DNA from: Defluviitaleaceae bacterium
GTDB taxonomy: Bacteria; Bacillota; Clostridia; Lachnospirales; UBA5962
Assembly (NCBI GenBank): GCA_009778165.1
Contig: WRKF01000182.1
Coordinates: 1 to 40,740 of the forward strand
Length of the DNA: 40,740 nt
Direction: 5' to 3'
Shown piece by piece: positions 1 through 40,740 of the stretch. Under the pieces are notes generated by a model. The model was not told the origin of the DNA. It made no database searches and saw nothing but the letters and a program-made list of their open reading frames with translations. How positions within the stretch are numbered: the first letter of the stretch is position 1; every line of letters starts with the position of its first letter. Position numbers and translations under genes: made by a program.

Positions 1-787
1 CTATCTTCATAATGGATGTCCCGTTAGTGCTTATAACCTTGCTATCAGTTCCTTTACAAGATTATATCGCAATTCCTTTCCAAGGCACAAAACGTCATGA
101 AAGACATTCTTCAAACTTATTTATCACCTTGTTACCACAATAATAACATGTTTTGATATTTTTAGCAAGAGAATTTCCGAAAAATGGCAAAAAATGTTGA
201 CGCACTCCACTCGAACACTCGGACATTTTTCACTTGTTTCGTTATCGAGCATATTTTATAATGGGGTTATCTTTCTAAACTATAGGATTTTTTTGTTTTT
301 CTTGATTTTTTTCTAATATAAAGCATCACATAGAGTCACACATCGGGTGTGACATAGGGTGTGACATAGAGAGTTTCATAGTTCGCATTAGAATAATATT
401 TTTATAAGCAATTTCTATCAATTCCTAAAAGCCCAACCAAGATTTTTCGCCATTTTTGCATTTCATGCGATTTAGACACGCTCGAATTACTTTGGTCAGA
501 TATTTGAAAATCTTTTGAAAATCTATTGAAGCTAAATTTCCGTGGACTTAAATTCGCGGAATGGACATGACTGAATTAATGTGGTATAATGTGGCATGAT
601 GAAGGTAATAGTAGTTTCGTATTAATTGTCCTTATATTTTTTAAAACTGCCAAATTCATGACGGAATTGCTATAGTTTTCAAAAGCTCGTCAAGATTGAC
701 TTCGAGGGTAAAACCGGTTATTGCCGGGTGCTTAAATTACATTGCATCTTCACTTGTTGGAGTTGCTTTAGAAAGGAGGAAACAAAA
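1..787. other. Non-coding 5' region
   Basis: No convincing gene is visible in this stretch. It is AT-rich and holds a sigma-A type promoter at 562-590. It also has a small cluster of gtgtgac words: an inverted pair at 335-341/347-353 and a direct copy at 359-365. On the minus strand, 95-226 could encode 43 residues with a CYYC...C pattern, but no ribosome binding site is seen. That reading is at most a relic of a small zinc-ribbon protein. The promoter implies a leader of about 190 nt ahead of nfeD, in which I found no strong hairpin. Confidence 0.5.
562..590 (+). promoter_or_regulatory. Sigma-A promoter for nfeD-flotillin
   Basis: TGGACA at 562-567 (five of six matches to TTGACA) lies exactly 17 nt before a perfect TATAAT at 585-590. 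Transcription would begin near 597 and run into nfeD at 788 with a long untranslated leader. Confidence 0.6.
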
Positions 788-1288
788 ATGCAAACGCTAT
801 TTACTGTTGCATTTGGAGTAGGGTTGGGTTACACTGTCATATCGCTCGTTTTGGGCAACCTGTTGGATATGGGCGATTTTGACAACAGTGCATTTAGCCC
901 CTTGCGCCCCGCTCCCATTTCAGCATTTCTTGTTGTGTTTGGCGGTGTAGGAATGCTTTTTTACGAATCCCTGGGCTTTACTATGGTTCTTATCATATCC
1001 GCCTTCCTTGGGGTTGTTATTTCTTATCTTGTAATACGCTTTGTGCTAATGCCGCTACATAGAGCACAAAACACCAGCACAGTAGATAGGCAAAGCCTTG
1101 TAGGACACCATGCAGTGGTTCAGGTAAAAATACCGCAAAATGGTTTCGGTAAAATATCTCTTAATGTAAATGGCAGTAATGTTTCATCCCCTGCCAAAAG
1201 TGAAGACAGCAACGAAATATCAACAGGCACAACAGTAGAGATTGTGTCAATAGAACGCAACATATATTTTGTGAAAACCGCTCAGTAA
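788..1288 (+). CDS. NfeD-like membrane protein
   Basis: A 166-residue membrane protein of the NfeD family. Three hydrophobic segments are visible at about residues 3-25, 44-60 and 63-88. They are followed by a soluble beta-rich C-terminal domain (about 100-166) of the OB-fold type typical of short NfeD proteins such as B. subtilis YuaF. NfeD proteins pair with flotillin/SPFH proteins in membrane microdomains, and a flotillin-like gene follows 90 nt downstream, which supports the call. The ATG at 788 was chosen because GAAAGGAGGA at 771-780 sits just ahead of it. An upstream in-frame ATG at 728 has no such site and would add a cysteine-rich stretch unlike the family. It is probably co-transcribed with the next two genes from the promoter at 562-590. 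Confidence 0.8.
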   Translation: MQTLFTVAFGVGLGYTVISLVLGNLLDMGDFDNSAFSPLRPAPISAFLVVFGGVGMLFYESLGFTMVLIISAFLGVVISYLVIRFVLMPLHRAQNTSTVDRQSLVGHHAVVQVKIPQNGFGKISLNVNGSNVSSPAKSEDSNEISTGTTVEIVSIERNIYFVKTAQ

Positions 1289-1378
1289 CGCCAATCAGTA
1301 ATATGGTAAAGTAAATCATAATCAGGAAACAACCATGAAATAATCATGAAATAATTAGGAAATGATAGGAGGAATAAA

Positions 1379-2830
1379 ATGCCATTAGACGACATTATAA
1401 TCATCGGTCTTATTTTGGGAGCAATATTTTTAATAATTATCAGTGTGCTGCTCCTGTGGAGAAAAGTACCCCAGGACAAAGCACTAATCGTAACGGGTCT
1501 GCGTAAGCGTATTATTTCCGGTGGTGGTGGTGTTGTTATCCCCATGCTGGAGCGAACCGACCTTATATCTTTAGAAAATATGAAAATATACGTAGGTACC
1601 CAAGGGGCTCTCACCGAGCAAGGTGTGGGCATTGTTGTAAACGGTGTTGCAATAATAAAAGTGAAAAGCGACAAGGAATCTATCCTGTATGCTGTTGAAC
1701 AATTTAACACGGGCAGTTACAACAAAACAATAAAGGTAATAGAAGACACATCCAAATCTGTTTTGGACGGTAAGTTGCGTGAAATTATATCCAAACTTAC
1801 AGTAGAAGAAATTTATAAAGACCGTGAAAAGTTTTCATCTCAAGTGCAAGAGGTGGCAGCGTTAGACCTCGCCGATATGGGGTTAGAGGTAAAGGCTCTT
1901 ACCATTATAGATATTTCTGACACAAACGGCTATTTGGATGCTTTGGGTAAAAAGCGTATTTCGGAAGTGTTGAGAGATGCACAAATAGCAGAAGCAAATG
2001 CATCCATGGAGACAAAAATTAAAACAAGCGAAGCAAACCGCCTTGGGCAAGAAGCATTTTTGGCATCTGAAACAAAAATTGCTGAGGCAAGCAAGGAAAA
2101 AGAACTGCGCATACAGTCCTATCGTAAAGAACAGGAGAGCGCAAAAGCTATCGCCGACCTTGCATATGAGATAGAAAAAAACAAGGTAAACAAAGAAGTT
2201 ACTGAAACGCAAATGCAAGTTGAGCTTATACGTAAGCAACGCGAAACAGAGTTGGCACAACAAGAAGCCATTCGTATGGAAAAAGAGCTGGACGCAACAA
2301 TAATTAAACAAGCGGAAGCAGACAAGTATAAAGAGATCCAAGGGGCTCAAGCTCGTGCAGAAGCTCTAAAGTTGGACGGCCAAGCTCGTGCGGAAGCCCG
2401 GAAAATGGAAAGCAGCGCAGAAGCCCACGGTATAAGAGAAAAGGGTTCGGCGGAAGCCCACCAGATAAGGGAAAGAGGTACAGCGGAAGCTGATATTATG
2501 AGAGAGTTGGGGCTAGCTGAAGCCGAAGCCATGCACAAAAAAGCCCAAGCATTTAAACAGTACGGAGATGCGGCTATAACTCAACTAATAGTGGAGCGTT
2601 TGCCGGAAATAGCAAGTGCAATATCTGAACCTCTATCCAAAACAGAAAAAATTGTTATTGTAGACAACGGCTCTAACGGGCAAGGTGGCGGAGCGTCAAA
2701 AATAAGCAGCTACGTTACAGATATTATGGCGACTCTACCCCAAACCGTAGAAGCCCTAACCGGGATAAATGTGTTGGATGTTTTGAAAAATGTTGAGACA
2801 GGGCAGCCACTCAATAAAGAACAAGAATAA
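1379..2830 (+). CDS. Flotillin-like SPFH protein
   Basis: A 483-residue flotillin family protein. One N-terminal membrane segment (about residues 5-27) is followed by an SPFH/PHB domain (about 30-200). Next comes a long charged coiled-coil region rich in Ala-Glu repeats (about 205-400), with many EA/AEA units and a run of related GSAEAH/GTAEAD motifs. The protein ends in a Gly-rich turn and a short hydrophobic tail. Length and layout match bacterial FloT/YuaG. Flotillins are scaffolds of functional membrane microdomains and associate with NfeD proteins, one of which is encoded immediately upstream. The start has ATAGGAGG at 1366-1373 ahead of it. The next gene starts only 27 nt after the stop, so the three genes are likely one transcript. 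Confidence 0.88.
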   Translation: MPLDDIIIIGLILGAIFLIIISVLLLWRKVPQDKALIVTGLRKRIISGGGGVVIPMLERTDLISLENMKIYVGTQGALTEQGVGIVVNGVAIIKVKSDKESILYAVEQFNTGSYNKTIKVIEDTSKSVLDGKLREIISKLTVEEIYKDREKFSSQVQEVAALDLADMGLEVKALTIIDISDTNGYLDALGKKRISEVLRDAQIAEANASMETKIKTSEANRLGQEAFLASETKIAEASKEKELRIQSYRKEQESAKAIADLAYEIEKNKVNKEVTETQMQVELIRKQRETELAQQEAIRMEKELDATIIKQAEADKYKEIQGAQARAEALKLDGQARAEARKMESSAEAHGIREKGSAEAHQIRERGTAEADIMRELGLAEAEAMHKKAQAFKQYGDAAITQLIVERLPEIASAISEPLSKTEKIVIVDNGSNGQGGGASKISSYVTDIMATLPQTVEALTGINVLDVLKNVETGQPLNKEQE

Positions 2831-2857
2831 AAAATCTGCAAAAGGGGTTAATTTATT

Positions 2858-3688
2858 ATGAAAGTTCTAACGATAAATGCAACACCAAAAACCGACGGTT
2901 TGTGCTATTCCTTTGTAACGGCAGCAAAGGAAGCGACGGACAAGTTGGGTATAGAAAATGAAATCTTGCGGCTATCAGATATAGGCATTGAGAAATGCGT
3001 AATGTGCGACGATGGCTGGGGTATTTGTTTTAGACATCATACGTGCAAATTTGGCGACAAGGACGGGTTTAATCCTTTGCAAGAAAAAGTTAAAGAAGCC
3101 GACGCATATATTTATATAACGCCGGTATACTGGGGCGAGGTAAGTGAAGAGCTTAAAGCATTTTTGGACAAGCTAAGGCGTTGCCAAGCCACAAAGCAAT
3201 GGAATTCAGACAAATCCGAGGTATCATTTTTAAAGGGTAAACCAAGCATTATGGTTGCATCTGCCGGTGGTGGTGGCGGTGGCATTGTTACCACATTTGC
3301 AGATATAGAACGTGCTATAACCCAAATGGGTGGCGACGAATGGCCACGCGAAACAAGCGGCATTTTTGACTATATTGCTGTAAACCGTTGGAACCAAGAA
3401 TACAAAAGAGAGGCTTTAAAATCCGCTATTGTTGAAATGGTTAAGTTTCACAAAAAACCAAAAGTTGTATCTGTAGTTGCTCAAGCAGATTATAAATTGT
3501 TGCTTACATTTGACAATGAAGAAAAGAGAATTTTTGACATGAAGCCTTATTTGGAAAAAAAGCCGTACGATGAGCTAAAAGACGTATCGAAGTTTGAAAA
3601 TGTAAAAATAACCGGTGTTCATATAGAATGGCGATCCAGGGTAGACATGCATTCAGACAAGCTGTATTCTGACAGCTTGCCGATTTAA
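2858..3688 (+). CDS. Flavodoxin-fold FMN reductase fused to DUF2442
   Basis: A 276-residue two-domain protein. Residues 1 to about 195 are an NADPH-dependent FMN reductase/flavodoxin-type fold. They begin KVLTINATPKTDG (the flavin phosphate loop) and carry the cysteine-rich segment KCVMCDDGWGIC, the PVYWGEVS segment and a Gly-rich loop at about 137-143. Iron-sulfur flavoproteins and related reductases have similar cysteine patterns, so extra cofactor binding is possible but unproven. Residues about 205-276 match the DUF2442 pattern: VVAQADYKLLLTFDNEEKRIFDMKPYL, then IEW and a terminal DKLY. DUF2442 proteins are usually free-standing and often sit near toxin-antitoxin genes, so this joining is unusual. 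The gene follows the flotillin-like gene by 27 nt with an AAAGGGG site, which suggests co-expression. The substrate is unknown. Confidence 0.75.
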   Translation: MKVLTINATPKTDGLCYSFVTAAKEATDKLGIENEILRLSDIGIEKCVMCDDGWGICFRHHTCKFGDKDGFNPLQEKVKEADAYIYITPVYWGEVSEELKAFLDKLRRCQATKQWNSDKSEVSFLKGKPSIMVASAGGGGGGIVTTFADIERAITQMGGDEWPRETSGIFDYIAVNRWNQEYKREALKSAIVEMVKFHKKPKVVSVVAQADYKLLLTFDNEEKRIFDMKPYLEKKPYDELKDVSKFENVKITGVHIEWRSRVDMHSDKLYSDSLPI

Positions 3689-3718
3689 ACAACTTAGACT
3701 TTTCAGAAATCATATATA

Positions 3719-3768
3719 GTCGATTAACTTAATTTCCATTAATTTTTTCCGAAATCAAGTTAATCGAC
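3719..3768. repeat. Inverted repeat, 18-bp stem with one mismatch
   Basis: The left arm at 3719-3736 (gtcgattaacttaatttc) pairs with 3751-3768 with one mismatch, leaving a 14-nt loop. No T-tract follows, so it is not a classic terminator. It is the first of three adjacent palindromes. Confidence 0.7.
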
Positions 3769-3780
3769 CAACCTTAATTC

Positions 3781-3828
3781 AGCAGTTTAACTTAAAAAGC
3801 CGCTTGCGGGTTTTTGAGTTAAACTGCT
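3781..3828 (+). terminator. Nested hairpin, probable terminator
   Basis: The outer arms agcagtttaac (3781-3791) and gttaaactgct (3818-3828) are perfectly complementary. Inside, AAAAA-CCGC at 3794-3803 pairs with GCGG-TTTTT at 3806-3815. The inner A-stem-T arrangement is that of a bidirectional rho-independent terminator. It lies after the flavodoxin/DUF2442 gene. Confidence 0.6.
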
Positions 3829-3830
3829 AT

Positions 3831-3880
3831 AGCAAATTAACTTTTCGTTGCCCCTTTTAAATCAGAAAAGTTAATTTGCT
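3831..3880. repeat. Dispersed palindrome element, copy A
   Basis: A perfect 16-bp inverted repeat: agcaaattaacttttc at 3831-3846 and its complement at 3865-3880, with an 18-nt loop. The same arms and nearly the same loop occur at 21492-21541 in the opposite orientation. Related arms occur at 38668-38744 and 32662-32676. In both full copies the element is followed by tttccttaa, so the conserved unit extends past the right arm. Confidence 0.8.
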
Positions 3881-4030
3881 TTCCTTAAATTTCAGCACTT
3901 TCATCCTTTTTTAATTCAAAGTCAAAAAAACTTCCCCAAAGACTATTTTTGTGTTAAAATATTCTATATGAGATATATTCGTAACAACAATTAATTTTTT
4001 TATCTTTTTTTACCTTAATTGGAGGGTTTT

Positions 4031-6055
4031 ATGAAAAAATATTCGGCAAAAGAAATAAGAAACGTTGTAGTCCTAGGTCATACCGGTAGCGGCAAAACTA
4101 CCTTAATAGAATCGTCTTTGTTTTTGGCAGGCCATACAAAGCGGTTCGGAAAAGTAGACGAGGGTAATACCACAAGCGACTACGATCCGGAAGAGGCTCG
4201 TCGCCAAATCTCCATCTCTGCTAGTGTTTTGCCGGTAGAATGGAAAGACACAAAAATAAATTTTATAGACACACCGGGCTTTTTCGACTTCGACGGAGAG
4301 GTGCGTCAGGCACTGGCCGTTGCTGATATGGCAGTTTTGGTTATAAATGCAAAAAGCGGTATAGAAGTCGGAACAGAGCGAGCTTGGGAGTATATCCAAA
4401 AAAACGACCTTCCCCGTATTATTTTCGTTAGCGGCATGGACGATGAACACGTTGACTACGAGAGTATGCTTGAGAATCTGAAAGAAAATTTCGGTAAATC
4501 TATTGCACCGCTCCAAGAGCCAATAATAGAAGAGGGGGGTAAGTTTGTTGGGTATGTAAATATTATAAAAAAACAAGGCCGTAAATATGTAGACGGTCGC
4601 ACCCAGGACTGCCCAATTCCCGAAAATTTGGTAGAAAGCGTGGCGATGTTGCGCAAAATGTTGGAAGAGTCTGTTGCAGAAACCGACGATGCACTAATGG
4701 AAAAGTTTTTTGACGACCAAGATTTTACTGAAGAAGAGTTGCAAGTGGCCAAAAATATAGGAACTGCAAATGGTACCGTTACACCTGTCCTTGTGGGAGC
4801 CGGCATTCATTCTATTGGTGTGCGGGTGCTTTTGAATGCAATAATAGAGTACGTGCCGCCAACGGCAGAGCTATGCCCGACCGTTAAAACTACTACAGAC
4901 CAAATTGACTGCACCGCAGAAGGTTCACTTTGTGCTTTTGTTTTCAAAACAATTTCTGACCCATATGTTGGCAGGCTTTCCCTGTTCAGGGTTTATTCCG
5001 GTGTTTTCAAAAAAGACACCCCCCTTTATAACTCCAACACTCAAACAAACGAAAAAATTTCCCAGTTATATATAATGCGGGGAAAAGAGCAAATATCTGT
5101 AGACGAAATATCTGCGGGAGATATTGGTGCAATCGCAAAACTTTCTGCCACATCCACAGGGGACACACTTGCCACAAAGGAGAAACCCTATGTTTTGCCC
5201 GGCATAGATTTCCCTAAGCCTCTATACGCAATGGGGCTTGTACCTAAGGGTAAAGGGGACGAGGACAAAATATCGGGAGCAATATCAAAGTTTTTGGACG
5301 AGGACAAAACCCTAAGCTACAATCTTAACCGGGAAACGAAACAAACTGTAATAGCCGGTCTTGGCGACAGCCATTTAGATGTACTGATAAACAAGCTACG
5401 CTCAAAATATAAGTTGGAGGTGGAGCTAACGCCGCTTGTTGTGCCTTTTAAAGAAACGATAAAGGGTAAGGCGGTAGGGATACGAGGGCGGCACAAAAAG
5501 CAGTCCGGCGGGGCAGGGCAGTTTGGCGACGTGGTTATGGATTTTGAACCTAGCGGCGACCTTACCCAACCATATGTGTTTGAAGAAAAGATATTTGGGG
5601 GCGCTGTTCCCAGAAACTTTTTCCCTGCGGTAGAAAAGGGGATTCAGGAATCTGTTTTGGCGGGCCCGTTGGGGGGGTATCCTGTTGTGGGGTTAAAAGC
5701 TACACTACAAGATGGATCATATCACGCTGTAGACAGCAACGAGCTTTCCTTTAAACTGGCTGCAATAATTGCTTTCAAAGATGGTTTTATGAAAGCTAAC
5801 CCCGTTTTGTTGGAGCCAATATATAAAATTGAAATTCTTGTGCCGGATCAGTACACCGGGGATATAATGGGCGATATGAACCGCCGCCGTGGTCGTATAC
5901 TGGGTATGCACAAAGAAGACACAAAGCAGGTGATTAGCGTGCTTGCACCACTAACCGAAATGGTAAACTACACAATAGACTTGCGTTCTATGACCCAGGG
6001 CAGAGGTAGCTTTACAATGGAGTTTGAGCAGTACGAAGAAGCACCAAGAAATTAG
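4031..6055 (+). CDS. EF-G-like translation GTPase
   Basis: A 674-residue paralog of elongation factor G. The G1 loop GHTGSGKTTL is near residue 17, DTPGFFDF marks G3, and EF-G domains II-V follow through the C-terminal GDIMGDMNRRRGRILG and RSMTQGRGSF segments. Two features set it apart from canonical FusA. The switch I segment reads EEARRQISIS instead of the invariant RGITI pattern. The G4 motif reads SGMD instead of NKMD. This fits the EF-G-like subfamily common in Clostridia, whose role in translation or ribosome rescue is not settled. It is not a TetM-type protein by its overall pattern. The ATG at 4031 was chosen because TTGGAGGG (4019-4026) precedes it; the upstream TTG lies inside that site. 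The gene stands alone and a hairpin follows at 6061-6126. Confidence 0.8.
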   Translation: MKKYSAKEIRNVVVLGHTGSGKTTLIESSLFLAGHTKRFGKVDEGNTTSDYDPEEARRQISISASVLPVEWKDTKINFIDTPGFFDFDGEVRQALAVADMAVLVINAKSGIEVGTERAWEYIQKNDLPRIIFVSGMDDEHVDYESMLENLKENFGKSIAPLQEPIIEEGGKFVGYVNIIKKQGRKYVDGRTQDCPIPENLVESVAMLRKMLEESVAETDDALMEKFFDDQDFTEEELQVAKNIGTANGTVTPVLVGAGIHSIGVRVLLNAIIEYVPPTAELCPTVKTTTDQIDCTAEGSLCAFVFKTISDPYVGRLSLFRVYSGVFKKDTPLYNSNTQTNEKISQLYIMRGKEQISVDEISAGDIGAIAKLSATSTGDTLATKEKPYVLPGIDFPKPLYAMGLVPKGKGDEDKISGAISKFLDEDKTLSYNLNRETKQTVIAGLGDSHLDVLINKLRSKYKLEVELTPLVVPFKETIKGKAVGIRGRHKKQSGGAGQFGDVVMDFEPSGDLTQPYVFEEKIFGGAVPRNFFPAVEKGIQESVLAGPLGGYPVVGLKATLQDGSYHAVDSNELSFKLAAIIAFKDGFMKANPVLLEPIYKIEILVPDQYTGDIMGDMNRRRGRILGMHKEDTKQVISVLAPLTEMVNYTIDLRSMTQGRGSFTMEFEQYEEAPRN

Positions 6056-6060
6056 AGATA

Positions 6061-6126
6061 TAGCGAATCGACTTTTTTCTGTCGGTTTTTAATTTAAAAC
6101 CGACAGAAAAAGTTAAGTTTTGCTAT
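6061..6126 (+). terminator. Hairpin after EF-G-like gene
   Basis: A long imperfect hairpin whose core arm ttttctgtcggtttt (about 6075-6090) pairs with aaaaccgacagaaaa around 6096-6110. The outer ends read tagcgaa and ttttgcta. It lies directly after the stop codon and probably ends transcription. The outer TAGC ends resemble other intergenic palindromes in this window. Confidence 0.6.
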
Positions 6127-6150
6127 AGTATCCATGGATTAAAAAGACGT

Positions 6151-6179
6151 TTGTTATATATTTGGAAAAATGCTATATA
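6151..6179 (+). promoter_or_regulatory. Extended -10 promoter for hybrid kinase
   Basis: TTGTTA at 6151-6156 lies 17 nt before TATATA at 6174-6179. A TG pair at 6171-6172 forms an extended -10. Transcription would start near 6186, giving a leader of only about 20 nt that carries the AAGGAGGG site. Confidence 0.45.
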
Positions 6180-6205
6180 ATCTTTGATTAAGGAGGGCTA
6201 CCATT

Positions 6206-9200
6206 ATGATTTCAAAATCTCCGCTCACAAAAGAACGACGAAGAAAGACACTTGCGTATCGTTCCCGAATCTTATATATAGTTGTCCCCATAATATCACT
6301 TGGGCTTTTGGCGGCAATCAATGCTATAATATACAGAAACCTTGTGGCGTATAGCGTGCGGAATATGGCTCTCCAATATTCCGTAGAGGCGGCAGCTAAC
6401 TTTCAAACCGGTATAAACCCTCATTTTACACTAATGCAGCAAATAGCCAGCTCTGCAACCATAGGACGCTGGTTGGCAAACGAATATGACCAAGACTTAA
6501 AAAGAAATGCCTTTTATGAGATTGTGGGGCATGCCCGTTTTTCCCCGGAAACTCGCCTAATGTTTACTGTGTATGATTCTAGGCGAGGGTACGATTTTTA
6601 TGTTGATCTTGATTTCAACGAATTTATGTACTGGGGTATTTTGGAAGGCGGCGAGGTTAGCCAATGGTTTTACGACACAAGAGACCATGAAATCCCATTT
6701 ATACTCAACATACAGCGCGACCGCTATGTAGATTATGACTATGATTATGATCTGCTTGTGTGGGCTAACCACCGTATAATGTATCAAGACCAGTTTGTAG
6801 GGGTTGTTACAGTGGGGTTCGATTTTGAAACAATCTTTGATGCTGTTTTTGGTGTATACGACTATACAATGATGAGAGGGTATATAATCGATAGGTACGG
6901 ATTAGTACGCTCCGACAGCGCACAGCTCTTGCAAGTAACAGAAGCAGGGCTACCGATATTACCTATCATACCCGAATCTGTCTACAACCCTGCTTTGTAC
7001 GAACATATACAAACACATTTGAACCGATTACAAAACGGTCTGTTTTTGCCCGGCACATACAGTTACGGCGTTGTGGATTTAACAGCCGGCAGCTTTAGCA
7101 ATGCTAGCATTTCTCCCATTATTGGAACGGATTGGAGCTTAGTTATACTTAGTAACCCCGTTGGTACTCTTGCAGATTTTGCTTATGTGGTGCTGCTTAT
7201 AGCTGTTATTATTGTTTTGGCGATAATGATTACTGTGTATGGCTATTGGATTCACCGTTTTATAATAACCCCGCTACATAATTTGACTGGTAGCATATTT
7301 GTTGAAACTAATGCTAACAGCAATCCGGATTACACGATAAAAGTTTATGGCTTGGACAGACAAGATGAAATAGGTGATGTGGCAAGAGCAATAGACACAA
7401 TGAAAAATAATTTAAAAGAATCTATGGAAAACGCCAGTCTGTTAGAGTTAGCCGAAGAAAAAAATAAGGCAAAGAGCGATTTTTTGGCAAAAATGAGTCA
7501 CGAAATACGCACACCTATCACAGCGGTTCTTGGTATATCAGAGATAGAACTGGGTTCTTCCGAACTGCCCCCTTACCTGGAAAAATCGTTTTCTCGAATA
7601 CACGACTCTGCACAAATGTTGTTGGGTATCGTGAACGGTATTTTGGATTTATCTAAAATAGAGGCGGGCAAAATGGAGATTATGAACGATAGGTATCACA
7701 TATCCAGCCTGATAAGCGATACATCGCACATTAGTGCAGTTTATATAGGTGATAAAAAAATAGACTTTGCTATATCGGTAGATGAAAACCTACCTCAAGC
7801 CTTTTTTGGAGATGCATTGCGTATTGCTCAAATAGTTAACAATCTGCTTTCAAACTCCTTTAAATATACAAGGAGCGGTTCGGTAAAACTTTCTTATGAA
7901 TACAAGGCAATCGAAGGCGATATGGGCAATATTGTTATAACGGTTGCCGACACCGGTATGGGTATGTCGGATGAACAGCTACAGCATTTAAACGAGGAAT
8001 ATACCCGGTTTCATGAACAGGAAATGCGCAATGTGGAAGGAACGGGGCTTGGGATGCCTATTGTATACAACCTAACCAACATGATGGATGCCGTTATAAA
8101 AGTAACTTCTGAACTGGGCAAAGGCACAAGTGTTGAAGTATCTATACCACAGAAAGTATCAAACTCTACGCCAATCGGCCCGAAACTCGCTCATATATTG
8201 CAAAGGTTTGAAACACTAAGGGCAGACAAACGATCCAATGTTGAACCGGAACCCATGCCTTATGGTAGTGTTCTTGTTGTGGATGATGTGGATGCAAATA
8301 TTTTTGTGGCAAAAGGGTTACTAAAATTTTATGATATTCACGTAGACACCGCAAATAGTGGTGAGGCTGCAATAGAAAAAATTAAATCGCACGAAAAATA
8401 TGATATTGTTTTTTTAGATCATATGCTACCCGGGCTAAACGGTACCGAAACAATGAAAGAGATACGCAAGCTAGGTTATACGGGTGCAATAGTATCTTTT
8501 ACTGCCAATGCCTTAATAGATCAAGCCCAGAAGTCTATAGAAGATGGTTTTGATGATTTTGTGTCTAAGCCAATTTTGCTAAAAGAGCTAAACAAAGTTT
8601 TAGTGGAGCATGTAAAAAACAAGTATCCCGCTGATGTGATAGAGGCTGCTAAAAAAGCCAAAAAATACGAAAAAAGAGAACGCAAAACCATAGAAAACCA
8701 TATGGAGAGCAGTGAAATAAAAGAAGCCCTGATGCGAGAGTTTGTTAAAACTCAAAAAGATACTTTCTCTGAAATAAGTACAGCTATAGATAATGGAGAT
8801 ACAAAAGCTGCCCTTCTTTTGGCTCACAGTCTAAAAGGGATTTCTTATCTTATAAACGAAGATACTTTGGCAGAGGTGGCTGCAAAAGTGGAAAATAGTC
8901 TGTTGAAAAGCAGTTCAGTAGATCCGGCTCATATGCAATCACTGGAGCAGCATTTGAACTCGGTTCTGAACAATATAAAACTGCCGGAAACAAAAGGGGC
9001 TGTAAATGAAGTTGAAAAAGAAAAGGTGTTGGCTATTTTCGATAAACTGGAGCCTTTGCTTGCGAGCAACAACTCCGAATGTTTGTTCCTTGTAGAAGAG
9101 CTAAGTACAATACCGGAAACGGCTGTAATGATCAAAAAAATAGAAAGTTTTGATTTTTCGACAGCACTGGAAGATTTGAAAATATTGCGAGATGTTTTGA

Positions 9201-9211
9201 TTGGAACATAG
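6206..9211 (+). CDS. Hybrid sensor histidine kinase (HK-REC-HPt)
   Basis: A 1001-residue membrane sensor kinase. Membrane segments at about 22-44 and 333-356 flank a large extracytoplasmic sensor region (about 45-330), probably Cache-like. A HAMP segment follows. The HisKA domain has phospho-acceptor His432 in FLAKMSHEIRTP, and the HATPase domain has N, DTGMG and EGTGLGMP motifs. The receiver domain begins VLVVDDVDAN, with acceptor Asp738 in VFLDHMLPG and the conserved VSKP lysine. The C-terminal HPt domain has His874 in LAHSLKG. All residues needed for a four-step phosphorelay are present. It shares the layout of the two kinases at 32867-38659 but is more divergent in sequence. No DNA-binding response regulator is adjacent. 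ATG 6206 has AAGGAGGG at 6190-6197. The signal sensed is unknown. Confidence 0.88.
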   Translation: MISKSPLTKERRRKTLAYRSRILYIVVPIISLGLLAAINAIIYRNLVAYSVRNMALQYSVEAAANFQTGINPHFTLMQQIASSATIGRWLANEYDQDLKRNAFYEIVGHARFSPETRLMFTVYDSRRGYDFYVDLDFNEFMYWGILEGGEVSQWFYDTRDHEIPFILNIQRDRYVDYDYDYDLLVWANHRIMYQDQFVGVVTVGFDFETIFDAVFGVYDYTMMRGYIIDRYGLVRSDSAQLLQVTEAGLPILPIIPESVYNPALYEHIQTHLNRLQNGLFLPGTYSYGVVDLTAGSFSNASISPIIGTDWSLVILSNPVGTLADFAYVVLLIAVIIVLAIMITVYGYWIHRFIITPLHNLTGSIFVETNANSNPDYTIKVYGLDRQDEIGDVARAIDTMKNNLKESMENASLLELAEEKNKAKSDFLAKMSHEIRTPITAVLGISEIELGSSELPPYLEKSFSRIHDSAQMLLGIVNGILDLSKIEAGKMEIMNDRYHISSLISDTSHISAVYIGDKKIDFAISVDENLPQAFFGDALRIAQIVNNLLSNSFKYTRSGSVKLSYEYKAIEGDMGNIVITVADTGMGMSDEQLQHLNEEYTRFHEQEMRNVEGTGLGMPIVYNLTNMMDAVIKVTSELGKGTSVEVSIPQKVSNSTPIGPKLAHILQRFETLRADKRSNVEPEPMPYGSVLVVDDVDANIFVAKGLLKFYDIHVDTANSGEAAIEKIKSHEKYDIVFLDHMLPGLNGTETMKEIRKLGYTGAIVSFTANALIDQAQKSIEDGFDDFVSKPILLKELNKVLVEHVKNKYPADVIEAAKKAKKYEKRERKTIENHMESSEIKEALMREFVKTQKDTFSEISTAIDNGDTKAALLLAHSLKGISYLINEDTLAEVAAKVENSLLKSSSVDPAHMQSLEQHLNSVLNNIKLPETKGAVNEVEKEKVLAIFDKLEPLLASNNSECLFLVEELSTIPETAVMIKKIESFDFSTALEDLKILRDVLIGT

Positions 9212-9230
9212 AGATATTTTGGGATATAGC

Positions 9231-9273
9231 AGTAAAAAGCCTGTATACTCTATCGGTACACAGGCTTTTTACT
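9231..9273. terminator. Bidirectional terminator between kinase and gatA
   Basis: The arm agtaaaaagcctgtata (9231-9247) pairs with 9257-9273 with one mismatch around a 9-nt loop. A-rich and T-rich arms allow termination in both directions between the convergent kinase and gatA genes. The right arm also encodes the last residues of GatA. Confidence 0.8.
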
Positions 9274-10710
9274 ATGAAAATTTGTGCATGATTGATAGAA
9301 TTGCCCTGCTTTTATTAGCTTGTCTTCGCAAAAAGCCTGACCAATAAGCTGAAAGCCAATGGGCAACCCCTGTTTGTCAAAACCGCAGGGTAGTGCAACA
9401 GCAGGCAACCCTGCCAAATTTACAGAAACGGTATAAATATCTGCGTTGTGCATTTTTATTGGATCTTTTATATTTTCGCCTATTTTATATGCTGTTGTTG
9501 GGCTAACGGGAGAAAATATCATGTCAAACTTTTCAAAAAATCCGTCGTATGTGGATTTTATAAGACTCCGTGCTTGAAGAGCTTTTTTGTAGTAGGTATC
9601 ATAACGAGAAGAGGACAACACAAAAGAACCCAACATAATGCGACGCTTTACCTCTAACCCAAACCCTTGGCTACGGGACATACGATAAATATCGGAAAGG
9701 CTTTCGCCATCTTCGCTGCGGTAACCATATTTTATCCCATCATAACGAGAAAGGTTGGAGGACGCTTCAGCACAGGCAATTATGTAATAGACGCTTATCA
9801 TATGCTCGGTTAAAGGCATCTCAAATTCTATTATGGTTGCCCCGGCTTCTTTTAGAGTATTTGCCGCAGATAACACAGCAGCTTTTACATCATCATCACA
9901 ACCTGCGAAAAAATTTGTCGGCAAGCCAATAGTTGTGCCTTTCATATTTTTTGGTGTTGCTGATATATCAAAAGCAAAGGGTTTTTTTATGATACACGTA
10001 CTGTCTTTTGGATCGGGACCGGAAATAACAGAAAGCATAGCGGCACAGTCATCTATATTTGTAGCCATCGGACCGATTTGATCAAGAGAAGAAGCAAAAG
10101 CCACAAGCCCATAGCGGGAAACACTACCATACGTTGGTTTTATACCCGTTGCATTACAAAAAGCACAAGGCTTGCGAATGCTTCCCCCTGTGTCGGTTCC
10201 CAGTGCTATTAGCACCTCGCCGCCAGCAACTGCCGCTCCGCTTCCACCGGAAGACCCTCCTGTAACACGAGCTGTGTCCCACGGGTTTGTTGTTGTGCCA
10301 AAAAAACTAGTTTCGTTTGACCCACCCATACCAAACTCATCCATATTTAGTTTGGCTATAACAATCATGCCCGCTTGCTCTATTTTGGACACAACGGTGG
10401 CATCAAAAACCGGGCGGTAGTCTGCAAGCATTTTGGAACCACATGTTGTAGCAATCCCCTTTGTTGAAATATTGTCTTTTACTCCAACAGGCAAACCCGT
10501 CAAAGGGGACGGCAAATCCCCCTCTTTTGCTTCATTTATTTGTTTTTGAACAACTTCTGCCCTTGCTAGAGCCTGCTTGCCGGGTATTTCTATAAAAGCG
10601 TTAAATGCGTTTTTTTCGATTTTATCCAAATGTGCCTTCACTACTTCCACAACGCTTATCTCTTTTTTTTGGACAGCTCTTGCAAGTTGCAAACCGGTTA
10701 AATCAAACAT
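9250..10710 (-). CDS. gatA: Asp-tRNA(Asn)/Glu-tRNA(Gln) amidotransferase subunit A
   Basis: A 486-residue amidase-signature protein, full length for GatA. The catalytic triad is recognisable: Lys in GVKDNIS, the cis-Ser in the GGSSGGSGAAVA glycine-rich loop, and the nucleophile Ser in TDTGGSIRKP. GatA releases ammonia from glutamine, which GatB uses to amidate misacylated Glu-tRNA(Gln) or Asp-tRNA(Asn). It follows gatC by 17 nt and lies in an ald-gatC-gatA run. gatB is separate at 16927 on the opposite strand, unlike the common gatCAB operon. The last codons (KKPVYR) fall inside the terminator hairpin shared with the convergent kinase gene, so the end of the protein is constrained by the hairpin sequence. 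Confidence 0.95.
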   Translation of the reverse strand: MFDLTGLQLARAVQKKEISVVEVVKAHLDKIEKNAFNAFIEIPGKQALARAEVVQKQINEAKEGDLPSPLTGLPVGVKDNISTKGIATTCGSKMLADYRPVFDATVVSKIEQAGMIVIAKLNMDEFGMGGSNETSFFGTTTNPWDTARVTGGSSGGSGAAVAGGEVLIALGTDTGGSIRKPCAFCNATGIKPTYGSVSRYGLVAFASSLDQIGPMATNIDDCAAMLSVISGPDPKDSTCIIKKPFAFDISATPKNMKGTTIGLPTNFFAGCDDDVKAAVLSAANTLKEAGATIIEFEMPLTEHMISVYYIIACAEASSNLSRYDGIKYGYRSEDGESLSDIYRMSRSQGFGLEVKRRIMLGSFVLSSSRYDTYYKKALQARSLIKSTYDGFFEKFDMIFSPVSPTTAYKIGENIKDPIKMHNADIYTVSVNLAGLPAVALPCGFDKQGLPIGFQLIGQAFCEDKLIKAGQFYQSCTNFHSKKPVYR

Positions 10711-10727
10711 AATTTGTTAATATTCCT

Positions 10728-11036
10728 CTAATTCCATGCTCTAGGCACTACAAACATTTCATTGTTTTTATTGTTTTTATTGTTTTTAGTCTTTGCATTT
10801 TTTAATATCAAACTGCGTTCAAAACTTTGCACTACAACATCGTCTTCGCGAAAGCTGTTTACATGGCTAAAAGGTTGGCTTATCTCCGAAACCCCTTGGG
10901 TATCCAACGCAGAAAGCCCACTCATATTTTTTATTATACTTTGCAAATCTGTTATCAAGTGGGCTTTTTCCGCTTCTGTTAATGAAATATAGGATAGGGT
11001 TTCCAGATAACTTATAAGTTTATCGTCTATTTCCAT
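10728..11036 (-). CDS. gatC: Amidotransferase subunit C
   Basis: A 102-residue GatC, the small subunit that stabilises GatA and bridges it to GatB. The start region (DKLISYLETLSYISLTEAEK) and the DTQGVSE..HVN..REDDV segment are family hallmarks. The C-terminus carries an Asn/Lys-rich stretch, KNNKNNKNN, encoded by three copies of a 9-nt unit (attgttttt on the plus strand, about 10762-10790). This looks like a simple-sequence expansion in a tolerant tail. The gene starts 2 nt after the ald stop and has only a weak ribosome site, so it is probably translationally coupled to ald. Confidence 0.92.
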   Translation of the reverse strand: MEIDDKLISYLETLSYISLTEAEKAHLITDLQSIIKNMSGLSALDTQGVSEISQPFSHVNSFREDDVVVQSFERSLILKNAKTKNNKNNKNNEMFVVPRAWN

Positions 11037-11038
11037 TG

Positions 11039-12151
11039 TTAAATCAAACTCACTATTGGTACATACTCTATCCCGAACTCATCGGCTACCGGTTTGCACG
11101 TGGCTTTGCCGAGATATGTGTTTATGCCGGGCAAAATGTGGTGATCGCGTTTTGCTGCTTCTTCCAACCCCAAATTGGCTATAGCAAGACCGCGGCTTAT
11201 TGTAGTGTTTGTTAAGGCGATGGTAGATGTGCGAGGTGTGGAACCGGGCATATTGGCAACACAATAGTGAACAACACCGTCTTCTACAAAAATCGGGTTA
11301 TCGTGATATGTTGCTCGGGTTGTTTCAAAGCAACCTCCCTGATCTACAGCCACATCTACAATTACGCTACCGGGAAGCATCGTTTGAAGGTCGAATTTTG
11401 TTACGAGTTTTGGAGCGGCTGCACCATGTATAAGAACTGCACCAATTACTACGTCGGCGTTTATTATCTCTTTTTTTATGTTGTAGGGGGTGCTGGTAAG
11501 TGTTTGGATAGTCGCACCAAAAATATCGTCTATGTAACGTAGACGATCTATGTTTGTGTCCAGTATAGTTACGTCTGCACCTAGTCCAATCGCCATTTTT
11601 GCTGCATTAAGACCTACCACACCGCCTCCAATAATAACAACTTTTGCTTTTTTTGTGCCAGGCACACCACTAAGCAGTACACCTCTGCCACCAAAACGGC
11701 GCTGCAAATACTTTGCTCCTTCTAATATGCTGAGGCGACCGGCAACTTCGCTCATTGGAGCCAAAAGCGGCAACCCGCCTTTGTCGTCTGTTATTGTTTC
11801 ATAAGCTACGCCTTTTACCTCCCTTTGCAACATAGCCTCTGTAAGAGGTCTGTCTGCTGCCAAGTGTAGGTATGTGTAAATAATTTGCCCTTTGCGCATT
11901 TTTGGATATTCTTCTTCAAGAGGTTCTTTTACTTTAACGATCATGTCGGCTTTTTGCCAAATTTCGGAGGCATCGGGTATTATTTTAGCACCGGATCCTA
12001 CGTATTCTCCGTCGCTGAAAGATGAACCGTCTCCGGCTCCGGCTTGAATTAAAACAGTGTGTCCATTGTGTACATAGTCCATAACATTTGACGGAGTTAA
12101 TCCAACTCTGTATTCGTGCTTTTTAATTTCTTTTGTGCAACCAATTATCAT
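11039..12151 (-). CDS. ald: Alanine dehydrogenase
   Basis: A 370-residue NAD-dependent L-alanine dehydrogenase, full length. It begins with the family pattern CTKEIKKHEYRVGLTP. A Rossmann nucleotide-binding motif, GGGVVGLNAAKMAIGLGADV, follows in the middle. The segment VAVDQGGCFETTRATYH and the NMPGSTPRTST segment near the C-terminus are also family hallmarks. The enzyme interconverts alanine with pyruvate plus ammonia and is cytoplasmic. AAGGAGAG precedes the ATG. Only 87 nt separate it from dnaB upstream, with no clear promoter or terminator, so readthrough from the rplI-dnaB run is possible. It is directly coupled to gatC. Pairing of ald with gatCA is unusual, and no functional link beyond shared nitrogen chemistry is evident. 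Confidence 0.92.
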   Translation of the reverse strand: MIIGCTKEIKKHEYRVGLTPSNVMDYVHNGHTVLIQAGAGDGSSFSDGEYVGSGAKIIPDASEIWQKADMIVKVKEPLEEEYPKMRKGQIIYTYLHLAADRPLTEAMLQREVKGVAYETITDDKGGLPLLAPMSEVAGRLSILEGAKYLQRRFGGRGVLLSGVPGTKKAKVVIIGGGVVGLNAAKMAIGLGADVTILDTNIDRLRYIDDIFGATIQTLTSTPYNIKKEIINADVVIGAVLIHGAAAPKLVTKFDLQTMLPGSVIVDVAVDQGGCFETTRATYHDNPIFVEDGVVHYCVANMPGSTPRTSTIALTNTTISRGLAIANLGLEEAAKRDHHILPGINTYLGKATCKPVADEFGIEYVPIVSLI

Positions 12152-12238
12152 TTTTTTCTCTCCTTATCAATCGAGGAAGTCTGTATTTTATAATTTTTAT
12201 TGTTTTTATTAGTTTTTGGGGATTTACCCCGTTTGTGA

Positions 12239-13582
12239 CTAATTGTGGTGCATTGCTATTTCAGTGCTGTTTGCAAATTTTGTGTATTTTTCTATCCAAG
12301 TTAGATACACTGTACCGGTGGGGCCGTTGCGTTGTTTTGCAATTATTAACTCTGCTTTGCCGGGGTGTTCTGTTTCTTTGTTATAATATTCATCTCTATA
12401 CAAAAACATTACCACATCTGCGTCCTGTTCTATTGCACCGGATTCTCGCAAATCGCTGAGCATGGGGTGCTTGTCTGCCCTTGCTTCTACAGCACGGCTA
12501 AGTTGGCTAATAGCAACAATGGGTACAGAAAGCTCCCTAGCAAGAGCTTTTAATGAGCGGGAAATTTCGGAAATCTCCTGTTGGCGGTTTTCGACTCCCG
12601 CACTGCCGGACATAAGCTGAAGATAGTCTATTACGACTAACCCAAGCCCTTTGTCTAGTTTGAGTTTTCGGCATTTTGCCCTAATCTCCATTGCAGAGAT
12701 AGCCGGTGTGTCGTTTATATAGATAGGGGCAGCAGAAAGACCGGACACAGAGTGTACGATTTTTGCCCAGTCATCGTCTTGCAGGTCTCCTACACGCAGT
12801 TTTTGGGAGTCTATCATGGCTTCAGATGATATCATACGGTTAACAAGCTGTTCTTTACTCATTTCCAAGCTAAAAATTGCGATTGGTATCTTTCGTTTAA
12901 TAGCGGCAAATTGGGCAATATTTAGAGCAAAGGCTGTTTTACCCATAGATGGTCTTGCGGCAACCAAAATAAAATCTTGGGGCTGTAACCCTGCTGTTTT
13001 TTTGTCTAAATCTGTGAAACTTGTTTCTACGCCAGTTATAGCTCCCTTTGTTTTGTGCAAATCTTCCAAATTTTTTACAGATGTCATGAGAATATCTCTA
13101 ACATGGAAAAAATCGTTGGTGTTTCGTCGAGATGCTATACTAAAAATTTCTTTTTCTGCATAGTCCAGTATACTTTCCACAGAATTTGTTTCTTCGTAGC
13201 TTTTTGTAGTTACATTGCCCGCAACTTTTATTAAAAGACGAAGCATGGAATTTTTTCGTACAATTTCAAGATAGCTTGCCAAGTTTGCAGAGGTGGAAAC
13301 GGCAGTTGCCAACGATACAAGATAATCCTTGCCCCCTATAACTTCTGTCATTTTTTTTTCGTCTAACAAAGATTTCAGTGTTATAATATCTACAGGGGTG
13401 TTTGCAACAAAAAGCTCCACCATGCTTTCATATATAATTTTGTGGGCGTTCACATAAAAATCTTCTTGCGTTATGGTTTCTGCCGCTTCCATTATTGCAT
13501 CTGAACCAAAAAACATACTGCCCAAGACTGCCTGCTCCGCCTCTATGTTATGTGGCAAGGGTTTTGCTTGCAAATCCATCAT
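12239..13582 (-). CDS. dnaB: Replicative DNA helicase
   Basis: A 447-residue hexameric helicase that unwinds DNA at the replication fork. The N-terminal primase-interacting domain begins [17 protein letters not shown]. The RecA-like motor has Walker [11 protein letters not shown], Walker [10 protein letters not shown], and the later [30 protein letters not shown] segment (split here across motifs H3-H4). Length and motifs match DnaB/DnaC of Firmicutes. Its start overlaps the rplI stop by 4 nt (ATGA), indicating translational coupling, and rplI-dnaB is a common gene pair in Firmicutes. No intein or other insertion is seen. Confidence 0.95.
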
Positions 13583-14031
13583 TCGCCCCCCGGCACAACA
13601 TTGATAGCCAATTTTGCAACCACCTTTGGATGCAGTTTAATATCTGCACTAAACTCACCAATGGATTTTATGTCACGAGCCAGCACTATTTTTTTTCTGT
13701 CTACCGGCAGATCGTGGTTTTGCTCCAAGCTCAGAGCTATTTCTTTGTTCGTTACCGCACCAAATAGCTTGCCACTTTCTCCGGCTTTCGCTTTTATTGT
13801 TACGGTTATACTTTGTATTTTGTCGGAAAGCTCTTGTGCTTGTTGAAAAAGTTGTTGCTGCTCAGCTTTTTCCTTTTCTTGTTTTGTGTTAAGGCGGCTC
13901 AAATTTTGAGCGGTAGCTTCTATTGCCAAGTTTTTCGGAAAAAGAAAGTTTTTTGCATAGCCGTCAGAGGCATTTATTGTTTGGTCTTTTTTTCCTACGC
14001 CTTTTACATCTTTTAGTAGGATAACTTTCAT
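13579..14031 (-). CDS. rplI: 50S ribosomal protein L9
   Basis: A 150-residue ribosomal protein bL9. The N-terminal rRNA-binding domain begins [15 protein letters not shown] and contains the [10 protein letters not shown] segment. A long connecting helix spans about residues 42-75. The C-terminal domain contains [14 protein letters not shown]9 sits near the L1 stalk and helps maintain reading frame. GGGAGGTG lies just ahead of the ATG. It is 24 nt downstream of the YchF-family gene and overlaps dnaB. Confidence 0.96.
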
Positions 14032-14055
14032 GATATTTTCACCTCCCGGGAATGC

Positions 14056-15084
14056 TTAAACATTAAATCTAAAATTTATTACATCTCCATCTTTTACTGT
14101 GTAATCTTTACCTTCCAGGCGCACTATTCCTTGTTTTTTTGCCTCGTTATAATTTCTGGCTTTTTTTAACGCTTCATAGTCTACGGTTTCCGCACGGATA
14201 AAACCGCGTTCAATATCGCTGTGTATTTTTCCTGCGGCTTCTTTAGCACTTGTCCCTTCTTTTATCGTCCAAGCTCTCACCTCTTTTTCCCCTGCTGTAA
14301 GAAAAGAGATAAGCCCGAGAATACGGTAGCTTTCAGATATTAGCCTGCTAAGCCCGCTTTGTGTTATACCTAAATCTTCCAAAAACAACCCTCTTTCATC
14401 TGCCGGCAAATTTGCTATCTCTTCTTCTATTTGGGCGCAAATGTCTAAAACGAGGGAGTTTTCTTCTTTTGCGATGGTCGTTATTTCCTGCACACAAGAG
14501 CTATTGTTTGCGGTATTTTCCAAAGATATATTTGCCACATATATAACAGGCTTTAAAGTTAGCAGATTAAAACCTTGTATCATGTTGCTCTCTTCTTTTG
14601 GAAGTTGATCTGTTATGGATTTCAGCAATTTACCTTCTTCCAAAACAGATTTTAGCTTATTTAGCAAATCCAATTCTTTAACGAGTGCCTTGTTTGCTTT
14701 TACTTCTTTTGTGGTTTTTATAATACGCCTTTCCACAATGTCCAAGTCAGAAAAAACAAGCTCGATATTAATTGCTTCTATATCGGCAACACAGCTGTTT
14801 TCTTCGGCAAAGCAACGCACAATGTGTATTAGTGCATCTACCTCCCGAATGGAAGATAAAAGACTCTTGGTGTTAGCTCCTGCAATATCCACAAATTCGA
14901 TTGTGGCAGGCACTAATTTTTTTGAACTGTACAATTGTTCCAAAAAAGCTAAACGACTGTCCGGCACAGTAACAATGCCTAGGTTTGGGTCTTTAGAAGG
15001 CTGTTTGCCAACTCCTTTTTGGGTAAGGGCGTTAAAAAAGGTGGTTTTGCCGGCACCGGCAAGACCGATAATGCCTAACTTCAT
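14056..15084 (-). CDS. YchF-family P-loop ATPase (DUF933)
   Basis: A 342-residue Obg-related P-loop NTPase, slightly shorter than the usual 360 or so for YchF. It starts KLGIIGLAGAGKTTFFNALT (P-loop), has the G3 segment FVDIAGA, and ends in a TGS-like domain with a DUF933 signature (FLTAGEKEVRAWTIKEGTSAKEAAGKIHSDIERGFIRAE). The P-loop differs from the common GLPNVGKST of YchF. The G4 region reads ANISLE instead of the usual NxxE motif that gives YchF its ATP preference. It may therefore be a YchF paralog subtype rather than the standard housekeeping form. YchF proteins bind ribosomes and 26S/70S particles, and placement upstream of rplI fits a translation role. A small membrane-protein gene ends 5 nt before it. 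Confidence 0.8.
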   Translation of the reverse strand: MKLGIIGLAGAGKTTFFNALTQKGVGKQPSKDPNLGIVTVPDSRLAFLEQLYSSKKLVPATIEFVDIAGANTKSLLSSIREVDALIHIVRCFAEENSCVADIEAINIELVFSDLDIVERRIIKTTKEVKANKALVKELDLLNKLKSVLEEGKLLKSITDQLPKEESNMIQGFNLLTLKPVIYVANISLENTANNSSCVQEITTIAKEENSLVLDICAQIEEEIANLPADERGLFLEDLGITQSGLSRLISESYRILGLISFLTAGEKEVRAWTIKEGTSAKEAAGKIHSDIERGFIRAETVDYEALKKARNYNEAKKQGIVRLEGKDYTVKDGDVINFRFNV

Positions 15085-15089
15085 TATGT

Positions 15090-15257
15090 CTACCGCCTAC
15101 CAAGTTTTGTCAAAAAATATCCTATTACAAGGCCATCTATAAATGCGCCAATTACAAACAAAAAGGCAAACACGTAAAGATGTTTCCTTTGTTTGATAAA
15201 GGTTTGGCTAGTTTCTTGTTGCCTTTTTGCAACTCTGTGGTGTTTTTTGCGTTTCAT
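15090..15257 (-). CDS. Small single-pass membrane protein, 55 aa
   Basis: A short gene in the gap upstream of ychF. It encodes 55 residues: a strongly basic N-terminus (MKRKKHHRVAKRQQ), then one hydrophobic segment (about residues 28-49, VFAFLFVIGAFIDGLVIGYF), then a short basic tail. A TAGGAGGA site precedes the ATG by a few bases. The stop is 5 nt before the ychF start, and a minus-strand promoter lies at 15322-15350. Together these support real expression as the first gene of the ychF-rplI-dnaB run. I do not recognise the family. The positive-inside rule suggests the N-terminus is cytoplasmic. Confidence 0.65.
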   Translation of the reverse strand: MKRKKHHRVAKRQQETSQTFIKQRKHLYVFAFLFVIGAFIDGLVIGYFLTKLGRR

Positions 15258-15321
15258 ACTATAATCCTCCTACACTGTTTTTCACATAATTTTCACATGA
15301 TATTAATATTTGGTAAAAACG

Positions 15322-15350
15322 ATTATACACCAAAATTAAAGGATATGCAA
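15322..15350 (-). promoter_or_regulatory. Promoter for small protein-ychF-rplI-dnaB
   Basis: Read on the minus strand, TTGCAT lies 17 nt before a perfect TATAAT (plus-strand attata at 15322-15327). The -35 matches at three of six positions. It points at the small gene starting at 15257. Confidence 0.5.
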
Positions 15351-15481
15351 ATTTTCTGTTATTTTTATCATGCTTATAGTATACCATATATACTTATCTC
15401 TTGTCTGATAAAACTAAATTTCCGTGGATAAACCAAAAATATTCTTGCAAATTCATAAATTGTATGTTAAAATGAACGCTG

Positions 15482-15588
15482 TATAGCGAACGCACTTTGA
15501 AACCACGAGTGCAGAGGGAAGCCGAACGCCAGAGGGCGTGAGGCGTTCTGACCGATAGCAGTCTTGGGTTGAAAATACGTTTGCTATA
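15482..15588. repeat. Compact palindromic element or structured RNA
   Basis: A roughly 107-nt block, more GC-rich than its surroundings. Its ends are inverted repeats: tatagcgaacgc at 15482-15493 against acgtttgctata at 15577-15588, ten of twelve paired. Inside are two further stems: gcact/agtgc (15492-15496/15508-15512) and gaacgcc/ggcgttc (15524-15530/15542-15548). It could be a small non-autonomous mobile element, a repetitive palindrome or a structured RNA. The TATAGC ends resemble those of other intergenic hairpins in the window. Confidence 0.5.
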
Positions 15589-15727
15589 GATTTAGAAACT
15601 ATTCAAGAGACTATTCACAATCTTGCTTTTCCGGGTTTTGTGTTGGTTTTTTTATTTAATTTATATGCTTTATCTAATAAAATACAATAAAAATATAATG
15701 AAAATTTATTTGTTTTTGGGAGGGCAC

Positions 15728-16636
15728 ATGTGGTTAACGTTCTTAATAACTAGAAGGATCTTGATATTTGGGTTGCAGATAATCGGCATAACCGTTGTTT
15801 TGTTTGCTTTAGCGGAGTTTTATCCCGGTTTACATATTGGTGGCACAGTAAACCCGTGGTATGTTCGTTATTTTTGGTGGGCTTCTAACATACTTCGCGG
15901 CAATTTTGGCACTGTGCAGGGCATACCTGTTACAACGTTAGTAGCGGAAAGATTGGGAAACACGCTGTTTTTATCAACGCTAACAATTACGATAGTATAT
16001 TCCTTTGCGATACCATTGGGATACATTGCCGGCCGTTACAAAGGCAAACCACCAGAACGTGTCATTTCTATTGTGAATTTTATTCAGTTAACCATACCAG
16101 CTTATATTTTTGCATTAGTTTTGCAATGGGTTTTTGCAATACATTTAGGCGTTTTGCCATTAAGAGGTTCTGTAAGTGTGCTCGTTGTTGGCGGCGATTT
16201 TATAGAGGTGCTTATTAGCCGTTTTCAACACGCGATTTTACCTGCGTTTTCAATGGCAATGCTCGCCGGGAGCGGTATATTGCAGTTTTTAGCAAATGAA
16301 ATAAACGACCAAAAAAGTTTTGACTATCCGTTAACAGCAATGTCAAAGGGAGTCCCTGCAACTAACGTTTATAAAAAACATATTTTTCGTAACTCCATTT
16401 TGCCCTTGTGTACAGATTTAGGCACGACAATCGCAGGGATTTTTAGCGGTTCCATCATAATAGAGCAAATGTTTACATTTAACGGTTTAGGCAATTTTTT
16501 TGTGAGTGCGGCAATGAGCGGCAATTGGACCATTGTTACGTTTATGGTGATGTTTTACTCTACTGTCACGCTGTTCGGTTTTTTGGTTTCCGATATATTA
16601 TTAACTATTTTTGACCCGCGCATTCAGGTTAGATAG
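15728..16636 (+). CDS. OppB/DppB-type ABC transporter permease
   Basis: A 302-residue integral membrane permease of the oligopeptide/dipeptide/nickel ABC importer class. About six hydrophobic segments are visible. The cytoplasmic EAA-like loop is recognisable as AMSKGVPATNVYKKHIFRNSILPL, the site that docks on the ATPase. The protein ends ILLTIFDPRIQVR, typical of first permeases (DPRI/DPR ending). The ATG at 15728 was chosen because GGGAGG at 15719-15724 precedes it; upstream in-frame ATGs lack a site and would add a hydrophobic, low-complexity extension. No second permease, ATPase or binding-protein gene follows. Just 1 nt past the stop there is a 23-codon reading frame that could be the start of a decayed second permease. 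The substrate cannot be told. Confidence 0.8.
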   Translation: MWLTFLITRRILIFGLQIIGITVVLFALAEFYPGLHIGGTVNPWYVRYFWWASNILRGNFGTVQGIPVTTLVAERLGNTLFLSTLTITIVYSFAIPLGYIAGRYKGKPPERVISIVNFIQLTIPAYIFALVLQWVFAIHLGVLPLRGSVSVLVVGGDFIEVLISRFQHAILPAFSMAMLAGSGILQFLANEINDQKSFDYPLTAMSKGVPATNVYKKHIFRNSILPLCTDLGTTIAGIFSGSIIIEQMFTFNGLGNFFVSAAMSGNWTIVTFMVMFYSTVTLFGFLVSDILLTIFDPRIQVR

Positions 16637-16637
16637 A

Positions 16638-16709
16638 TTGAATTTCAGTAACAAGCGATTGCAAAGCACAAAGCGGGTTTTGTTCAACGACCTTCAAAAA
16701 ACCAACTGA
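16638..16709 (+). pseudogene. Possible remnant of second permease
   Basis: One base after the permease stop, a TTG opens a 23-codon frame (NFSNKRLQSTKRVLFNDLQKTN) that ends at a TGA. OppC/DppC genes normally follow OppB/DppB immediately and start with a basic cytoplasmic segment like this one. The resemblance is weak and rests on position and basic character, so this is only a suggestion of a decayed gene. Confidence 0.2.
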
Positions 16710-16777
16710 CTTTTCCTACAAAAGATTCATGATAAACCGATTGTTTTTTGTGGAAAATTCCAAACAAAATCCGGGCA

Positions 16778-16806
16778 TTGACAAAATGAGCAATACAAGT
16801 TATAAT
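16778..16806 (+). promoter_or_regulatory. Consensus sigma-A promoter for gatB
   Basis: A perfect TTGACA at 16778-16783, a 17-nt spacer, and a perfect TATAAT at 16801-16806. Transcription should start near 16813, giving a leader of about 114 nt before gatB. This is the strongest promoter match in the window. Confidence 0.8.
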
Positions 16807-16926
16807 ATAGATATTCAAAAATAGATATTTAAATTCAAAATCGCCATGTGTGAGTGTCGGGTTTTTGGAGGTTACCTTGATTATAGTGGGGATGTGCCTT
16901 CAAATTTTTGTAGGAGGACACCGACG

Positions 16927-18363
16927 ATGAAATGGGAAACAGTAATGGGGTTAGAGGTCCATGCGGAGCTTTCTACCCGCTCCAAAATTTTTTGCGGATG
17001 CTCCACCCTGTTTGGAGCAGAACCAAATACACGGGTTTGCCCTGTTTGTAGCGGAATGCCGGGTACACTGCCAATCCTAAACAAAACTGTTGTGGAATAC
17101 GCCATGCGACTGGGGCTTGCACTGGACTGCACAATAGCACCTCGCTCAAAATTTGATCGTAAAAACTATTTTTATCCCGATCTGCCAAAAGCGTACCAAA
17201 TATCCCAACTATATTCTCCTATCTGCACAATGGGCAAGATAGAAATACATCCGGAAGGTGAAGAGAGCAAAATTATAACCATAAAAGAAATTCACATGGA
17301 AGAGGATGCAGGTAAACTCATACACGAAGGCGATAGCACTTTTATCGACTATAACCGCAGTGGAATACCTCTGTTGGAGATAGTAACAGCTCCGGACTTT
17401 AGAACAGCGGCTCAAGTTGTAGCGTATTTGGAAAAACTGCGAGAAATTTTGCTGTACCTTAATATTTGCGATTGCAAAATGCAAGAGGGTTCACTAAGGG
17501 TAGATATTAACATTTCTGTTCGCTCTGTTGGTAAACCACTTGGAACTCGCACAGAAATAAAAAACCTTAATTCTTTTAAAGCTGTTGTTCGTGCTATAGG
17601 TAGCGAGCAAAAACGTCAAATTGGGCTACTGGAAAACAATAAACAAGTAGCACAAGAAACTCGACGTTGGGACGATGCCGGCAACACTTCTTTTGCCATG
17701 CGTTCAAAGGAAAACACCCAAGAATATCGCTATTTTCCCGATCCTGATTTGCCACCCGTTAGCATTAGCAAGGCTTGGTTAAAAGAAATAGAGCAAACTC
17801 TGCCGGAACTTGCCCATCAAAAGAGATTTCGTTTTGAGAAAGATTTTGGTATCTCTCCAAAAGATGCAAAAACAATAACAAGCCATGTAAATATCTGTAA
17901 TCTTTTTGAAACATTGGCAAAGGAAAGCAAACAAACAACAGAATCCGCCAACCTTGTAATCGGAGATATAATGCGCCTTTTGAAAGCAACAAACACCCTG
18001 CCCGAAAATCTTAAAATAGATCCCGACAAGTTGGTTTTTTTGATAAAGTTGGTTGTGGATAAAAAAATAAACAGATCCGCCTACAGAGAAGCTGTGGAAG
18101 AAGTTTTTAAAACCGATTGTAATCCACAGTTATACATAGAAAAAAACAGCTTATCCATGATAGGAGATGATAGTACAATAAAAGCCGTTGTAACAGAAGT
18201 TACTACAACCAATCCAAAAATAGTGCAAGATTATAAAAACGGCAAAGAAAAAGCCCTGGATTCGTTAATTGGCCAGTGTATGAAAAAAATGAAAGGTTGC
18301 GGCAATCCTGAAATCATAAGAGAAAACTTAATGCAAGCCATTTTTGAGGAAACAAAAAGTTAA
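16927..18363 (+). CDS. gatB: Asp-tRNA(Asn)/Glu-tRNA(Gln) amidotransferase subunit B
   Basis: A 478-residue GatB, full length. It begins with the family pattern WETVMGLEVHAELSTRSKIFCGC. It contains the NRSGIPLLEIVTAPD and EYRYFPDPDLPP hallmarks and ends in the helical tRNA-binding Yqey-like tail (from about 330). GatB activates the misacylated tRNA with ATP and accepts ammonia channelled from GatA. The ATG at 16927 was chosen because TAGGAGG (16911-16917) precedes it; an in-frame ATG at 16846 would add 27 unrelated residues. It lies about 4.7 kb from gatCA and is transcribed from its own consensus promoter, so the stoichiometry of the complex must be set across two transcripts. Confidence 0.95.
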   Translation: MKWETVMGLEVHAELSTRSKIFCGCSTLFGAEPNTRVCPVCSGMPGTLPILNKTVVEYAMRLGLALDCTIAPRSKFDRKNYFYPDLPKAYQISQLYSPICTMGKIEIHPEGEESKIITIKEIHMEEDAGKLIHEGDSTFIDYNRSGIPLLEIVTAPDFRTAAQVVAYLEKLREILLYLNICDCKMQEGSLRVDINISVRSVGKPLGTRTEIKNLNSFKAVVRAIGSEQKRQIGLLENNKQVAQETRRWDDAGNTSFAMRSKENTQEYRYFPDPDLPPVSISKAWLKEIEQTLPELAHQKRFRFEKDFGISPKDAKTITSHVNICNLFETLAKESKQTTESANLVIGDIMRLLKATNTLPENLKIDPDKLVFLIKLVVDKKINRSAYREAVEEVFKTDCNPQLYIEKNSLSMIGDDSTIKAVVTEVTTTNPKIVQDYKNGKEKALDSLIGQCMKKMKGCGNPEIIRENLMQAIFEETKS

Positions 18364-18375
18364 TTTGCATAACTA

Positions 18376-18404
18376 TATACATTTCCCGATTAATTTGTTA
18401 TAAT
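18376..18404 (+). promoter_or_regulatory. Promoter for cNMP-binding protein gene
   Basis: TATACA at 18376-18381 lies 17 nt before a perfect TATAAT at 18399-18404. A TG at 18396-18397 forms an extended -10. Transcription starting near 18411 would carry a roughly 200-nt leader before the ATG at 18614. Confidence 0.55.
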
Positions 18405-18487
18405 GTTTATATTGAAAACCTTTAATCGTTTTTAATTGTTTTCAGTAATTTTCAATAGATTTCAATATAGGCAGCTATAACCAACAT

Positions 18488-18555
18488 CCAAAAACCCGTC
18501 GAATTCCGGTATTCAGATTTTGGTATCAATCGGATACAAGGCGAGAGGTTTTTGG
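18488..18555 (+). promoter_or_regulatory. Possible structured leader element
   Basis: Within the leader of the cNMP-binding gene, ccaaaaacc (18488-18496) pairs perfectly with ggtttttgg (18547-18555) and encloses about 50 nt with further short complementarities. This could be a cis-acting RNA, an attenuator or a palindromic repeat. It matches no riboswitch that I recognise. Confidence 0.35.
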
Positions 18556-18613
18556 AGTATCTGTAATTATTGTGAATTTTTAAGTTAAATTACTACCAAA
18601 GAAGGAGTTATTT

Positions 18614-19228
18614 ATGCTGAACATAACAGAACTAAGCAAGGCATCGCCTATAAAAACTCTTCAAGAGGGTTATATAGTAATAAAAGAAAAAGAGCGAGAG
18701 CCCTACAATATGTATGTACTGCTAAAAGGTGAGGTAGGGGTATACAAAGATCACGGCACAAAAGAAGAAATTTTGCTCGACATACTTAAACCGGGGGCTT
18801 TTTTCGGTGAAATGTCGCTGTTTTTGCACGAGGCGCGTACTGCCACAGTGATAGTGCTAAGAGAATCTCAACTGTTGGAGATAAGTCAGCAAAATGCCTA
18901 TGAAATGATAGAACAGCATCCCGTTGTTTCTTATGATCTTATAAAAGCCTTGTGTGAAAGGGTCAAAAACCTAAATGACGAGCTAAAAAGAGAAAGAGCC
19001 GACATGTACAAAGGTTTTTTGAACGAAAACGAACAAGCCCGCTATTTGCAGGAAGGCGAGGAGTGGGGTATAATAAAGGGCAGACAAGAAGGTGAACTCT
19101 TTGGCGTTATAAAGGGGAAAGTCGAATTGTTATACAGAGATTTCAGTATGCCCCCGGAACAAATAGCCAAAAGATTACTAATAACAAAAGACAGGGTCAC
19201 AAAAATAATAGATAACTTAAATTTTTGA
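18614..19228 (+). CDS. Cyclic-nucleotide-binding protein with Rpn-like tail
   Basis: A 204-residue protein. Residues about 10-125 are a cNMP-binding (Crp/Fnr N-terminal) beta-roll. The phosphate-binding cassette FGEMSLFLHEARTATV keeps the Gly-Glu and Arg positions expected for ligand binding. Instead of the usual Crp helix-turn-helix, the C-terminal part has a Gly/Glu-spaced linker (EGEEWGIIKGRQEGELFGVIKGK). It then ends in a short helical segment (LLYRDFSMPPEQIAKRLLITKDRVTKIIDNL) like the end of Rpn/PD-(D/E)XK transposase-like proteins; compare the gene at 40082. This terminal segment might be a minimal helix-turn-helix, so DNA binding is not excluded. The ATG has AAGGAG at 18601-18606. A rho-independent terminator follows. 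Confidence 0.7.
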   Translation: MLNITELSKASPIKTLQEGYIVIKEKEREPYNMYVLLKGEVGVYKDHGTKEEILLDILKPGAFFGEMSLFLHEARTATVIVLRESQLLEISQQNAYEMIEQHPVVSYDLIKALCERVKNLNDELKRERADMYKGFLNENEQARYLQEGEEWGIIKGRQEGELFGVIKGKVELLYRDFSMPPEQIAKRLLITKDRVTKIIDNLNF

Positions 19229-19237
19229 CAAAAAACT

Positions 19238-19274
19238 CCCGGACATTTGAAAAACACAAATATCCGGGTTTTTT
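19238..19274 (+). terminator. Rho-independent terminator
   Basis: The arms cccggacatttg (19238-19249) and caaatatccggg (19257-19268) pair with one mismatch around a 7-nt loop. TTTTTT follows at 19269-19274. It ends the cNMP-binding gene 10 nt after its stop. The upstream A-run lets it also act on leftward transcripts. Confidence 0.85.
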
Positions 19275-19323
19275 AAGTGAAAAAATCAAGTTTTAACTTC
19301 TATTCCAAATTTTATCTTAACTT

Positions 19324-20697
19324 CTATGCGTAGTTTTTACTTGTGTTAAATATCTGATCAAATCGTGTCAACATCACAAAATTGCCTTTTATTTTTAAAC
19401 TTCCTGTCATAAACGCTTTTTGGGCACTTACCTTTCCCGTTATTACCCTAATCCAGTCGTTTTCATTGCTAATAACTGTTAATGTGGGGTTGTTTGTGTT
19501 ACCGTCATAGTAAGAGCAATCCATACCATTCACTAAAATATAGCCGTCAAAACCGCTTGCACCGCTAATATTAAGCTGTATTGAACAGTTCAAATCTCCT
19601 GCCAACTGCGGTTGGTAATGGTGTATCAGACTCGCCGTTATTTGGCGAGGGGTTTTTTGGCTTGGCATCGCTGTAGCTGTATTTTCCGTCGGTCTTGCCA
19701 TTGAGGTGGCTCGGTACTGTGTGGGTATCTCTTGCACAGGTTCGGGAGCAGCATTATATTTTTTTGAAAAAAAGCTGGTAATCTCTTGTATATCTTCGTC
19801 TTGGCGCTTGTTGAAATTGTCTATAACCGAGCTATTATAAGGGGTTGAGTTTTGTGTCATTGGGTTTGGGGGTGGGGGAACGCTATATCTTGCAACGGGG
19901 TCGGGAGCAAAAGTAGGCTGATGTTGTGGTTGAGCCAATTGGGGCCCCACAGCCCGCTGCCCTCCCATAAATGAACCTTGGTACACATTTGTGGAGGTAT
20001 GTTGGGGTTGCTGCATGGAAGCACCGGACCCGGCGGCGGCTTGTTGCGGCATTTGGTACTGTTCCTGATACTGCTCAGGGTACGAATCGGCTACATATGT
20101 TGGTGGTACATATGGTTGGGGATGCGGGGGCTGAGTCGGCAATACCATGGGATACTCTGCATGGCTGTCTTTCCCAACTTTTGGAGTATAAAACTTGCGC
20201 TTTTGGCGTACCATTCGGTAAAAATCCTCTATCTGTTTTTCTACCAATTCTTTATTGTTTTGTGTTCCGAAAAATTTCTCGTCCAAAAAAATCCGCACAC
20301 TATCGTAACCCCCAAGGCTAGTTACAGTTTTGGAAAGGCTGTTTATTGTACTCGTTTCTCCGGCAGTGCTTAGCACAATAAGCATACAGTTTTTGTGTTT
20401 TAACACGTCCGGTTCTACCTCTAAATGTTCCAAAAAAGTTTGCAACACAGAAGATACCCCACAAATTCCGGCTGTTGTGGCGATTATCAAGCCACTTGCA
20501 TTTTTTATCTCATTTATAAATTCGGCAGCAACTTGGCTTTTTATACCATCGTAATAAGGTACAGTAGTAGGCGGCCCAAGATTAAGCTCCTTTACAGGCA
20601 TACCCAATTCGGCCAATGTGTTGTTTACCAAATTAGTGATTTTCAAAAGACCTTTATCGTAATTTTTAACACTGCCAAACAAGGAAACTATTTCCAT
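19324..20697 (-). CDS. Flavodoxin-fold protein fused to SCP2-like domain
   Basis: A 457-residue three-part protein. Residues 1 to about 165 form a flavodoxin/NADPH-dependent FMN reductase-like fold (MEIVSLFGSVKNYDKG, then the GLIIATTAGICGVSSVLQTFLEHL segment). Residues about 170-365 are a Pro/Gln/Tyr-rich low-complexity linker with several PPP and QQ runs. Residues about 368-455 resemble an SCP2 (sterol carrier protein 2) domain: FDGYILVNG, LTVISNENDWIRVITGKVSAQKAFMTGSLKIKGNFVMLTRF. SCP2-like domains bind lipids or other hydrophobic ligands. The N-domain lacks the cysteine cluster of the gene at 2858, and whether it binds flavin is uncertain. The start has AGGAGGAGCC just ahead. It follows the YdcF-like gene by 8 nt. 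The combination suggests a redox or lipid-handling role, but the function is not known. Confidence 0.65.
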   Translation of the reverse strand: MEIVSLFGSVKNYDKGLLKITNLVNNTLAELGMPVKELNLGPPTTVPYYDGIKSQVAAEFINEIKNASGLIIATTAGICGVSSVLQTFLEHLEVEPDVLKHKNCMLIVLSTAGETSTINSLSKTVTSLGGYDSVRIFLDEKFFGTQNNKELVEKQIEDFYRMVRQKRKFYTPKVGKDSHAEYPMVLPTQPPHPQPYVPPTYVADSYPEQYQEQYQMPQQAAAGSGASMQQPQHTSTNVYQGSFMGGQRAVGPQLAQPQHQPTFAPDPVARYSVPPPPNPMTQNSTPYNSSVIDNFNKRQDEDIQEITSFFSKKYNAAPEPVQEIPTQYRATSMARPTENTATAMPSQKTPRQITASLIHHYQPQLAGDLNCSIQLNISGASGFDGYILVNGMDCSYYDGNTNNPTLTVISNENDWIRVITGKVSAQKAFMTGSLKIKGNFVMLTRFDQIFNTSKNYA

Positions 20698-20705
20698 GGC
20701 TCCTC

Positions 20706-21332
20706 CTAAGTGATTATATACAAAAGAAAGTTAGCTATAACAGATAGTGGTTCACGCATATATGCAAGCATCACCTCAACTCCAAAGGGGATTGGGCTAG
20801 GCGCAGGATATATGTTATCAAAATATAGCCCCCCCAATAACAAACTGCGGTACATGTGAAAGCCGTTTGTTACAACAATAATGCTTTGCATATCAAGGCT
20901 TTCGGCAATGCTGTGTACCATATTGAAATTTTGATAAGTATTGTTAGAGCTTATCTCTGTTAACACACTGGTGGGGGGGACACCCGCCTCTAAAACATGG
21001 TTAGCCATTACATAACTAACAGCTACACTGCTGTTTGGGCCAACGCCGCCGGTTAATATAATATATGGGGCATAACCCTTAGCATAAAGCTCCACCGCAG
21101 TTTTCAGGCGTGCAGTAAGCCACGGGCTGGGGTTGCCTTTGTCATCTATTGCGTGTCCCAGTACTACAATTGCATCGGCGTTTTTTGGGGCAAAATAGCT
21201 GCTGTTGCTAACGACAAACCCCAACAGCACACTCCACAAAACAAACAAACAGAGTGCAACCAACATCAGAGATATTGTTAGTTTTTTGATTTTTTTGTTG
21301 TTTTTGTAAATTTCTTTGAGTTTTTCAGTCAT
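20706..21332 (-). CDS. YdcF/SanA-like DUF218 membrane protein
   Basis: A 208-residue protein with one N-terminal membrane anchor (about residues 18-42) and a DUF218 domain. The domain shows the family segments ADAIVVLGHAIDDKGNPSPWLTARL, ILTGGVGPN, SNNTYQN and IVVTNGFHMYRS. DUF218 proteins such as YdcF and SanA are linked to envelope integrity; biochemical roles are poorly defined. No Shine-Dalgarno sequence is visible before the ATG. The best promoter (TATAAT at 21356-21351) would leave a leader of only about 12 nt, so translation may start near the 5' end. It forms a two-gene unit with the flavodoxin/SCP2 gene. Confidence 0.8.
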   Translation of the reverse strand: MTEKLKEIYKNNKKIKKLTISLMLVALCLFVLWSVLLGFVVSNSSYFAPKNADAIVVLGHAIDDKGNPSPWLTARLKTAVELYAKGYAPYIILTGGVGPNSSVAVSYVMANHVLEAGVPPTSVLTEISSNNTYQNFNMVHSIAESLDMQSIIVVTNGFHMYRSLLLGGLYFDNIYPAPSPIPFGVEVMLAYMREPLSVIANFLLYIIT

Positions 21333-21350
21333 TGTAATATATTAACATAG

Positions 21351-21380
21351 ATTATAAAGATTGTAAAATAGATTTTACAA
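21351..21380 (-). promoter_or_regulatory. Promoter with palindromic operator-like site
   Basis: On the minus strand, TTGTAA (21380-21375) lies 18 nt before TATAAT (21356-21351). Overlapping the -35 and spacer is a perfect 9-bp inverted repeat, ttgtaaaat-ag-attttacaa (21361-21380), well placed for repressor binding. It resembles the GlnR/TnrA box but has an 8-nt rather than 7-nt centre, so that assignment does not fit exactly. Confidence 0.5.
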
Positions 21381-21491
21381 ACACCAAACTTCTTGCGAAT
21401 CCGCACAAAAATAATTTCACAAGAAGTCTATATAACACTTTCCTTGACGGTTGTCTCAACTTCAAAAATCACAAAGCGCTAAATTAAGGAA

Positions 21492-21541
21492 AGCAAATTA
21501 ACTTTTGCGGTTTAAAAGGGACAACGAAAAGTTAATTTGCT
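21492..21541. repeat. Dispersed palindrome element, copy B
   Basis: A perfect 15-bp inverted repeat, agcaaattaactttt (21492-21506) and its complement at 21527-21541, with a 20-nt loop. The loop tttaaaagggacaacg matches the reverse complement of the loop of copy A at 3831-3880 almost exactly, and the flanking ttaaggaaa is shared too. It lies just after the stop of the REC-GGDEF gene and may serve as its transcript end. Confidence 0.8.
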
Positions 21542-21545
21542 AATA

Positions 21546-22484
21546 TTATCCTCCCGAAAGAAAAACAGCTACATCCTCGGAGTTTAAGTAATGCTCTGTG
21601 CGGTTTCGGCCGTTTCTTTTGGCACGATACAGAGCTTGATCCGCCTGCTCAATATAATGGAAAACATTAAACGAATCAGTCGGAAAGTTTGTATACACGC
21701 CAATAGACACAGTGATTTTCACTTTTTCGTCAGAACCTCTACGGTTAAAATTTCCCAGTTTTTTTCTGATTCTTTCCGCGATTTTTACCGCATCCAAAGC
21801 AGAAATTTCGGGGAGCAGTGCTATAAACTCCTCTCCTCCCCAGCGAGCCACAAAGTCTGTACTACGTTTTAAACTGCTTTTAATCCCGGTAGCTACTTGT
21901 TTTATTACTGTATCACCATACAAATGCCCATAGGTATCGTTAACATTTTTGAAGTGATCAATATCTATCATTAAAATGCTGATAGTATGCCCGGCTACAA
22001 TAGCACGTTGCCATTCCATGTTAAGAACAACCTCGGCTTTTCTGCGGTTAGGTATTTGGGTAAGACCGTCTATCATTGACAGTTTTTCTATTGTCTTCAT
22101 TTGGTTAAATATCGTAATTTGGTTTGCAACACGTAACCTAACAATACCCGGGCTAAATGGCTTGGTTATATAATCACTGGCTCCCAAAAGAAGCCCCTTT
22201 TCTTCAGATTCATGGTCGTTTAAACCCGATATGAATATTACGGGTATATGGCGAGTGTCGTCTTCGTTTTTTAGGGCAGATAACACTTCAAACCCATCCA
22301 TATCCGGCATCACAATATCCAACAAAATAATGTCCGGCAATTGTTTAAGAGCTATTTTTATCCCTTCCGAACCGGATTTTACGGCAAAAACAGTATATTC
22401 CTCTGCCAATATTCTATGCAAAAGCATTATATTGGTCGTATTGTCGTCAATTACCAGTATGGAATTTTTTTGAGTTTCATTCAT
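21546..22484 (-). CDS. Response regulator diguanylate cyclase (REC-GGDEF)
   Basis: A 312-residue protein. The receiver domain (about 8-125) has the acid pair in ILVIDDN, acceptor Asp in ILLDIVMPDMDG and the conserved KPF lysine. The GGDEF domain (about 140-305) has the active-site signature RWGGEEF. A canonical RxxD inhibitory site (RSTD) lies five residues before it, so the enzyme should be active and feedback-inhibited by c-di-GMP. It makes cyclic-di-GMP from two GTP in response to phosphorylation. ATG 22484 has GGGAGGACC ahead. It follows the DUF3048 lipoprotein gene by 14 nt. It is the only stand-alone receiver in the window, and so a possible but unproven target of the HPt domains of the three hybrid kinases. 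Confidence 0.92.
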   Translation of the reverse strand: MNETQKNSILVIDDNTTNIMLLHRILAEEYTVFAVKSGSEGIKIALKQLPDIILLDIVMPDMDGFEVLSALKNEDDTRHIPVIFISGLNDHESEEKGLLLGASDYITKPFSPGIVRLRVANQITIFNQMKTIEKLSMIDGLTQIPNRRKAEVVLNMEWQRAIVAGHTISILMIDIDHFKNVNDTYGHLYGDTVIKQVATGIKSSLKRSTDFVARWGGEEFIALLPEISALDAVKIAERIRKKLGNFNRRGSDEKVKITVSIGVYTNFPTDSFNVFHYIEQADQALYRAKRNGRNRTEHYLNSEDVAVFLSGG

Positions 22485-22498
22485 TATACCGGTCCTCC

Positions 22499-23674
22499 CT
22501 AGCCTTCTTGAGAAGGATATTGCACATATTCAACTTGGCTAATTTGGTTGGCAAAATTGTTAAAAACGGGGGTTGCAGATGTTTGTAACAAACCTATCCA
22601 TGTGGAGCCGGGGTTTAGTGTAAGGGGGTTGCCGCTAATATCTGCAAAAAATGTCGGTTGGTTGGCGGATCCTCTCTCCCACACAATTGGTATATATGCA
22701 CCATTCGTAACTAAATACCCTGTACCTGTACCCAACAAATTGACGTTTATTCGCCCTTCACTATCGCCGGGTATTGGGTTTTTTGGAACTTGCTGTATTA
22801 TAATATTTGCTACAGCCACTTGTGTGCCGGTATATTCATCTACATGAGGGTCGTTTCGTTGGTAGCGGTAAAACAACCCACTTTCAGCGTCAAACTCAAA
22901 TATAGATTGCTGAAGGCCGGAAAAAGGCATAACAACTTGGGTAACGGGATTACCTAAAAGAGCCGTTTGTTGGTCAAAAAAGTTGAACATAAAAACGGTG
23001 TTTTGGTGAAGCCGAAACCCCCTGCCATACATAAATTCGTGCATGCTGAGCAAATTGGTATAGGAGCTGTGCTCTCTCATGCGAGGCACACTAAAGCGTT
23101 GGGCATCTCTCCAAAAATAACGACCTTCCAGCGACATACCGTCGGCATTTTGTATGCCCAGGGTGCTGATTGCCGTGTATCCCGTGGGGCTACCGCCGTG
23201 ATGTGCCAGCACAGCATCGTGATTTAGTGCCAAAATTGCAAAATAGTCCCTTGTGCTACGTATAGGGCCTATTTTGTCTGCGGTGGCATCGGTAAAAACA
23301 GCCAAAAGTCTGGTAATACCACCCTCAGCCAACACCTCGTATATTATATCGGCTTGAGATATGCCACTATGAGGTAACGCTTGAGGAGCGTTGTTGATAA
23401 CAAATGCAACGGGGCGGCGGCTTGCCAGTTCTTCATATACCCACATCCCCGTAAAGGGGTTGATTGCCATACCTTCAAAGAGGTCAATGGGATCGTCCTC
23501 CGGTTGCTCTGCCACTTCTTGCACCTCCGGGGGGGCGGGAGCAGGTTCAGGCTCATAAATTTCTACCAATTGGGCCTGCTCTCCACCACCACAGGCAACA
23601 GCAATCACAAGAATCAGTGTATACGCTGTCGCCATAAAAATTTTTTTAACAAATGAGTGTGATTTCATGTTCAC
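22499..23674 (-). CDS. DUF3048 lipoprotein (YerB-like)
   Basis: A 391-residue exported protein. The N-terminus has a basic segment, a hydrophobic stretch and a lipobox-like IAVAC at about residue 28, followed by Gly-Gly-Gly, so it is probably a lipoprotein. A Pro/Glu-rich linker (about 36-65) leads into the DUF3048 domain: RRPVAFVINNAPQALPHSGISQADIIYEVLAEGGITRLLAVF and KIGPIRSTRDYF are hallmarks of YerB-like proteins. The biochemical role of the family is not established. The GTG at 23674 has GAAAGG eight bases ahead; an ATG two codons later is the alternative. It is the first gene of a pair with the REC-GGDEF gene. A 13-nt direct repeat (taaacctttcatt) just upstream duplicates the ribosome-site region. 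Confidence 0.85.
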   Translation of the reverse strand: MNMKSHSFVKKIFMATAYTLILVIAVACGGGEQAQLVEIYEPEPAPAPPEVQEVAEQPEDDPIDLFEGMAINPFTGMWVYEELASRRPVAFVINNAPQALPHSGISQADIIYEVLAEGGITRLLAVFTDATADKIGPIRSTRDYFAILALNHDAVLAHHGGSPTGYTAISTLGIQNADGMSLEGRYFWRDAQRFSVPRMREHSSYTNLLSMHEFMYGRGFRLHQNTVFMFNFFDQQTALLGNPVTQVVMPFSGLQQSIFEFDAESGLFYRYQRNDPHVDEYTGTQVAVANIIIQQVPKNPIPGDSEGRINVNLLGTGTGYLVTNGAYIPIVWERGSANQPTFFADISGNPLTLNPGSTWIGLLQTSATPVFNNFANQISQVEYVQYPSQEG

Positions 23675-23789
23675 TATCTAAACCTTTCATTCTAAACCTT
23701 TCATTTTAGAATTAAAATTAAAAAAAACTAAAATTAAAACTTCCATATTCCATGCTTATTACTTATTGTTCATTGCTTCTGAACTTATC

Positions 23790-25970
23790 TTAAAAAATCC
23801 GCAAAAACACAGCTCCCAAAGGTGGTATACGCATACGCACGCTATTTTCGTAACCAAAGGCTTGTTGCGGAATGGATATTAATTCACCGAAATTAACAAC
23901 CCCGCTACCGCCAAAGCGTATATCGTCGCTGTTCAGTATTTCGTGGTATGTTCCCGTTATTGGCACTCCCACAAGGTAGTCTTCATAAGTAACCGGAGTA
24001 AAGTTGCATACTACAATAACAAGATCCCGCTCCCTTTCCCCGAATCGAGCAAAAGCCAAAATACTGTGAGAAGCGTCGTCTACAGATATCCAACTAAAGC
24101 CTTTTGGGGAAAAATCGTTGTTCCACAAAGGTGGATTTTCTTTGTATACCCTGTTTAGCTCTTTAACAAAGTCTTGCATTCCTTGGTGGTGGGGATATTC
24201 CAACAAGTGCCAGTCCAAGCTCTCCCCTTGGTTCCACTCTATAAACTGTCCAAACTCTGAACCCATAAACAACAGTTTTTTGCCGGGATGACCAAACATA
24301 AAACCAAAACTAACACGCAGATTGGCAAATTTTTGCCACAAATCTCCGGGCATTCGTCCAATAAGTGAGCCTTTGCCATGCACAACCTCATCGTGAGAAA
24401 GAACCAGTATAAAGTTTTCTGTGTGGGCGTACATCATTGCAAACGTTAAGTTGTTGTGGTGATGGGAGCGGTGTATCGGGTCTTTTGCAATATAGCTTAG
24501 AAAATCGTTCATCCAGCCCATGTTCCATTTCAGGTTAAACCCAAGTCCTCCCCACTCCACGGGGTGGCTAACTTGCGGCCAAGATGTGCTTTCTTCTGCA
24601 ATCAAAAGCAGATGTGGGCTACGACCTAGCAAAACAGAGTTCATGTGCTTTATAAACTCTATTGCATCCTCGTTTTCCCTGCCACCATATTTATTCGGTA
24701 CCCATTGACCTTCGTTACGGTTGTAGTCCAGGTACAGCATAGAGCTGACAGCATCTATACGCAAGCCGTCTATATGGAATTTTTCTATCCAATAAATGGC
24801 ATTTGCAATAAGGAAATTAGCTACTTCTTTTCTTCCATAGTTAAATACTTTTGTACCCCACTCTAAATGCTCGCCTTTTCGCATATCGTCGTGTTCGTAA
24901 AGTGCCGTTCCGTCAAAATACGCCAAACCGTTGTCGTCTTTAGGAAAATGAGCTGGTACCCAGTCTAAAATAACGCCAATACCCTCCTGATGACACTTAT
25001 CTACAAACCACATAAACTCGTGAGGGTTGCCAAAGCGGCTAGTAACGGAATAATAGCCCGTAACCTGATAACCCCAGCTAAGATCCAACGGATGCTCTTT
25101 TATTGGCATAAGCTCTATGTGGGTATATCCCATTTCTTTTACATAAGGTATAAGGTCATCTGCAAACTCCGTGTAGCTAAGAAAACGCTTTTCTCCCTCT
25201 CTGCCCGGAGCTGTTTCCATACCTCGCTTCCAAGATCCCAAATGCACTTCGTATATGGACATCGGACCGTTCATGGGGTAGTTCCTGCTTTCCATGTACT
25301 CATTATCGCCCCAATCATAGCCACCAATATCATACACAAAAGAAGCCTTGCCCGGGCGCAACTCGCTAAACTTGGCATAGGGGTCGCTTTTTAGCAAAAT
25401 ATCGTTGTTTTGGGTTTTTATTTCAAATTTATACATGTCATATTGTTTCAGACCGGGTATAAAAATTTCAAAAATCCCCGACGAATATATATTGCTCATG
25501 GTATGGGTACGTCCATCCCAGTTATTAAACTCCCCAACAACGGAAACTCGCTTGGCATTCGGAGCCCACACACCAAAAAGCACACCCTCTATTCCGTTTA
25601 TAGTCATTACATTTGCTCCCAATTTGTCAAATATGCTGTAATGGGTGCCGTTTTTAAACAAATAAACGTCGTATTCTGTAATAACGGGTGCAAAAGAGTA
25701 AGGATCATATATTTCCCAAACTGTGTCCCCCTCTGCCTTTAGTTTGTAGTCAAAACCTGCGGATTTTATTGTGAGTTCAAAAAAACCGGGGGTTTTGGAA
25801 GCAACAAGTGGATGCTTCTTTTTCGTTTTTGTGTTGATGCAAGTCACATTAGTGGCATTAGGTATGAATGCTCTAACAATAGTTTGATTGTCTCTTGTGT
25901 GCATACCCAAAAAGCTGTGAGGTGCACCATGCTCTCCCTTCACAAGGGCATCAATCTCTGCTGATTTCAA
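23790..25970 (-). CDS. glgB: 1,4-alpha-glucan branching enzyme
   Basis: A GH13 branching enzyme of about 726 residues, full length. N-terminal CBM48-type modules (one near residues 10-100, one including GVWAPNAKRVSVVGEFNNWDGR) precede the catalytic barrel. The nucleophile Asp lies in GLRIDAVSSMLY (residue 406), the acid/base Glu in IAEESTSWP, and the stabilising Asp in LSHDEVVHGKGS. The enzyme makes alpha-1,6 branches in glycogen. No other glg gene is nearby. The start is taken as TTG at 25970 because AAAGAGGT lies six bases ahead. The in-frame ATG at 25988 has no ribosome site and would add six residues. A leftward promoter lies at 26026-26054. Confidence 0.93.
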   Translation of the reverse strand: MKSAEIDALVKGEHGAPHSFLGMHTRDNQTIVRAFIPNATNVTCINTKTKKKHPLVASKTPGFFELTIKSAGFDYKLKAEGDTVWEIYDPYSFAPVITEYDVYLFKNGTHYSIFDKLGANVMTINGIEGVLFGVWAPNAKRVSVVGEFNNWDGRTHTMSNIYSSGIFEIFIPGLKQYDMYKFEIKTQNNDILLKSDPYAKFSELRPGKASFVYDIGGYDWGDNEYMESRNYPMNGPMSIYEVHLGSWKRGMETAPGREGEKRFLSYTEFADDLIPYVKEMGYTHIELMPIKEHPLDLSWGYQVTGYYSVTSRFGNPHEFMWFVDKCHQEGIGVILDWVPAHFPKDDNGLAYFDGTALYEHDDMRKGEHLEWGTKVFNYGRKEVANFLIANAIYWIEKFHIDGLRIDAVSSMLYLDYNRNEGQWVPNKYGGRENEDAIEFIKHMNSVLLGRSPHLLLIAEESTSWPQVSHPVEWGGLGFNLKWNMGWMNDFLSYIAKDPIHRSHHHNNLTFAMMYAHTENFILVLSHDEVVHGKGSLIGRMPGDLWQKFANLRVSFGFMFGHPGKKLLFMGSEFGQFIEWNQGESLDWHLLEYPHHQGMQDFVKELNRVYKENPPLWNNDFSPKGFSWISVDDASHSILAFARFGERERDLVIVVCNFTPVTYEDYLVGVPITGTYHEILNSDDIRFGGSGVVNFGELISIPQQAFGYENSVRMRIPPLGAVFLRIF

Positions 25971-26025
25971 TGTATTACCTCTTTCCATTATTTAATTTTA
26001 GATTAATTAATATACATTCCCCTAT

Positions 26026-26054
26026 AGTATACTACTTTTTTAAAAAAATTGAAA
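26026..26054 (-). promoter_or_regulatory. Promoter for glgB
   Basis: On the minus strand, TTTCAA lies 17 nt before TATACT (plus-strand agtata at 26026-26031). The -35 is weak and the -10 is good. Transcription would start near 26019. Confidence 0.4.
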
Positions 26055-26106
26055 CTTTATTTGAAATTTTCAAAATTTATAATGGGTAGCAAAATATAAA
26101 TTTTTA

Positions 26107-26115
26107 TGGTAAAAT
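26107..26115 (+). promoter_or_regulatory. Possible extended -10 for pepF pair
   Basis: TG-G-TAAAAT at 26107-26115 is an extended -10 element placed 42 nt before the first pepF start. No convincing -35 accompanies it, so this is tentative. Confidence 0.3.
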
Positions 26116-26156
26116 AGTCATAGAAAAACTTATTTTTTACGAAGGGAGAAAACTTT

Positions 26157-27923
26157 ATGTACAATACTTGGAACTTGGATGTACTATATACCGATTTTGA
26201 AAGCGAAAAGTTCAAAAAAGATTATGCAAATTTACCAAAAGAAATAGAAAAAATAGTGAAGTATGCAAAAGAAAATTTTGATACTACCGAAAATGTCAAA
26301 AATCCGAAAGAAACACTAGAAAATTTTGTGAAAATGAGTATCGAGCTTTCACGTTTTGATAATATTTCTTGGTATACAGGACTAATTTTGGAAACGGATG
26401 CAGAAAACAGCCAAGCCCTAAAAATAGACAATACAACAGACGAAATATTTACAGAGATAACCCCTGCCTATACAATGTTTAAGGCATATTTACTAAAATT
26501 GCCGGATTTGAAAGAAATAATAAATAGCTCACAAATTTTAAAGGAACATGGGTTTTACTTGTTAGAAGCTAAAGAAGAAGCAAAGCATATGCTCTCCACA
26601 GAAGAGGAGATGGTGCTTGCCAAACTGGAGCTAACAGGCAGCAACGCTTGGGAAACTTTTTATACTGAAATAACTTCCACATTGGAAGTGCCTATAGATA
26701 TAAACGGCAAGCGGGATACACTGACCCTTAGCCAAGTACGCAATATGAGCGAGGAAAAAGACCCTTATATACGCAAAACCGCCTATTTCGCTGAATTAGC
26801 CGCATATACAAAAATAGAAAAACCGGTTGCGACCTGCTTAAATTCTATAAAAGGGGAAGCTATAACAGTAGCAAAAATGCGGGGTTATGACAGTGTTTTG
26901 GATATGACATTGAAAACATCTCGCATGGATTCCCAAACTTTGGGTGTACTAATATCCACAATGAAAGATGCCCTGCCGACGTTTCGCAAATACTATAAGC
27001 ACAAGGCAAAACTGTTGGGACACGATGGCGGATTGCCTTTTTGGGATTTATCTGCACCGATTGGCAACGTAAATATGACTTTTTCTAAAAAAGAAGCCGT
27101 AGACTATGTTGTCGAAAATTTTAACAATTTTAGCGAAGATTTAGGCAGTTTTACTAAAAATGCTTTTGAAAAAGATTGGGTTGACTGGGATCCAAGGAAA
27201 GGGAAAACAGGAGGAGCGTTTTGTGCCGGTTTGCACAATGTTAAAGAAAGTCGTATCCTCATGAACTTTTCCGGATCCTTTGGTGATGTACTAACTCTTG
27301 CCCACGAGTTTGGACACGCCTATCACGATGATGCCTTAAAAGATGAAACTTCCCTAAATAGCGACTATTCTATGCCGATAGCAGAAGTCGCCAGCACATT
27401 TTGCGAAGATTTGGTATGTAATGCGGCACTAAAAAACGCCACAAAAGACGAAGCCAGAGTTATTATGGAAAATAATTTGCAGAGCATGGGAGCGGTTATT
27501 GTGGATATATACAGCCGTTATCTGTTTGAAACCGAGGTGTTTAAAAGACGGGAGCAAGGTAGCCTTTCTGTAAGCGAGCTAAAAGAAATAATGGTCGAGA
27601 GTCAAAAGTCTGCATACGGAGAGGGGCTTTCTACATACCATCCTTACATGTGGCTTTGCAAAAGTCATTATTATAGTGTAAACTACAATTTCTACAATTT
27701 CCCTTATGCCTACGGTATGTTATTTGCAAAAGGGCTATATAGCATGTATCTTCAAGAGGGAGCCTCGTTTGCCAAAAAATACAAAGATTTGCTATCAGTA
27801 ACAGGCAAAAACAATCTTTGGGATGTAGGGCAAATAATAGGGGTTGACATACGCAAAAAAGACTTTTGGCAAGGAGCATTAAAAGAAGTTGAAAAAGAAG
27901 TGGATGCGTTTTTAAGCATTTAG
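26157..27923 (+). CDS. Oligoendopeptidase F family metallopeptidase, copy 1
   Basis: A 588-residue M3B-family zinc peptidase. The catalytic HExxH motif is LAHEFGHAYH, and the third ligand Glu lies about 25 residues later in PIAEVASTFCE. The N-terminal helical region begins TWNLDVLYTDFESEKFKKDYANLP. Such enzymes cleave short peptides in the cytoplasm; no signal peptide is seen. It is a near-full-length paralog of the next gene, which begins 44 nt downstream with the same layout and the same length of 588 residues. AAGGGAG precedes the ATG. The pair is the product of tandem duplication with moderate divergence, concentrated in the N-terminal half. Confidence 0.92.
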   Translation: MYNTWNLDVLYTDFESEKFKKDYANLPKEIEKIVKYAKENFDTTENVKNPKETLENFVKMSIELSRFDNISWYTGLILETDAENSQALKIDNTTDEIFTEITPAYTMFKAYLLKLPDLKEIINSSQILKEHGFYLLEAKEEAKHMLSTEEEMVLAKLELTGSNAWETFYTEITSTLEVPIDINGKRDTLTLSQVRNMSEEKDPYIRKTAYFAELAAYTKIEKPVATCLNSIKGEAITVAKMRGYDSVLDMTLKTSRMDSQTLGVLISTMKDALPTFRKYYKHKAKLLGHDGGLPFWDLSAPIGNVNMTFSKKEAVDYVVENFNNFSEDLGSFTKNAFEKDWVDWDPRKGKTGGAFCAGLHNVKESRILMNFSGSFGDVLTLAHEFGHAYHDDALKDETSLNSDYSMPIAEVASTFCEDLVCNAALKNATKDEARVIMENNLQSMGAVIVDIYSRYLFETEVFKRREQGSLSVSELKEIMVESQKSAYGEGLSTYHPYMWLCKSHYYSVNYNFYNFPYAYGMLFAKGLYSMYLQEGASFAKKYKDLLSVTGKNNLWDVGQIIGVDIRKKDFWQGALKEVEKEVDAFLSI

Positions 27924-27967
27924 TGAAGATCAAAAATTTCAAGAAAGAAAACTAGGAGGAAAACCAT

Positions 27968-29734
27968 ATGTATAACAATTGGAGCTTAGATGTACTATAT
28001 ACCGGTTTTGAAAGTGAGAAATTCAAGAAAGATTATGCAGATTTGCCAAAGGAAATAGAAAAGATAGTTAACTTTGTAAAAGAAAATTTTGATGCCGACA
28101 AAAAGGCAGATAACCCAAAAGAAATATTAGAAAATTTTGTGAAAATGAGTACAGAGTTTTATCGTTTTTACAACATTGCAGCTTTTACACAGCTAACCCT
28201 ATCTACAGACACAGAAAACAGCCAAGCCCTAAAAATAAAAAACACAGCAGACGTAATGTTTACGGAGATGACCCCTGTTCATACCATGTTTAGGGCATAT
28301 TTGCTAAAAATACCAAACCTGGAAGAAATAATAGAAAGCTCACAATTATTAACAGAGCATAAATTCTTTTTGCAACAAGCCAAAGATTATGCGAAATACA
28401 TGCTATCTACAGCAGAAGAAATAGTGTTTGCTAAGCTACGGTTAACAGGCAGCGATGCCTGGAGCACCCTGTACACCACAATAACCTCTACATTGGAAGT
28501 GCCTATAGATATAAACGGCAAGCGAGATTCAATTACACTTAGCCAAGTGCGTAACATGAGCGATGAAAAAGACCCTTACGTACGCAAAACCGCCTATTTT
28601 GCCGAGCTAGCCGCATATCCACAAATAGAAAAATCGGCTGCTGCCTGTTTAAACGCTATAAAGGGGGAAGCCCTAACATCCGCAAAAATGCGGGGGCATG
28701 ATAGTGTGTTAGATATGACACTGCATACATCTCGTATGGATCGCCAAACCCTGGATGCACTAATATCCACAATAAAAGATGCCCTTCCGGCATTTCGCAA
28801 ATATTACAAACACAAAGCAAAGCTCTTGGGGCATGATGGAGGGCTACCGTTCCATGACTTGTTTGCACCGGTTGGCAGCGTAAACATGACTTTTTCCAAA
28901 AAGGAAGCTGCTGACTATGTTGTAGAAAATTTTAATAATTTTAGCGAAGATTTAGGCAGTTTTACCAAAAATGCTTTTGAGAAAGATTGGGTTGACTGGG
29001 AACCAAGAAAAGGGAAAACCGGCGGAGCTTTTTGTGCGAACCTTCACAATGTTAAAGAAAGTCGTGTTCTTATGAACTTTTCCGGCTCCTTTGGTGATAT
29101 GTTAACCCTTGCTCACGAGTTTGGACACGCCTACCACGGGTATGCCCTAAAAGATGAAAGCCCTATGAACAGCGGTTACTCTATGCCAATTGCCGAAGTT
29201 GCCAGCACATTTTGCGAAGCCTTGGTGTGTGAGGCGGCACTAAAAAAAGCCACAAAAGATGAAGCCTTGGTTATTATGGAAAATAATTTGCAAGGAATGG
29301 GGCAAGTTATTGTAGATATATACAGCCGCTATCTGTTTGAAAGTGAAGTGTTAAAAAGACGGGAGCAGGGTAGTCTTTCTGTGGATGAGCTAAAAGAGAT
29401 AATGTTGGACAGCCAAAAACAAGCATACGGAGAGGGACTCTCAAGTTACCATCCTTATATGTGGGCTTGTAAGGGGCATTATTACAGAGCAAGCTACAAT
29501 TTCTACAATTTCCCTTATGCCTACGGTATGCTATTTGCAAAAGGGCTATATAGCATGTATCTTCAAGAGGGACCCGCTTTTGCCAAAAAATACAAAGACC
29601 TACTAGCAGCAACAGGCAAAAACAACCTTTGGGATGTAGGGCAAATAATAGATGTGGACATACGCAAAAAAGACTTTTGGCAAGGGGCGTTAAAAGAAGT
29701 TGAAAAAGAAGTAGATGCGTTTGTAAACTTCTAA
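27968..29734 (+). CDS. Oligoendopeptidase F family metallopeptidase, copy 2
   Basis: A 588-residue paralog of the preceding gene. It keeps LAHEFGHAYH and PIAEVASTFCE intact, so both copies should be active. The catalytic third and the C-terminus are almost identical between the two, while residues 80-180 differ more. The position after HAYH differs (HDDALKDETSLNS in copy 1, HGYALKDESPMNS in copy 2), and this could alter the substrate pocket. TAGGAGGA lies ahead of the ATG. The genes are almost certainly co-transcribed. Confidence 0.92.
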   Translation: MYNNWSLDVLYTGFESEKFKKDYADLPKEIEKIVNFVKENFDADKKADNPKEILENFVKMSTEFYRFYNIAAFTQLTLSTDTENSQALKIKNTADVMFTEMTPVHTMFRAYLLKIPNLEEIIESSQLLTEHKFFLQQAKDYAKYMLSTAEEIVFAKLRLTGSDAWSTLYTTITSTLEVPIDINGKRDSITLSQVRNMSDEKDPYVRKTAYFAELAAYPQIEKSAAACLNAIKGEALTSAKMRGHDSVLDMTLHTSRMDRQTLDALISTIKDALPAFRKYYKHKAKLLGHDGGLPFHDLFAPVGSVNMTFSKKEAADYVVENFNNFSEDLGSFTKNAFEKDWVDWEPRKGKTGGAFCANLHNVKESRVLMNFSGSFGDMLTLAHEFGHAYHGYALKDESPMNSGYSMPIAEVASTFCEALVCEAALKKATKDEALVIMENNLQGMGQVIVDIYSRYLFESEVLKRREQGSLSVDELKEIMLDSQKQAYGEGLSSYHPYMWACKGHYYRASYNFYNFPYAYGMLFAKGLYSMYLQEGPAFAKKYKDLLAATGKNNLWDVGQIIDVDIRKKDFWQGALKEVEKEVDAFVNF

Positions 29735-29763
29735 ACATAGAGAAAAGAGAAAGGATGTTTAAA

Positions 29764-30000
29764 ATGCCTACCGTCAAAGAATGTACAGTTAATTTTTGGT
29801 GGGATAACGAAGCCTCTGTATGGATAGCTACCAGTAAAGATGTTTATGGGTTAGTGTTAGAACACGAATCTTTTGATGTTTTACTTAACCGCGTTCGCCT
29901 TGCAATACCTGAACTACTTTCATTTGAAAGTCAGTTTGATGGCGACATTTCCCTCGACTATGCTGTTTCTCGCAAAGACAAGTTGGCTTTAAATGGCTGA
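29764..30000 (+). CDS. DUF1902 HicB-like antitoxin
   Basis: A 78-residue protein of the DUF1902 type, which resembles the partial RNase-H-like fold of HicB. The core reads CTVNFWWDNEASVWIATSKDVYGLVLEHESFDVLLNRVRLAIPELL. No separate DNA-binding segment follows, so it is a minimal antitoxin. Two ATGs are possible: 29755 lies only 2 nt past AAAGGA, and 29764 has a longer but usable spacing and matches the family start. The toxin gene overlaps its end by 8 nt, a typical toxin-antitoxin arrangement. It lies 29 nt after pepF copy 2. Confidence 0.75.
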   Translation: MPTVKECTVNFWWDNEASVWIATSKDVYGLVLEHESFDVLLNRVRLAIPELLSFESQFDGDISLDYAVSRKDKLALNG

Positions 30001-30187
30001 GTATGAAAGAAAAGTTAGAAAAATACTATTAGAAAATGGGTGCTATTTTGTTTCTCATGGCAAAGGCGATCACGATAAGTGGCACAGCCCCATAACAAAT
30101 AGGTTTATTACAGTAGACAATAAGATTAAATCCCGACACACAGCTAATGAAATTTTGAAACAAGCAGGCATAAAGCACAAATTTTAA
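29993..30187 (+). CDS. HicA-like toxin (mRNA interferase)
   Basis: A 64-residue HicA/YcfA-type protein. It has the family core KILLENGCYFVSHGKGDHDKWHSPITNRFITVDNKIKSRHTANEILKQAGI; the His in GKGDH is the likely catalytic residue. HicA toxins cleave mRNA and are neutralised by the HicB partner. It overlaps the DUF1902 gene by 8 nt, so translation is probably coupled and antitoxin comes first, the reverse of the classical hicAB order. The length is normal for HicA. Confidence 0.82.
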   Translation: MAEYERKVRKILLENGCYFVSHGKGDHDKWHSPITNRFITVDNKIKSRHTANEILKQAGIKHKF

Positions 30188-30216
30188 AAGCAAAGAAAAA
30201 ACGGAGTTATTGTGAA

Positions 30217-32352
30217 ATGAAAAAATTAGTTATTGCAGAAAAGCCCTCTGTGGGGAAAGATATAGCTCGTGCTTTGGGAGCGAAAAATAGCGGGCAGGGT
30301 TATATGGAAGGAAAAGGGTATATTGTAACTTGGGCGCTGGGGCATCTTGTAACTCTCCAAGAACCGGAGGGTTACAGCCCCCGCTACAAAAATTGGGAGT
30401 TGGACCACCTGCCCATTATCCCGGAAAAAATACAACTTACAATAATCCCACAAAGCAGCAAACAGTTTGGAATAATAAAGAGCCTTTTGCCCCAAGCAAA
30501 TGAGGTAATAATAGCAACCGATGCGGGCAGGGAAGGGGAGCTTGTAGCCCGCTGGATACTGGACTTTGCCAAAAACAAAGCCCCAATAAAACGCCTGTGG
30601 ATTTCCTCCGTTACCGAAAAAGCCATACTGGATGGGTTTCGTAATTTAAAAGAAGGCAGTCAATACGTTAACCTTTACAACTCGGCTTATGCTCGTGCTA
30701 TTGCCGACTGGTTTGTAGGTATAAATGCAACTCGTGCCTTAACAACAAAGTTTAACGCAAGCCTTTCTTGCGGAAGGGTACAGACCCCCACATTGGCAAT
30801 TATCGCAAAACGCGACGGGGACATACAAGCCTTTACCCCAAAAGAATTTTATCAACACCGCTTTATATTTGGAGGAGTTAAGTTTACATGCCCCGACCGT
30901 TTTTTTGAAAAAGCTAAGGCAAATGAGATATTAAAACAGTTGCAAGGGCAAAAAGTGACAGTAAAAGATGTGACGGCAAAGTTAAAAAAATCCCACACAG
31001 CAGGCTATGACCTAACAAGCCTACAGCAAGATGCCAACCGTCTGTACGGTTTTTCCGCAAAGGAAACTCTAAACTATACCCAGCAGCTATATGAGCGGCA
31101 CAAGGTGCTTACATACCCCAGAACAGATTCCAAGTTTATATCTGCCGATATTGTAGGCACTTTACAAGAAAGGGTAAAAGCTGTAAACTTTGGTGAATAC
31201 CGCAATGGGGCTAGCAAATTGCTAAAAACCGGTTTCTACACATCTGCATTTGTAAACGACGCAAAAGTAACAGACCATCACGCTATTATCCCCACAGAAG
31301 AAATAGTTGATATGAGCGAGCTTGGCTCCGGGGAGCGAAAAATTTACAACTTGGTTGTTAAAAAATTTTTGGCGATGCTATACCCACCCCATGAATATGA
31401 GCAGACCACAGTAACAATAGAGGTAAAGGGCTTAACATTTACAGCAAAGGGAAATCGGGTTATAAACCAGGGCTACAAAGAAATTTATGGTAAAGATATA
31501 GATGACGACGAGGAAGAGGAAGATGGCGAAGCCCAAAACCTACCCGTTTTCAAAAAAGCCCAGCCCCTGGATGGGGAGTTTACCTTGCACACCGGTAAAA
31601 CAACACCACCGTCCCATTTTACAGAAGGCACATTGCTACAAGCCATGGAAAACCCCGTGGCTTTTATGGAAGCAAAAGATGGTGTTTTAGCCAAAACTCT
31701 AAAAGAAACCGGAGGGTTAGGCACCGTAGCTACACGAGCAGATATAATAGAAAAACTGTTTAACACAGCATTAATAGAAACTCGGGGTAAGCACCTGCAT
31801 ATTACGGGAAAAGGCCGCCAATTACTGGAACTGGCACCAAAAGATTTGCGTTCTCCCGTACTGACTGCCCAATGGGAGCAACAGCTCTCCAAAATAGCCG
31901 GCGGTGAACTAAAACGAGAGGATTTTTTAAAAGAAATAAAAATCTACACCCAAGCAATAATAAAAGAAATAAAAGCAAGCGAGGCTATTTTTAAACACAC
32001 AAATATAACGACCACAAAATGTCCCGACTGTAGCAAACTAATGTTGGAAATACAGGGCAAAAAGGGTAAATATCTGCTTTGTCAAGACAGGGAGTGCGGG
32101 CATCGCAAACATTTGGAAATAACAACAAACGCCCGTTGCCCCAAGTGCCACAAAAGACTGACCCTAGCCCACAACAAATTTGTTTGCCAATGCGGACACA
32201 AAGAAAGCAAAGAGGCTTTTGATGAACGCAGAAAACGGGAGGGCGACAAGCTAAACAAAAAAGATGTGCAAAAATATATACAGCAAATAAACAAAAAAGA
32301 TGATTTCAAAAACAACACTTTGGCGGAACAGCTCTCCAAGCTGAAATTTTGA
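30217..32352 (+). CDS. topB: DNA topoisomerase III
   Basis: A 711-residue type IA topoisomerase. The TOPRIM domain starts KKLVIAEKPSVGKDIARALG and has the ATDAGREGELVARWIL acidic motif. The active-site Tyr300 lies in LTYPRTDSKFIS. An acidic run of Asp/Glu residues sits at about 428-438. The C-terminus carries two zinc-ribbon clusters (CPDC...CQDRECG and CPKC...CQCG). The enzyme relaxes and decatenates DNA through a single-strand break. TopB occurs both as a housekeeping gene and on mobile elements; no conjugation genes are near, so neither origin is favoured. The ATG lies after GGAG at 30201-30204, 29 nt after the HicA-like gene. Confidence 0.93.
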   Translation: MKKLVIAEKPSVGKDIARALGAKNSGQGYMEGKGYIVTWALGHLVTLQEPEGYSPRYKNWELDHLPIIPEKIQLTIIPQSSKQFGIIKSLLPQANEVIIATDAGREGELVARWILDFAKNKAPIKRLWISSVTEKAILDGFRNLKEGSQYVNLYNSAYARAIADWFVGINATRALTTKFNASLSCGRVQTPTLAIIAKRDGDIQAFTPKEFYQHRFIFGGVKFTCPDRFFEKAKANEILKQLQGQKVTVKDVTAKLKKSHTAGYDLTSLQQDANRLYGFSAKETLNYTQQLYERHKVLTYPRTDSKFISADIVGTLQERVKAVNFGEYRNGASKLLKTGFYTSAFVNDAKVTDHHAIIPTEEIVDMSELGSGERKIYNLVVKKFLAMLYPPHEYEQTTVTIEVKGLTFTAKGNRVINQGYKEIYGKDIDDDEEEEDGEAQNLPVFKKAQPLDGEFTLHTGKTTPPSHFTEGTLLQAMENPVAFMEAKDGVLAKTLKETGGLGTVATRADIIEKLFNTALIETRGKHLHITGKGRQLLELAPKDLRSPVLTAQWEQQLSKIAGGELKREDFLKEIKIYTQAIIKEIKASEAIFKHTNITTTKCPDCSKLMLEIQGKKGKYLLCQDRECGHRKHLEITTNARCPKCHKRLTLAHNKFVCQCGHKESKEAFDERRKREGDKLNKKDVQKYIQQINKKDDFKNNTLAEQLSKLKF

Positions 32353-32401
32353 ATTTTTTCCGTATCTTTCCCATATCATGGGAGTCATGGGAGGTAATAC
32401 A

Positions 32402-32659
32402 ATGATTATTAAACCTTCAACAGCACTAAGAAATGAATATAGCGAAATAGTTCGGCTTTGTCGGGAAAGTGGCCAACCCATTTATCTAACAAAAAACGGC
32501 GAAGGAGATTTGGTAGTTATGGATATTAATGCTTTTGAAAAACAAAAAAAATTTTTGGAATTAAAAGCAAAAATATTGGAAGCCGAAGAACACCGTGTAA
32601 ACAGGCTTCCTACTTACACACAAGAAGAAGTCAAACAAAGGTTATCGCAAAAACAATAA
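32402..32659 (+). CDS. Phd/YefM-family antitoxin
   Basis: An 85-residue protein. The N-terminal part is a Phd/YefM fold (IIKPSTALRNEYSEIVRLCRESGQPIYLTKNGEGDLVVMDINAFEK), typical of type II antitoxins that bind DNA as dimers and block a partner toxin. The C-terminal helix (about 55-85) would embrace the toxin. No RelE/Doc/YoeB-type toxin gene follows; the next gene is a kinase. The ATG at 32402 has GGGAGGT just ahead, which rules out the upstream ATG at 32378. The cccat-atc-atggg palindrome at 32370-32382, just before it, may be an operator. Confidence 0.8.
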   Translation: MIIKPSTALRNEYSEIVRLCRESGQPIYLTKNGEGDLVVMDINAFEKQKKFLELKAKILEAEEHRVNRLPTYTQEEVKQRLSQKQ

Positions 32660-32661
32660 AA

Positions 32662-32676
32662 GAAAAGTTAATTTGC
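32662..32676. repeat. Single arm of the dispersed palindrome
   Basis: gaaaagttaatttgc here is identical to the right arm of the elements at 3831-3880 and 38668-38744, but no partner arm is nearby. It looks like a half-copy left by deletion or an incomplete insertion right after the Phd gene stop. Confidence 0.6.
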
Positions 32677-32701
32677 CGTGTTTAAGTTATATTACAGGGC
32701 G

Positions 32702-32730
32702 TTGATAAAGTTTAGAATAACGGTTATAAT
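32702..32730 (+). promoter_or_regulatory. Sigma-A promoter for tandem kinases
   Basis: TTGATA at 32702-32707, a 17-nt spacer, and a perfect TATAAT at 32725-32730. Transcription should start near 32737 and give a leader of about 130 nt before the kinase ATG at 32867. Confidence 0.75.
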
Positions 32731-32750
32731 TATTTATAGATTTTTTTGTA

Positions 32751-32793
32751 GTTATTTGTATCGAAAATGCCTTTTGTTTTCGATACAAATAAC
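32751..32793 (+). promoter_or_regulatory. Leader palindrome ahead of kinase genes
   Basis: A perfect 17-bp inverted repeat: gttatttgtatcgaaaa (32751-32767) and its complement at 32777-32793, with a 9-nt loop. It lies about 15 nt after the predicted transcription start. No T-run follows, so it is not a simple terminator. It may be an operator, an mRNA-stabilising hairpin or part of an attenuator. Confidence 0.6.
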
Positions 32794-32866
32794 CGCTTGA
32801 ATATTAGGAATTTGGGAATATCGAATAAATAGAACTTGGAACAAACTAGCATGGGAGGTTGCACTA

Positions 32867-35767
32867 ATGGACAAAAAAGACAAAAAAGAAAAAAGTTTGA
32901 TAAAACATCTAATTGTTATGCTGGTTGTTATTTGGGTTGTTTCCATGAGTATTGCGGTAGGAGTGAGGGTACAAGAGGTAAATAACCACAACATAGAAGT
33001 GCTGGAAGACAGATTTAGAAGCAATATTTTAAATATATTAGGAATTTTTCATAGTACACACGAATATACCCAAAGTGTTTTGTATGCTATTGCAAATTCA
33101 CCAAATGTGCAAAATGCTTTACGGATCGGTAGGACTCCAAATGATAACTTGGAAGAAATACTTGGTGTGACTTTTAATGTAATGAACCATGAGGAAACTT
33201 TTTATGCGAATATCTTATTGTTTGATCGGAATTTAGATGTAATAGCCGTTGCAGACCCTGCGGCAGAATTGCCCGACATGTATTTATTTGTTGAAAATGC
33301 GATGTGGGCACAGGTTGGAGCCGTTTATACATCTGTTGCAACTACTAGCCCTGTATCGGGGATAGTGCAATCTTTGCTTACACTGCCTGTAATGGAAAAC
33401 AACACTTTTTATGGTATGGTAGCCGTTTTGGTTAATGTAGAAAGACTACATATCCTTTTACAGGAGCCTCTTGAAGATCTTTCCGGGTTTGTGAGTGTGG
33501 CGGATCGGTCGGGCAAAATTTTCTTTTCCCAAAGAGAGCCGTATTTAGGACACCACACAGACGATTTGAACCTAGTGGAGGCTTTTGGTTATTTACCAAC
33601 AGATACTATATTCACACATCATTCTGCAATAACTGGTGTAGAAAAAATCGGATATATAATTACAGAGCAGAATTTTGGTTGGACTGCTATAAGTTTTTTT
33701 GATGCTACAGATGCGGAAAGTACAGCGTGGCTCGTGTTTGTTTCTTTGTTGCCGATGCTTTTTGGCGTTTTTTTGGCCTCCGGCTTAATGATTGTTTTTG
33801 TATTGAGAACTCTCAAGCCCTTGAGGGTTTTGGCAGAAAAAGCCCAAAGCGTTGCACAGGGTAATTTAGATGTACAGTTTGACAAATACGAAAACAACGA
33901 GATGGGGAAAGTTTTTGAATCATTTGAATTGGTTGTGGAATCTTTGAAAGTTTTGATAGAAAAGGCAGAATACGCATCTCGTACAAAGAGCAACTTTTTG
34001 GCAAAAATGAGCCACGAGATACGCACTCCCCTAAATGTTATTATAGGAATGACGGAACTTACATTAAGGGAAGATTTACCAAGCAATGTCAGGGAGCGAA
34101 TCGAGATCACAAAAAGCTCGGGTGTGAGCCTGTTGACTATTATCAACGATATTTTAGATTTTTCCAAGATAGAAAGTGGAAAAATGGAGATTATAGTATC
34201 GGAATACGAGTTCCATTCTACTATAAGCGATGTTGTAAGTATAATGAACGCCCGTATCACTAACCCAAATGTAAGGTTTGCCGCATTTATGGAAAAAGAT
34301 GTGCCGAACCGCATGTTTGGGGATGAGGTACGTGTTAGACAAATCCTTTTAAATATTTTAACGAATTCTGTAAAATACACAGAACGAGGTCGCATCACAC
34401 TAGATGTAGACTGGGAAAAAACAGAACCCGAAAAACTGACGCTTATAATGAAAATTAGCGATACAGGTATAGGTATAAAACCCGAAGATTTGAAAGTCCT
34501 TTTTGAAGGGTTTCGCCAATTTGATTTAGAAAATAGCAAAACAATAGAAGGCACAGGCCTTGGGCTTTCCATAACGTACAATTTTGCTAAGCTCATGGGA
34601 GGCGAGATAAAAGTAGAATCCATCTATGGTTTGGGCAGTGTTTTCACTGTTATTTTGCCGCAAAAGTATGATGAACTACCACAACCTAAAGTGTGGAAAG
34701 GCAATAGGTTTGTAGATAGCCGTGATGTCAGCACAAAAGATGGCACTCCAATGCCTTTGCCAACACCTTCACCAACACCAATGTCAACCAAAAAGGTCCT
34801 TGTAGAAAAAGATATTAAAAAACAAAACACTGTAACTTTTTCCGCACCGGATGCAAAAATATTGGTAGTTGACGATGCCCCCACCAATTTGTTGGTTGCA
34901 AAGGGCTTGCTCACACTTTACACAAACAATATAGATACATGCCCCGGTGGAAAAGAATCGATTGAAATGATTCAACAAACAGATTATGACATAGTGTTCA
35001 TGGATCATATGATGCCGGAGATGAACGGTGTGGAGGCTGTGAAAATCATACGAGAGCTGGAAGATGGACGCTATGCCGATTTGGTTATTGTTGCCCTGAC
35101 TGCAAACGCAGTATTGGGTGCTCGTGAGATGTTCTTGGAAAATGGCTTTAGCGACTTTTTAGCAAAACCGATAGAAATGCAAAAGTTAAACAGCATATTA
35201 GAAAATTGGATCCCAAAAGAAAAGCATCGAAAAAAGAGAACGCCGCAAAAACAACAAGAGCCACAAGCACAAGAGATACAAGAACAACAAGGACAACAAG
35301 AACCACAAAAACAGCAAGAAATGCAAAAAATAGAAAAATTACAACAGCTACAAAGGAAAAGGAAGTCTAAAAAGGAATCGAAGCCCAAAAGAAATGAAAG
35401 TGCAATTTTGCAAATAGAAGGTATAGATATAGAAAAGGGGCTTAGTATTACCGGTGGTAATCACGACATGTATATGGTTATATTGGATGCCTTTTACAAA
35501 GATGTTGAAACCAAGCTAAACCAAATTGCGAAATGCCTGCAAGAAAACGATTTATCTTTGTATACAACATATATGCACGCTATAAAATCTGCTGCAGCGA
35601 ATGTTGGTGCAACCCAGATTTCCGAAAAAGCGGAAAGTTTGGAAGATGCCGGTATGAAATATGACAAAGAATATATTGCAGCCAATACCCCCGAGTTTAT
35701 GCAAGAGCTAAAGGCAGTAATGCAAAACATAGCCGATAGTCTGGGTATAAACGATAACAGCCCCTAA
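32867..35767 (+). CDS. Hybrid sensor histidine kinase (HK-REC-HPt), tandem copy 1
   Basis: A 966-residue sensor kinase. Membrane segments at about 14-36 and 286-312 enclose an extracytoplasmic sensor (about 40-285), probably Cache-like. HAMP follows. HisKA has His383 in FLAKMSHEIRTP. HATPase has NILTNSVKYTE, DTGIGI and EGTGLGLS motifs. The receiver has ILVVDDAPTN, acceptor Asp713 in VFMDHMMPEM and the AKP lysine. The HPt domain has His904 in YMHAIKS. A Pro-rich stretch precedes the receiver, and a Gln/Lys-rich stretch of about 65 residues joins the receiver to HPt. It is closely similar to the next gene except in these linkers and the sensor. ATG 32867 has GGGAGG at 32853-32858. The signal is unknown. 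Confidence 0.9.
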   Translation: MDKKDKKEKSLIKHLIVMLVVIWVVSMSIAVGVRVQEVNNHNIEVLEDRFRSNILNILGIFHSTHEYTQSVLYAIANSPNVQNALRIGRTPNDNLEEILGVTFNVMNHEETFYANILLFDRNLDVIAVADPAAELPDMYLFVENAMWAQVGAVYTSVATTSPVSGIVQSLLTLPVMENNTFYGMVAVLVNVERLHILLQEPLEDLSGFVSVADRSGKIFFSQREPYLGHHTDDLNLVEAFGYLPTDTIFTHHSAITGVEKIGYIITEQNFGWTAISFFDATDAESTAWLVFVSLLPMLFGVFLASGLMIVFVLRTLKPLRVLAEKAQSVAQGNLDVQFDKYENNEMGKVFESFELVVESLKVLIEKAEYASRTKSNFLAKMSHEIRTPLNVIIGMTELTLREDLPSNVRERIEITKSSGVSLLTIINDILDFSKIESGKMEIIVSEYEFHSTISDVVSIMNARITNPNVRFAAFMEKDVPNRMFGDEVRVRQILLNILTNSVKYTERGRITLDVDWEKTEPEKLTLIMKISDTGIGIKPEDLKVLFEGFRQFDLENSKTIEGTGLGLSITYNFAKLMGGEIKVESIYGLGSVFTVILPQKYDELPQPKVWKGNRFVDSRDVSTKDGTPMPLPTPSPTPMSTKKVLVEKDIKKQNTVTFSAPDAKILVVDDAPTNLLVAKGLLTLYTNNIDTCPGGKESIEMIQQTDYDIVFMDHMMPEMNGVEAVKIIRELEDGRYADLVIVALTANAVLGAREMFLENGFSDFLAKPIEMQKLNSILENWIPKEKHRKKRTPQKQQEPQAQEIQEQQGQQEPQKQQEMQKIEKLQQLQRKRKSKKESKPKRNESAILQIEGIDIEKGLSITGGNHDMYMVILDAFYKDVETKLNQIAKCLQENDLSLYTTYMHAIKSAAANVGATQISEKAESLEDAGMKYDKEYIAANTPEFMQELKAVMQNIADSLGINDNSP

Positions 35768-35845
35768 ACTGCTCCAAGCGGAATTGCCATATTTATAACA
35801 TACCCTAACTTAATTTCCGAGAAAAGCCAATGAGGAGGTATCAAA

Positions 35846-38659
35846 ATGAGTAAAAAAGAACAAAAAAGTAGAAGTTTGGTTCGTTTTTTGACCGTTATAC
35901 TGACCGTTGTTGTTGTTGGTTCTATGGGGTCGGTAGCGGCTATTAGGTTGTATCAAGTAACGTTACAAACCCAAACCGCAGCAATAAACCAACGCAGGGA
36001 AAGTATTTTAAATTTCATTGGTGTTCTTGACACTTCTCGACAGGAAACTATCAGTGCAATAAACACAGTTGCACACTTGCCTATGGTTCAAGAAATGTTG
36101 CTTACAGGCTACGAGGGGCATTCTGACGAGTTAGAAGAAATACTTGCTATTATATTTAACGTAATGAACCGAGATAGTGCAGGAGATCTTTATGAAAATA
36201 TTTTGGTGTTCAATGACAACTTTGAGATAATAGCTGCAGCAAATTGGGAAGGAGATATACCCGACATGGCACTGTTTACCACAAACATTGCCAATGCTAT
36301 AGTGGGGCTAAGCCATGCTTCTCCTGTTGTACAAAACCCGGTGTCGGGTCTTGTGCAAGTGCTTCGCACACAACCAATAATGCATAACGGTATTTTTTAC
36401 GGTATGGTAGCTACCATGACTAACGTAGAAAATTTGGGCTTTTTTATCCATCCACTCGTTGGCAACGAGTATAGCTATATGACTATAGCTGACCGCGTCG
36501 GCACGGTGTTTTTTTCCGGAAGACCTGATTATGTTGGGCGTAATTTGGCGGATGTAGGGTTTTTGATCGAAGAAGGTTATACGCCGGTAGGTGTGTTGTT
36601 TCCGCATACTTCTGCTATAACCGGTACGGAAACAATAGCATATATACACATAGAACCTATAGGACCGGATACGACATGGACTGTAATAAACTCATTACAT
36701 GCCGACGCAGCAGAAAATCTGCTTTGGTTTGTGGCTGTTTCGCTAATACCAACAACTATAGGGATTATTGTGGCAGCTATTATAATGGTTGTGATTCTTC
36801 AAAAAAATCTTAAACCACTGCGAGTTTTAGCACAAAAAGCCCAACAAGTTTCAAAAGGCAATTTGGACGTTCAGTTTGAATCGACGAAAAATGACGAGAT
36901 AGGTGAAGTTTTTGAATCTTTTAAGGTGGTTGTTGGATCTTTAAAAGAAACGATAGAAGAAGTAGAACGCTCATCTCAAGCAAAAAGCAGTTTTTTGGCA
37001 AAAATGAGCCACGAAATACGTACCCCCTTAAATGTTATTATAGGGATGATAGAGCTTATATTGCGAGAAAACCTCTCTGAAACCGTTAAGGAACGGGCAC
37101 AAGCAATAAGTACTTCAGGCACACATCTCTTAACTGTTATTAACGATGTTTTGGACTTTTCCAAAATAGAGAGCGGAAAAATGGAAATTGTAACATTGGA
37201 ATACTCGTTCCACTCCGTTATAAACGACGTTGTAAACTTGATAAATGCCCGCCTAGACAATCCAAACGTAAAGTTTATAGCATATATGGAAAGGAGTATA
37301 CCAAACTGGATGTTTGGAGATGAGGTGCGTATCCGACAAGTGCTTTTAAATATTTTAACGAACTCCATAAAGTATACAGAAAAGGGCCGCATTACTTTAG
37401 ATGTAGATTGGGAAAGGATAGACGATGACAACCTAAATCTTATAATGAGGATAAGTGACACGGGTATAGGAATAAGACCCGAGGATCAGCGGTATCTCTT
37501 TGAAGATTTTGTGCAGTTTGACACGGAAAAAAACAAAAGCATAGAAGGCACGGGTCTTGGCCTTTCGATAACTCACGGTTTTGTAAAGCTCATGGGTGGC
37601 GAAATAACCCTAGAGTCTACTTATGGTTTGGGCAGTATTTTTACTGTTACTTTGCCGCAAAAATATAAAGAGGATCCGAACAACCAAATGTTGGAGGGCA
37701 AAGCTGTTATAGAAGGTGATGGTGATGATGACGGCGACAATATCGACGTTCACGACAATGCTGACGTTGACGATATTATTGAGGTGCCGGATGAGCGTAT
37801 ACGCATAGAAAAAACATCAGATGTCAAAAAAAGCGAAACGACCATCTCTGCTCCAAGCGCAAGAATATTAGTTGTGGATGATGCTCCCGCCAATTTGCTC
37901 GTGGCAAAAGGGCTGTTTCAATTGTACACAGATCAAATAGACACGTGCGTTAGCGGTATACAGGCAATAGCATTGGTGCAGGAAAGAGACTACGACATAG
38001 TATTCATGGACCAAATGATGCCGGAGATGGACGGGATAGAAGCGGTTAAAGCGATACGCTCCCTGGATAAAGGGCGAGATTTGACCATTATTGCCCTGAC
38101 TGCCAATGCGGTGGCAGGAGCTAAAGAAATGTTCCTTGAAAACGGCTTTGACGACTTTTTATCGAAACCCATAGAGATAAAAAGGATAAACAGGATTTTG
38201 GAAAAATGGGTTTCCAAAGAAAAGCAACAAAAAGAGCCTGTTGAAGATCTCCTGAAAAATGCAGATACCAAAAGAAATACTGGCAAAATAGGTTTTACTA
38301 GCCACGGGCTAGAGATAGAAGATGTGGATGTAGCGAGAGGAATTAGCAATTCCGGCGGAAACTATGATGTGTACATTGCTGCATTGAAAATGTTTTATAA
38401 GGACAGTGAAACAAAAATAAAGCTGCTAAAAAAATATTTGGAAGAAAACGATATGTACTTATATACAACATATGTACACGCCGCAAAATCTACACTAAAA
38501 AATATTGGTGCAGACGGTCTTTCCGAAATGGCTAAACAGCTAGAAAACGCAGGCAGACAGCACGATACAACATATATTTTAGCTAACAATCAAATCTTTT
38601 TGGATGAGTTAGAAAAATTGAGAGCAAGAATGGCAGAGCAATTATCAAACTTGCGATAG
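35846..38659 (+). CDS. Hybrid sensor histidine kinase (HK-REC-HPt), tandem copy 2
   Basis: A 937-residue paralog of the preceding kinase with the same order of domains. Membrane segments lie at about 14-34 and 292-316. The phospho-acceptor residues are His389 (MSHEIRTP), Asp722 (VFMDQMMPEM) and His878 (YVHAAKS). The HATPase and receiver motifs are intact. The linker between kinase and receiver is strongly acidic (GDGDDDGDNIDVHDNADVDD), whereas copy 1 has a Pro-rich one. The receiver-HPt linker is short and lacks the Gln-rich stretch. TGAGGAGG lies ahead of the ATG, 79 nt after copy 1, and the two are probably co-transcribed. The sensor halves diverge more than the kinase cores, suggesting different ligands feeding a related output. 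Confidence 0.9.
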   Translation: MSKKEQKSRSLVRFLTVILTVVVVGSMGSVAAIRLYQVTLQTQTAAINQRRESILNFIGVLDTSRQETISAINTVAHLPMVQEMLLTGYEGHSDELEEILAIIFNVMNRDSAGDLYENILVFNDNFEIIAAANWEGDIPDMALFTTNIANAIVGLSHASPVVQNPVSGLVQVLRTQPIMHNGIFYGMVATMTNVENLGFFIHPLVGNEYSYMTIADRVGTVFFSGRPDYVGRNLADVGFLIEEGYTPVGVLFPHTSAITGTETIAYIHIEPIGPDTTWTVINSLHADAAENLLWFVAVSLIPTTIGIIVAAIIMVVILQKNLKPLRVLAQKAQQVSKGNLDVQFESTKNDEIGEVFESFKVVVGSLKETIEEVERSSQAKSSFLAKMSHEIRTPLNVIIGMIELILRENLSETVKERAQAISTSGTHLLTVINDVLDFSKIESGKMEIVTLEYSFHSVINDVVNLINARLDNPNVKFIAYMERSIPNWMFGDEVRIRQVLLNILTNSIKYTEKGRITLDVDWERIDDDNLNLIMRISDTGIGIRPEDQRYLFEDFVQFDTEKNKSIEGTGLGLSITHGFVKLMGGEITLESTYGLGSIFTVTLPQKYKEDPNNQMLEGKAVIEGDGDDDGDNIDVHDNADVDDIIEVPDERIRIEKTSDVKKSETTISAPSARILVVDDAPANLLVAKGLFQLYTDQIDTCVSGIQAIALVQERDYDIVFMDQMMPEMDGIEAVKAIRSLDKGRDLTIIALTANAVAGAKEMFLENGFDDFLSKPIEIKRINRILEKWVSKEKQQKEPVEDLLKNADTKRNTGKIGFTSHGLEIEDVDVARGISNSGGNYDVYIAALKMFYKDSETKIKLLKKYLEENDMYLYTTYVHAAKSTLKNIGADGLSEMAKQLENAGRQHDTTYILANNQIFLDELEKLRARMAEQLSNLR

Positions 38660-38667
38660 TAGCTACG

Positions 38668-38751
38668 GCAAATTAACTTTTCGTTGATTTTTTTGAATTT
38701 TTTGAAATTTTTTGAAATTCAAAAATCAAGAAAAGTTAATTTGCTTTTTTT
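38668..38751 (+). terminator. Long hairpin terminator, palindrome copy C
   Basis: gcaaattaacttttc (38668-38682) pairs with 38730-38744. The stem continues inward with ttgattttt/aaaaatcaa and gaattt/aaattc, with a small bulge. TTTTTTT follows the right arm. The outer arms are those of the dispersed palindrome family; the inner part is different and contains ttttttgaaa repeats. It ends the kinase transcript. Confidence 0.75.
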
Positions 38752-38771
38752 AATAATGGCGTTTTCTATAA

Positions 38772-39935
38772 TTAATCAATATCTTCATCTTTTGGCTCAA
38801 TAAAATAATCAATTTGTCTTGATATGCCGTTATCTATAAGAGATTTGCGGCGTTCAAGGCGTTCTTTCGCTTCATGAAGTATTTCGCTTATCTTTCGCTC
38901 AAATTCAACCTTTGACGGTAAAATCGTCCAATATTCAGCAACAGCTATACCGACTTTATCCATTTCCATCAGTTCTATTTGGTCACGGCTTGCGGTGGTG
39001 CAGAGAATAATACCTATCGGTGCGTTTTCACTCTCTTTACGCTCGTGCCTATCAAGCCAACGCAAATAAAACTCCATTTGCCCTTTATATTCCGGTTTGA
39101 ATTTACCAAGTTTCAGTTCGACTGCGACTAATCGTTTCAAAATCCGGTGATAGAACAACAAATCCAAGCGAAAATCATCGCCGTCCATTGTCATTCGCTT
39201 TTGTCTCTCAACAAAGGCGAAGCCTTGTCCGAATTCGAGTATGAACGCTTCAAGTTCAGTAAGGATAGCTTTTTCTAAATCCGCTTCAAGGAAGTTTTCT
39301 TTTAACCCAAGAATATCAAGCAAATAGGGGTCTTTAAAAACATTAAAAGGGATTTCTGATTGTTCCGTTATTCTTGTGTCGGCTATTTCACGCCTCTCAT
39401 ATGCTTTGCGAGAAATCTGTTTAATCAGCCCACGTACACCAAGCCGCCGTTCAATTGCATCTTCAGCATAATATGTTCGTGCTTCATCACTTTTTAGCCT
39501 TATGAGTTCACGAAAATGAGACCAACTCAAAACGCAAGCCCATTTTTCTAATATTGTAAAGTCTGTAAAAGTATTAGCAAATTGCGTCATACGATACAAG
39601 TTTTTTTCTTCAAAGCTGTTTCCATACGTTTCAACCAATTTCCGCGACAGTGTGGCGAAAATCTTTTTACCGTATTTAGCACGTTTAAAATCAAGGATAA
39701 CCGAATTTATATAACGCCCGACTTCCCAATACATAATTGTTACTTCGCTGTTTGCGTATGCGGCGGCACGTGATTTCCGATTATCAATAATCTCGGAAAC
39801 ACACTTAAAAATAACGGATTCATCTATTATTCCGTCATCTTGAACAGATAATTTATTTTTGATTTCTGTATCGGTTGATATTGTTGATATTAATGAACCT
39901 TTTATCGAGTTGTTATCTGATATACGATTATCCAT
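38772..39935 (-). CDS. YhcG/DUF1016 PD-(D/E)XK nuclease-like protein
   Basis: A 387-residue protein of the YhcG (DUF1016) family. The N-terminal helical half includes ARAAAYANSEVTIMYWEVGRYI-type and SWSHFRELIRLKS segments. The C-terminal half holds a PD-(D/E)XK fold: Asp in DDFRLDLLFYHRILKRLVAVELKLGKFKPEYKGQMEFYLRW, with the VELK dyad and the following Gln, so catalytic residues look intact. The family is found in defence and mobile contexts, and often near restriction genes, but its substrate is unclear. The ATG at 39935 has GGAGAG ten bases ahead; a GTG at 39959 would add eight residues. Convergent to the kinase pair across the terminator. Confidence 0.85.
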   Translation of the reverse strand: MDNRISDNNSIKGSLISTISTDTEIKNKLSVQDDGIIDESVIFKCVSEIIDNRKSRAAAYANSEVTIMYWEVGRYINSVILDFKRAKYGKKIFATLSRKLVETYGNSFEEKNLYRMTQFANTFTDFTILEKWACVLSWSHFRELIRLKSDEARTYYAEDAIERRLGVRGLIKQISRKAYERREIADTRITEQSEIPFNVFKDPYLLDILGLKENFLEADLEKAILTELEAFILEFGQGFAFVERQKRMTMDGDDFRLDLLFYHRILKRLVAVELKLGKFKPEYKGQMEFYLRWLDRHERKESENAPIGIILCTTASRDQIELMEMDKVGIAVAEYWTILPSKVEFERKISEILHEAKERLERRKSLIDNGISRQIDYFIEPKDEDID

Positions 39936-39987
39936 ATTAGTTTTTCTCTCCATTTTCACTTTTAAATGACGTTTGCTATGATTCGGC

Positions 39988-40026
39988 GTTTAACCTAAAA
40001 ACCGTTTGTTGATTTTTAGGTTAAAC
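39988..40026. repeat. Inverted repeat between the two nuclease genes
   Basis: gtttaacctaaaaa (39988-40001) and its perfect complement at 40013-40026 enclose an 11-nt loop. The sequence is related to the palindrome at 3781-3828 (both have gtttaac/gttaaac arms with A/T-rich inner parts). No coding function. Confidence 0.6.
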
Positions 40027-40051
40027 CGCTAATAAGATGTTTTTTCAGAAA

Positions 40052-40077
40052 AAGCATTCGCCAATTGGCGAATGCTT
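40052..40077 (-). terminator. Perfect palindromic terminator of Rpn-family gene
   Basis: A 26-bp perfect palindrome (core cattcgccaattggcgaatg). Read leftward it is followed by a T-run, as expected for a rho-independent terminator of the gene ending at 40082. It begins a few bases past the stop codon. Confidence 0.75.
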
Positions 40078-40081
40078 AGTT

Positions 40082-40740
40082 TTAAACTCCGTGCTTACTT
40101 GCTATCTCATCAACCCGGTTGATAGGCATTTTTGTTATTTTAGCAATAACATCTCTTTCAAAGCCTTCCCTTAGCATTTCAATAACTGTTTCAGTTTTGC
40201 CTCGTTCTAAGCCTTGTTCTAAGCCTTGTTCTAAGCCTTGTTCTAAGCCTTGTTCTATACCTTTTATTTTCTCTTCATACAACTGTTCTTCATACAAAGA
40301 TTGGGCTTCTTTTCTCAACAAGGCTTCATAAACTACATCGTCAGAAGAAAGTGCGTTGTGTAATTCGTCCAGAATAGCCAATGCTGTAGAATTTCTTAGT
40401 TCCTGCATACCTTTTACCTCCTCGTAGTTTTTAAACTTTGTTTTAAGGGCTTTTGTTATATCCCATATGTCGTGATAATTTTCCGGTAGCCCTTTCTTGT
40501 CTTTTGGCAGTTTCGGTAACTCTATATAGTAATTAGAATATTTGTCCGTCAAAAAGCCGACTTTGTTATGATAGTCAGAGTAGACTATACGTGTTACAAA
40601 GTTTTCGTTATACGCAAGCTCTTTTAACCCAAACCCTAAAAAATTTATCCCTATAACATCTTTGGCATCTGCATATTTATCGCCTCTTTTAAGGCCCTCG
40701 CGCATTACATTTGCCATTGTTATAAGTGAACGTATGCCGT
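40082..40740 (-). CDS. Rpn-family PD-(D/E)XK nuclease, truncated at window edge
   Basis: The C-terminal part of a recombination-promoting nuclease/transposase-like (Rpn) protein. The frame stays open to the end of the window (codons for GIRSLIT precede the first visible Met at 40717), so the N-terminal catalytic domain lies outside. The visible part has the family segment KRGDKYADAKDVIGINFLGFGL. Near the end, about residues 155-170 of the visible part carry four copies of a Glu-Gln-Gly-Leu unit, encoded by a 12-bp tandem repeat at about 40200-40256. A closing helical segment (EMLREGFERDVIAKITKMPINRVDEIA) resembles the tail of the cNMP-binding protein at 18614. Family members cleave DNA and promote RecA-independent recombination. 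Confidence 0.8.
   Translation of the reverse strand, partial: GIRSLITMANVMREGLKRGDKYADAKDVIGINFLGFGLKELAYNENFVTRIVYSDYHNKVGFLTDKYSNYYIELPKLPKDKKGLPENYHDIWDITKALKTKFKNYEEVKGMQELRNSTALAILDELHNALSSDDVVYEALLRKEAQSLYEEQLYEEKIKGIEQGLEQGLEQGLEQGLERGKTETVIEMLREGFERDVIAKITKMPINRVDEIASKHGV
40200..40256. repeat. 12-bp tandem repeat in Rpn-family gene
   Basis: The unit ctaagccttgtt repeats four times in phase, plus a diverged flanking copy. It encodes the repeated EQGL residues. As the length is a multiple of three, copy-number change would keep the frame. Confidence 0.85.

Follow-up and report, generated by a model that had tools for sequence, protein, structure and literature searches.

A flavodoxin-type domain tethered to an SCP2 domain forms a conserved protein family in one order of anaerobic bacteria

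The closest described relatives of the protein considered here fall into two groups, the NADPH-dependent FMN reductases SsuE and YhdA (PF03358) and the SCP2 domains of human MFE-2, A. fulgidus AF1534 and UbiJ. Ordinary FMN_red proteins carry a first loop of the GSPRxxGNT type, and the ligands of SCP2 domains are hydrophobic tails. UbiJ, a lipid-holding accessory of the Ubi metabolon, likewise joins a bacterial SCP2 domain to a helical docking element, and its SCP2 domain has been proposed to hold polyisoprenoid tails or intermediates for an enzyme complex in the cytosol (PMC9499169). The C-terminal domain of alkyl sulfatases (PF14864) also has an SCP2-like fold. Both domain types are well known singly. 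Searches for the fusion in the literature library used found no paper that combines an FMN_red-type domain with SCP2, and the combination appears to be unstudied.

The window (the whole stretch of DNA analysed, 40,740 nucleotides) encodes on its minus strand a 457-amino acid protein (19324..20697) in which an FMN-reductase-like domain, a linker and an SCP2 domain follow one another; this architecture is confirmed by the open reading frame, Pfam matches and an AlphaFold2 model. The frame starts with ATG, and an AGGAGG-type ribosome-binding site lies immediately 5' of it, at about 20700-20707. The flavodoxin-like, FMN-reductase-type domain occupies residues 1-171 (20185..20697, minus strand), the low-complexity linker residues 172-349 (19651..20184, minus) and the SCP2 domain residues 350-450 (19348..19650, minus).

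The N-terminal domain has the flavodoxin fold that the original prediction gave it. PF03358 is matched at residues 1-129 with 24.4 bits against a cut-off of 24, and by 54 of the 57 aligned family sequences. In the AlphaFold2 model, made from an alignment of 57 sequences, residues 1-165 (pLDDT about 95) form an alternating beta-alpha, flavodoxin-like topology. Fold comparison places this domain close to SsuE (4pty; Z 22.2, rmsd 1.9, 160 aligned), SP1951 with FMN (2oys; Z 23.4) and YhdA (Z 21), and a profile of the domain finds SsuE at E 8e-7. The NCBIfam SsuE match of the window protein is far below its cut-off, so the protein is not an SsuE ortholog. The domain closes with a conserved helix, EKxxEDFYRxxRQxRK, in which E157, Y160, R161 and R167 are kept.

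The C-terminal part proved to be SCP2, also as predicted. PF02036 is matched at residues 368-450 (42 bits against a cut-off of 21.3) and by all 57 aligned family sequences; residues 350-450 are modelled with pLDDT 93-98, and the significant phmmer matches of the window protein among solved structures are SCP2 proteins. When modelled without the N-terminal domain, this part matches the SCP2 domains of human MFE-2, AF1534 and UbiJ in Foldseek (E 6e-8 to 5e-5). The family domain thus shares both fold and Pfam family with these proteins, but sits behind a long linker on a flavodoxin-type domain. UbiJ, to which the window protein is 11-13% identical in the structural match, has its SCP2 domain at the N-terminus, followed by a UbiK-binding coiled coil and with no flavodoxin-type domain, whereas the order here is flavodoxin-type domain, linker, SCP2. 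Weak matches to the alkyl sulfatase domain occur in 22 of 57 family members (18.2 against a cut-off of 27 in the window protein), but the family has no sulfatase domain. An SCP2 sequence does not reveal isoprenoid specificity.

The architecture is indeed unusual, as originally suggested, yet it belongs to a conserved family found across a whole order, which we take to be GTDB Lachnospirales, and is not a one-off. Scanning contigs with the single protein gave no matches; an alignment-based scan recovered the family loci. Homologs are present in 42 of 57 near relatives, and the family profile matches 166 of the 295 genomes of the order, where the weaker matches are partial and the genomes counted are related. 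In a sample of 398 genomes from the phylum, matches outside the order cover only the SCP2 part. The full domain order is found in most of 80 loci from named genomes, which include Defluviitaleaceae MAGs, Epulopiscium, Defluviitalea phaphyphila, Niameybacter massiliensis and Sporanaerobium. Retention of the fusion through a large order of anaerobes, in more than half of its sampled genomes and mostly as a single copy, is what makes it of interest.

The linker was predicted to be about 190 residues long and rich in proline and glutamine. The length is roughly right (178 residues, counted as 173-350), and the composition holds for the window protein (15.7% Pro, 12.9% Gln). As a family trait it does not hold, since Pro is 7.8% across 95 members; what is conserved is a single amphipathic helix. 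Linkers in these members have a median length of 100 residues (range 49-265), and the helix is kept throughout that range. In the window protein the linker is mostly predicted to be disordered (pLDDT 39-60), except at residues 297-314 (19756..19809, minus strand), where AlphaFold2 places the helix with pLDDT of about 85 in the full model; in the shorter construct without the N-terminal domain (pTM 0.64) it is less confident, about 62-78. The family motif is FxxxQExDIxEITxFFxxK. I303 is conserved in 83 of 95 members, I/L306 in 92, E305 in 68 and K313 in 58, as counted in MAFFT alignments in which the linkers vary. This pattern suggests a docking or membrane-touching helix inside the tether. Family members at two loci have very long linkers (L105:8993-10567 and L108:8992-10653), and the family profile splits each into two overlapping matches.

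The family differs from SsuE and YhdA at the flavin site as well as in its fusion to a linker and SCP2. One pattern for each loop was run on the 95 family members and, as controls, on 24 canonical FMN_red proteins from genomes of this order. Of the 95 members, one has the FMN-phosphate loop ([GS][ST]x[RK]), compared with 15 of the 24 controls; this is a rough measure, because the controls are diverse and 9 of them miss the loop too. The isoalloxazine-loop pattern occurs in 4 of the 95 members and in 17 of the 24 controls. The sole member with the first pattern is the window protein itself, whose GSVKNYD is a partial GSxK-like loop; a GSxR-type loop is not a feature of the family. Position 14, within the FMN-phosphate loop, is acidic (Asp or Glu) in 67 of 93 members. 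At the columns aligned with SsuE Tyr76, Lys77 and His112, the SsuE residue is present in 3, 1 and none of the 95 members, respectively, while Glu114 is kept in 83; roles of these Tyr, Lys and His residues at the flavin and NADPH sites have been described for SsuE relatives (PMC9963409). Such replacements make ordinary FMN chemistry unlikely, and FMN or another ligand could bind in some other way. The redox function put forward in the original prediction is weakened by the loss of the phosphate loop and of the SsuE active-site residues. Loss of FMN itself is read from motifs, since flavodoxin folds can hold FMN through other loops.

Genes were clustered around 98 distinct family loci, with gene calls taken from mechanical open reading frames; the resulting counts are not independent because the loci are related by descent. 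In 36 loci the next gene upstream, in the same orientation and at a median distance of 17 bp, encodes an M1-peptidase-like protein. Adjacent, divergent murG genes are seen in 15 loci; downstream come dapF in 12, a HIT gene in 10 and wecG/tagA in 8, the last in most cases with an overlap of about 4 bp. In the window, the upstream neighbour is a YdcF/SanA/ElyC-type DUF218 gene (20706..21332, minus strand; PF02698, 85.5 bits), the product of which has a predicted N-terminal membrane anchor (hydrophobic peak at residue 23). Two reports on E. coli describe effects of the DUF218 proteins SanA and ElyC on peptidoglycan and lipid II metabolism (PMC13251401; PMC3879167). A conserved protein of about 230 residues with no Pfam match is encoded one or two genes upstream in 19 of the 98 loci (L139:6874-7572 and 18 others). 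The predicted envelope or lipid function stays plausible, given the SCP2 domain and the murG, wecG/tagA, dapF and DUF218 neighbours. An envelope-precursor setting is our best guess from the same neighbours and is held with moderate confidence only, because neighbours vary by clade (HIT, dapF, wecG, CAP, rhomboid). That murG is divergent, and not co-transcribed, is a point against it.

We tentatively propose, as a possible rather than a probable account, that the family protein works in the cytosol as a lipid-binding adaptor whose flavodoxin domain has been repurposed and is non-canonical, and that gene context ties it to envelope precursors. The SCP2 domain would accommodate a long hydrophobic tail of polyprenyl or acyl type. 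The N-terminal domain, which keeps the SsuE-type fold without the FMN-phosphate loop or reductase residues, would for that reason most likely be a docking or oligomerising module, or may bind a different ligand. The flexible linker would allow both domains to act at a distance, and the conserved helix may dock on a partner protein or on the membrane. Gene context suggests that the lipid most likely comes from envelope precursor metabolism at the inner membrane face. If envelope lipids are indeed handled, the family would be a lineage-specific piece of gut-bacterial cell-wall metabolism. It also offers a clear test of the reuse of a flavodoxin-type fold as a non-redox module.

The strongest competitor is an active flavoenzyme, in which the N-terminal domain would bind FMN in a non-standard manner and reduce a lipid-like molecule that SCP2 presents to it, either a quinone or another hydrophobic acceptor. 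The closest structures to the domain are FMN reductases, azoreductases and quinone reductases, the window protein does pass the FMN_red cut-off, and many members retain the GG of the third loop. Against this, the phosphate loop, the PxY loop and the SsuE Tyr/Lys/His set are almost absent, and an acid sits in the phosphate loop. We regard an active flavoenzyme as unlikely.

Another rival is a two-sided envelope module made with the M1-peptidase-like neighbour. On the outside, the exported M1-like protein would sense or bind a ligand, either from the wall or a peptide, while on the inside the fusion would act on precursors linked to lipids. The M1-like gene is present in 57 of the 295 genomes; of these, 48 also carry the family, with the genes side by side in 43, in several families of the order (odds ratio for co-occurrence 5.4, Fisher p 1.2e-6, uncorrected for phylogeny). 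Among 39 M1-like neighbours (L038:9896-11437 is one), 21 have a lipobox-like N-terminus. HExxH is kept in 14 and lost in 25, with the rest of the domain retained: in the alignment the motif is replaced, whilst QWF/QWL and the following Gly and Trp are conserved. Several of the altered proteins still match Peptidase_M1, some fall below the cut-off and one has no match at all. However, 118 genomes have the family with no M1-like protein detected, the window's own among them (no homolog was found in this 91% complete assembly), and we know of no membrane-spanning link between the two proteins. We consider a two-sided module rather improbable. Its most specific version has only a slim chance of being right: that the cytosolic pseudo-flavodoxin-SCP2 protein and an exported, often zinc-site-less M1-type protein would form a paired, non-catalytic, order-specific module coupling cell-surface events to the internal handling of lipid-linked wall precursors.

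A general housekeeping function in lipid or acyl-CoA metabolism, with no relation to the envelope and with incidental neighbours, would suit the differences in neighbours among clades, but sits poorly with an M1-like adjacency that persists across several families of the order, and we judge it a distinctly improbable alternative to the adaptor. Least credible of all, and highly improbable, is the originally predicted partnership in envelope lipid or redox work with the anchored YdcF-like protein: the two genes are arranged as in an operon in the window, 8 bp apart, overlap by 13 bp at L034 and follow the order ydcF, M1-like gene, family gene at L038 and L053, but ydcF lies beside or one gene from the family gene at only 4 of 98 loci (upstream in all four, adjacent in two and with the M1-like gene between in two), and it is the M1-like protein that recurs as a neighbour.

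A link to sporulation was considered and rejected, as Spo0A mapped over the 295 genomes gave no pattern matching that of the family gene. The taxonomic family f17, although rich in spo0A, does not figure among the listed carriers of the fusion gene, and genera such as g12 and g47 have the fusion gene without spo0A. Unlike the majority of genomes in the order, the window's genome has no Spo0A_C match in its 91% complete assembly.

Other FMN_red proteins and a further neighbour can be recorded here. The window encodes a second FMN_red-type protein (2858-3295, plus strand; 79 bits) which, unlike the fusion protein, has a PxYW isoalloxazine loop. At another locus (L125:7858-8532) the second gene upstream of the fusion gene, on its strand, encodes a canonical FMN_red protein. 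At 18614-19228 of the window, on the plus strand, lies a gene for a protein in which a cyclic-nucleotide-binding-type domain precedes a charged tail (KGRQEGELFGVIKGK...), which presumably resembles the tails of Rpn-like transposase-related proteins.
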